From contig JAHDVP010000028.1 of assembly GCA_023384575.1 (NCBI GenBank), positions 29,173 to 72,230 of the forward strand: a stretch of DNA of 43,058 bases. Direction: 5' to 3'. Positions 1 through 43,058 of this stretch are shown here, in pieces. A program made the position numbers and the translations under genes. The stretch comes from Acidobacteriota bacterium (GTDB lineage Bacteria; Acidobacteriota; Vicinamibacteria; Vicinamibacterales; JAFNAJ01). Numbering within the stretch: position 1 is the first letter of the stretch; each line of letters starts with the position of its first letter. The notes below the pieces were generated by a model. That model had not been told where the DNA came from, made no database searches, and saw nothing but the letters and a program-made list of their open reading frames with translations.

Positions 1-288
1 CCGAGCTACCCCGGCTATCCGAGCTACCCCGGAGGCTACGGGCGCTACGGTGGGCCGGCCTGGGACAACGGGTATCGCGACGGCTACGAGGTCGGCCTCC
101 GCGACGCGCGGCGGAACCGGCGGTTCGACCCGATCGGCGACCGCAAATACCGGCGGGGTGATGCGGGCTACAACCGACGCTACGGACCGAAGGACGACTA
201 CAGGTACGTCTACCGCGACGCGTTCCGGCGCGGCTACGAGGAGGGGTACCGGAGCTACCGGGTCGGCCGCGGCCCGTGGCGCTGGTAG
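1..288 (+). CDS. Tyr/Gly/Arg-rich repeat protein, 3' end only
   Basis: An open frame enters from the left edge in frame 1 and stops at TAG 286-288, leaving 95 codons. The translation is rich in Tyr, Gly, Arg and Asp. It begins with two copies of a PSYPG-type unit, then carries loosely repeated segments such as NGYRDGYEVG, YRRGDAGYNRR and FRRGYEEGYRSYR, ending GPWRW. Low-complexity proteins of this composition are often secreted or surface-exposed, but the N-terminus lies outside the window, so no signal peptide can be checked. No enzymatic motif is visible. A strong hairpin follows the stop at 306-338. I cannot name a function. The regular spacing of Tyr-Gly and the lack of in-frame stops make it more likely a real gene than a chance frame. 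Confidence 0.6.
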   Translation, partial: PSYPGYPSYPGGYGRYGGPAWDNGYRDGYEVGLRDARRNRRFDPIGDRKYRRGDAGYNRRYGPKDDYRYVYRDAFRRGYEEGYRSYRVGRGPWRW

Positions 289-305
289 GCGCCTCACACG
301 GGACC

Positions 306-338
306 TCGCGTGGAGCCGGGCGACACGGCTCCACGTGA
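306..338 (+). terminator. Hairpin after the Tyr/Gly-rich gene, possible terminator
   Basis: A 12-bp stem pairs 306-317 with 327-338 (core CGTGGAGCC / GGCTCCACG, one G-T pair) around a 9-base loop, starting 18 bases after the upstream stop codon. No T-run follows, so an intrinsic terminator is possible but not proven. Confidence 0.45.
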
Positions 339-629
339 AAGTCCGGTCCCTGCTCCTCGCCCAGCCTCGTGCCGGGGCACCAGACGCACGCTGGTGCCAC
401 GCGCACGTGCTGCGCCCACACGTGGCACGCCCACAGCGTGGTACGACCACGCTTGACTTCCGCGCCATCGTTGCAGACACTCCAATCCTGATCGCTCACC
501 ACCAACCCGTCGGCGTCGCGGCGCGTGCGTCAGCGGACGGGTCTTCGTATCACGGCCCTGCCGAGGTGCGCTCGCGAGAGAAGTGTCGACGGCACCATGG
601 CGGCCCGAAATCGCGTTCTGCGGAGGACC
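339..629. other. Intergenic region with two further hairpins
   Basis: No convincing gene is seen here. Two more perfect inverted repeats follow the terminator-like hairpin: GGCACCAG 376-383 with CTGGTGCC 391-398, and a 7-bp stem 435-441 with 447-453. A TTGACT box at 453-458 resembles a -35 element and could serve the downstream propeller gene, but only a poor -10 (GACACT, 476-481) lies at the right distance. The run of three stems in about 150 bases could be a structured leader, a stack of terminators or a remnant palindromic repeat. Confidence 0.4.
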
Positions 630-1982
630 ATGCCCCGTCGGCTCCTGGTGGCCCTCGCCCTGGCCCTGTCCTCGGTGTCGTCGCAGGCCCTCGAGTGGCC
701 GTCGTTTCGCGGGCCGAACGCTGCCGGCGTCGCGGACACCGCGCGGCCGCCGCTTGCGTGGAGCCTCGAGACGGGCGCCGGCGTGGCCTGGAAGACGGCG
801 ATTCCCGGCCTCGCGCACTCGAGCCCCATCGTCTGGGGGGATCGCGTGTTCCTCACGACGGCCGTCACGACCGCAGCCGAGACAGTCTTCCGGCCGGGCT
901 ACAGCAGCAGCGGCCTGTCCGCCGAGGAGACGACGCCGCACGAGTGGCGCCTCTATGCAATCGACCGGCGGAGCGGCCGAATCCTGTGGCACCGCACCGC
1001 GCACGCGGGCGTTCCTCGCACGCTGCGCCACCAGAAGTCGAGTCAGGCGTCGTCGACGCCGGCCACCAACGGCCGTGTCGTCGTCGCCTTCTTCGGGTCG
1101 GAGGGGCTTCACGCGTTCGACATGACGGGCCGGCCGCTCTGGACGCAGGATCTCGGCGTCCTCGACGCCGGCTCGATCTCCTACCCCGAGCGGCAGTGGG
1201 GCGTGGCCAGTTCACCGGTGATCGACGGCAACCGCGTCATTCTCCAGTGCGACCTCCAGCAGGGCTCGTTCCTGGCGGCCTTCGATCTCGCCACCGGCCG
1301 CGAGTTGTGGCGCACCACGCGAGACGAGATCCCATCGTGGGCGAGTCCGGCCGTCATGACGACCGCCCGCGAGCGTCTCGTGGTCACCAACGGGGCTCGC
1401 TACATCCGAGGCTACGCCGTCGAGTCGGGAGCCGAACGGTGGCGCCTCGCTCACGGGTCCGACATCGTGGTGCCGACGCCGGTCGTCGCAACCGAGGAGG
1501 GACTCGCCATTGTCATGAGCGGCTATCAGCCGTCGAAGCCGATCTTCGCCATTCGGGGCACCGCGGCGGGTGACATCTCGCTCGGTGGCGGAGAGCAGGC
1601 GAGCCCGCACGTGGCGTGGAGCCGTCCCCGGGGAGGCGCGTACATCCCCACGCCGCTCGTCTACCGGGGACGCCTGTACGTGCTGTCGAGCAACGGCGTT
1701 CTGACCTGTTACGAGGTCGCGAGTGGTCGGATTCTGTACGAGGAGCGGCTGGCCGGGCGCGGCGCGGCGTACAGCGCATCGCCGGTGGCCGCCGACGGGC
1801 GCATCTACTTCGCCAGCGAGGACGGCGACGTGCATGTCGTCGGCGCCGGCGACGCCTACGAACTGCTCGCGTCGAACCACGTGCCCGAGCCGCTCATGGC
1901 AACGCCGGCCCTGCACGGCCGCCTGATCGTCGTGCGAGGGTTACGGCACCTTTACGCGTTCGGGTCGACGGCGGACGAATAG
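630..1982 (+). CDS. Secreted PQQ-like beta-propeller repeat protein
   Basis: The protein is about 450 aa. The N-terminus MPRRLLVALALALSSVSSQA is a signal peptide, followed by the EWPSFRGPNAAGV opening typical of secreted PQQ-binding-like (BamB/quinoprotein-type) propellers. Repeated blade motifs follow, such as VAWKTAIPG, HSSPIVWGDRVFLTT, SSPVIDGNRVILQCD, ATGRELWRTTRDE, GRLYVLSSNGVLTCYEVASGRILYEERL and DGRIYFASEDGDVHVV. Such proteins bind ligands or act as scaffolds in the periplasm or at the cell surface; no PQQ-dehydrogenase catalytic module is seen, so an enzyme role is unsupported. Start choice: ATG 630 has GGAGG at 622-626, spaced a little tightly. ATG 597 in the same frame is possible and would add 11 residues before the signal peptide. 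The gene ends 29 bases before the convergent M1 peptidase gene. Confidence 0.82.
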   Translation: MPRRLLVALALALSSVSSQALEWPSFRGPNAAGVADTARPPLAWSLETGAGVAWKTAIPGLAHSSPIVWGDRVFLTTAVTTAAETVFRPGYSSSGLSAEETTPHEWRLYAIDRRSGRILWHRTAHAGVPRTLRHQKSSQASSTPATNGRVVVAFFGSEGLHAFDMTGRPLWTQDLGVLDAGSISYPERQWGVASSPVIDGNRVILQCDLQQGSFLAAFDLATGRELWRTTRDEIPSWASPAVMTTARERLVVTNGARYIRGYAVESGAERWRLAHGSDIVVPTPVVATEEGLAIVMSGYQPSKPIFAIRGTAAGDISLGGGEQASPHVAWSRPRGGAYIPTPLVYRGRLYVLSSNGVLTCYEVASGRILYEERLAGRGAAYSASPVAADGRIYFASEDGDVHVVGAGDAYELLASNHVPEPLMATPALHGRLIVVRGLRHLYAFGSTADE

Positions 1983-2011
1983 ACACCATCGTGACGATCG
2001 GCGCGCCGCGG

Positions 2012-3844
2012 TCAATCCCGCTGCCAGCCGTACTCCTTCGCCATCCGGGTGTAGCGCTCGAGGTTGAAGTTGACCCGCGCGTTCGTCTGCGTGTCGCAGT
2101 CGCCAATGATCGGCAGGGCACGCAGGAACTGACTCTCTGGATCCACGACCACCCATGCGGCCTCCGGGGCCGCCACTGATGCGCGGCCCTGACTCATGTC
2201 GACGACGTGGCGCCTGCCCGCCACGCTGACCGTGACGGGCATCGGGAACGGTCGCCCGTTCGGCACCTGCCAGGTGAGCGTCAGCGCGCCATGTTCACGC
2301 CGGGTGTCGAGCACCGGCATCGCCGCTTCGTAGAGGTACGCTTCGACCAGCCAGGCCACGTCGCGTCCGGACACCTCCGACATGATGGCGATGAATTCCT
2401 CTGTGGTGCGGTAGCGCGCCGAGATGGGGTACGGCATCGACCACGGCTCGGTGGTGTCGTAGATCAACTTTCTCGTGCCGGCCCAGAAGGCCTCGTCGCC
2501 AATCACCTGGCGCAGGCTGTGCAGCATCCAGGCGCCCTTGGTGTAGATGTCACGGTTGGCGAAGGCCTCGCCCACATCACCGACCGCGGGATTGACCACG
2601 GGCAGGCAGTGGCTGTTCGCCATGTAGGCATCGAACATGCGATCGAAGTAGCCGATGGCACCGGTGATCTCCTGCGCGTACACCGGCTGCATGTACGCGC
2701 CGTACCCTTCGTGCAGCCAGGCATCCTGCGGCCGGGCGTGCGTCATCAGGTTGCCGAACCACTCGTGGGCGAGCTCGTGGTGCAGCAACTGATCGAACCC
2801 GTGCCTGCCGGGCTGATACCCCTCGCCATACCCGTTGATGGTCTGGTGCTCCATCCCGAGGTGGGGCGTCTCGACGAACCCCACCTTCTCGTCGCCCCAG
2901 GGGTAAGGCCCGAGCAGCTGCTCGAAGAACCGCAGGTGTGGAATCGCATCCGTCTCGATGAGCCTGCGCGCCTTGTCGACGTTCTTCGCGAGCGCCCAGA
3001 ACTGGATGGGGTAGATGGTGCCGTTGATGCCCTGGTAGTCCACCTCGACGAGCTCGTACGGCCCGCCATTGATGGCGATCGAATACCCTGCGGTGGGGTG
3101 CCGGGTGCGCCAGTGCCACGTATCGAACCCGTCGTCGCCCTCGGTTGTGCCCTCGAGCACGCCGACCGAGGCCACCTTCACGCCCCTCGGCGCGGCAATG
3201 GCCAGCGTCACGCCCTCGTCGGGCTTGTCGGCGAAGGTGTCCTTGCAGGGAAACCAGAGGTCGCAGCCATTCGTCTGCAGGGCCGTGGCGAACCACGGCA
3301 CGCCATCCACCTCCGACCAGACGAACCCCCCGTGCCAGGGCGGCGCGAGCGCGATGTGCGGCGTGCCGCCGTAACGGACCTCGACCGTGACTCGCGCGCC
3401 GGCACGCAGGGGCTCCGGCAGCGTGGCGCGGAATCGGTCCTCGTCACGCACCACGGCGAGATCCACGCCATGGGCCGTCACGCCGTGGATGGCAAGGCGC
3501 GGGTCCAGATCCAGTTCCACCGCGGGCAGTTGGCTCACGGCCTCGACCGTCACGCCCACCACGCCCTCGACCGAGCGCGTTGCCGGAACGACGCGCACGT
3601 TCAGGTGGTAGTGCTTCACGTCGTAGGCGGCCTGCAGCGGCGTCAGCGGCTTGCCGGTCTTGACCGTCTCGGGATGCACCGGGTCGTCGAAGGGCTCGCC
3701 GCGCGCCGCCGCCTCGAGTGCGGCCTTCACCCGCGGTGAAAGCTCCGGCGCCGAGGGCTCCGGCGATGAGGGCTCCGGCGCACAGCCCGCGAACAGGAGG
3801 CTGGCACACACCGCGGCGCATGGTAGAGACGCAGAACGAGTCAT
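2012..3844 (-). CDS. M1 family zinc metallopeptidase, lipoprotein
   Basis: The predicted protein is 610 aa. It starts with a lipoprotein signal peptide whose lipobox LFAGC places the modified cysteine at residue 21, so it is probably anchored in a membrane facing the periplasm or outside. The gluzincin signature is complete: HELAH at 356-360 (zinc ligands His356 and His360, catalytic Glu357) with the third ligand Glu379 in WLHEGYGAY. Upstream, GMEHQ (330-334) replaces the classical GAMEN substrate-recognition motif, as in many bacterial M1 relatives. The family removes N-terminal residues from peptides. The frame stays open upstream through the tRNA-Glu gene, so ATG 3844 was chosen because it opens directly into the lipoprotein signal. 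The N-terminal linker (about 24-36) is rich in Pro, Ser and Glu. Confidence 0.9.
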   Translation of the reverse strand: MTRSASLPCAAVCASLLFAGCAPEPSSPEPSAPELSPRVKAALEAAARGEPFDDPVHPETVKTGKPLTPLQAAYDVKHYHLNVRVVPATRSVEGVVGVTVEAVSQLPAVELDLDPRLAIHGVTAHGVDLAVVRDEDRFRATLPEPLRAGARVTVEVRYGGTPHIALAPPWHGGFVWSEVDGVPWFATALQTNGCDLWFPCKDTFADKPDEGVTLAIAAPRGVKVASVGVLEGTTEGDDGFDTWHWRTRHPTAGYSIAINGGPYELVEVDYQGINGTIYPIQFWALAKNVDKARRLIETDAIPHLRFFEQLLGPYPWGDEKVGFVETPHLGMEHQTINGYGEGYQPGRHGFDQLLHHELAHEWFGNLMTHARPQDAWLHEGYGAYMQPVYAQEITGAIGYFDRMFDAYMANSHCLPVVNPAVGDVGEAFANRDIYTKGAWMLHSLRQVIGDEAFWAGTRKLIYDTTEPWSMPYPISARYRTTEEFIAIMSEVSGRDVAWLVEAYLYEAAMPVLDTRREHGALTLTWQVPNGRPFPMPVTVSVAGRRHVVDMSQGRASVAAPEAAWVVVDPESQFLRALPIIGDCDTQTNARVNFNLERYTRMAKEYGWQRD

Positions 3845-3973
3845 TCGAGAAGCCTCAACTGGGGGACAGAGGGATTCCTGCCCGTGACCATGGTACTCGG
3901 CGCGCGCTGCTCCACCATCACCACAGCCGAGCGTCGAACGATTGAAGGCGGGACAGACGTTCGGCACGGGGCC

Positions 3974-3987
3974 GCCCCAAGTGGGGC
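3974..3987 (-). terminator. Small GC hairpin downstream of tRNA-Glu
   Basis: GCCCC (3974-3978) pairs with GGGGC (3983-3987) around a 4-base loop, about 67 bases past the tRNA 3' end on the minus strand. It lacks a T-run and could end the tRNA transcript or lie in the leader of the M1 peptidase gene on the same strand. Confidence 0.25.
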
Positions 3988-4053
3988 CGCGCCGGCGGCG
4001 CGGGCCTCGCGCAGGAATCCGACATGGCTCACTGACAAGACTTGGGTGGGAGT

Positions 4054-4128
4054 TGGTACCGGTACGGGGATTCGAACCCCGGTTCCGTGGCTGAGAACCA
4101 CGTGTCCTAACCCCTAGACGATACCGGC
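4054..4128 (-). tRNA. tRNA-Glu (anticodon CTC)
   Basis: A complete cloverleaf is readable on the minus strand. The acceptor is GCCGGTA paired with TACCGGT, with a G-U pair at position 1-72, then discriminator A and an encoded CCA (4054-4056). The anticodon stem CGTGG/CCACG encloses loop TTCTCAG with anticodon CTC (plus-strand 4093-4095), reading GAG. The T-arm is CGGGG/CCCCG with loop TTCGAAT. This fits the GAG-rich codon use of a GC-rich genome. Confidence 0.97.
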
Positions 4129-4147
4129 ACACGTCGCAGGAACCTTG

Positions 4148-4177
4148 ATCCTACCAACGCCTCCCCGTCCGCGTCAA
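4148..4177 (-). promoter_or_regulatory. Promoter of tRNA-Glu
   Basis: On the minus strand TTGACG (4172-4177) and TAGGAT (4148-4153) are separated by 18 bases, and the -10 ends 19 bases before the tRNA 5' end. It is one of the better sigma-70-type pairs in the window and implies a leader of about 12 bases. Confidence 0.65.
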
Positions 4178-4205
4178 CCTCGGCGGCTCCGAGCCCCGGT
4201 CCCGG

Positions 4206-4211
4206 TATGAT
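4206..4211 (+). promoter_or_regulatory. -10 box TATGAT placed for leaderless M23 mRNA
   Basis: TATGAT ends 7 bases before ATG 4219, so transcription would start at or next to the start codon. Two earlier in-frame ATGs (4207, 4210) fall inside the box and are therefore unlikely starts. No Shine-Dalgarno sequence precedes 4219, and no good -35 is seen. Confidence 0.6.
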
Positions 4212-4218
4212 GGGCCTC

Positions 4219-5592
4219 ATGCGCACGTTTCTCGCCCTGATCTGCCTCGTTGTCCTCTTCGCCGTCGGCGCGTTCTTCATGGCCGGGCGCGCGGCCGGTC
4301 CGGCCATCGAGGTCGTGCAGCCCGCGGCGCTGCTGGGCCAGTCGGGCACGCTCGAGGTGACGGTGACCACCCCCGGGGGCGCGGTCGACCGCCTCGACAT
4401 CCTGCTGCGCCAGGGCGGGCGCGAGTTCCCCTTGTTCGCGCTCCCCGGCACCGACGAGGGACGGCTCGAGCAGACGGGCGAGGACACCGTGCGCGTGACC
4501 CGGCCCGTCGGGCGCCGCGTGACGCCGGAGCTCGCCGCGGGCGAGGCGGCCATCGTGGTCAGGGCGGCGCGGCCGGTGCTGTTCGGCCTGCGCTCGGCGG
4601 CCACGGAACACGTGCACGAGATCGCCGTCAGGCTCGATCCGCCACGCGTCGCCGTGCTCTCGACGTTCCACTTCGTCAACCACGGCGGCTCCGAGGTCGT
4701 GGTCTACCGCGCGACGCCGGACGATGTGGTGTCGGGCGTGCGTGTGGGCGACCGGGAGTATCCCGGCTTCCCCGCCGCCGGCGCCGGCATCACGGGCGAC
4801 CCGGCGCTGCGCGTCGCTTTCTTCGGCCTGCTGTGGGATCAGGAACTCGACAGCCCGATCGCCGTCTTCGCGCGCGACGCCGCCGGCAACGAGTCGCGCG
4901 CCGCCGTCGACGCGCGGGTCTTTCCGAAGCCGTTCCGCAAGAGCACCATCGCGCTCGACGACCGGTTTCTGTCGCGGGTCGTCCCTGCCATCCTCGAAAA
5001 CTCGCCCGACTTCCGCGTCGATGACGCCGGCGACCTTCTGGCGTCGTACCTCGAGATCAACGGCCGGATGCGCCGCGAGAACAACGCCTTCATCGAGGGA
5101 CTCGCCGCCGGGACGTCGCCCGACGTCCTCTGGCGCGAGCCGTTCCGCCAGCTTGGCAGCTCGAAGGTCGAGGCGAGCTTCGCCGATCAGCGGACCTACA
5201 CCTACCAGGGGCGCGAGGTCGACCAGCAGGTGCACCTCGGCTTCGACCTGGCGGTGACGGCCGCGGTCCCGATTCTGGCCGCCAATCGAGGCCGCGTCGT
5301 CTTCGCCGACTTCCTCGGGATCTACGGCAACTGCGTCGTCGTCGATCATGGCATGGGCGTGCAGTCGCTCTACGCGCACCTGTCGTCCATCGGTGTCGGC
5401 GTCGGGGACGTGGTGGAGCGCGACGATGTGCTCGGGCGGAGCGGGATGACGGGCCTTGCGGGCGGCGACCACCTGCACTTCACGATGCTCGTCGGCGGCC
5501 AGCCCGTCACCCCGGTCGACTGGTGGAGCCGCCAGTGGATCGAGGACCGGATCCTGCGGAAGTTCCGCGAGGCCGGGGCGCCCGGGGTATAA
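4219..5592 (+). CDS. M23 family peptidase (LytM-type), membrane-anchored
   Basis: The protein is about 457 aa. One N-terminal membrane segment or uncleaved signal (residues 1-22, FLALICLVVLFAVGAFF) is followed by a long extracytoplasmic region of beta-rich character, then a C-terminal M23 domain. The zinc site is intact: His339 and Asp343 in HLGFD, His387 in LYAHLS, and His418-x-His420 in GGDHLHF. M23 enzymes cut peptide cross-links of peptidoglycan; with all ligands present this one is probably active rather than a LytM regulator. The start at 4219 follows from the overlapping -10 box; 4207 would add four residues. The stop codon overlaps a TATAAT that probably drives ctaB. Confidence 0.87.
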   Translation: MRTFLALICLVVLFAVGAFFMAGRAAGPAIEVVQPAALLGQSGTLEVTVTTPGGAVDRLDILLRQGGREFPLFALPGTDEGRLEQTGEDTVRVTRPVGRRVTPELAAGEAAIVVRAARPVLFGLRSAATEHVHEIAVRLDPPRVAVLSTFHFVNHGGSEVVVYRATPDDVVSGVRVGDREYPGFPAAGAGITGDPALRVAFFGLLWDQELDSPIAVFARDAAGNESRAAVDARVFPKPFRKSTIALDDRFLSRVVPAILENSPDFRVDDAGDLLASYLEINGRMRRENNAFIEGLAAGTSPDVLWREPFRQLGSSKVEASFADQRTYTYQGREVDQQVHLGFDLAVTAAVPILAANRGRVVFADFLGIYGNCVVVDHGMGVQSLYAHLSSIGVGVGDVVERDDVLGRSGMTGLAGGDHLHFTMLVGGQPVTPVDWWSRQWIEDRILRKFREAGAPGV

Positions 5593-5593
5593 T
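5588..5593 (+). promoter_or_regulatory. -10 box TATAAT upstream of ctaB operon
   Basis: A perfect TATAAT overlaps the TAA stop (5590-5592) of the M23 gene and lies 119 bases before the ctaB start. The leader contains small hairpins, including CCAGC-AGGA-GCTGG. The -35 region is poor. Confidence 0.45.
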
Positions 5594-5712
5594 TCGGGGC
5601 TGCGGAGTCCGCCTCACAGCCGAACCAGCAGGAGCTGGCGCCCCGTCAGACGGCAGCGGCCGTCGCGAGCCGATCCGAACTGGGAGCGCGCGTCTTCACT
5701 CGAACTGCACGC

Positions 5713-6609
5713 ATGAAGCACACCGACGCCCTCGTGCTCCCGGTTTCCCGCAGCCGGGCTTCCGACTACGTGGCGCTCGCGAAGCCGCGCCTGAACCTCC
5801 TCGTGGTCATCACGACGGCGGTCGGGTTCTATCTCGGTACCCGGAACGAGATCAACCTGCTGATGTTCTTCCACACGGTCGTCGGCACGGCGCTCGTGGC
5901 GGGAGGCTCGGCGGCGATGAACCAGATCTACGAGCGCCGCGTCGACGCGCTGATGAACCGGACGAAGCGCCGGCCGCTGCCCGATGGGCGTCTCTCGGTC
6001 ATGGAAGCTGGCGTCTTCGCGCTCGTGCTCTCGGTCGTCGGTCTGCTCCAGCTGGCGATCGGCGCGAACTTCCTGGCGGCGATGGTGGCGCTCATGACGC
6101 TCGTCACCTACGTGGCGGTCTACACGCCGCTCAAGCTCAAGACCTCGTTTGCGACGGTCGTCGGCGCCGTGCCCGGCGCGCTGCCGCCGATGATCGGCTG
6201 GGCGGCCGCCACGGGTGTGCTGTCGCGCGAGGCCTGGGTCCTCTTCGCCATCGTGTTCCTGTGGCAGATGCCGCACTTTCTGGCGATTGCCTGGCTCTAC
6301 CGCGACGAATACGCCCGGGCGGGCTTCCCGCTGCTGCCGGTCGTCGAGCCCGACGGGCGGAGCACGGCGCGGCAGGTGACGGCGTATGCCGCGGCGCTGC
6401 TCCCCGTCAGCCTCGCCCCGACGGCACTCGGTCTCGCCACCGACACCTTCTTCATCGGCGCGCTCGTGCTCGGGTCGGTGTTCCTCGGCCTGGCCGTGGC
6501 GTTTGCCCGGGCGCAGACTCGCGATCGCGCGCGCTGGCTGTTCCTCGGCTCGATCCTCTACCTGCCGCTCGTGTGGGGACTGCTCGTCGCGACGCGCGCC
6601 CTGCCCTGA
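5713..6609 (+). CDS. ctaB: Protoheme IX farnesyltransferase (haem O synthase)
   Basis: This 298-aa integral membrane prenyltransferase converts haem B to haem O using farnesyl diphosphate, a step in making haem A/O for terminal oxidases. The first Asp-rich prenyl-diphosphate-binding region reads NQIYERRVDALMNRTKRRPL (about 70-89), the CtaB/CyoE hallmark. The second conserved region is PHFLAIAWLYRDEYARAG followed by PLLPVV. Multiple hydrophobic helices fill the rest, and the length is normal for the family. It heads a tight run with an ABC ATPase, an ABC-2 permease and a DUF420 protein, a grouping that fits oxidase maturation. No Shine-Dalgarno sequence is obvious before ATG 5713. Confidence 0.95.
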   Translation: MKHTDALVLPVSRSRASDYVALAKPRLNLLVVITTAVGFYLGTRNEINLLMFFHTVVGTALVAGGSAAMNQIYERRVDALMNRTKRRPLPDGRLSVMEAGVFALVLSVVGLLQLAIGANFLAAMVALMTLVTYVAVYTPLKLKTSFATVVGAVPGALPPMIGWAAATGVLSREAWVLFAIVFLWQMPHFLAIAWLYRDEYARAGFPLLPVVEPDGRSTARQVTAYAAALLPVSLAPTALGLATDTFFIGALVLGSVFLGLAVAFARAQTRDRARWLFLGSILYLPLVWGLLVATRALP

Positions 6610-6615
6610 GCCGCC

Positions 6616-7542
6616 GTGTCCGCCGGCCTTCCCGCTCTCGTCGTCGACGCCGTCTCGCATCGGTACGGCGACCGCCTCGCCCTGGACGCCGTCTCGTTTC
6701 GCGTGGATCCGGGCGAGATGTTCGCCCTGCTCGGACCGAACGGCGGCGGCAAGACGACCCTCTTCCGCATCATCGCGACGGTGATCCGTCCGTCGAGCGG
6801 CGCGGCACGCGTCTTCGGCGACGACGTCTCGGCCGCGGCCTCGCGCGTGCGCCGGCACCTCGGCGTCGTCTTCCAGGCCCCGGCCCTCGACCCCTTCCTC
6901 TCCGTGCGCGAGAACCTCGTGCACCATGGGCACCTCCATGGCCTCAGGGGCGCCCGCCTGGAGCGGCGGCTGAGCGACGTGCTCGACCGGTTCGGCGTCG
7001 GGGCCCGCGGTGGCGACCGGGTGAGCACACTCTCCGGCGGCCTGATGCGCCGAGTCGAGCTGGCCAAGGCGCTCGTCACCTCGCCGGCGCTGCTGCTGCT
7101 CGACGAGCCGAGCACGGGGCTCGACCCGGTGGCCCGCCGTGAGCTCTGGCAGCAGATCGGCGGGCTCTGCGCCGAGGAGGGAACGACGGTCGTGGTGACG
7201 ACGCACCTGATGGACGAGGCGGCGCGCGCCGATCGCGTGGCCATCATCGACCGCGGGCGCATCGTCGCGTCGGGCCCGCCCTCGGAGCTGACGGCGGCCG
7301 TTGGCGGCGACGTCGTCTGGGTATCGACGCCACATGCCGAGTCGCTCGCGGCCCGGATGGGCGCCCGTTTCGGCGTGAGGGTCGACATCGTCGACGGGCG
7401 GCTGCGTCTCGAGCGTCCCCGCGGCCACGAGTTCCTGACCGACATCATCGAGACGTTTCCCGGCGAGGTCGATGCGGTCACGGTGAGCCGGCCCACGCTC
7501 GACGACGTGTTCGTCCATCACACCGGGCACCGGCTCGATTGA
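6616..7542 (+). CDS. ABC transporter ATP-binding protein (haem/oxidase maturation locus)
   Basis: A 308-aa ATPase with Walker A GPNGGGKTT (about 38-46), signature LSGGLMRRVELAKA, Walker B LLLLDEPSTGLD and an H-loop in VVTTHLMDEA. The C-terminal extension of about 90 residues is typical of ABC-2 exporter ATPases (DrrA/CcmA-like). It starts at GTG 6616, six bases after the ctaB stop, and is followed 15 bases later by its likely permease partner. Position between ctaB and DUF420 suggests export or assembly of something needed by a haem-copper oxidase; the substrate cannot be read from the sequence. Confidence 0.92.
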   Translation: MSAGLPALVVDAVSHRYGDRLALDAVSFRVDPGEMFALLGPNGGGKTTLFRIIATVIRPSSGAARVFGDDVSAAASRVRRHLGVVFQAPALDPFLSVRENLVHHGHLHGLRGARLERRLSDVLDRFGVGARGGDRVSTLSGGLMRRVELAKALVTSPALLLLDEPSTGLDPVARRELWQQIGGLCAEEGTTVVVTTHLMDEAARADRVAIIDRGRIVASGPPSELTAAVGGDVVWVSTPHAESLAARMGARFGVRVDIVDGRLRLERPRGHEFLTDIIETFPGEVDAVTVSRPTLDDVFVHHTGHRLD

Positions 7543-7557
7543 CGGAACGGCGCGACG

Positions 7558-8319
7558 ATGCTCCTGTCGACTCTGACCCTCTGGCACCGCGACATCGTGC
7601 GGTTTCTCAGGCAGCGCAGCCGCATCGTCGGGGCGCTCGGAACGCCGCTCGTCTTCTGGGGGATGCTCGGCTCCGGACTCGGGTCGTCGTTCAGCTCGGA
7701 AAGCGTGTCGGCGGGCGGCTACCTGGCCTACTTCTTCCCGGGCACGCTGGCACTCATCGTCCTCTTCACGGCGATCTTCTCGACGATCTCGCTCATCGAG
7801 GATCGCCAGACGGGCTTTCTCCAGGGCGTGCTCGTCGCGCCGGCGCCGCGAGCCGCCATCGTCCTCGGCAAGCTGCTCGGCGGGACCACGCTGGCGGTGC
7901 TGCAGGCCGGGCTCTTCCTGCTCCTCGCGCCGGTCGCGGGCATCGACCTGGCCCTGGACGCCATTCCAGCCATTCTCGGCGTGCTGGCGCTGCTCGGCTT
8001 CGTCCTGACGGGGCTCGGCTTCCTCATCGCGTGGTGGCTCGATTCGTCGCAGGGGTTCCACGCGATCATGAACCTGCTGCTCGTGCCGATGTGGGTGCTC
8101 TCGGGGGCGGTCTTCCCCGCCGCCGGCGCGGCGGCCTGGGTGCGTGGCGCGATGGCCGTCAACCCGATGACCTACGGGGTCTCGGCGCTGCAGACGCTGA
8201 TGATCGGCCGGACGGACGGTCCGCCGCTCGGCCTCGCGGTCGTCGTGACCGTGGCCTTCGGTCTCGCGATGCTGGGCGCGTCGGCCTGGATGGTGGGATC
8301 GCGCCGCGGCACGGTGTAG
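7558..8319 (+). CDS. ABC-2 type membrane permease
   Basis: The protein is 253 aa with about six hydrophobic segments, including GGYLAYFFPGTLALIVLF, a long Ala/Leu-rich stretch near 100-160, and the motif MNLLLVPMWVLSGAVFP, which is characteristic of ABC-2 permeases (NodJ/DrrB-like). It follows the ATPase closely and probably forms a two-component exporter with it. No SenC/SCO or cytochrome subunits are in the window, so the link to oxidase assembly rests on the flanking ctaB and DUF420 genes. Confidence 0.9.
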   Translation: MLLSTLTLWHRDIVRFLRQRSRIVGALGTPLVFWGMLGSGLGSSFSSESVSAGGYLAYFFPGTLALIVLFTAIFSTISLIEDRQTGFLQGVLVAPAPRAAIVLGKLLGGTTLAVLQAGLFLLLAPVAGIDLALDAIPAILGVLALLGFVLTGLGFLIAWWLDSSQGFHAIMNLLLVPMWVLSGAVFPAAGAAAWVRGAMAVNPMTYGVSALQTLMIGRTDGPPLGLAVVVTVAFGLAMLGASAWMVGSRRGTV

Positions 8320-8346
8320 TCTCACCTGAAGGAGCGGCGCGGCCTC

Positions 8347-8763
8347 ATGCTCGAAGTCTCCGAACTGCCCACCGTGAACGCCACGCTCAACGGCGTCGCG
8401 ACCGTCTTCCTGTCGCTCGGATGGATCTTCATCAGGCGCGGCGAGATCGCGCGCCATCGCGCCTGCATGATCGGGGCTCTCGTGGCCTCGGCGCTCTTCC
8501 TGACGTCGTACCTCGTCTACCACTACCACATCGGGTCGAGGCCCTTCACCGGCACGGGTCCGATCCGCGTGGTCTACTTCACGATCCTCATCACCCACGT
8601 CGTGCTCGCGACCGCCATCGTGCCGCTCGTGCTGGTGACCGTCGTTCGCGCGTGGCGCGAGCAGTTCACGCGCCACGCGGCCATCGCGCGCTGGACGCTG
8701 CCGCTCTGGCTGTACGTGTCGGTGACCGGGGTGATCGTCTACGTGATGCTCTATCTGATGTGA
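8347..8763 (+). CDS. DUF420 membrane protein, likely oxidase assembly factor
   Basis: The 138-aa protein has four predicted membrane helices and the family's His-rich motifs: RGEIARHRACM after helix 1 and YLVYHYHIG after helix 2, with further His residues near 85 and 105. These suggest haem or copper contact, which is an inference. DUF420 genes are commonly found beside ctaA/ctaB and oxidase genes, and I recall staphylococcal CtaM belonging to this family and being needed for an aa3-type oxidase. AAGGAG lies about 12 bases before ATG 8347. It closes the operon and converges on the AmiE/NamZ-like gene 37 bases away. Confidence 0.88.
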   Translation: MLEVSELPTVNATLNGVATVFLSLGWIFIRRGEIARHRACMIGALVASALFLTSYLVYHYHIGSRPFTGTGPIRVVYFTILITHVVLATAIVPLVLVTVVRAWREQFTRHAAIARWTLPLWLYVSVTGVIVYVMLYLM

Positions 8764-8800
8764 GCGCCGGAGCCGCGAGCCACCCGCCCCGGGCTGGTGC

Positions 8801-11230
8801 TCACCGGTAGATCAGGTACTTCGCGCGCAGCAGGCGCCACTTCGCCTCGCCCGCGGTCCACGACGCGGCGACGGCCGAAGGTGCGTCACCGCGCCGTGCG
8901 CGAGCGAGCGATTCGCGCGACCCGAACAGCCTCTCGGTGCCGGAGAGGTCGAGATGATCCGGGTACAGACGGGCGAGCGTCGACGCGAACTCGAGGCCGA
9001 CGCGCACCGGCCTCAGCGTCTCGCGATCGGTGATGACGATGAAGACGCCCTCGCACCGTTCGCCGGTGTACTTGCTCGACGTGGGGGTGAAGCTCACGGG
9101 GTAGAAGCTGACACCAGCGAGCCCGGCCGCGTTCAGTTCGGCTGCGAGCCTGACCCCGTCGATCCACGGGGCGCCAACCTGCTCGAACGGCGTGTCGGTA
9201 CCGCGTCCTACGGAGATGTTGGCGCCTTCGATCGCGCCGATGCCCGGGTACACGATCGCCTGGAGCAGGTTGCGCATGTTCGGCGAGGGGTTGACCCACG
9301 GCTGGCCGGTCTGGTCGAACCACGTCGACCTCGTCCAGCCCCGCATCTCGACGACGTCCAGGTCGGCCCCGATCTTCATCTCGGCGTTGAAGAGCCGTGC
9401 CAGCTCGCCGAGCGTCAGGCCGTGCCTGATCGGCATCGGGAAATAGCCGACGAAGCTCCGCGCGTCGTCGTCGAGCATCGGCCCCTCGATCTGCCACCCG
9501 CCGATGGGATTGGGACGATCGAGCACGACGACGCGGATGCCCCGCGGCGCGGCCTCCTCCAGCACGTGGCCCATCGTGCTCATGTAGGTGTAGAAGCGTG
9601 CACCGATGTCCTGGATGTCGACGACGAGCGTGTCGATGCCCTCGAGCATCGCCGCGGTCGGCCGGCGGGTCTCGCCGTACAGCGAGTGAATCACGAGCCC
9701 GGTCTGCGCGTCGCGCTCGGTCGGCACCGTGTCGTCGAGCGTGCCGCGGATGCCGTGTTCGGGGCTGAAGAGCGCCACGAGATCGACGTTCGTCGCCTCG
9801 TGGAGCAGGTCGATCGTCGTCGCGCCGTCCCGCGCGCGCCCGGTGTGGTTGGTCACGAGGCCGACCTTCCGTCCCGCGAGGCGGGCGAAGCCCTCGGCTC
9901 GCAGCACGTCGATGCCGGTGAGGACGGGGTCGCGCGGCGCGAGCCGCGGAGCCGGGGGCAACGGCGGCGCCGTGATGAGGTCGCCACCGAACCGATCGCC
10001 GCCGAACGAGGCTGGCACGTCGGCAAGTGCCGAGGCGGCAACCGTCGCGACCTTCGCGCGCAACGACGTCACGTCGCCCTTGCCGTGGGGATGCAGGCGG
10101 CTCGACAGGAACACGACGAACGACCCGGTGGCGGGATCGATCCAGAGCGACGTCCCGGTGAAGCCGGTGTGGCCGAACGAGCCAGGCGCCAGCAGTTCCC
10201 CGCGGTTCGACGAGTAGCTCGTGTCCATGTCCCACCCGAGGCCGCGGACGCCGGCGACCTCTGCTGGAGACGAGGGCGCCGTCATCCGCGCCACCGTGAG
10301 CGGCGCGAGCAGCCGCCGGCCCTCGAGGGCACCACCGCCGAGCACCATCGTGGCGAACCGTGCGAGATCGCGGGCGGTGGTGAACATCCCCGCATGTCCG
10401 GCCACGCCCGCCATGCGCCGCGCCGTGGGGTCGTGTACCACCCCGCGCAGCATGCTCGCCCCGGGGCCATCGCACGGCCAGCCGTAGGGCGTGCACGTCT
10501 CGGTCGGCGCGATCCGCGCCCGGAGGGGCGCCGGCGGCGTGAATTGCGTGTCGGTCATGCCGAGCGGCTCGAAGACCCGGGTCCGCGCGAAGCGGTCAAA
10601 CGGCATGCCCGCAACCCGGGCGACGATCTCGCCGAGCACGAAGAACCCGATGTCGCTGTACACGAACCGCGTGTCGGGTGGCGCGACGAGGACCTCCTCG
10701 GTCGCCAGGCGAATGGCCTCGTCGTAGCCGACCCAGTCGAACGACAGGTCGACGTCGGGCCTGAGACCCGACGTATGGGTGAGCAAGTGGCGGATCGTGA
10801 TGTCGCCCTTGCCGTAGCGTGCGAACTCCGGAATGAAGGCCGCGGCGCGGTCGGAGAGCCTGAGTCGCCCTTCCTCGACGAGCAGCATGACGCTCGTCGT
10901 CGTCGCCACGACCTTCGTGAGCGACGCGGCGTCGAAGATCGTGTCAAGGGTCATCGGTTCGCGTTCGGTAACCAGCGCGCGCTGCCCGAACGCCTTCTCG
11001 TAGACGACTCGGCCTCCGTGCCCCACGACGACCACGGCCCCAGGAAGCCCGTCACGGGTCATCGCGTCTTCGATCAGACCGTCGATCCGGGCGAGGCGTG
11101 CCACGTTCGCACCCGGCGCAGCAGGCTGGCCGGCGGCCACGCTCGACCCGACGGCGACCGCCGCCAGGCCGGCCACGCCGAGCACGAATTGCCGGGCACG
11201 GGACGTCGACGGTCGAGTCGGGATAGGCAT
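8801..11230 (-). CDS. Secreted beta-lactamase-fold (AmiE-like) / NamZ (DUF1343) fusion
   Basis: The protein is 809 aa. An N-terminal signal segment (about 13-34) is followed by a serine beta-lactamase-family domain with SLTK at 103-106 (nucleophile Ser103), YSD at 191-193 and HTG at 354-356. From about 435 to the end comes a complete DUF1343 domain containing VGLVTNHTGR, FSPEHGIRG, DIQDIGARFYTY, VLDRPNPIGG and RGTDTPFEQVGAPW. In Bacillus subtilis these domains are separate neighbouring proteins: AmiE removes stem peptides from MurNAc, and NamZ (GH171) is an exo-muramidase releasing MurNAc. The fusion should therefore combine both steps in the periplasm. Start ATG 11230 sits 9 bases after TATAAT; an upstream ATG (11314) would lack a clean signal peptide. 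Confidence 0.88.
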   Translation of the reverse strand: MPIPTRPSTSRARQFVLGVAGLAAVAVGSSVAAGQPAAPGANVARLARIDGLIEDAMTRDGLPGAVVVVGHGGRVVYEKAFGQRALVTEREPMTLDTIFDAASLTKVVATTTSVMLLVEEGRLRLSDRAAAFIPEFARYGKGDITIRHLLTHTSGLRPDVDLSFDWVGYDEAIRLATEEVLVAPPDTRFVYSDIGFFVLGEIVARVAGMPFDRFARTRVFEPLGMTDTQFTPPAPLRARIAPTETCTPYGWPCDGPGASMLRGVVHDPTARRMAGVAGHAGMFTTARDLARFATMVLGGGALEGRRLLAPLTVARMTAPSSPAEVAGVRGLGWDMDTSYSSNRGELLAPGSFGHTGFTGTSLWIDPATGSFVVFLSSRLHPHGKGDVTSLRAKVATVAASALADVPASFGGDRFGGDLITAPPLPPAPRLAPRDPVLTGIDVLRAEGFARLAGRKVGLVTNHTGRARDGATTIDLLHEATNVDLVALFSPEHGIRGTLDDTVPTERDAQTGLVIHSLYGETRRPTAAMLEGIDTLVVDIQDIGARFYTYMSTMGHVLEEAAPRGIRVVVLDRPNPIGGWQIEGPMLDDDARSFVGYFPMPIRHGLTLGELARLFNAEMKIGADLDVVEMRGWTRSTWFDQTGQPWVNPSPNMRNLLQAIVYPGIGAIEGANISVGRGTDTPFEQVGAPWIDGVRLAAELNAAGLAGVSFYPVSFTPTSSKYTGERCEGVFIVITDRETLRPVRVGLEFASTLARLYPDHLDLSGTERLFGSRESLARARRGDAPSAVAASWTAGEAKWRLLRAKYLIYR

Positions 11231-11239
11231 GGCGGTTCG

Positions 11240-11247
11240 ATTATACT
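11240..11247. promoter_or_regulatory. Overlapping divergent -10 boxes (ATTATACT)
   Basis: Read on the minus strand the site gives TATAAT (11245-11240), ending 9 bases before the AmiE/NamZ-like start. On the plus strand it gives TATACT (11242-11247), about 65 bases before the TPR gene. The same octamer occurs in another divergent region at 32842-32849. Confidence 0.55.
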
Positions 11248-11312
11248 GACCGCCGGATTTCGGCGACCGGCCCCGCGCCTGGCGGCCGGCGGCTTCCCGG
11301 GAGGCGCTCAGC

Positions 11313-12263
11313 ATGATCGGCCGACCTACGAGGGACCGTTCGGTGCTCTTGCTCGCCGCGTTGAGCGTGGTGTGCGCGGTCGTTCCCGTGGCGGCTCAGG
11401 TAGGTCGGGTGAGCGGTGTCGTCCGCGACGACACCGGAAAGCCCATCAAGGCCGCAACCGTCGTCGCCGAGAACGTGCAGGCCACGCCGGCGTCGTTCAC
11501 CGCCGTCACCGACGAAAAGGGACGCTGGGCGATGATCGGGCTCCAGGGCGGCCTCTGGAAGTTCAGGGCCTCGGCTCCGGGCTACCAGTCTTCGGCCGGC
11601 AGCGGGCGCGTCCAGACGATCGGCAACAACCCCCCCATGGAGTTCCGCCTGGCCAAGGGTGTCCCGGGAGGGCCGTCGCTTGCCGGCGTGAACGCGGAGG
11701 AGCTGCAGGCCGAGCTCGACATGGCCGATCGATTGCTCGACACCGGGCAGGTCGACGCCGCCATCACCAGCTACGAGGCGATTCTCGCGAAATCCCCCGC
11801 TCTCACGATGATCAACCTGCCGCTCGGGCGTGCGTGGCGGCTCAAGAAGCAGTACGACAGCGCGCTTGCCGCCTACCAGCGCATCCTCGATGCGGATGCC
11901 TCGAACGAAAAGGCGAAGGTCGAGATCGGCATGACGCACCTCGAACGCGGCGACCTCGAGGCAGCCGACACGACGCTGACGGCCGCGGCCGAGAGCACCG
12001 GCGCAAGCCGCGAGGTCTTCTACAGTCTGGCCGAGGTCAAGTTCGCGCGGGGCACGCCGGAAGACGCCGCCGCCTGGTACCGAAAGGCGACCGACGCCGA
12101 CCCCGGGTGGGTGAAGCCGTACTTCAAGCTGGCGCTCGTCGCCATGAACCGCGACGACTCGGCGGAGGCCATCGTGTTCCTCGAGAAGGTCATCGAGGTC
12201 GACCCGGCGTCGCCCGAGGCCGCGCAGGCCAGGTCGCTGCTCGACCAGCTCAAGCCGAAGTGA
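11313..12263 (+). CDS. Secreted carboxypeptidase-regulatory-like plus TPR protein
   Basis: This 316-aa protein has a signal peptide (about 10-28, ending VPVAAQ). Next comes a carboxypeptidase regulatory-like beta domain (GRVSGVVRDDTGKPIKAATV, about 31-105). Four to five TPR units fill 125-316, with motifs such as ADRLLDTGQVDAAITSYEAIL, YDSALAAYQRILDADASNEKA and AAAWYRKATDADPGWVKPYF. It probably acts as a periplasmic or surface protein-interaction scaffold; no catalytic motif is seen. GGGAGG lies about 10 bases before ATG 11313. Its 3' end overlaps the convergent aconitase X small-subunit gene by 14 bases. Confidence 0.85.
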   Translation: MIGRPTRDRSVLLLAALSVVCAVVPVAAQVGRVSGVVRDDTGKPIKAATVVAENVQATPASFTAVTDEKGRWAMIGLQGGLWKFRASAPGYQSSAGSGRVQTIGNNPPMEFRLAKGVPGGPSLAGVNAEELQAELDMADRLLDTGQVDAAITSYEAILAKSPALTMINLPLGRAWRLKKQYDSALAAYQRILDADASNEKAKVEIGMTHLERGDLEAADTTLTAAAESTGASREVFYSLAEVKFARGTPEDAAAWYRKATDADPGWVKPYFKLALVAMNRDDSAEAIVFLEKVIEVDPASPEAAQARSLLDQLKPK

Positions 12264-12681
12264 CCCGCCGCACGCGGATCGCGCCGGCCGCGTCGATTGT
12301 GACGTGGTCGCCGGTGGCGAGCGCCGCAAGGTCCTGCTGACCGATCCGCACGACCGGGGGCGACTGGCCGTACATCTCCTGCGCGACAACGGCGGCCAGG
12401 GCGAAGAACGTGTCGTGTCCGGTCGTGAGGATTGCGGCCGGCGCGGTGCCGCGCCTCACCGCCTCGAGCAGCACGGCCGTCGTCGTCGACGATCCCCGTG
12501 AGAACGGGACGGCGAGCACCCTGCCGGCCGCGATCCGACCAGACAACGGATGGTGCCGGTCGATGATCTCGCCCGTCCGGCTGTCGTACCCCCCCCAGAA
12601 CGAGAGCGGCTCGGCGGCGACGAGCGCCACGCCCTCGCCCCTGCCCGCCACGAGCGACTCGCCGGTGATCACCCACTCCAT
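12250..12681 (-). CDS. Aconitase X small subunit (swivel domain, DUF126)
   Basis: The protein is 143 aa. The motif PFSRGSSTTTAVLLEA (about 59-74) is the substrate-binding loop of the aconitase-type swivel domain, and AAILTTGHDTFFALAAVVAQEMYG follows the family pattern. It partners the large subunit encoded just upstream. The ATG at 12681 lies 13 bases inside the large-subunit gene in another frame, so translation is probably coupled. AcnX enzymes dehydrate small hydroxy-acids: bacterial members mostly cis-3-hydroxy-L-proline, archaeal two-subunit members mevalonate 5-phosphate. The neighbouring reductase favours the hydroxyproline role here. Confidence 0.86.
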   Translation of the reverse strand: MEWVITGESLVAGRGEGVALVAAEPLSFWGGYDSRTGEIIDRHHPLSGRIAAGRVLAVPFSRGSSTTTAVLLEAVRRGTAPAAILTTGHDTFFALAAVVAQEMYGQSPPVVRIGQQDLAALATGDHVTIDAAGAIRVRRVTSA

Positions 12682-13931
12682 GACGAGTCGTCCACCTGGA
12701 CCGCGCCGGCGACCGCCGAGTCGACGCAGTCGCGCAGGCTGCCGAAGGTCACGTGCGTGCCGAGCAGGCCGGGGGCGTAGTAGGCGTACTTCGCGGAGTT
12801 GGTCATCAGCGTCCTCACCTCGCGCGGCAGCATCGGCGTTGCCAGGATGCAGGTATCGACCGTGAGCGTGGCGCCGAACGCCTCGAGGGGATCGAGCAGA
12901 CCAGCCGCCGCGGCCAGCTCGCGCATCGCGCGACTGGTGGTCACGACGACCCGGACGGCGGCGTGTCGGCGCCGCCCGGCCACGAGGGGGGCCAACCGCC
13001 GGAACTCCTCGAGCGAGAAGTGCGGGCTGCCGAGCACGACCATGTCGAGCCGCCGCCCTTCGGCCGACGTCAGTCGTCGCCGCATCGCGCGCAGGTCGGC
13101 GAGCGAGACATCGTGGACCGTCGCCGGCGGCGGTCCCTGGCAGGCCGCCTCGAGCGTCGGCGCCTCCGGCGTCACGCCCACGATGTGGAAGAGCGCCACG
13201 CGGCCGGTCGTCGCACCCGCAGCGCCGAGGGCCTTCAGCTGGTCCTCCGTCGGCGCCACCTCGAGCCCCTCGATGACCGGCACGTCCTCGCCCGCCAGCC
13301 CGCCCATGATGGCGCCGAGCACGGGATAGAAGGGCTCGTCGGCCTGCACGTGATGCGGGACGCCCGACAGGCGGATCCGGACGCGCGCGGCGCGATGTTC
13401 GGTGAGGTGCAGGCCGCATGCCGGCGCGCGCCCCGTGATCGCGCAGCAGATGTCGAGCAGGTCGGGGTAGCGCTCGGTGCGCGCCCCGAGCACCGAGTTG
13501 GCGAAGGCGATCGCGTTTGACTCGCCCCAGACGATCTGATCACCGAAGCCAGGCCGGGCCCCGACCTGGTAGGGCGCGCAGGTCCACGTCGGCGTCGTGC
13601 CCATCGACTGGTAGGCCACCATCTGCCGGTGCGCACCGGCGGCCCAGTCGGGCGGCACGGGCCAGTCGCGCCACCCGTGCTCGTCGACGCCGCTGACGTT
13701 GAGCGTCGTCGGGACCGCGACCCTGGCGCCGAGCGAGGCGAGGCGCTCGGCGAACTCCAGCGTCGCCTCGCCGATGTAGATCGTGGAGTCGATGTGGGCG
13801 TGCGTGATGTCGAGCAGGCGCGTCGCCCCGTAGATCGGCGCCATGCGCGCGAGGATCTTCATCGCCAGCGCGCAGGCGGGGCCGTGGCGCCCATCGAGCA
13901 TGTCGCGATCTCGCGAAGTCAGCTCCAGCAT
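12669..13931 (-). CDS. Aconitase X catalytic (large) subunit, DUF521
   Basis: The protein is 420 aa. Conserved blocks include DITHAHIDSTIYIGEATLEFAERLA, TLNVSGVDEHGW, TWTCAPYQVG (Cys118), GESNAIAFANSVLGARTERY, DICCAITGRAP (Cys162/163) and VDTCILATPML, giving the cysteines expected for the Fe-S or metal site. With the downstream small subunit it should form an AcnX dehydratase. It is divergent from an ornithine-cyclodeaminase-family gene whose relatives reduce pyrroline-2-carboxylate, the product of cis-3-hydroxyproline dehydration. The start ATG 13931 opens at MLELTSRDRDMLDG, a typical AcnX N-terminus; a much longer upstream reading of the same frame is antisense to other genes and is rejected. 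Split subunits are less usual in bacteria than the fused form. Confidence 0.88.
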   Translation of the reverse strand: MLELTSRDRDMLDGRHGPACALAMKILARMAPIYGATRLLDITHAHIDSTIYIGEATLEFAERLASLGARVAVPTTLNVSGVDEHGWRDWPVPPDWAAGAHRQMVAYQSMGTTPTWTCAPYQVGARPGFGDQIVWGESNAIAFANSVLGARTERYPDLLDICCAITGRAPACGLHLTEHRAARVRIRLSGVPHHVQADEPFYPVLGAIMGGLAGEDVPVIEGLEVAPTEDQLKALGAAGATTGRVALFHIVGVTPEAPTLEAACQGPPPATVHDVSLADLRAMRRRLTSAEGRRLDMVVLGSPHFSLEEFRRLAPLVAGRRRHAAVRVVVTTSRAMRELAAAAGLLDPLEAFGATLTVDTCILATPMLPREVRTLMTNSAKYAYYAPGLLGTHVTFGSLRDCVDSAVAGAVQVDDSSWSG

Positions 13932-14022
13932 CACGTCACGACGGTCGGACACGCCACGCACCGGGGGTGTCGGGCGAGGGGTTTGGGCCGAGCACGGTAC
14001 GGTATAGGCTACCAGAGACCTC

Positions 14023-15009
14023 ATGCTGCTGCTGACCCGCGACGACGTGGAACGGCTCGTGACCATGCCCGAGGCGATCGCTGCCCTGCGATCGCTCTTC
14101 GTCGAACTTGGACAGGGTGCCGTCGACCTGCCGGAGCGCACGGTGCTCGACGTCGGCAGTGCGGGGGCTGCCGCGCTCTTCATGCCCGCGCACGTACCCG
14201 CGATGCGAGGACTGGGCCTCAAGGTGGTCGGCGTCTTTCCGGACAACCCCGCCACCCACGGCCTGCCGCGGGTGCTCGCCAGCATCCTGCTGCTCGACCC
14301 GTCGACCGGCCAGGTCGCGGCCATGGTCGATGGCACCTGGCTCACCGCCCTGCGAACCGCGGCGGTATCCGCCGTCGCCACCGATCGGCTGGCTCGCGCC
14401 GACGCCCGCGACCTGCTCGTGTTCGGCGCCGGGGTGCAGGCCCGCAGCCACGTGTCCGCGATGCTCGAGGTCCGCGAGATCGAACGCGTCACCGTCGTCG
14501 CTCCCCGCCGCGCCGCCGTGGATGCGGCGGTGGCCGATCTGGAGCGGGCGCACGGCCACAAGTGCGCCATCTCCGGCGCGACGGACGCCGGCGAGGCCCT
14601 CGCCCACGCCGACATCGTGGTGACCGTGACCACGTCGCGACGGCCGGTCTTCGACGGCTCGCGACTCCGCCCCGGCACCCACGTGAACGCCGTCGGCTCC
14701 TTCAAGCCCGACGTGCAGGAAGTGGACGAGCTGACGGTGTCGAGGGCGTGGGTCTTCGTGGACCACCGGGCGAGCGCCCTGGCCGAGGCCGGTGACCTGC
14801 TGGTCCCGATCGCGCGGGGTGTGATCGGGGAGGAGCACGTGCTGGCGGATCTCGGCGACCTCGCGTGCCAACGGCATCCCGGCCGCACCACCCCCGACCA
14901 GATCACGCTCTTCAAGTCGGTGGGCCTGGCGGCGGAAGACATCGCCGTCGCCGGCTTCGTCCTCGAGAGGGCCCTCGCCGAGGGCAGAGGCCGGTCCATC
15001 GCGTGGTGA
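14023..15009 (+). CDS. Ornithine cyclodeaminase/mu-crystallin family reductase
   Basis: The protein is 328 aa. The Rossmann motif LLVFGAGVQARSHVSAM (about 133-149) binds NAD(P)H. Other family blocks are LPERTVLDVG, GLGLKVVGVFPDNPATHGLP, MVDGTWLTALRTAAVSAVAT and GTHVNAVGSFKPDVQEVD. Members either cyclise ornithine to proline or reduce delta1-pyrroline-2-carboxylate to L-proline (LhpI type), and sequence alone does not separate these. Divergence from aconitase X supports the pyrroline-2-carboxylate reductase role in 3-hydroxyproline breakdown. It starts 91 bases from the AcnX start and overlaps the next ABC gene by one base (TGATG). Confidence 0.87.
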   Translation: MLLLTRDDVERLVTMPEAIAALRSLFVELGQGAVDLPERTVLDVGSAGAAALFMPAHVPAMRGLGLKVVGVFPDNPATHGLPRVLASILLLDPSTGQVAAMVDGTWLTALRTAAVSAVATDRLARADARDLLVFGAGVQARSHVSAMLEVREIERVTVVAPRRAAVDAAVADLERAHGHKCAISGATDAGEALAHADIVVTVTTSRRPVFDGSRLRPGTHVNAVGSFKPDVQEVDELTVSRAWVFVDHRASALAEAGDLLVPIARGVIGEEHVLADLGDLACQRHPGRTTPDQITLFKSVGLAAEDIAVAGFVLERALAEGRGRSIAW

Positions 15010-15932
15010 TGCCCCGCCTGGCGACACGCGCCCTCGGACGCGACTTCGGCAGCCGCATCGCGGTGCGTGATGTCTCGCTCGACCTGCACGCGGGTGAAGT
15101 GCTGGCGCTCGTCGGCCCCAACGGGGCCGGTAAGACGACGATCATGCGGATGCTCGCGGGCCTGATCGCGCCGACGCGCGGTGCGATCGAGTTCGACGGC
15201 GAGCGGCTCGAGGCCGCGACGTCGGGACGCCTGCGGAGAAGGGTGGGACTGCTCACCGAGACCCCTGGCTTGTGGGATCGCCTGTCGGTCGAGGACAACC
15301 TGCTCGTCTACGCGCGGCTGCACGGGGTCGGCAGGCCTCGACAGACGGTGGTCGACGCGCTCGAGCACTTCGGGCTCGCCGATCGGCGCGGAGATCGTGC
15401 CGGCACCCTGTCGAAGGGCATGAAGCAGAAGGTCGCCCTGGCGCGAGCCCTGCTGCACCGCCCTGATGTCGCCCTGCTCGACGAGCCCACCGCAGGGCTC
15501 GACCCGGAGATGGCTCGGTCCGTGCGCGACCTCGTCGTCGGGATGAGGGCGAGGGGACAGGCCGTCCTGCTGTCGACCCACAACCTCGATGAGGCCGAGC
15601 GGGTCGCCGACAGGGTCGCCGTGCTCCGCCAGACCCTCGTGGCCGTCGCCACGCCCGACACCTTGAGGAGGACGCTGTTCGGCGAGCGGGTGCGCGTCCG
15701 GTTCGCCGGTCCGGCCGAGCGGTTTCGCGCCGTGGTGGACGCCGCCGGGGCGACCGGGATCGTCGTCGACGGCGACGAGCTGGCGTGTGGCGTGGCCGCG
15801 CCCGAACGCGACGTGCCGGCGCTCGTCCGCGCGCTCGTCGAGGCAGGCGCCGCGATCCGCACCGTGCACGAGGAGCGTCCGCCGCTCGAAGAGGTCTACC
15901 TGAGCGTGCTCGAACGCGAGGGCACGGAGTGA
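15009..15932 (+). CDS. ABC transporter ATP-binding protein
   Basis: A 307-aa ATPase with Walker A GPNGAGKTT, signature LSKGMKQKVALARALL, Walker B VALLDEPTAGLD and H-loop LLSTHNLDEAERVADR. A C-terminal domain of about 90 residues is typical of ABC-2 exporters of the NatA/Ccm type. The start ATG 15009 overlaps the reductase stop (TGATG); GTG 15006 is an alternative. The permease follows after 4 bases. The substrate is unknown. Confidence 0.92.
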   Translation: MPRLATRALGRDFGSRIAVRDVSLDLHAGEVLALVGPNGAGKTTIMRMLAGLIAPTRGAIEFDGERLEAATSGRLRRRVGLLTETPGLWDRLSVEDNLLVYARLHGVGRPRQTVVDALEHFGLADRRGDRAGTLSKGMKQKVALARALLHRPDVALLDEPTAGLDPEMARSVRDLVVGMRARGQAVLLSTHNLDEAERVADRVAVLRQTLVAVATPDTLRRTLFGERVRVRFAGPAERFRAVVDAAGATGIVVDGDELACGVAAPERDVPALVRALVEAGAAIRTVHEERPPLEEVYLSVLEREGTE

Positions 15933-15936
15933 GGCG

Positions 15937-16761
15937 ATGAACCCGGACCTGGCGGTGTCGGCGGCCAGGGTGCGGGCGCTGCTCGCCAAGGAGGCCCTCG
16001 ACCTCGCACAGTCGCGGGTGCTCCTCGTGCCCGCCGCCCTCGTGCTCCTGTTCGTCGTCCTGCCGTTCCTCGTCGTGGTGCTCGGACCGTCGACGAGCGG
16101 CGACGGCCTGGCCGACAGCGATACGGCGCGCATGATGCGGCTCGCCGCTGAGCACTGGCCCGCCCTGGCCGGGCTGTCGCCCGACGCCGCGGCGCAGGCG
16201 TTCCTGTTCCAGCAGTTCCTGCTCATGCTGATCCTCGGTCCGCTCACCGGCGCCATGGCGATTGCCGCACACGGGGTCATCGGCGAGAAGCACGCGCGCA
16301 CGCTCGAGCCGCTGCTCGCCACGCCGATGACGCCGGCGGAACTGCTGCTGGCGAAGACGCTCGCCGCGTTCCTGCCGGCGGTCGCGATGACGGGGGTCGC
16401 CGTCGGCGCGTACGGCCTCGGCATCGCCCTGCTCGCCGAGCCGGGCGTCCTCGGCGCGCTGCTCGGGACCCGGACGGCACTCGTGGTCGCGGGCATTGGG
16501 CCGCTCTCGACGTTGATCGGCCTCGAGCTCACCGTGATCATGTCGTCGCGGGTGAACGATCAGCGGAGCGCCCAGCAGATCGGCACTCTCGTGGTCCTGC
16601 CCCTCGTCGGCCTGATGGTCGTGCAGGGTCTCGGGCTCGTGTGGGTCACGGTGCCGTGGCTCGTCGCGCTGGTCGCCGGGCTGGCCGGCGTGGCGGCCGC
16701 GCTCGGGCTCGTCGGCATCGCCGTGTTCGACCGGGAGCGGATCCTGACGCAGTGGAGGTGA
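15937..16761 (+). CDS. ABC-2 type permease subunit
   Basis: The protein is 274 aa with about six membrane segments, starting with VLLVPAALVLLFVVLPFLVVVL. It contains EKHARTLEPLLATPMTPAELLLAKTLAAFLPAV, the conserved region seen in ABC-2/NatB-like permeases. Pairing with the adjacent ATPase indicates an exporter. Placement between a proline-forming reductase and a tRNA-Pro editing gene is suggestive but does not define the substrate. Confidence 0.9.
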   Translation: MNPDLAVSAARVRALLAKEALDLAQSRVLLVPAALVLLFVVLPFLVVVLGPSTSGDGLADSDTARMMRLAAEHWPALAGLSPDAAAQAFLFQQFLLMLILGPLTGAMAIAAHGVIGEKHARTLEPLLATPMTPAELLLAKTLAAFLPAVAMTGVAVGAYGLGIALLAEPGVLGALLGTRTALVVAGIGPLSTLIGLELTVIMSSRVNDQRSAQQIGTLVVLPLVGLMVVQGLGLVWVTVPWLVALVAGLAGVAAALGLVGIAVFDRERILTQWR

Positions 16762-16769
16762 AGCCCGCC

Positions 16770-17276
16770 ATGACGAACTCGTCACTCGACTCCTCGGCGC
16801 AGGTCCAGGCCGCGCTCGACGCGCTCGGCGTCCCCTTCGAGCGGCACGAGCACCCCGCGGTGTACACCGTCGACGAAGCGACGCGCCACTGGGCCGCCAT
16901 CGAGGCGACGCACTGCAAGAACCTGTTCCTTCGCAACAAGAAGGGCAACCGACACTACCTCGTCGTCGCGGAGCACACGAGGCCGGTGGACCTCGCGCGT
17001 CTGGCGACGCTCGTCGGCGACGATCGCCTCAGTTTCGCCTCACCGGAGCGTCTTCTGGCGCATCTCGGGCTGACGCCGGGATCGGTGTCGCCGTTTGGCC
17101 TCCTGAACGACGTGGCGGGCGCGGTGGTGGTCGTGGTCGACGCGGCGCTGCGGGAGGCGGCGCGCGTGGCCTTCCATCCGAACGTCAACACGGCGACCGT
17201 CGTCCTGTCGGGGGCCGACTTCGTCCGGTTCCTGGCGTCCCGGCCGAACGCGGTGCGCTGGGTCCGGCTGGGGTGA
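16770..17276 (+). CDS. Prolyl-tRNA editing protein (ProX/YbaK family)
   Basis: The protein is 168 aa. Family blocks are HPAVYTVDEATRHW, ATHCKNLFLRNKKGNRHYLVV with the conserved Lys of the editing site, LGLTPGSVSPFGLLND and FHPNVNTATVVLSGADFVRFL. This matches the stand-alone ProXp-ala type, which hydrolyses Ala-tRNA(Pro) made in error by ProRS, more than the short YbaK Cys-tRNA(Pro) type. ATG 16770 follows GGAGG (16754-16758) at 11 bases; GTG 16758 in frame is possible. It sits at the end of the reductase/ABC operon, supporting a proline-related theme. Confidence 0.9.
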   Translation: MTNSSLDSSAQVQAALDALGVPFERHEHPAVYTVDEATRHWAAIEATHCKNLFLRNKKGNRHYLVVAEHTRPVDLARLATLVGDDRLSFASPERLLAHLGLTPGSVSPFGLLNDVAGAVVVVVDAALREAARVAFHPNVNTATVVLSGADFVRFLASRPNAVRWVRLG

Positions 17277-17307
17277 GCGCGGGCCTGACGCAGCACGGCA
17301 ATTCCGC

Positions 17308-17336
17308 TTGACACGGCGCGGCGTCCTGGCGATGAT
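17308..17336 (+). promoter_or_regulatory. Promoter of the TetR-beta-oxidation operon
   Basis: A perfect TTGACA at 17308-17313 is followed after 17 bases by GATGAT (17331-17336). Predicted transcription would start near 17343, within the adjacent operator, so repressor binding should block initiation. Confidence 0.65.
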
Positions 17337-17338
17337 CC

Positions 17339-17356
17339 TGAATGAACGTCCATTCA
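17339..17356. promoter_or_regulatory. FadR(TetR)-type operator palindrome
   Basis: The 18-bp site TGAATGAACGTCCATTCA is palindromic at 8 of 9 base pairs. It closely matches the Bacillus FadR (TetR family) operator, usually written TGAATGA-N4-TCATTCA. It lies just 3' of the -10 box and covers the predicted transcription start and the first codons of the TetR gene, which indicates autorepression and control of the whole downstream operon. Confidence 0.75.
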
Positions 17357-18016
17357 GTGGAGGTCGTCCTGCCCGGCGTTCCGTCCGCCCGCCCCGAACG
17401 GCGTTCCCGTCCCGCCGCCGACCCGGCCCGTCCGCCCGCGGCCCGCGGCGACAAGCGCGAGGCGATCCTGCGGGCGGCCATCACCGTGTTCGCCCGGCGG
17501 GGCTTCTTCGGTGCGCAGGTCGCCGACATCGCCCGCGAGGCGGGCGTGGCGGCCGGCACGGTCTACCTCTACTTCCGCAGCAAGGACGACCTGCTCGTCT
17601 CGGTGTTCGAGCGGGTCATGCGCGAGGCGATCGACGAGGGCAACGCCGCGCTCGACGGCGTCGACGACCCGGTCGAGCGGCTGCGCCGCATCGCACGCGT
17701 CCACCTCGCGCGCATGGGACGCGACCGCGACGTCGCCATCGTCTTCCAGGTCGAGCTGCGGCAGTCGACGAAGTTCATGGAGCAGTTCTCGTCCATGCAG
17801 CTGCGCGAGTACCTCGGCGTCATCCGCGACGTCATCGCCGACGGGCAGGCCCGCGGCGCCTTCCGCGCGGGCCTCAGCCCCACCATCGCGGCGAAGATGC
17901 TCTTCGGCGCGCTCGACGAAATGGCCACCAACTGGATCCTGAGCCGCCGGCGGTACCCGCTCGCGGCCGATGCCGACGCCGTCGTCGACATCTTCATCAA
18001 CGGAGTGAAGGCCTGA
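17342..18016 (+). CDS. TetR family regulator, probable FadR-type beta-oxidation repressor
   Basis: The protein is 224 aa. A TetR N-terminal helix-turn-helix occupies about 38-84 (REAILRAAITVFARRGFFGAQVADIAREAGVAAGTVYLYFRSKDDLL). The all-helical ligand-binding region resembles fatty-acid-responsive TetR proteins (EQFSSMQLREYLGVIRDVIADGQARGAFR). The operator overlapping its start and the fadN-fadA-fadE genes behind it point to an acyl-CoA-responsive repressor. The first 36 residues are a Pro/Arg-rich extension. ATG 17342 lies within the operator and GTG 17357 directly after it is an alternative start. It overlaps the next gene by one base (TGATG). Function is inferred from context, operator and domain. 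Confidence 0.87.
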   Translation: MNVHSVEVVLPGVPSARPERRSRPAADPARPPAARGDKREAILRAAITVFARRGFFGAQVADIAREAGVAAGTVYLYFRSKDDLLVSVFERVMREAIDEGNAALDGVDDPVERLRRIARVHLARMGRDRDVAIVFQVELRQSTKFMEQFSSMQLREYLGVIRDVIADGQARGAFRAGLSPTIAAKMLFGALDEMATNWILSRRRYPLAADADAVVDIFINGVKA

Positions 18017-20295
18017 TGCGATCCGTAGCAGTGCTGGGCGCGGGCACCATGGGCGCGCAGATCGCCGCCCACCTCGCCAACGCCGGTGTGCCGGCGTTCC
18101 TCTTCGACCTGACCGAGCAGGTGGCCCGCGAGGGGCTCGAGCGCGCGCGCAAGCTGCGACCCGACCCCTTCTTCACGCCGGACGCCGCGGCGCTCGTCAC
18201 CGTCGGCGGCTTCGACACGCACCTCGACCGGCTGAAGGGGTGCGACTGGATCATCGAAGCCATCGTCGAGCGGCTCGACATCAAGCAGTCGCTGCTCGCG
18301 AAGGTCGAGGCGCACCGTGCGCCCGGGTCGATCGTCAGCTCGAACACGTCGGGCATCCCGATCGCCGCCATCGCCGAGGGTCGCTCCGACGACTTCCGCC
18401 GGCACTGGCTCGGCACGCACTTCTTCAATCCGCCGCGCTACCTGAAGCTCGTCGAGATCATCCCGACGCCCGACACCGATCCGGCCACGGTCGAGCGCAT
18501 CGCGCGCTTCGCCGACGTCCGGCTCGGCAAGGACGTGGTCGTCGCGAAGGACACGCCGAACTTCATCGCCAACCACATCGGCATGTACGGCGTGATGCGC
18601 ATCATGGACGCGCTCGCGTCGGGCGACTACACCGTCGAGGAGATCGACGCGATGACGGGCCCGGCGATCGGCCGGCCGAAGAGCGCGACGTTCAGGACGG
18701 TCGACATCGCCGGCCTCGACGTGCTCGGTCACGTGCTGCGCAACCTGGCCGACCGCGTGCCCGACGAAGCGACGCGGCGCCTCTTCACGCCGCCGCCGCT
18801 CGTCGACGACCTCCTGCAGCGGGGGTGGATCGGCGAAAAGGCGGGTCAGGGCTTCTACAAGCGGGTGAAGGGCGCCGGCGGCGGGAGCGAGATCCTCGCG
18901 CTCGACCCCAAGTCGATGGAATACCGGCCGCAGGCGAGGCCGAAGCTCGCGTCCATCGAGGCGGGCAAGGCGATCGACGACGCCGCCGAGCGGATCAGGA
19001 CGCTCTTCCTCGGCAAGGACAAGGTCGGCGGCTTCCTTCGCCAGACGCTCGGCAGCGCGCTCGTGTACACCGCGCGGGTCACCCCCGACATCGCCCACTC
19101 GATCGACGACGTCGACCGCGCCATGGCGGGAGGGTTCGGCTGGGAGCTCGGTCCGTTCGAGACCTGGGACGCCATCGGCATCAGGGAGGTGCTCGACGCG
19201 TGCGGGGTCACCGACGTGCCGCCGCTCGTGCAGGCACAGCTCGACAAGGGCCTGAATCGCTTCAGGGAGGGCCGTCTGCCCGCCAGGCTTCCCGAGCTGT
19301 CGATCCTCCGCGACGCGAAGTCCGCCTCACGGATCGTGAAGAAGAACGCCGGTGCGAGCCTGATCGATCTCGGCGATGGCGTGCTCTGCGCGGAGTTCCA
19401 CTCGAAGATGAACGCGATTGGGGGCGACACGCTGTCGATCCTGAACGCCGGCGTGAAGGAGGCCGAGGCGAACTTCCGCGCGCTCGTCATCGGAAACGAG
19501 TCGCCGGTGTTCTCGGCCGGCGCGAACCTGATGCTGCTGCTGCTCGAGGCCCAGGAGGGCAACTGGGACGAGGTGGACATGATGATCCGCGCGTTCCAGA
19601 ACGCGAACATGGGCCTGCGCCACGCGAACGTGCCCGTGGTCGCCGCGCCGGCGGGCCTCGCCCTCGGAGGCGGCTGCGAGATCATGCTGCACTGCGACCG
19701 CATCCAGGCCGCCGCCGAGACCTACGTCGGCCTCGTCGAGGTCGGCGTCGGGCTCATTCCCGGCGGGGGCGGCACCAAGGAGATGACCGCGCGCGCCGGC
19801 GACGGCGCGTCGCTCACGACCTTCCTCCTGCCGAAGATCCAGAAATCGTTCGAGAGCATCGGCATGGCCAAGGTCGCCACGAGCGCGGCCGATGCGCGGC
19901 GGATGTTCTACCTCCGCTCGGTCGACCGGATCTCGATGAACCGCGATCGCGCCATCAGCGACGCAAAAGCCCTTGCGCTGCAGCTCGCCGACGAGGGGTA
20001 TCAGCCGCCGCCGCCGCGCACGCAGATTGCGGTGGGGGGCGACACGGTGTTCTCGGCGCTCAAGCTCGGTCTGCACCTGATGGCCCGGGGCGGCTACATC
20101 AGCGACCACGACAAGCTGATCGGAACCAAGCTCGCCTGGATCATGTCGGGTGGATCGCTTCCCCACGCGGCATACGTGACCGAGCAGTACCTGCTCGACC
20201 TCGAGCGCGAGGCGTTCATCAGCCTGTGTGGCGAGCGGAAGACGCTCGAGCGCATCCAGCACATGTTGAAGACCGGCAAGCCGCTGAGGAACTGA
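18016..20295 (+). CDS. fadN: 3-hydroxyacyl-CoA dehydrogenase / enoyl-CoA hydratase (FadN type)
   Basis: The protein is 759 aa. The N-terminal dehydrogenase has the NAD motif GAGTMG (8-13), SSNTSGIPI and the catalytic-His region GTHFFNPPRYLKLVEIIP, then two C-terminal HAD domains. The last 300 residues are a crotonase domain: SPVFSAGANL, VPVVAAPAGLALGGGCEI with the first catalytic Glu, and VGLVEVGVGLIPGGGGTKEM with the second. The dehydrogenase-first order is that of Bacillus FadN, the reverse of E. coli FadB. It performs hydration and NAD-dependent oxidation in fatty-acid beta-oxidation. The start overlaps the TetR stop; the longer upstream reading of this frame is antisense or out of frame to TetR and is rejected. 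Confidence 0.94.
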   Translation: MRSVAVLGAGTMGAQIAAHLANAGVPAFLFDLTEQVAREGLERARKLRPDPFFTPDAAALVTVGGFDTHLDRLKGCDWIIEAIVERLDIKQSLLAKVEAHRAPGSIVSSNTSGIPIAAIAEGRSDDFRRHWLGTHFFNPPRYLKLVEIIPTPDTDPATVERIARFADVRLGKDVVVAKDTPNFIANHIGMYGVMRIMDALASGDYTVEEIDAMTGPAIGRPKSATFRTVDIAGLDVLGHVLRNLADRVPDEATRRLFTPPPLVDDLLQRGWIGEKAGQGFYKRVKGAGGGSEILALDPKSMEYRPQARPKLASIEAGKAIDDAAERIRTLFLGKDKVGGFLRQTLGSALVYTARVTPDIAHSIDDVDRAMAGGFGWELGPFETWDAIGIREVLDACGVTDVPPLVQAQLDKGLNRFREGRLPARLPELSILRDAKSASRIVKKNAGASLIDLGDGVLCAEFHSKMNAIGGDTLSILNAGVKEAEANFRALVIGNESPVFSAGANLMLLLLEAQEGNWDEVDMMIRAFQNANMGLRHANVPVVAAPAGLALGGGCEIMLHCDRIQAAAETYVGLVEVGVGLIPGGGGTKEMTARAGDGASLTTFLLPKIQKSFESIGMAKVATSAADARRMFYLRSVDRISMNRDRAISDAKALALQLADEGYQPPPPRTQIAVGGDTVFSALKLGLHLMARGGYISDHDKLIGTKLAWIMSGGSLPHAAYVTEQYLLDLEREAFISLCGERKTLERIQHMLKTGKPLRN

Positions 20296-20306
20296 CAGGA
20301 GGGCTG

Positions 20307-20333
20307 GTGACGCTGACGAATCCCCAGGGGTAG
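20307..20333 (+). other. Short ORF (8 codons) after a strong SD, stopped by TAG in the next gene's frame
   Basis: AGGAGGG (20297-20303) stands at ideal distance from GTG 20307, which opens VTLTNPQG and then meets TAG at 20331-20333. Two codons further, in the same frame, GTG 20340 begins the alpha/beta hydrolase. It may be a leader peptide with reinitiation, or the true N-terminus of the hydrolase interrupted by a nonsense change or sequencing error. Confidence 0.45.
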
Positions 20334-20339
20334 AGGCCA

Positions 20340-21149
20340 GTGATCGACATCGGGTCGGGTCCTCCGCTCGTCGTCCTGCCCGGCATCCAGGGACGCTGGG
20401 AGTGGATGCAGCCCGCGCTCGATGCCCTCGCGGTCCACTGCCGCGTCGTCAGCTTCTCGCTGTGCGGGGAGCACGGAACCGGCGTGCGTCTGACCACGCG
20501 ACAGGGGTTCGACGCCCACGTGGAACACGTCGATCGCGTGCTCCACGTGCTGGGGGTCGATGCCGCCGCCATCTGCGGGGTGTCGTTCGGCGGGTGGGTG
20601 GCCCTGCGCTTCGCCGCCAGGCGAGCCGAGCGAGTGAGGGCACTCGTGCTGGCCTCGGCGATCGGCCCGCGCTGGCGGCCCGACGAGCAGCAGGTGCGGT
20701 ACATGCGTTCGCCGAATCTGTCGCTGCCGGCCTTCGTGCTGGCGGCGCGCGCCCGGCTCCGGCCGGAGTTGTGCGAGGCGCTTCCCGATCGGGTCGAGCG
20801 CTGGCGGTTCGTCAGGCGGCACCTAACGCGCATCGTGATGCACCCGGCCTCGCCGAGGCTGATGGCACGGCGGGTCGCGCTCGGCATGCAGGAGGACTTC
20901 GTGCAGGACTGCCAGCGAATCGAGGTGCCGACCCTGGTGGTCACGGGTGAGCCGCACCTCGACCGCGTAGTCCCGGTCACGAGCACGAGGGAGTATCTCG
21001 ACGAGATTCGCGGGGCGCAGGGCGCGACGCTCGGGTCGACCGGCCATGTCGGGCTCCTCACCCGCCCTGACCCGTGGGCGGCGATCGTCGGCGGGTTCGT
21101 GAGGAAGGTCGCTGGCCTCGAGCCCATCGGAGACGGGCGGGGCCGGTGA
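20340..21149 (+). CDS. Alpha/beta hydrolase
   Basis: The protein is 269 aa. It opens at the first strand (IDIGSGPPLVVLPGIQGRWEWM) and has the nucleophile elbow GVSFGG in AAICGVSFGGWVALRFA, an acid-loop region VTGEPHLDRVVP and a late His in STGHVGLL, so the catalytic triad seems complete. The substrate is unknown. Position between fadN and fadA suggests a thioesterase or lipase-type enzyme in lipid use, which is inference. The only good ribosome-binding site is 37 bases upstream, before a GTG whose frame is closed by TAG, so the start at GTG 20340 is uncertain. Confidence 0.82.
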   Translation: MIDIGSGPPLVVLPGIQGRWEWMQPALDALAVHCRVVSFSLCGEHGTGVRLTTRQGFDAHVEHVDRVLHVLGVDAAAICGVSFGGWVALRFAARRAERVRALVLASAIGPRWRPDEQQVRYMRSPNLSLPAFVLAARARLRPELCEALPDRVERWRFVRRHLTRIVMHPASPRLMARRVALGMQEDFVQDCQRIEVPTLVVTGEPHLDRVVPVTSTREYLDEIRGAQGATLGSTGHVGLLTRPDPWAAIVGGFVRKVAGLEPIGDGRGR

Positions 21150-21781
21150 AGACGATGCGCGTCGATCTCGAAGGACCGGCGGGGCGTCTCGAGGCGCTGA
21201 TCGATCTCCCGGTGGGCGCGCCGCTCGCCGCGGCGGTCGTCGCACACCCGCACCCGCAGTACGGCGGGACGCTGCAGTCGCGCGTCGTGCACGAGATCGC
21301 GAAGGGGCTCGCGCGTGCCGGCGCGGCCGTCCTGCGGTTCAACTTCAGGGGCGTCGGACGGAGCGCGGGAGCCTTCGACGGCGGCCCGGGCGAGCTCGCC
21401 GACTTCAGGGCCGCGCTCGAGGCGCACGCGCAGCGTCACCCGGGCCTGCCATTGTGGGCAGGAGGCTACTCGTTCGGCGCCTGGGTCGCCATGACGATGG
21501 GCGCGACCGACCCGGGGGTGACCGCGCTCGTCGGCGTGGCGCCACCAGTCGAGCACTACGACTTCACGGTGCTCGTCGACAGCCTGACGCCGAAGTTCTT
21601 CATCGTCGCGGAAGACGATGCCGTGTGCCGGCCGTCGGCCGTGAGACGGTTCTACGCCCAGGTCGCCGAGCCGAAGGAGCTCGTGCTCGTCGAGGGCGCC
21701 GGTCACGGGTTCGATGGCCGGTCCACCGAGGTCGGTGACCTCGTGGAGGGCCTGATCGGTCACCTGGAGGCGGAGGGCTGA
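21146..21781 (+). CDS. Alpha/beta hydrolase (COG2945-like)
   Basis: The protein is 211 aa. The block [29 protein letters not shown] is diagnostic of this small hydrolase family. [12 protein letters not shown] follows, then the nucleophile elbow [11 protein letters not shown], the acid region [11 protein letters not shown] and the catalytic His in [12 protein letters not shown] 21146 overlaps the previous stop (GTGA), typical of translational coupling; ATG 21155 is the alternative. Like its neighbour it probably hydrolyses an ester or thioester linked to fatty-acid use, but no substrate can be assigned. Confidence 0.85.
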
Positions 21782-21845
21782 CGCCGCCTGCGCAGATGAT
21801 GACATCGCGATGCGCGAGGCGTGTCGCGAGACGAGGGAGCAGACC

Positions 21846-23024
21846 ATGAAAGACGCCGTGATTGTCTCCGCTGTCCGCACCGCCGTCGGCAAAGCCCCCA
21901 ATGGCACCCTGCGAACGACCCGGCCCGACGACCTCGGGGCGATCGTGATCGCCGAGGCCATGCGCCGGGCCCCTGGACTCGATCCCGCCGAGGTCGACGA
22001 CGTCATCATGGGCTGCGCGATGCCCGAGGGCGAGCAGGGGATGAACGTCGCGCGCATCGCGAGCCTTCGGGCGGGTCTGCCCGTTGCCGCCTCGGCCGTC
22101 ACCGTGAACCGCTTCTGCTCGTCGGGGCTGCAATCGATCGCTTACGGGGCCGAGCGCATCATGTGCGGCTTCACCACGACCGTGGTCGCCGGCGGCACCG
22201 AGTCGATGAGCCTCATCCCGATGGGCGGACTGAAGATCTCACCCAACCCGTCGCTCGTCGACAGCTACCCGGACGTCTACCTGTCGACGGGGCTCGTCGC
22301 CGAGAACCACGCGCGTGAGTCGCAGATCTCCCGGGAGGAGCAGGACGCGTTCGCCCTGAAGAGCCACCAGCGGGCGGTCGCGGCGATCGACGCCGGCCGC
22401 TTCAAGGACGAGATCGTCCCGGTGCCCGTGCGGACGGTCGTGGCGGGCAACGGCCGCAGGCCCACCGTGACGGAGGTGATGTTCGACACCGACGAGGGGC
22501 CACGTCGCGATACGTCGGTTGAAGCCCTCGGCAAGCTGCGCCCGGCCTTCCACGCGAAGGGCTCGGTCACCGCCGGCAACTCGTCGCAGATGAGCGACGG
22601 CGCGGCGGCCGTGGTGGTCATGGAGGCCGCCCGGGCGCGCGCGCTCGGCCTCGAGCCCCTCGCCCGGTTCGTCGTCTACGCGACGGCGGGCGTCGAGCCG
22701 GAGCGCTTCGGTGTCGGTCCGGTGCCTGCGATCCGCAAGGCGCTGGCGCTGTCCGGTCTGACGCTCGACCAGATGGACCTGATCGAACTGAACGAGGCGT
22801 TCGCGGCGCAGGCCCTGGCCTGCCTGCGCGAGCTGCCGATCGACCCGGAACGCCTGAACGTGAACGGCGGGGCCATCGCGCTGGGGCACCCGCTCGGCTG
22901 CACCGGCGCGAAGCTCGCGACGACGCTGCTCCACGAGATGAAGCGCCGGCAGGTGCGTTACGGCATGGTGACGATGTGCGTGGGCGGTGGCATGGGCGCC
23001 GCAGGTATCTTCGAACGGCTCTGA
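21846..23024 (+). CDS. fadA: Acetyl-CoA acyltransferase (3-ketoacyl-CoA thiolase)
   Basis: The protein is 392 aa, the normal thiolase length. The acyl-accepting cysteine lies in [11 protein letters not shown] (about 90), the catalytic His in [17 protein letters not shown] and the second Cys in [17 protein letters not shown]. The N-terminus [19 protein letters not shown] is typical. It cleaves 3-ketoacyl-CoA with CoA, the last step of each beta-oxidation round, acting with the FadN-type enzyme. GAGGGAG precedes ATG 21846 at good spacing. Confidence 0.96.
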
Positions 23025-23095
23025 ACCGGAATCCTGGGGGAGGTGGCCGGCACGACGGGGCCGGCCCCGGACGGCGAGACGAACTGGAGGCTGTG

Positions 23096-24870
<1,775 letters not shown>

Positions 24871-24871
<1 letters not shown>

Positions 24872-25536
24872 TGTGGTGTAGCGGCTCCCTGCACTCCTTC
24901 GCCCCGGCCGCGCGGCGTCCCGCATCGATCGGGCGCCGCGCCGGCGGGATCCTCGCCGTCGCGACCGCCCTCCTCGTCACGGCCTGCAGCCCGACGACGC
25001 AACCCGCGCCGTACGCCGAACGGCTCGCGTCGCAGCGCACCGCCAAGGATGCGTTCTTCCGAACGGCTCCGGACTCGCCGATCCTGCCGGCCGACCGCGA
25101 CCGGTTCCTGCCGCTCGCCTACTACCCCATCGACGAGGCCTTCGTCGTCGGCGCATCGCTCGCGCCCTCGGAACGCGAGCCAGCCATGGAGATGCCCACA
25201 TCGACGGGCCAGCGGCGCCAGATGCGGCGCGCGGGCTCGCTGCAGTTCTCCCTGCGCGGCCAGCCGCTCGCGCTGACCGCCTTCGTCGAGGCCAGCGCGC
25301 CCGACATGAACCGCCTCTTCCTGCCGTTCGGCGACATGACCAACGGCACCGAGACCTATCCCGCCGGGCGTTACCTGGACCTCGATCGCACGCCGACGGG
25401 CCTGTACACGATCGACTTCAACAAGGCGTATCACCCCTACTGCTACTACAACGAGACCTACGATTGCCCGTATCCCCCGCCCGAGAATCGCCTGCCGGTC
25501 CTCGTGCGCGCTGGCGAACGGGTCCGGGAACACTGA
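24871..25536 (+). CDS. DUF1684 lipoprotein
   Basis: The protein is 221 aa. A signal segment (about 25-41) ends in a lipobox-like LVTAC, so the mature lipoprotein would begin at Cys. The C-terminal half is clear DUF1684: FLPFGDMTNGTETYPAGRYLDL, TIDFNKAYHPYCYYNETYDCPYPPPENRLPV, with paired conserved cysteines. The biochemical role of DUF1684 is not established to my knowledge. TATCTT (24859-24864) ends six bases before the start and could give an internal leaderless transcript. Otherwise it is coupled to fadE by TAATG and to the HAD gene by TGATG. Confidence 0.85.
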
Positions 25537-26231
25537 TGGGCTGGCCAGCCGCGGTCGTCTTCGATTTCGACGGCGTCATCGCCGACAGCGAGCCTCTGCA
25601 CCTCCGTGCGTTCCAGCGCGTGCTGGCCGAGTACGGGGCCACGCTCACGCCCGAGGACTACGACCGGCACTTCCTGGGCTACAACGACGAGGACGGGTTC
25701 GCGGCCATGGCCGAGCGCTACGCGATCGCACTCGACGACCGCGGCGTCGAGCCCCTCGTCGAACGCAAGGTGGCGCTCATGCCCGAGCTGCTGCGAGCGC
25801 CCGATGTCCTCTTCTCCGGGGCGGCCGAGTCGGTGCGCCGGTTCGCGCAGGCGGTCCCACTCGCGATCGCCTCGGGGGCGAAGCGTCCCGAGATCGAACT
25901 CGTCCTCGACGCGCAGGGGCTCGCGGGGTACTTCCACGCCATCGTCGCCTCGGGGGAGACCGCGCGCAGCAAGCCGTGGCCCGACCCGTATCGTGCCGCC
26001 GTGGCCCGACTCGTCGAGCTGGGGGTCGTCGCCGCCGACCTCGCCCCCACGCGCATCGTCGCCATCGAGGACTCCATCTGGGGCATCGAGTCGGCGCAGG
26101 CCGCGGGCCTGCGCTGCGTCGCCGTCGCCACCTCGTACCCGCCAGAGAAGCTGACGGTCGCCGACCTCGTCGTTCGCCAGCTCGACGATCTCACGATCGA
26201 CGATCTCGGACGCCTCGTGGGGGCGGCGTGA
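25536..26231 (+). CDS. HAD-superfamily phosphatase (beta-phosphoglucomutase-like)
   Basis: The protein is 231 aa. Motif I FDFDGVIADSE (about 9-19) carries the nucleophile Asp; the helical cap follows; motif II is IASGAK, motif III includes the Lys in ARSKPWPDPY, and motif IV is IVAIEDSIWGIESAQAAG. This is subclass IA, the group of phosphoglycolate phosphatase and beta-phosphoglucomutase, but the substrate is not determined. Start ATG 25536 overlaps the DUF1684 stop, and its own stop overlaps GTG of the next gene (GTGA). Confidence 0.92.
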   Translation: MGWPAAVVFDFDGVIADSEPLHLRAFQRVLAEYGATLTPEDYDRHFLGYNDEDGFAAMAERYAIALDDRGVEPLVERKVALMPELLRAPDVLFSGAAESVRRFAQAVPLAIASGAKRPEIELVLDAQGLAGYFHAIVASGETARSKPWPDPYRAAVARLVELGVVAADLAPTRIVAIEDSIWGIESAQAAGLRCVAVATSYPPEKLTVADLVVRQLDDLTIDDLGRLVGAA

Positions 26232-27112
26232 TCGACAACGCCACGCGTTCGGCCCTGCTCGCGGCCGCGCAGAGCCAGGGCGAGAGCGGCCTGCTCACGG
26301 CCACGCTGGCCCTCCCGCGCATCGAACGACACGAGGTCAACGCCGAACGAGTCCTCACCCGGCTGACGCGGCTCGGTGCCGTCGCGACGTCACGCGTCGA
26401 GCGCCTGAGCGCCGCAGGGGCGCGCGAGCAGGTCGAGGCGCTGAACACGCTGCTTTTCGAGGAGGAAGGCTTTCACGGCAATACCGAGCAGTACGATGAC
26501 CCGCGGAACAGCTTCATCGACGAGGTCCTCGAACGCCGGACGGGCATCCCCATCTCGCTTGCCGTCGTGTACATGGAAGTCGCCAGACGGGCCGGTGTCC
26601 TCGTCGAGGGAGTGAATTTCCCGGGTCATTTCCTGCTGCGCGTGCCGGCCTCGCGCCGCGATGGCGAGCCGCGCGACCTCATCGTCGACCCGTTCCACGG
26701 GGGTCGCCTGCTGTCGGAAGCCGACTGCCGTCAGCTGCTCCGGCGGCATCTCGGCGACGATGCGGCGTACGACCCGAAGCTGCTCGCGCCAGCCAGCACG
26801 CGCCAGATCGTCGTGCGCATGCTGACCAACCTCAAGCGCCTGTACGTGTCGATGCGTTCGTTTCCCCAGGCACGCGCGGCCGTCGACCTGATCGTGCTGC
26901 TCGACCCGCTCGCGCTCGGCGAACTCCGCGACCGCGGGCTGCTCGCCTATCATCTGCGCGACTTCACGGCGGCGCTGAGGGACCTCGAAGCCTACCTGCG
27001 CAGCTCCTCGCTGACGAGCAGCGGCGCCGAAGACGAGGAAACCGCCGAAGACTACCGCCAGATCTGGGAGCACGTGAAGACCCTGCGGCGGCGCGTCGCG
27101 GGCTTCAACTGA
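26228..27112 (+). CDS. SirB1-like transglutaminase/TPR protein
   Basis: The protein is 294 aa. The transglutaminase-like region contains LNTLLFEEEGFHGNTEQYDDPRNSFIDEVLERRTGIPISLAVVYMEVARRAGV, the SirB1 hallmark, and the region GVNFPGHFLLRV and IVDPFHGGRLL. The usual catalytic Cys position appears as Ser in GIPISLAVVY, as is common in this family, so it may not be a protease. TPR-like helices make up the C-terminus. It begins at GTG 26228, overlapping the HAD stop, and ends the long overlapping gene chain. Confidence 0.88.
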   Translation: MIDNATRSALLAAAQSQGESGLLTATLALPRIERHEVNAERVLTRLTRLGAVATSRVERLSAAGAREQVEALNTLLFEEEGFHGNTEQYDDPRNSFIDEVLERRTGIPISLAVVYMEVARRAGVLVEGVNFPGHFLLRVPASRRDGEPRDLIVDPFHGGRLLSEADCRQLLRRHLGDDAAYDPKLLAPASTRQIVVRMLTNLKRLYVSMRSFPQARAAVDLIVLLDPLALGELRDRGLLAYHLRDFTAALRDLEAYLRSSSLTSSGAEDEETAEDYRQIWEHVKTLRRRVAGFN

Positions 27113-27122
27113 CGAGGTTGGA

Positions 27123-27199
27123 CACGCCGGGGGCGGACCGCCCCCGCCGAAGCGACGGCGGTTCCCGAAGGCCCAGGCGGGGGCAAGAACCCCGGCGTG
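27123..27199. repeat. Nested inverted repeats between convergent genes
   Basis: A perfect 10-bp outer pair, CACGCCGGGG 27123-27132 and CCCCGGCGTG 27190-27199, encloses further stems: CGGGGGC/GCCCCCG (27128-27134 with 27140-27146, overlapping the outer arm) and CGCCG/CGGCG (27145-27149 with 27156-27160). The site separates the convergent SirB1-like and M20 genes. It may be a two-way terminator or a dispersed palindromic repeat. Confidence 0.5.
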
Positions 27200-27255
27200 C
27201 CGGGAGGCGCGCTGGAGCGCCATCGCGCGGGCGCGAGACCCGGCCCGAACGTGAT

Positions 27256-28632
27256 TCAGCGGCCCACGGCCGCGATCTCCTCGTAGAGGCACGCCGACGC
27301 GATGATGCCGTTGTGGAAGTTCATGAGGTCGAGCTTCTCGTTCGGCGCGTGAATGCGGTCGTCGGGCAGGCCGACCCCGAAGAGCACGCTCGGCAGGCCG
27401 AGCACATCCTGGAAGGTGCCCACGACGGGAATCGAGCCGCCCTCGCGCGTGAACACCGGCGCCTTGCCGAAGCCGATCTCGATGGCTCGGGCCGCCGCCT
27501 GCACATAGGGATTGTCGAGTGTCGTCTTCCACGCCTTGCCGCCCTGCATCCGAGTCAGCGACAGCTTGACGGTCTTCGGCGTGATCTTCTTCAGGTAGGC
27601 CTCGAACTGGTCGGCCACCTTGACCGGGTCCTGATTGGGTACGAGCCGCATGCTGACTTTCGCCATCGCGGTCGCCGGCAGCACCGTCTTGGCCCCGGTG
27701 CCGGTGAAGCCGCTCAGCAGCCCGTTGATCTCGAAGGTGGGGCGCGCCGAGGCGCGTTCGAGAGTGGTGTAGCCCGATTCCCCAAAGAGCTTCGGCGCGC
27801 CAAGGCCCTTCATGTAGGCCCGATCGTTGAACGGCAGCTTCTTGTACTCCGCCCGCTCCTCCTCGGTGAGGTCGACGACGTCGTCGTAGAAACCGGGGAT
27901 CTTGATGCGACCGCCGCGGTCCTTCATCTGCGCGAGAATCTGCGCCAGCACGATGGCAGGATTGGCCACGGCCCCGCCGAACTGACCCGAGTGCAGGTCG
28001 GTGTTCGTTCCGGTGACGTCGATCTGGAAGTACGCGAGTCCGCGCAGACCGTAGCAGATGGAGGGCACACCCCGATCGAACATCGAGGTGTCCGAGATCA
28101 CCACCACGTCGGCCGTCAGCCGATCCCTGTTGGCCTCGACGAAGTCGTCGAGGTTCCGACTGCCAACCTCTTCCTCGCCCTCGATGACGACCTTGATGTT
28201 GACGGGAAGGCGCCCCGTCTGCTTCAGGTGCGCCTCGAGGGCCTTGAAGTGCATGAACACCTGGCCCTTGTCGTCGGCCGCGCCGCGGGCGTAGATCTCG
28301 CCGTCGCGCACGGTGGCCTCGAAGGGGGGCGACTGCCACAGGTCGAGCGGATCGACCGGCTGCACGTCGTAGTGGCCGTAGAAGAGGATGGTCGGCGCGC
28401 CAGGGGCCCCGAGCCAGTCGGCGTAGACGATGGGATTGCCGGGCGTCTCCAGCAACTCGACGTTCTGCAGGCCGATCTGGGTCAGGTGCGCGGCGCACCA
28501 CTCCGCGCAACGGCGGACGTCGGCGGCGTGTTCGGGCAGCGCGCTGATGCTCGGAATGGCGAGCAGGTGCTTGAGCTCGTCGACGTAGTGGTCGCGGTGT
28601 GTGTTGATGAAGTCGAGAACGGCGCTGTTCAT
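27256..28632 (-). CDS. M20 family dipeptidase
   Basis: The protein is 458 aa. The two-zinc site residues of the M20/DapE/carnosinase group are visible: His87 in FYGHYDVQP, bridging Asp120 in GAADDKG, Glu residues 153-155 in GEEEVGS, and the late His in DDRIHAPNEK. The dimerisation-domain region TDLHSGQFGGAVANP is also present. It hydrolyses dipeptides or N-acylated amino acids, probably in the cytoplasm since no signal peptide is seen. AAGGA stands 7 bases before ATG 28632. Confidence 0.93.
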   Translation of the reverse strand: MNSAVLDFINTHRDHYVDELKHLLAIPSISALPEHAADVRRCAEWCAAHLTQIGLQNVELLETPGNPIVYADWLGAPGAPTILFYGHYDVQPVDPLDLWQSPPFEATVRDGEIYARGAADDKGQVFMHFKALEAHLKQTGRLPVNIKVVIEGEEEVGSRNLDDFVEANRDRLTADVVVISDTSMFDRGVPSICYGLRGLAYFQIDVTGTNTDLHSGQFGGAVANPAIVLAQILAQMKDRGGRIKIPGFYDDVVDLTEEERAEYKKLPFNDRAYMKGLGAPKLFGESGYTTLERASARPTFEINGLLSGFTGTGAKTVLPATAMAKVSMRLVPNQDPVKVADQFEAYLKKITPKTVKLSLTRMQGGKAWKTTLDNPYVQAAARAIEIGFGKAPVFTREGGSIPVVGTFQDVLGLPSVLFGVGLPDDRIHAPNEKLDLMNFHNGIIASACLYEEIAAVGR

Positions 28633-28686
28633 GAATCGTCCTTTCTGCAGGGCATGGCTGGTGGAGCCAGGGACCGACCCGCGGTG

Positions 28687-29544
28687 TCACCCGGGCGATG
28701 GCGGACCCGACGGCGACGGTCGTTCGATCGGCAGGTCGAGCCGGTCGCCCCACTCTCTCCATGAACCGAGGTAGTTCCGGACCCGGGGATAGCCGAGCAG
28801 CCGGAGGGCGAGATACGAGTGTGCCGCGCGGTAGCCCCCCTGGCAGTACGTGATGACCTCGCGGTCGGGCGTGACGCCCGCCGCCTCGTAGATCGCGCGC
28901 AGCTCCGCGGCAGGCCTGAAGGTCCCGTCATGGCCAAGGTTTCGAGTCCACTCGACGTGCACCGCGCCGGGAATCGCGCCGCCACGCGCGGCCCGAACGA
29001 GCGTCCCCCGGTGCTCGTCGTCGCTTCGCGTGTCGACGATGACGACATCGCGCTGGCCGAGCCGCTCGTGGACGTCGCTCCAGGTCGCGAGCCGCTCGCG
29101 GGCGTCGTTGCCCGTCCATTCCGTCGGCACCGGCAGGTCGGCGCCCGTCACCACCGGCAGGCCCGCTGCGCGCCACGCCGTGAACCCGCCGTCGAGGACC
29201 CGCACGCGAGAATGCTGGAAGTATTCGAGGAACCAGAAGGCGCGCGCGGCCCGCACGCCCGTGGTGTCGTCGTAGACCACGACGGGGTCGTCGCCGACGC
29301 CCCGCTCGGCGAGCACGTGCTCGATCATGCGCAGGAACGCGCGCAGGGGGGCCGGCTCGGTATCGGTGAGGCTGAACGCCCAGAGGTCGAGGTGCCCCGC
29401 CCCGGGAATGTGCCCGTTGGCGAACGCCTCGCCGGCACGCAGGTCGAGCACCCGCAGGCGGCCGCCGGCCGACCACTCGTCGTGCAGACGAGCGGGCGTC
29501 ACCAGGAGGTGGGCGTTCGGAAACGCGGCGGGTGGCGCACTCAC
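28687..29544 (-). CDS. Tandem rhodanese sulfurtransferase
   Basis: The protein is 285 aa. Two rhodanese domains lie side by side: the inactive N-terminal one (about 13-130, LDLRAGEAFANGHIPGAGHLDLW and VYDDTTG with no Cys) and the catalytic one (about 150-275) with the active Cys234 in TYCQGGYRAAHS. This layout matches thiosulfate/3-mercaptopyruvate sulfurtransferases. The loop CQGGYR is nearer to thiosulfate-type than to CG(S/T)GVT mercaptopyruvate-type enzymes. It begins at GTG 29544, six bases after a TAGAAT box, with no Shine-Dalgarno sequence. Confidence 0.92.
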   Translation of the reverse strand: MSAPPAAFPNAHLLVTPARLHDEWSAGGRLRVLDLRAGEAFANGHIPGAGHLDLWAFSLTDTEPAPLRAFLRMIEHVLAERGVGDDPVVVYDDTTGVRAARAFWFLEYFQHSRVRVLDGGFTAWRAAGLPVVTGADLPVPTEWTGNDARERLATWSDVHERLGQRDVVIVDTRSDDEHRGTLVRAARGGAIPGAVHVEWTRNLGHDGTFRPAAELRAIYEAAGVTPDREVITYCQGGYRAAHSYLALRLLGYPRVRNYLGSWREWGDRLDLPIERPSPSGPPSPG

Positions 29545-29550
29545 CCCGCT

Positions 29551-29556
29551 ATTCTA
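29551..29556 (-). promoter_or_regulatory. -10 box TAGAAT for a leaderless sulfurtransferase mRNA
   Basis: On the minus strand TAGAAT (5 of 6 to consensus) ends six bases before GTG 29544, so transcription would begin about at the start codon. No Shine-Dalgarno sequence is present. Confidence 0.55.
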
Positions 29557-29626
29557 CCCGCGACCCGGAGGTCCGCACCGGCACGACGTCCCACCCGGCG
29601 AGTCGGTGCCGCCGCCTCGGCCATCG

Positions 29627-30445
29627 TCAGACCAGGATCCATCGGTCGCCTCCTGCCGCAGGCTCGAGGCGAGCACGACCCTCCTCTTCGAGCTTCACGA
29701 GGTGCGCGCGCACGTTCTCGGCTGCGGCGCCCAGCAGACTGCGCTCGGTTGACGGATACAGACGCGCCACGATGTCGCCGACGGCATCCGCCCCGGCCGC
29801 GAGGGCCTCGATGATTTGCCGCTCGCGCGCCAGCCGGTGGCCGATGTACCCGCGAAGCAGCGCTGCCGGGTTGTCGATGGGCGCACCGTGGCCGGGAAAG
29901 ATGCGACGCGGTCCCAGCTCGAGCACGCGGCGCAGCGAGGCCAGGTACTGCGACATGCTGCCGCCGAGATCGACCGGGATGACCACCGTGCTGCCGTTGA
30001 TGACGAGGTCGCCGCTGAAGAGGATGCCCGAGTCCGGCTCGAAGAAGCACACATGATCGGGCGCGTGGCCCGGCGTGTGGAGCACCCAGAGCGACACGTC
30101 ACCAGCCACGACGAGCTGGTCGTCGGCAAGCGCCTGCCACGCCACGGCGAACCGCTGGTCGCGGTCGGGCCAGGGACGCTTGGCGAAGCTCGCTCCAGGC
30201 CACCGCGCGGCCAGGGGCGGGGCGCCTCCGGCGTGGTCGGGATGCGCATGGGTCACGAGCACCTGGGCGAGAGTGTCGGGCGACGAGGTCGTGGCCTCGA
30301 GAGCGGCTGCCAGGTCGTCGAGGTGACGTGGCTCGCCCGAACCGGCGTCGACGAGGGTGGGACCCGCGCCCGGCAGGAGATAGGTCCACGAGCCCGTCCC
30401 GGTCCAGGGCCCGGGGTTGTGAGCGGCGATCGGCACGACGCGCAT
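29627..30445 (-). CDS. Metallo-beta-lactamase-fold hydrolase (LACTB2-like)
   Basis: The protein is 272 aa. The metal site is complete: THAHPDH at 65-71 (His66, His68, Asp70, His71), His127 in HTPGHAPD, Asp146 in FSGD and His186 in FPGHG. A C-terminal helical region (about 195-272, RLARERQIIEAL and VRAHLVKLEEEGRARLE) resembles the winged-helix tail of LACTB2-type proteins, some of which are nucleases and others hydrolases. The substrate is unknown. GAGGAAG lies five bases before ATG 30445. A strong promoter with a CRP-type site is about 210 bases upstream. Confidence 0.9.
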   Translation of the reverse strand: MRVVPIAAHNPGPWTGTGSWTYLLPGAGPTLVDAGSGEPRHLDDLAAALEATTSSPDTLAQVLVTHAHPDHAGGAPPLAARWPGASFAKRPWPDRDQRFAVAWQALADDQLVVAGDVSLWVLHTPGHAPDHVCFFEPDSGILFSGDLVINGSTVVIPVDLGGSMSQYLASLRRVLELGPRRIFPGHGAPIDNPAALLRGYIGHRLARERQIIEALAAGADAVGDIVARLYPSTERSLLGAAAENVRAHLVKLEEEGRARLEPAAGGDRWILV

Positions 30446-30469
30446 CCGGCTTCCTCGATCGGGCAGCCG

Positions 30470-30494
30470 AAGCTCCCCCCTGAGGAAGGAGCTT
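30470..30494 (-). promoter_or_regulatory. Leader hairpin before the metallo-beta-lactamase gene
   Basis: A perfect 7-bp stem pairs 30470-30476 with 30488-30494 (AAGCTCC / GGAGCTT) around an 11-base loop. It sits about 25 bases before the start and just upstream of the ribosome-binding site, without a T-run. It could influence mRNA stability or translation. Confidence 0.35.
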
Positions 30495-30657
30495 GGGATC
30501 CCGGTGAGCTTACTGAGGGAGAACGTTCAAAAGGCGTGCAATGTGACCGTCAGGCGGGTCGTTCTCGCTGAGGTCGTCTTGGGTCGAACGAGCGAGCGGT
30601 CGCCGCAGGTCCGACTTGAAGGGAAATAATTCCAGGTGGTCCGGAATCCCGAGACAG

Positions 30658-30687
30658 ATTATGTGAAAACGTTCACAAGGTTGTCAA
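30658..30687 (-). promoter_or_regulatory. Strong sigma-70-type promoter on the minus strand
   Basis: TTGACA (30682-30687) and CATAAT (30658-30663) are 18 bases apart on the minus strand, starting about 50 bases downstream of the thyX stop. The transcript would start near 30651 and reach the metallo-beta-lactamase gene through a leader of about 205 bases. The surrounding sequence is visibly AT-richer than the coding regions. Confidence 0.7.
30662..30677. promoter_or_regulatory. CRP/FNR-family type site TGTGA-N6-TCACA
   Basis: The plus strand reads TGTGAAAACGTTCACA, an exact TGTGA-N6-TCACA dyad. It lies between the -35 and -10 boxes, centred about 18 bases upstream of the predicted transcription start, so a bound CRP-like protein would be expected to repress this promoter. 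Confidence 0.6.
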
Positions 30688-30738
30688 GTACCAGAACGGA
30701 GGTTCGGAAAATTCGGCCAGTGGTCCGGGAATTCCTCA

Positions 30739-32292
30739 CTAAATCCGACGTTCGACGCCAGGAAAATCGCGCCAGACGGGGACCCCGCAGAAGTGCGTGC
30801 CTTCCGTGCACCGGGGCGAGACGAGCCCGTTGCGAACCACGCAGGGGGGGCCGAGATGGCGCCCAAGTCGGGGGTGCACCTCGGCGAGTTGTCGGATCTC
30901 GTCCATCGACGCCGCGTAGATCTCCTCCTGAGCGTTGAAGCAGGTCCGCAGCGTCCACTTGTGGACGAGGGCGATGAGTGGCCCCGACTCGAGGAACCGA
31001 ACCGTCCGGGCATTGGGCAGGACGTACTGCGCGAACTCGACGGGCACGCCGAGGGCGAGCAGGCGGTTCTTGGCGTCCCAGGCACGGCCCATGGCGCGAC
31101 GGTATTCGGCCGACGCGGCGGGGTTGGCCGCAATCAGCCTCGGCGTGACGTAGTCCGGCGTGGTCGTGTCGACGCACGTGATGAGCGGCCGCGAGGCCGG
31201 CACGAGCCGGTGGCGCTGGTCCTGCGAGTCGGCGGTATGGCTCAGCCGCTTGGCGAACGTGTAGCTCGGGTGGTGCAGCGCGCGCATCAGTGGCGAGTGG
31301 TACGACACGTTCAGGCTGTCGAGCCGGTAGCGGTTTCGCGCCGGGTTCAGCACGCGGTCGATGGCCTCGTCGTCGTCGAGATCTTCGTCGGCGAGGCCGA
31401 ACACGCTCCTCACCGCGTCGGCTACGAGGCGCTCGGCCCGGGGCGACCAGTCGACGAGCTTCGACACAAACGGTCCGAGCCGGCGGTCGAAGTCTTCGAC
31501 CACGGCATCGGCGCCCGCGCGGGCCCGGGGGAACCCGCCTTCGGGCAGGTCATCGCCGGCGAGCGGGGTGACGTCGAGCCGACCAATGAAGTCCGGGTCG
31601 TGCGCGCGCACGGCGTCGACCATCGCGCCGACGATCTCGCGCGTCTCGTGCGGCGCATCACCCGACTGGGCCATCCGCCACAGTCGGTACAGCGTGATGC
31701 CGGAGATGGTGTGGACCATCGCCGTGAACGCCGCAATCGGGATCACGTACCTGGCGGTCTCGATGGCCTTCTTCTCGGCCTCGCGCTCGACCTTTCTGAC
31801 GCGCTCCCGGTGCGCGCCCGGCGTGAGGTAGCGCAGCTCTTTCAGGATCGCGAACGTGTCGTCCCTGAGCAGGTCGGACAGGCGTCGATACGACGCCCAC
31901 GCGTCGAGCACCGCCTGTTCGTAGACGTCGCGTGCCTCGCCGTCGATGGGCGGGACCCACGCCCGAGCGTCGTGCAGCGCGACGTACCGTTGGCTCTGTT
32001 GCTCGGAGTTGTAGAACGGATGGCTGTGGAGGAAGCTCCACACGAACTGTCGCGAGACGTTCTCGAGGCCGAACTCGAAGTGCGCGTGCTGGTAGACGGT
32101 ATGGTGGCCGCCGTCGTACGTCAGGCGGCCGATGCTGTCGCGCTGTCGTTCGGTGATCTCGCCCGGCAGGATCACGCGAGGCGAGTAGCACGTCCGCGCG
32201 GCGGCGATGGCGCCGTCGAACGGCACGCCCGGGGCGTTCCGCAGGGTCACGACCGGCCGGCCGGTCGTGAGCGTGTGGCTCGTCGCCTTCAC
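30739..32292 (-). CDS. thyX: Two-domain ThyX-like (FAD-dependent thymidylate synthase family) protein
   Basis: The protein is 517 aa, about twice the usual ThyX length, with two ThyX-like halves. The first has QHAHFEFGLENVSRQFVWSF (68-87) and SEQQSQRY (96-103), keeping the SxR half of the ThyX signature but not the RHR. The second has KRLSHTADSQDQRHR with RHR at 360-362, and ends with the ThyX pattern LPNARTVRFL and WTLRTCFNAQEEI. A tail of about 60 residues holds Cys484, Cys495 and Cys502, possibly metal-binding. ThyX makes dTMP from dUMP with FAD and methylene-folate; whether both halves build active sites is unclear. GTG 32292 lies 13 bases after the deformylase stop. Confidence 0.85.
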   Translation of the reverse strand: MKATSHTLTTGRPVVTLRNAPGVPFDGAIAAARTCYSPRVILPGEITERQRDSIGRLTYDGGHHTVYQHAHFEFGLENVSRQFVWSFLHSHPFYNSEQQSQRYVALHDARAWVPPIDGEARDVYEQAVLDAWASYRRLSDLLRDDTFAILKELRYLTPGAHRERVRKVEREAEKKAIETARYVIPIAAFTAMVHTISGITLYRLWRMAQSGDAPHETREIVGAMVDAVRAHDPDFIGRLDVTPLAGDDLPEGGFPRARAGADAVVEDFDRRLGPFVSKLVDWSPRAERLVADAVRSVFGLADEDLDDDEAIDRVLNPARNRYRLDSLNVSYHSPLMRALHHPSYTFAKRLSHTADSQDQRHRLVPASRPLITCVDTTTPDYVTPRLIAANPAASAEYRRAMGRAWDAKNRLLALGVPVEFAQYVLPNARTVRFLESGPLIALVHKWTLRTCFNAQEEIYAASMDEIRQLAEVHPRLGRHLGPPCVVRNGLVSPRCTEGTHFCGVPVWRDFPGVERRI

Positions 32293-32305
32293 TGGCGGCC
32301 TCTCG

Positions 32306-32833
32306 TCACTCGCGGGCCTCGCGCGCCCAGTAGCGCCCGTACTCCTCGAGGAAGGTGAGCGACTCGAACGACGTCATGCGATCGAAGAAGAGGACGCCAT
32401 CGAGATGGTCGGTCTCGTGCTGGACGACGCGCGCCGGGAAGCCATGCAAGGCCATCTCGATCGGCTTCCCGCGCCGGTCGAGTGCGCGCACGACGACGTC
32501 GCGCCAGCGGGGCACGCGCCCCCGGATCTCGGGGATGCTGAGGCAGCCCTCCCAGTCATCGACGCGGGTCTCGCCGGCGGGCTCGATCTCGGGGTTGACG
32601 AACGGCACGATTCGCATGTCGCCGTCGTCGGTATCGATCCCCGCCACGAACAACCGCACGCTCTCGTGCACCTGCGGGCCGGCGAGGCCGATGCCCTCGT
32701 ACTCCTGCATCGTCTCGATCATGTCGTCGATCAGTTTCTGGAATGCGGCGCTGCGCACTTCGGTGGGATCAACGGCCCGGGCGCGCTGCCGCAGCACCGG
32801 GTGACCCATGCGCGCGACCTTCAGAATCGACAT
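32306..32833 (-). CDS. def: Peptide deformylase
   Basis: The protein is 175 aa. All three deformylase motifs are intact: GIGLAGPQ (47-54), EGCLS with metal ligand Cys97, and QHETDHLDG with ligands His139 and His143 and catalytic Glu140. It removes the N-formyl group from new proteins in the cytoplasm. ATG 32833 follows a TATAAT (minus strand 32847-32842) by 8 bases with no Shine-Dalgarno sequence, suggesting a leaderless def-thyX mRNA. Confidence 0.97.
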   Translation of the reverse strand: MSILKVARMGHPVLRQRARAVDPTEVRSAAFQKLIDDMIETMQEYEGIGLAGPQVHESVRLFVAGIDTDDGDMRIVPFVNPEIEPAGETRVDDWEGCLSIPEIRGRVPRWRDVVVRALDRRGKPIEMALHGFPARVVQHETDHLDGVLFFDRMTSFESLTFLEEYGRYWAREARE

Positions 32834-32841
32834 GATCCGCC

Positions 32842-32849
32842 ATTATACT
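32842..32849. promoter_or_regulatory. Overlapping divergent -10 boxes (ATTATACT)
   Basis: The minus strand reads TATAAT ending 8 bases before the def start; the plus strand reads TATACT (32844-32849), 39 bases before the NUDIX start. It is identical to the octamer at 11240-11247, also between divergent genes. Confidence 0.6.
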
Positions 32850-32888
32850 GCGGGTATCGCAGCCACCGACGGCCGGTCGGCCAAGACG

Positions 32889-33428
32889 ATGACGCTCGAG
32901 ATCCCTAACGCCGTGTACCGGTTCTGCCCTGCGTGCGGCGGGCCCCTCGCCGTACGGTCGCTCAAGGCGGGCGATCCGGATCGCCTCGTCTGCGGCCGAT
33001 GCGGCTTCGTCTTCTACCTCGATCCGAAGGTCGCCGTGGGTGCGATCATTCGCAACGAAGAGGGGCGCGTGGTGCTGGTCCGTCGGGCCATCGAGCCGGG
33101 CTACGGGCTGTGGACGTTCCCGGGCGGCTACGTCGATCGTGGCGAACCGCTCGAGACGGCGGCCCGGCGCGAGGCCCTAGAGGAATGCGGCCTCGTGATT
33201 CGCCTCGACGGCCTCGTCAACGTCTACTCGTACGCGGGTCGCGCGCCCATCATCGTCGTCTACGCGGCCACCGCGACTGCGGGTGTGCTCGCCCCGGACG
33301 AGGAGGGGCTCGAGGCCCGGTACTTCGAACCGTCGCGTCTGCCCTGGGACGACCTGGCGTTTCGCAGCGTGCGCGACGCGTTCACCGACTACCTCGCCGG
33401 CCACCTCTACCCGCCTGGGATTCGATGA
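32889..33428 (+). CDS. NUDIX hydrolase with N-terminal zinc ribbon
   Basis: The protein is 179 aa. A zinc ribbon (FCPACGG and VCGRCGF, two CxxC pairs within residues 10-40) precedes a NUDIX domain with an intact box GGYVDRGEPLETAARREALEECGL, matching Gx5Ex7REUxEExGU. This architecture occurs in NudC-like NAD pyrophosphatases and in ADP-ribose or nucleotide hydrolases; the SQPWPFPxS motif of NudC is not seen, so the substrate is open. ATG 32889 is chosen over an upstream in-frame start (32808) that would overlap the divergent promoter and def. Confidence 0.9.
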   Translation: MTLEIPNAVYRFCPACGGPLAVRSLKAGDPDRLVCGRCGFVFYLDPKVAVGAIIRNEEGRVVLVRRAIEPGYGLWTFPGGYVDRGEPLETAARREALEECGLVIRLDGLVNVYSYAGRAPIIVVYAATATAGVLAPDEEGLEARYFEPSRLPWDDLAFRSVRDAFTDYLAGHLYPPGIR

Positions 33429-33557
33429 GCGATGGGCTGCGGCTCTCCCGGGATCGGGAGCGGCCGCTCGAACGGAGTATGATCTGGCGGCCACGCCGGT
33501 GCCGATGTGCTCCGTGCGCGTCACGGGAGACCTGACGCCAGCCCGGCCTCGCCAACC

Positions 33558-34145
33558 ATGGAAGACCTCGAGAAGTCGCTCGCGGGCGTCACGATGGCGC
33601 CGTACATCGTCAAGGCGATGGCGCTCATCGGCGTCCGACGCCGGGGCGGGAGCAACATGTTCCGGCATCAGATCGGGACGCTGGGCATCCTGCTCGACTA
33701 CAAGATCACCGACCCCGTGCTCCTGAAGGCGGCGGTGATTCACGACCTGTTCGAGGACGCGCCGACCATGCCCGGCGTCACGAAGGACGAGATCACCCGG
33801 ATCGACGCCGACGGACCGCTCGTCTACGACCTCGTGATGGAAGTCACGCTGCGAACCGTGGACGGGGTGCGCGAGCCAAAAGCCGACTACCTGCGGCGCG
33901 TCATGCTGAACGGCAGTCGACGGGCCCGCCTCCTCAAGCTCGCCGACCGCATCAGCAACATCACGGCCCTGGGCTTCGTGCACGACCTCGCCTTCGTGCG
34001 CCGGTACCTGTCGGAGACCGAAGAGTTCGTCATCCCCCACGCCGAGGCGGTCAACGCCGACATGTACCGGGAACTGTGCGACCTCGTCGCCTACCGTCGC
34101 CACATGCTGCGGCTACTCGCGCCGGACGCCCCGCCCGACAGGTGA
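33558..34145 (+). CDS. HD-domain hydrolase, SpoT/MESH1-like (putative small alarmone hydrolase)
   Basis: The protein is 195 aa. The metal-binding HD pattern of Rel/SpoT hydrolases is seen in order: His37 in FRHQIG, His62-Asp63 followed by Glu66-Asp67 in AVIHDLFEDAP, and Asp130 in LLKLADRISNI (compare KLADRxHN in SpoT). No synthetase, TGS or ACT domain is present, so it resembles stand-alone (p)ppGpp hydrolases. A role in degrading alarmones is inferred from motifs only; other nucleotide 3'-pyrophosphates are possible. TATGAT at 33478-33483 may be its promoter. It ends 6 bases before the mobile element. Confidence 0.8.
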   Translation: MEDLEKSLAGVTMAPYIVKAMALIGVRRRGGSNMFRHQIGTLGILLDYKITDPVLLKAAVIHDLFEDAPTMPGVTKDEITRIDADGPLVYDLVMEVTLRTVDGVREPKADYLRRVMLNGSRRARLLKLADRISNITALGFVHDLAFVRRYLSETEEFVIPHAEAVNADMYRELCDLVAYRRHMLRLLAPDAPPDR

Positions 34146-34151
34146 CCGGTA

Positions 34152-34170
34152 AAAGGGGACACTCATCTTT
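34152..34170 (+). repeat. Left terminal inverted repeat
   Basis: AAAGGGGACACTCATCTTT, exact inverse of 35060-35078. Confidence 0.92.
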
Positions 34171-34352
34171 CTCGAGTGTCGCCCTCCCGACGCTCGGTAG
34201 AGGGCAAGGGTCAGCAAACGACGACGCAGGTCGAGCCCGGCGATGGCACGGGCGACTCTACCTTCGACCGCCCTCCCAGCGGGTCTCCAGGTGAGCCCTG
34301 GGCTAGGCCTGGGCTAGGCCAGCCCGACCCGGCAGGGTTCTTGATACACAGA

Positions 34353-34370
34353 TCTCGGGAGAGCCCGAGA
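34353..34370 (+). promoter_or_regulatory. Hairpin masking the transposase ribosome-binding site
   Basis: TCTCGGG (34353-34359) pairs with CCCGAGA (34364-34370) around AGAG. The only purine-rich ribosome-binding candidate, GGGAGAG, lies in the stem and loop, and the start codon follows four bases later. Folding should limit transposase translation. Confidence 0.5.
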
Positions 34371-34374
34371 CCCC

Positions 34375-35067
34375 ATGCCTAGAATCGCGCGCGTCGTCAT
34401 TCCCGACAGCATCCACCACGTGCTCAACCGAGGAAACCGGCGGGCACGGATCTTCCACAAGAACGGCGATTACATGGCGTTTGTGAACCTTCTGGGCGAA
34501 GCGGTCGTTCGCTTTCAGATGAGGTTGCTCGCCTATTGCCTGATGCCGAATCACTGGCATCAGGTGCTCTGGGTGCGGGACGGCGATGAGATTTCTGCGT
34601 ACCTCCAGTGGCTGACCAATGCGCACGTTCGGCGACACCATCGGCACCACGGGTCGACTGGTACCGGACACCTCTATCAGGGTCGCTTCGGCGACTTCCT
34701 CGTGCAGAGCGACGCCCACCTCCTGACCGTCCTTCGCTATGTCGAGGGCAATCCACTGCGTGCCGGGTTGGTCCGACGCGCGGAAGACTGGCCCTGGTCG
34801 AGCCTGTCTCGCCGATTCAGTGAGGATGGTACCAGCCTGTTGACCGACCCACCGATCGACCGACCGGGGCGGTGGGTTGACTACGTCAACCTGACGCTGC
34901 CGGTCGGCCAACTGAGTGCAGTCCGCCAGTCGGCGCGGCGTGGCCGTCCTTTCGGCTCGCATGCCTGGCAGGTAGAAGTCGCGGATCGACACGGGCTGGG
35001 CTTCACGATGCGCCCGCGGGGGCGTCCGGCGCAGGCATGTCGGTCAGCCGGCCCCCAAAAAAGATGA
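34375..35067 (+). CDS. REP-associated tyrosine transposase (Y1, IS200-like)
   Basis: The protein is 230 aa. It has the family opening PRIARVVIPDSIHHVLNRGN, the metal-binding HxH in YCLMPNHWHQVLW, the block GHLYQGRFGDFLVQSDAHLLTVLRYVEGNPLRAGLV containing the likely catalytic Tyr, and WPWSSL. RAYT proteins nick and join single-stranded REP hairpins. Its TGA (35065-35067) lies inside the right inverted repeat. The reading frame is intact, so the element may be functional. Confidence 0.92.
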   Translation: MPRIARVVIPDSIHHVLNRGNRRARIFHKNGDYMAFVNLLGEAVVRFQMRLLAYCLMPNHWHQVLWVRDGDEISAYLQWLTNAHVRRHHRHHGSTGTGHLYQGRFGDFLVQSDAHLLTVLRYVEGNPLRAGLVRRAEDWPWSSLSRRFSEDGTSLLTDPPIDRPGRWVDYVNLTLPVGQLSAVRQSARRGRPFGSHAWQVEVADRHGLGFTMRPRGRPAQACRSAGPQKR

Positions 35068-36219
35068 GTGTCCCCTTTCACTCGTCGAGGTGTCGACGGC
35101 CGATTCGACCATCTGCTCGACCGGCAACTCACCCTCGGCGCGCTCCACCTCGTCGAGCGTCGCCTGCGTGGCCGGGTACTTCGGCGTGAGCAGGCGGCAG
35201 CAATCCTCATCGGGAAGAATCGACGTGTCGTAGGTCCCAATCGCGCGGGCCTCGGCCGTGATGTCCTCCTTGTCCATGCCGACCAGCGGACGCAGGACGG
35301 TGAGCTCGGTGGCGCGGTCGACGACGGCCAGGTTCTCGATGGTCTGCGAGGCCACCTGCCCGACGACGTCGCCGGTCACGAGCGCGCGGATGCGTCGCCT
35401 CCGCGCCAGTCGCTCGGCGATGCGGAACATGAACCGGCGGTAGATCACCACCCGCAGCGCCGGCGGACAGCCGGCGACGACCCGCTGCTGAACCGGCCCG
35501 AAGGGCACGAGCGTCAGACGCGACCCGAGCTGGTACCCGGCCAGGACACCGGCGAGCGTACGCGCCTTGTCGATCGACGCCGGCGAGAGCAAGGGGTAAC
35601 TGTGGAAGTGCACGAGGTCGGCCCGGCAGCCCCGGCGCATCACCCGGTACGCCGCCACCGGCGAATCGATCCCCCCGGACATCAGGCACAGCACGGCGCC
35701 GCTCGCTCCGGTGGGCAGGCCTCCGGGGCCGCGCAGCCGACTCGTGGAGCAATACGCCAGCCCCGACAGGATCTCCACCCGCACCACGAGCGCCGGCGAG
35801 TCGAGGTCGACCGGCCAGCCGTAGGTCGCGTGCAGGCGCCCACCGAGACGCCGCTCGACATCCGGCGAGGGCACCGGGAACCGCTTGTCTGACCGTGCCA
35901 CGCGCACGCGAAACGACGCCGGGGTCGCGTCGCGTAACCGGTCGACGAAATGCTGCTCGATGAGGTCGAGGTCCGCTGGCAGCCGGTCGGCCACCGCGAC
36001 GTTCGCCACGCCAAAGACGCGGGCCACCCTCGCGGCGACGGCGTCCGCGTCGGCCCCGGGTCGCAGCCGGATTTCGACGCGGCTCATGAACGGCCTCACT
36101 TCAGCCACGCCCAGGCCGGTGGTCGCCGCACGGAGGTTCCTGGCGAGACGATCGACGAACCACGGACGGTTTCGTCCTTTGAGCGCCAGCTCCTGGTAGT
36201 GCACGAGCAGGCAGGTCAT
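35044..36219 (-). CDS. thiI: tRNA 4-thiouridine synthase ThiI, C-terminus recoded by the RAYT element
   Basis: The protein is 391 aa. The N-terminal ferredoxin-like/THUMP region (about 1-165, LLVHYQELALKGRNRPWF) is followed by a PP-loop ATPase with LMSGGIDSPVAAY, and GDVVGQVASQTIENL, LRPLVGMDKEDI and the conserved DEDCCRLLTPKYP. No rhodanese domain follows, so this is the short ThiI form that needs a separate sulfur donor. It makes s4U8 in tRNA. The last residues RGHSSFLGAG are translated from the end of the mobile element, so the native stop has been displaced. ATG 36219 overlaps the hpnE stop (ATGA). Confidence 0.93.
   Translation of the reverse strand: MTCLLVHYQELALKGRNRPWFVDRLARNLRAATTGLGVAEVRPFMSRVEIRLRPGADADAVAARVARVFGVANVAVADRLPADLDLIEQHFVDRLRDATPASFRVRVARSDKRFPVPSPDVERRLGGRLHATYGWPVDLDSPALVVRVEILSGLAYCSTSRLRGPGGLPTGASGAVLCLMSGGIDSPVAAYRVMRRGCRADLVHFHSYPLLSPASIDKARTLAGVLAGYQLGSRLTLVPFGPVQQRVVAGCPPALRVVIYRRFMFRIAERLARRRRIRALVTGDVVGQVASQTIENLAVVDRATELTVLRPLVGMDKEDITAEARAIGTYDTSILPDEDCCRLLTPKYPATQATLDEVERAEGELPVEQMVESAVDTSTSERGHSSFLGAG
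35060..35078 (-). repeat. Right terminal inverted repeat
   Basis: AAAGATGAGTGTCCCCTTT, exact inverse of 34152-34170. Read on the minus strand it forms codons of the thiI C-terminus (RGHSSF). Confidence 0.92.
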
Positions 36220-37607
36220 GGGCCGAACAGGGGACCCGACACGTTGATGCCCGCGTCGGCCAGCGCGGCCAGGGCCGCGAGTCGGCCGGCCACGACCGCG
36301 CTCTCGAGCGTGGCCGGGAGGCCCGTGTCGACCCAGTCGCTCGCGAGGTAGAGGCCCTCCACGCTCGTCCGCACTCCGGGCCGCTCGGGCTGGCCCGGCG
36401 CGAGCGAGAACGTTGCGTTGGGCTCGCGGACGACGACGGCGCGCTCGAGGCGGGCACGCCTGGCCGCGGGCAACGCGCCCACCACCTCGTCGAGCGCAAG
36501 CGACACCACCGCGTCGTTCGACGCTCGCAGGATGTCCTGAGCGCCGCTCGACACGAGCGAGAGGTGCGACGCGCGCCCCCCGCCGAAGATGCGCTGCTTG
36601 TCGAACACCCACTGCATCCGGCGGCCCGGCAGGCCGACGAACGGCTCGTCGAGCACCGGGCGATCGAACCACAGGTTCACGGTGACGATGGGAGAGGCCG
36701 CCGTCGCCGACGCGCGGCGCACGAGATCGGCCACGGCCGGGCCTGCGTCGCGCAGGACCGACGGCAACGAGAACCACCCCGTGGCCACCACCACCTGCGG
36801 CGCCGCCACCCGCTCGCCCCGCACGTCGATGCCGGCCAGGCGTTCACCGTCGAAGACGACGTGGGCCAGGGCGTTCGCGCGGACCTCGCCGCCGAGACGT
36901 TCGATCTCGGCACGGGCCGGCTCGGCGTACATCTCGTCGAGCGGCACCCGGGGAAGCACGACCGCGGCGTCGGCAGGATCCGGGCCGAAGACGCCGGCCA
37001 GGACCGGCAGGAACGCCGAGGCGCTGGCCACGCGGACGTCCTGGTTCAACGCCGCGAGGGCCAGCGGCTCCCAGAGCATCGCCTGCAGTTGCTCGCCCTG
37101 GCCGTGCGCGGCCAGCCACTGCGCGACCGTCTGGTCCGCGGGAGCCATCGCGGCCGCCTCGTGCGGCGCACGACCCCGTGCCGACAGGAGCACGCGCGCC
37201 AGCCGGAACACGCTCAGGCGGTCGCGGAGCGACAGCCCGCGCCAGCGCAGCACGCCCGCCACGAGGTGCCAGGGTGATGGCAGCGGTGGACAGTGCAGAT
37301 GCGACCACTGCCCTGCCGCGTCGACGAACGAGGCGTCGAGCGATGCGGCGCGTTCGACGCGACCTCCCGCGCCGAGGGCATCGAGCCACCTGAGGGTCTC
37401 GTGGTAGCACCCGAGCAGCACGTGCTGACCGTTGTCGACGAGCTCGCCGGTGGCGCGATCGACAAACGACGTCGCCCGTCCACCCAGCTTGCCGCGGGCC
37501 TCGAGCACGAGGACACGTGCGCCGTGCCCTGCGAGGCCGACGGCTGCGGTCAAACCGGCGCAGCCCGCGCCGATGACGACCACGTCGTGCCGCGTCGTCG
37601 CGGTCAC
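36216..37607 (-). CDS. hpnE: Hydroxysqualene dehydroxylase
   Basis: The protein is 463 aa. The FAD-binding motif VVVIGAGCAGLTAAVGLAGHGARVLVLEA (about 8-36) and GGRATSFVD are typical of this amine-oxidase-like desaturase family. DNGQHVLLGCYHETLRWLDALG, SLVSSGAQDIL and GLYLASDWVDTGLPATLESAVVAGRLAA are family-level hallmarks. In the HpnCDE route, HpnE reduces hydroxysqualene to squalene. GTG 37607 overlaps the hpnD stop (GTGA), and its own stop overlaps thiI, so hpnD-hpnE-thiI are probably co-translated. Confidence 0.94.
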   Translation of the reverse strand: MTATTRHDVVVIGAGCAGLTAAVGLAGHGARVLVLEARGKLGGRATSFVDRATGELVDNGQHVLLGCYHETLRWLDALGAGGRVERAASLDASFVDAAGQWSHLHCPPLPSPWHLVAGVLRWRGLSLRDRLSVFRLARVLLSARGRAPHEAAAMAPADQTVAQWLAAHGQGEQLQAMLWEPLALAALNQDVRVASASAFLPVLAGVFGPDPADAAVVLPRVPLDEMYAEPARAEIERLGGEVRANALAHVVFDGERLAGIDVRGERVAAPQVVVATGWFSLPSVLRDAGPAVADLVRRASATAASPIVTVNLWFDRPVLDEPFVGLPGRRMQWVFDKQRIFGGGRASHLSLVSSGAQDILRASNDAVVSLALDEVVGALPAARRARLERAVVVREPNATFSLAPGQPERPGVRTSVEGLYLASDWVDTGLPATLESAVVAGRLAALAALADAGINVSGPLFGP

Positions 37608-38428
37608 CGCCGTCCCGCCATCACCCGCGCCCAGGTCGACACGGCAATCAGCGCCCGGCGCGGGCGGGGCACCCGCACGGTCTCCGAAAAGACGTCGAAG
37701 TGCCTGGCTTCGATGCGGTCGAGGATGGCGCGGTAGATGGCGCCCATGATCTCGGCGGCCACGAGTCGGCGGGCGTCGGCGCGCGGCAGGGCGGCCCGCG
37801 CCTCGGCGTAGAAGCGGCGCGCCCGCGCGGCCTGGTGGGCGAGCAGGCCGACGACAGGGGCCGTGGTCCGGCCGTCGCGCAGGTCCTGTTCGGTGCAGCC
37901 GAAGCGCGAGAGCTCCTCGATGGGGATGTACAGCCGGTTGCGCGCCAGGTCGACCGGCACGTCGCGCAGGATGTTGGTGAGCTGCAGGGCCAGCCCCAGG
38001 CGCTCGGCGTAGGTGCCGGCTTCGGCCGTCCGCGCGCCGAAGATGGCGACCGAGATCAGCCCCACCGTCGAGGCCACGCGGTAACAGTACTCCCGCAGGT
38101 CGTCGAACGTCGGGTAACGACGCGGCGTGACGTCCATGGCCACGCCGTCGATGAGGTCGTCGAACGGCCGCCGTGGCAAGCCGAACTGCCCGACGAGGGG
38201 CTCGAGCGCCCGCCCCTGGGGTGAGTGCGGCTGGCCGCCCGCGAAGCACGCCTCGACCTCGCGGCGCCAGAACGACAGGGCGCTCTCGACATCCGGCCCG
38301 CCCGACGCAGGCGCCTCGTCGACGGCGTCGTCCACGGCTCGGCAGAAATCCCAGACGGCGACGATCGCCCGCCGCCGGCGTGGCGGAAGCACGAGGAACG
38401 AGTAGTAGAAGTTCGTGTCGCGAGACAT
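37604..38428 (-). CDS. hpnD: Presqualene diphosphate synthase
   Basis: The protein is 274 aa. The start MSRDTNFYYSFLVLPPRRR is typical. The two Asp-rich motifs of trans-isoprenyl head-to-head synthases are DFCRAVDDAVDE (about 29-40) and LTNILRDVPVDLARNRLYIP. It joins two farnesyl diphosphates to presqualene diphosphate. ATG 38428 is chosen; upstream extension of the frame is antisense to the adenosyltransferase gene. TATAGA at 38461-38456 may be its -10, overlapping the TATAAT of the divergent gene. Confidence 0.94.
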   Translation of the reverse strand: MSRDTNFYYSFLVLPPRRRRAIVAVWDFCRAVDDAVDEAPASGGPDVESALSFWRREVEACFAGGQPHSPQGRALEPLVGQFGLPRRPFDDLIDGVAMDVTPRRYPTFDDLREYCYRVASTVGLISVAIFGARTAEAGTYAERLGLALQLTNILRDVPVDLARNRLYIPIEELSRFGCTEQDLRDGRTTAPVVGLLAHQAARARRFYAEARAALPRADARRLVAAEIMGAIYRAILDRIEARHFDVFSETVRVPRPRRALIAVSTWARVMAGRR

Positions 38429-38455
38429 GGCCACCGAGGCGCTCGAAGACGTGAG

Positions 38456-38463
38456 TCTATAAT
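38456..38463. promoter_or_regulatory. -10 TATAAT (plus) overlapping TATAGA (minus) between divergent genes
   Basis: On the plus strand TATAAT (38458-38463) ends six bases before GTG 38470, implying a leaderless adenosyltransferase mRNA. On the minus strand TATAGA lies about 28 bases before hpnD. Both depend on the same few bases. Confidence 0.6.
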
Positions 38464-38469
38464 CGTTAC

Positions 38470-39009
38470 GTGAAAATCTACACTCGGACCGGCGACAGGG
38501 GCGAAACCGGTCTCTTCGACGGCACGCGTGTCTCGAAGGCCGATCTGCGCGTCGACGCCTACGGCGAGGTCGACGAGCTGAACGCTGCACTCGGCATGGT
38601 GCGGGCGGCGGGGGTCGATGAGGAGATCGATGGTCTGATTGCAGGCCTGCAGCGCGATCTGCACGCCCTGGGTGCTCGCCTCGCCGATCCGGAGCACCGC
38701 ATCGCGTCACGGGTCGAGAAGGCCGCACTCGGCGAGCAGGCCGTCGCGCGACTCGAAGCGACGATCGACCGGCTCGAGACGGATCTGCCGCCGCTCAGGC
38801 GGTTCATCCTGGCCGGCGGCAGTCAGGCCGGCGCCGCGCTGCACCTCGCGCGAACGATCTGCCGGCGCGCCGAGCGCCGCATCGTCGGTCTCGGGCCGGA
38901 GGCCGTCGACGCGGACGTGATCACCTACGTGAACCGCCTGTCCGACCTGCTCTTCGTGCTGGCCCGGACGGTCAACCACCGCGCCGGGCTCCCGGAGACC
39001 GAGTGGTAG
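38470..39009 (+). CDS. pduO: Cob(I)alamin adenosyltransferase, PduO type
   Basis: The protein is 179 aa. The ATP-binding N-terminus YTRTGDRGETGLFDG (about 4-18), DAYGEVDELNAALG and FILAGGSQAGAALHLARTICRRAER are the three signature regions of the PduO/MMAB family. It adenosylates cob(I)alamin to coenzyme B12. GTG 38470 is directly preceded by a -10 box with no Shine-Dalgarno sequence. It overlaps hpnC by 7 bases. Confidence 0.96.
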   Translation: MKIYTRTGDRGETGLFDGTRVSKADLRVDAYGEVDELNAALGMVRAAGVDEEIDGLIAGLQRDLHALGARLADPEHRIASRVEKAALGEQAVARLEATIDRLETDLPPLRRFILAGGSQAGAALHLARTICRRAERRIVGLGPEAVDADVITYVNRLSDLLFVLARTVNHRAGLPETEW

Positions 39010-39887
39010 TCGAGACGCTTCCTGCTGCGGTGCGCGGTGCCTACGCGCACTGCGAGCGTCTGGCGCGCACCCATTACGAGAACTTTCCCGTGGCGTCGCG
39101 GCTGCTGCCCGCGGCGATGCGACCGCACGTGGCGGCCGTGTACGCGTTCGCCAGGACAGCGGACGACTTCGCCGACGAGGGCGACCATCCCCCCGAGCAG
39201 CGGCTGCGGCAGCTCGATGACTGGCGCGAGCGCCTGTGGCGTGCCGGTTCGGGCGAGGTCGCTGACGACGACCACGCACCGGTCTTCGCGGCCCTGGCCC
39301 ACACGATCGCGACGCACCATCTGCCCGTCACGCTCTTCGAGGACCTGCTCTCGGCCTTCTCGCAGGATGTGACCACGACGCGCTATCGGACGTGGACGGA
39401 CCTCATGGACTATTGCCGGCGATCGGCCAATCCAGTGGGCCGGCTCGTGCTGCGCATCGCCGGGTACGACCGCGAGGATCTCGATCTCTCGTCCGACAGC
39501 CTCTGCACGGGGCTGCAACTGGCCAACTTCTGGCAGGACTTCGCGCGCGACTGGCAGATTGGCCGATTGTACGTGCCCGCCGAGATCTCGGAGCGCTTCG
39601 ACGCCCGGGAGGCCGACCTCGACCCCGAAGCGCTGACCCCGGAGTGGCGTTGCGCGATCGAGCAGGCGGCCGAACGCACGCGACCACTCTTCGCCGAAGG
39701 CCGCCACGTCTGCGACGAGGTCTCGGGCCGGCTCCGCTTCGAGCTTCGGCTCACCTGGCTCGGCGGCACGACGATTCTCGACAAGCTCGCCGCCACGGGC
39801 TTCGAGCCCCACCACCGTCGGCCGACACTCGGCTGGACCGACGCGCCCCGCCTGCTATGGCAGGCCTGGCGCTGGCCACCCGCCTGA
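39003..39887 (+). CDS. hpnC: Hydroxysqualene synthase
   Basis: The protein is 294 aa. The two Asp-rich motifs are YAFARTADDFADEGD (about 47-61) and LQLANFWQDFARDWQIGRLYVP. The N-terminal HYENFPVASRLLPAAMRPHVAAVYAF is typical of HpnC. It converts presqualene diphosphate to hydroxysqualene, between HpnD and HpnE. It starts at GTG 39003 inside the adenosyltransferase gene and lies on the opposite strand from hpnD/E. Confidence 0.94.
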   Translation: MVVETLPAAVRGAYAHCERLARTHYENFPVASRLLPAAMRPHVAAVYAFARTADDFADEGDHPPEQRLRQLDDWRERLWRAGSGEVADDDHAPVFAALAHTIATHHLPVTLFEDLLSAFSQDVTTTRYRTWTDLMDYCRRSANPVGRLVLRIAGYDREDLDLSSDSLCTGLQLANFWQDFARDWQIGRLYVPAEISERFDAREADLDPEALTPEWRCAIEQAAERTRPLFAEGRHVCDEVSGRLRFELRLTWLGGTTILDKLAATGFEPHHRRPTLGWTDAPRLLWQAWRWPPA

Positions 39888-39902
39888 ACGTCGGCCAGAT
39901 CG

Positions 39903-40685
39903 ATGCCTCCCCTGCCACCGACGCCGCGCGCGAAGCGCCACGGCCCACGGCCCGTCGAGGCGCCCCCTGCGGCCCGGCGCCGGTTTCGCACGAAGTTGCT
40001 CGCCTGGTACCGCGCCAATGGTCGCGATCTCCCCTGGCGCAGGACGACCGACCCGTATCACGTGCTCGTCTCGGAGGTCATGCTCCAGCAGACCCAGGTC
40101 GATCGCGTGCTGCCCAAATACGTCGAGTGGCTCGACAAGTACCCCACGCTCGAGGCCCTTGCGTCGGCGCACGACGAGGAGGTCGTCCGCACGTGGTACC
40201 CGCTCGGTTACAACATCAGACCGAGACGGCTGCAATCGATCGCGCGCGAGGCGGTCGCGAGGTTCGATGGCCGGCTGCCCGGCGAGGAGGGCACACTGCT
40301 CTCGTTCAAGGGGATCGGCGCCTACACGGCGGGCGCGGTGCTCAGCTTCGCGTTCGGCAAGCGCGCGGCGATCCTCGACACGAACGTCGCGCGCGTCCTC
40401 TTCCGCGTCTTCGTCGGCAGGGGCGAGCCGCGCAGCTCGGCGATGCAGCGGCAGTTGTGGGACCTGTCGAGACGGCTGCTGCCCCGGCGCGACGTCTACG
40501 ACTTCAACCAGGCGCTCATGGACTTCGGCGCGACGCAGTGTCCCGCGCGGAAGCCGAAGTGCCTCATCTGCCCGATGCAGCGCTTCTGCGCCGCCTTCCC
40601 GTTCAACCCGGAGAACGAGCGCCCGGCGGCGAGGCGCAGCCGGGACAGAGCGCGTCCAGACGCTCACCCGTCGGCCGGGGCCTGA
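39903..40685 (+). CDS. mutY: A/G-specific adenine glycosylase, short form
   Basis: The protein is 260 aa against about 350 for full MutY. The glycosylase core is complete: LPWRRTTDPYHVLVSEVMLQQTQV with catalytic Glu58, helix-hairpin-helix FKGIGAYTAGAV, ILDTNVARV with Asp159, and the 4Fe-4S ligands Cys213, Cys220, Cys223 and Cys229 (C-x6-C-x2-C-x5-C). The C-terminal MutT-like domain that reads 8-oxoG is absent; the protein stops about 30 residues after the cluster. It removes adenine mispaired with 8-oxoG. Its 3' end overlaps the convergent NUDIX gene by 22 bases. Confidence 0.93.
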   Translation: MPPLPPTPRAKRHGPRPVEAPPAARRRFRTKLLAWYRANGRDLPWRRTTDPYHVLVSEVMLQQTQVDRVLPKYVEWLDKYPTLEALASAHDEEVVRTWYPLGYNIRPRRLQSIAREAVARFDGRLPGEEGTLLSFKGIGAYTAGAVLSFAFGKRAAILDTNVARVLFRVFVGRGEPRSSAMQRQLWDLSRRLLPRRDVYDFNQALMDFGATQCPARKPKCLICPMQRFCAAFPFNPENERPAARRSRDRARPDAHPSAGA

Positions 40686-41074
40686 GGCAGGCCGCTCGCG
40701 AGCCGGTCGATCAGCTCGGCGTCGGCCTCTGGAAAGTCGAGCGACCGCAGCTCTCCCCGCGGCACCCACCGCACCTCCTGCCCCAAGGTCGGATGCAGCT
40801 CGCCGCAGATCTCGCACTCGAAGAAGTGCAGCTCGACACGACGCTCGGTATACGCATGGGTCGTCGAGAAGATCGCACGGCCGACGATCGCGTGCGCCCC
40901 GAGCTCTTCGAGCATCTCGCGACGCAGACACTCGTCGAGGCGTTCACCTTCTTCGACCTTGCCCCCGGGAAACTCCCAGCGGCCGGCGAGGTGCGTACCC
41001 TCGAGCCGGCGCGTCAGCAGGAACGCGCCGTCGCGCTCGACGACCGCCGCGGCGACGACCACGGTGGGCGTCAC
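40664..41074 (-). CDS. MutT-like NUDIX hydrolase
   Basis: The protein is 136 aa. The MutT-type motif WEFPGGKVEEGE runs into a full NUDIX box GGKVEEGERLDECLRREMLEELGA. Length and the opening VVVAAAVVERDGAFLLTRRLEGTHLAGRW match 8-oxo-dGTP diphosphatases. It would clear oxidised dGTP, the same damage pathway served by the facing MutY. GTG 41074 overlaps the ygfZ-like stop (GTGA). Confidence 0.92.
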   Translation of the reverse strand: MTPTVVVAAAVVERDGAFLLTRRLEGTHLAGRWEFPGGKVEEGERLDECLRREMLEELGAHAIVGRAIFSTTHAYTERRVELHFFECEICGELHPTLGQEVRWVPRGELRSLDFPEADAELIDRLASGLPQAPADG

Positions 41075-42177
41075 GCGAGGCTCTCGTCGAAGGGCCGCAC
41101 GAACGGAAGCCCGGTCACGGACAGCTCGACCCGACCCGCGGGGATGTCGGCGTCGACGCGGGTGCCGACCTCGACGTAGTCGCGATGCACGTACCCGAGC
41201 GCGATCACCCGCGACAGCGCCGGCGACCAGGCGACGCTCGTGACGTGCCCGACGTCCCGCGGGCCAACGAGCAGCCGCGTCCCCGCCGGCAGCGTCGACG
41301 CGTCGGTGAGGCCCGAGCCTGTCGTCAGCCCGACCAGGCGCCGCGCGACCCGACCATGGCCGCGGTCGCGGACCCTGACGATGATCTCCTGGCCGACGTA
41401 GCACCCCTTCGTGAAGCTGATGGCCCGGTCCTCGATGCCCGCCTCGAGGGGAATCGTCTCGTCGGTCATGTCGATGCCGAACCAGGGCCGACCAGCCTCG
41501 ACCCTCAGCTGGTGCCAGGTCGCCTCGTCCATCTCGACCGCGCCGGCCGCGACGAGCGCCGCGCGGAGGGCCTCAACGCGTGTCGGAGGTACGTAGAGGT
41601 CGACCCCCGGAAGGCCGAGGTCGCGCGATGCCGCGACGACCCAGTGGTCGAAGCCGTCGCTCGGCACTACCTCGGCGGTCGGGTCGCCCGACGGTGGTCT
41701 GGCATCGACCTCGAGCGTGACTGACGCGTGTTCACGGGCACCCCGGAACAGGACGCCCAGACGCTCGGCCGAGACCAGTCGGGCATCGCCGAGGGCGGCG
41801 ATCACCACCTCGCCAGCGTCCGGCCCGTGTACCGCCAGCCTCGACACCCCGGCCGTGACATCGGTGACGACGACGTCCTCCATGATGACGAGCAGGTCGA
41901 GTCGGGCCTGGAGGCTAGCCGCCAGACCCTCCGGCACGTCGAGCAGCAGGCGATCGGGGAGCGCCAGCACCCGCACGTCGGCGATCATGCGGCCCTGCGG
42001 AGTGAGGTACGCCGCGTAACACCCGAGGCCTGACGTGAGGGCGGCGATATCGTTCGTGAGCAACCCCTGCAGCCAGGTCGACCGGTCGGCGCCCCGCACC
42101 TCGAGCCGGCCCTCGGCGGACCGGTCGAACACCCCGGCGCGACGCCGTACCGCCTCGTACACTGCCCCTTCGCTCAT
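41071..42177 (-). CDS. ygfZ: YgfZ/GcvT-like Fe-S cluster maturation protein
   Basis: The protein is 368 aa with a GcvT-like fold. The YgfZ signature KGCYVGQE is intact in ISFTKGCYVGQEIIVR, along with FDRSAEGRLEVRGADRSTWLQGLLTNDI and YLTPQGRMIADVRVL. It is a folate-binding factor for certain Fe-S enzymes, not the glycine cleavage T protein, as no gcvH or gcvP is nearby. ATG 42177 has GAGGG at 7 bases; GTG 42195 would add six residues. Confidence 0.92.
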   Translation of the reverse strand: MSEGAVYEAVRRRAGVFDRSAEGRLEVRGADRSTWLQGLLTNDIAALTSGLGCYAAYLTPQGRMIADVRVLALPDRLLLDVPEGLAASLQARLDLLVIMEDVVVTDVTAGVSRLAVHGPDAGEVVIAALGDARLVSAERLGVLFRGAREHASVTLEVDARPPSGDPTAEVVPSDGFDHWVVAASRDLGLPGVDLYVPPTRVEALRAALVAAGAVEMDEATWHQLRVEAGRPWFGIDMTDETIPLEAGIEDRAISFTKGCYVGQEIIVRVRDRGHGRVARRLVGLTTGSGLTDASTLPAGTRLLVGPRDVGHVTSVAWSPALSRVIALGYVHRDYVEVGTRVDADIPAGRVELSVTGLPFVRPFDESLA

Positions 42178-42226
42178 ACGCGGGCCCTCGATCACACTCG
42201 GGATGCCCAGAGCGCACCCTTCCGGT

Positions 42227-42232
42227 TATCCT
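42227..42232 (+). promoter_or_regulatory. -10-like TATCCT for a leaderless mRNA
   Basis: TATCCT (fits TANNNT) ends 8 bases before ATG 42241, with no Shine-Dalgarno sequence between them. Confidence 0.45.
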
Positions 42233-42240
42233 GAAACGTC

Positions 42241-43058
42241 ATGCGTCTCTTCCTGGCCATCATTGTCGCATTGCTGCCCGGCCTGGCCGGGGCGTCCGGA
42301 TCCCAGTCGCCAGCGGACCAGCAGGCGCCCTCGGCCGGACCCGCCCAGGACATCACCTTCGCGGTCTTCCTTCAGGGCACGCCGATCGGCTCCGAGCGCG
42401 TCACCGTGGCCAGACGAGACGACGGCGGCTGGAGTATCGCGTCAAACGGCCGGGTCCTGCCGCCACTCGACGTCACCATTCGCGCGGCCGAGGTCCGGTA
42501 CGACGCGGCGTGGCGACCGCTTGGCCTCACGGTCGAGGGTCTCATCGGCAACCGCCCCGTGGATGTGTCGACCGGGGTCGAAGGCGGCACGGCACACAAC
42601 AGCTTCCTGCAGGCAGGCCAGCGCTTCGAGACGACGGCGCCGATCGGCGACGAGGCCGTCCTGCTCACGAACAGCGTGTTCGGGCCCTACGCGGCGCTCG
42701 CCGTCCGGTTGGCCGGAGCGGCGGCCGGCGACGTGGTGCGCGTCTTCGTCGCCCCGCAGGGGGAGATCGACGTCAGGGTCGACGGCGTCGGCGAGGAACG
42801 GCTGCAGACGGCGAAGCGCAGCTTCCTCGTCCGGCGCGTCCGGGTCACGTTCGCGAGTCCGGAGGAGCCTCTGGCCGGCGAGATCTGGGTCGAGCCCGAC
42901 GGCAAGCTCGCGCGCCTGACGCTCGGCGGAGCGGTCGACGTCGTGCGCGAGGACATCGCCGTCGTCTCGGCACGGCAACAGACGTGGGTGCGTGAGGGCG
43001 ACGAGGACGTGCGGATACCGGCGTCGGGCTTCTCGCTGGCGGCCACGCTGTCGCGGCC
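42241..43058 (+). CDS. Secreted protein, 5' part, possibly an alpha/beta hydrolase precursor
   Basis: The frame is open from ATG 42241 to the window edge (272 codons). It starts with a signal peptide (MRLFLAIIVALLPGLAGASG), then a Pro/Ala/Gln linker and a beta-rich domain (ITFAVFLQGTPIGSERVTVAR; DGKLARLTLGGAVDVVRED). The last visible part, VRIPASGFSLAATLSR, resembles the lead-in to an alpha/beta-hydrolase domain in secreted acidobacterial proteins, but the catalytic part would lie outside the window. Function cannot be assigned. Confidence 0.75.
   Translation, partial: MRLFLAIIVALLPGLAGASGSQSPADQQAPSAGPAQDITFAVFLQGTPIGSERVTVARRDDGGWSIASNGRVLPPLDVTIRAAEVRYDAAWRPLGLTVEGLIGNRPVDVSTGVEGGTAHNSFLQAGQRFETTAPIGDEAVLLTNSVFGPYAALAVRLAGAAAGDVVRVFVAPQGEIDVRVDGVGEERLQTAKRSFLVRRVRVTFASPEEPLAGEIWVEPDGKLARLTLGGAVDVVREDIAVVSARQQTWVREGDEDVRIPASGFSLAATLSR

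Follow-up and report, generated by a model that had tools for sequence, protein, structure and literature searches.

The octamer ATTATACT at positions 11240–11247 of the window (the whole 43,058-nucleotide stretch of DNA that was analysed) probably serves as the core of a bidirectional housekeeping promoter, a reading to which we assign a probability of about 0.78. It lies between a gene carrying a NamZ domain and a divergent TPR gene, presenting TATAAT to the former and TATACT to the latter. The octamer most likely switches on both genes: related loci that have the opposite gene keep the bases that make it symmetric, and loci that do not have it mostly lack them. The left-hand gene, called AmiE/NamZ-like in a sequence-only reading of this DNA, is correctly identified as a serine beta-lactamase-family/NamZ fusion of 809 residues. 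Features of this site (site 1) and of two further candidate sites are collected in Table 1.

Table 1. Coordinates of the promoter elements and flanking genes in the window.
Feature	Position	Strand	Remark
Symmetric octamer ATTATACT (minus strand AGTATAAT)	11240..11247	both	site 1; putative shared core of two divergent promoters
-10 TATAAT of beta-lactamase/NamZ gene	11240..11245	-	9 nt before ATG; predicted leader ~3 nt
-10 TATACT of TPR gene	11242..11247	+	conserved order-wide at TPR-bearing loci
Serine beta-lactamase-family/NamZ (exo-N-acetylmuramidase) fusion gene, 809 aa	8801..11230	-	
Shine-Dalgarno-like GGGAGG of TPR gene	11299..11304	+	from sequence
CarboxypepD_reg/TPR repeat protein gene, 316 aa	11313..12263	+	
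Second ATTATACT, between def and NUDIX	32842..32849	both	site 2; def-side TATAAT deeply conserved, NUDIX-side half not generally
Peptide deformylase (def)	32306..32833	-	start codon 8 nt past TATAAT
NUDIX hydrolase	32889..33428	+	ATG 32889 is the first in-frame start after the element
AGTCTATAAT	38454..38463	both	site 3; forward TATAAT 38458-38463 (pduO) and reverse TAGACT 38459-38454 (hpnD)
Cobalamin adenosyltransferase (pduO type)	38470..39009	+	GTG 6 nt past TATAAT; predicted fully leaderless
Squalene/phytoene synthase family gene (hpnD-like)	37604..38428	-	alternative GTG start 38434

The genome assembly, 5.89 Mb with ~70% G+C, belongs to the Vicinamibacterales (Acidobacteriota). The sequence-only reading had described the octamer correctly, and both of its positions, between NamZ and TPR and between def and NUDIX (32842–32849), are confirmed as the only ones in the window. 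Dinucleotide shuffling predicts 0.02 copies there and no shuffle reached two; genome-wide, 10 copies are found and its reversed control occurs once. These counts exclude chance. The hexamer TATAAT is itself rare in this genome (110 copies; 18 for the control) and is present four times in the window against 0.16 expected. The fourth window copy (5588–5593) shares bases with the stop codon of the gene before it and would leave the next gene (5713) with a leader exceeding 100 nt.

The predicted start sites of site 1 lie 21 bp apart, at 11233 on the minus strand and at 11254 on the plus strand. The TPR gene is leadered, with ~59 nt predicted and a Shine-Dalgarno GGGAGG. Conservation was assessed at beta-lactamase/NamZ loci from 40 related genomes and GTDB contigs, at which the -10 was picked by its forward half alone, blind to the reverse half. 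The dinucleotide AG, which creates TATACT toward the TPR gene, precedes the -10 in 27/31 loci with a divergent TPR gene and in 2/14 without (p = 5e-6). At loci with a strict TATAAT the figures are 17/17 and 1/7 (p = 5e-5). The two AG bases carry 1.34 bits of information each and most flanking positions carry less than 0.5 bits; the forward half drifts (TATAAT, TATATT, TATAGT) and the reverse TATACT stays constant. The octamer is thus far better conserved than its flanks, the check that the sequence-only reading had proposed, and its reverse half tracks the divergent gene. Four TPR-bearing loci (L041, L047, L238 and L267) miss the element. L039, an exception without the TPR gene, carries another divergent gene (judged sulfatase-like by eye), whose GTG is 6 nt from the reverse TATACT. 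Phylogenetically independent contrasts on the NamZ tree were few and below significance, with four in the predicted direction, none opposite and two ties. Taken from sequence comparison, the case for site 1 as a shared bidirectional promoter is strongly supported. The relatives compared are soil and water bacteria. One locus, L255, contains CAGTATATATTGAATCC twice, at either end of a stretch separating TPR and NamZ (~421 and 26 nt before the region of NamZ homology), an arrangement that resembles a duplication of the shared promoter.

The same data bear on an alternative account, in which NamZ, def and pduO have one-way leaderless promoters and the reverse match is an accident of the self-complementary TATA. 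TATA is palindromic, so that any TATAAT with an A two bases upstream yields a reverse TANNNT, and the account fits both the def site, whose partner is unconserved, and most leaderless-type -10s of the genome. We consider it unlikely for site 1, where the supposedly accidental bases exceed the forward half in conservation and follow the divergent gene. Moreover, AG or AT before TATAAT is rare at co-directional genes (1/43, among the matches listed), and a palindrome at NagZ loci is retained across families. A much less probable proposal is that AG belongs to an extended -10 of the forward promoter and not to a reverse -10. TATAAT often has a G directly before it, a feature of extended or -13G promoters (about half of the co-directional sites listed), but co-directional promoters show no enrichment of A at the second base upstream (12%, among the matches listed), and few NamZ loci lacking the TPR gene carry AG (1/7).

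No conserved -35 was seen at the NamZ loci across the order, and no -35 consensus, at any spacer, was seen at 44 divergent and 46 co-directional TATAAT promoters of G000. With no detectable -35, direction would be unfixed and the -10 alone would carry both promoters. Under the bidirectional reading, RNA polymerase with the housekeeping sigma factor would be able to bind the TATA-centred element facing either gene. In the TATAAT orientation transcription would start ~3 nt before the beta-lactamase/NamZ start codon, producing an essentially leaderless mRNA to be translated as such; in the TATACT orientation the TPR mRNA would start, with its ribosome-binding site. As both orientations occupy the same base pairs, only one should be possible at a time, by analogy with the model in PMC12825309.

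The leaderless component of this scheme is consistent with a signal seen more widely. TANNNT before called starts in the genome peaks at a gap of 6–10 nt, where it is found at 42/316 divergent starts against 10–17 in bins of the same width further upstream, and most def and pduO orthologues (up to 30 relatives) have TATAAT 6–9 nt before the start. At sites 1 to 3 the full-consensus TATAAT always faces the leaderless-type gene. The gaps to the NamZ, def and pduO starts are 9, 8 and 6 nt, within the 6–10 nt expected of leaderless genes and conserved in the def and pduO orthologues, and the opposite genes (TPR, NUDIX and hpnD) are leadered by their predicted start sites. The spacing thus fits one near-leaderless transcript per site, with a predicted leader of 0–3 nt.

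Site 2 carries the same octamer, again with predicted start sites 21 bp apart. The predicted +1 of def is 32835, leaving a leader of 2 nt, and that of NUDIX leaves ~33 nt to ATG 32889. Any reverse partner is found at 11/18 def loci with a divergent NUDIX gene and at 2/6 without (p = 0.36). The 21-bp partner is present at 4/18 of the former, and the identity of the partner varies (AG in four, an A four bases upstream in seven). Double use at def/NUDIX is possible and unproven on these counts and this variability. The comparison makes a weak case for a shared promoter, since the def TATAAT is conserved and its symmetric partner is not; the element would drive def, and NUDIX would perhaps be served in some lineages only.

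At the pduO/hpnD site the sequence-only reading had proposed a TATAAT/TATAGA overlap at 38456–38463, where TCTATAAT is located. Its TATAAT and the position stand; the reverse TATAGA lacks the essential -7T, and TAGACT is preferred for that reason. TATAAT and TAGACT overlap in the TA dinucleotide only (ANNNTANNNT), with predicted start sites 23 bp apart. The predicted +1 of pduO is 38470, giving a leader of 0 nt, and hpnD has a predicted leader of ~13–19 nt. An overlapping reverse partner occurs at 4/4 pduO loci with divergent hpnD versus 4/20 with other upstream genes (p = 0.007), and all four of the former come from one family. These counts are suggestive of a double promoter with a reverse TAGACT and the 23-bp geometry. 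The earlier idea of one element driving unrelated gene pairs is partly supported: it agrees with the data at site 1, is not specifically supported at site 2, and applies to site 3 only via TAGACT.

At sites 1, 2 and 3 overlapping opposite-strand -10s give spacings of 21, 21 and 23 bp, inside the 7–25 bp allowed for bidirectional promoters. The octamer is ANTATANT and not TANNNTA; it lacks the reciprocal -11A/-7T pairing of the commonest, 18-bp class and belongs to another spacing class. The reverse half appears to be kept by selection at site 1 (17/17 versus 1/7) and in the NagZ palindrome (20/28), and does not appear to be so at def/NUDIX.

The association of symmetry with divergent genes was also examined genome-wide, the survey of divergent regions covering 1.63 Mb of the 5.9 Mb. 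The 101 distinct TATAAT sites classified came mainly from the matches listed (the first 100 of 110). A reverse TATACT or TATAAT accompanies TATAAT in 11/44 divergent pairs and in 1/43 co-directional ones among the matches listed; with palindromes counted once the numbers are 9/42 and 1/43 (p = 0.007, again among the matches listed). When leaderless-type TANNNT is taken as the anchor and any 18-, 21- or 23-bp geometry is accepted, the difference is borderline (20/59 versus 10/55, p = 0.045). Most promoters in the genome are one-way, and symmetric ones are a minority of the leaderless-type -10s. Raw counts in divergent regions were set aside. TANNNTA (18 bp) occurs 32 times against 7.7 in shuffled sequence and ANNNTANNNT (23 bp) 43 times against 16.5, excesses that are partly trivial because the TA of a one-way -10 creates chance partners and divergent regions carry -10s on both strands; the antisense control for these counts draws on those symmetric sites again and gives no independent check. 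We therefore rely on the anchored tests, which are weaker genome-wide. Genome G006 was discarded as a replicate: its TATAAT excess is smaller (67 versus 29 for the control), and the two palindromes examined do not lie between close start codons.

Outside the window, a GHMP kinase/NagZ pair is a clearer case of a shared core than the window sites. At G000:C22:42483 the palindrome ATTATAAT separates a GHMP kinase gene (GTG, 6 nt) from a gene for a GH3/NagZ-type hydrolase (ATG, 9 nt); the two start codons in G000 are 23 bp apart around CATTATAATG (L197:2994-3018). The start codons are probably right, as both proteins have conserved N-termini (V-x-x-x-SSAPTRID and M-S-x-x-x-LRR-x-x-G-x-L). The palindrome is retained in 20/28 relatives that keep the divergent pair, across families, and is missing in both loci without a detected NagZ neighbour. 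In eleven loci a single shared element provides both genes with a TATAAT at leaderless distance, and the starts are 19–26 bp apart. In L322 and L327 the palindrome is present and the NagZ GTG lies 13 nt away; in several palindrome-bearing loci (e.g. L320, L333, L334 and L342) the NagZ start is 66–91 bp away and would have a leader. At least six loci that have no palindrome (L317, L323, L330, L335, L340 and L341) have starts 31–90 bp apart and a separate -10 for each gene at 4–10 nt. It seems rather likely that in this order one long-kept palindromic TATAAT core with no -35 drives two unrelated divergent protein genes with starts ~19–27 bp apart. The whole intergenic region would then amount to one -10, both mRNAs would be leaderless or nearly so, and a pair that is pulled apart would acquire two separate leaderless promoters.

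Other pairs show related arrangements. For class I fumarase, ATTATACT is kept in many relatives, beside a methyltransferase-type or another divergent gene; at L193:5474-5495 (G000:C4 near 112587) the fumarase and the methyltransferase gene each start 6 nt from ATTATACT. At L225:2989-3014 (G000:C55), genes for a metallo-beta-lactamase-fold and a receiver-domain protein start 5 and 11 nt from the sides of ATTATAGA. A DUF255/GAF palindrome (C51:11077) was rejected as a candidate, the same partner not being kept in relatives. The range of genes also argues against the octamer being an operator for a conserved regulator and not a promoter core. Its shortness, conservation and near-palindromic form, and its place between divergent genes, would suit an operator, but the element matches the -10 consensus exactly, varies only as a -10 tolerates, and sits at promoter distance from the starts of unrelated genes (deformylase, cobalamin adenosyltransferase, kinase and fumarase); an operator is accordingly a very improbable reading.

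Bidirectional -10 elements and leaderless genes in Acidobacteria are already known (PMC10268837, PMC12825309, PMC3160421). Bidirectional promoters arising from -10 symmetry (Warman et al. 2021), as relayed in PMC10268837 and PMC12825309, have start sites 7–25 bp apart. Among them a spacing of 18 bp, in which -11A and -7T are reciprocally paired, is the commonest, and the divergent RNA is often antisense and non-coding. The spacing of 23 bp is one published optimum and is common in E. coli (PMC12825309). The present sites resemble that system in that the predicted divergent starts share one -10 region, at 21 and 23 bp. They differ from it in that the conserved layout is TATA-centred with 21 bp and not the commonest 18 bp, conserved protein genes lie on both sides, and throughout the order the symmetry is retained together with the partner gene. 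Genes with a leaderless TA-like signal (TANNNT) make up 13.3% on average in Acidobacteria (Zheng et al. 2011, PMC3160421), a -10-like signal ~12 bp before the start codon predicting the absence of a leader. The genes described here likewise have a -10-like signal close before the start, in a phylum included in that survey. Unlike those genes, and despite the high G+C of ~70%, they carry a full TATAAT and not a bare TANNNT; some pairs would have one element for the leaderless starts of both strands. Neither 'divergent' nor 'bidirectional' occurs in PMC3160421. A literature search found no description of conserved double-leaderless divergent pairs on one -10, which is weak evidence of novelty as most subscription papers lay outside it. 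Three features appear to be new: conservation through the order that depends on the partner gene, a geometry of 21 bp, and pairs in which both genes would be leaderless.

Bacterial bidirectional promoters are often regarded as a side effect of -10 symmetry, with non-coding antisense RNA as the product. Here the symmetry accompanies the second gene and is seldom found where that gene is missing, and we argue from this that selection can maintain it for two mRNAs. The double-leaderless pairs would be near-minimal divergent promoters, and may offer a clean natural system for polymerase exclusion and for the balance between two genes.
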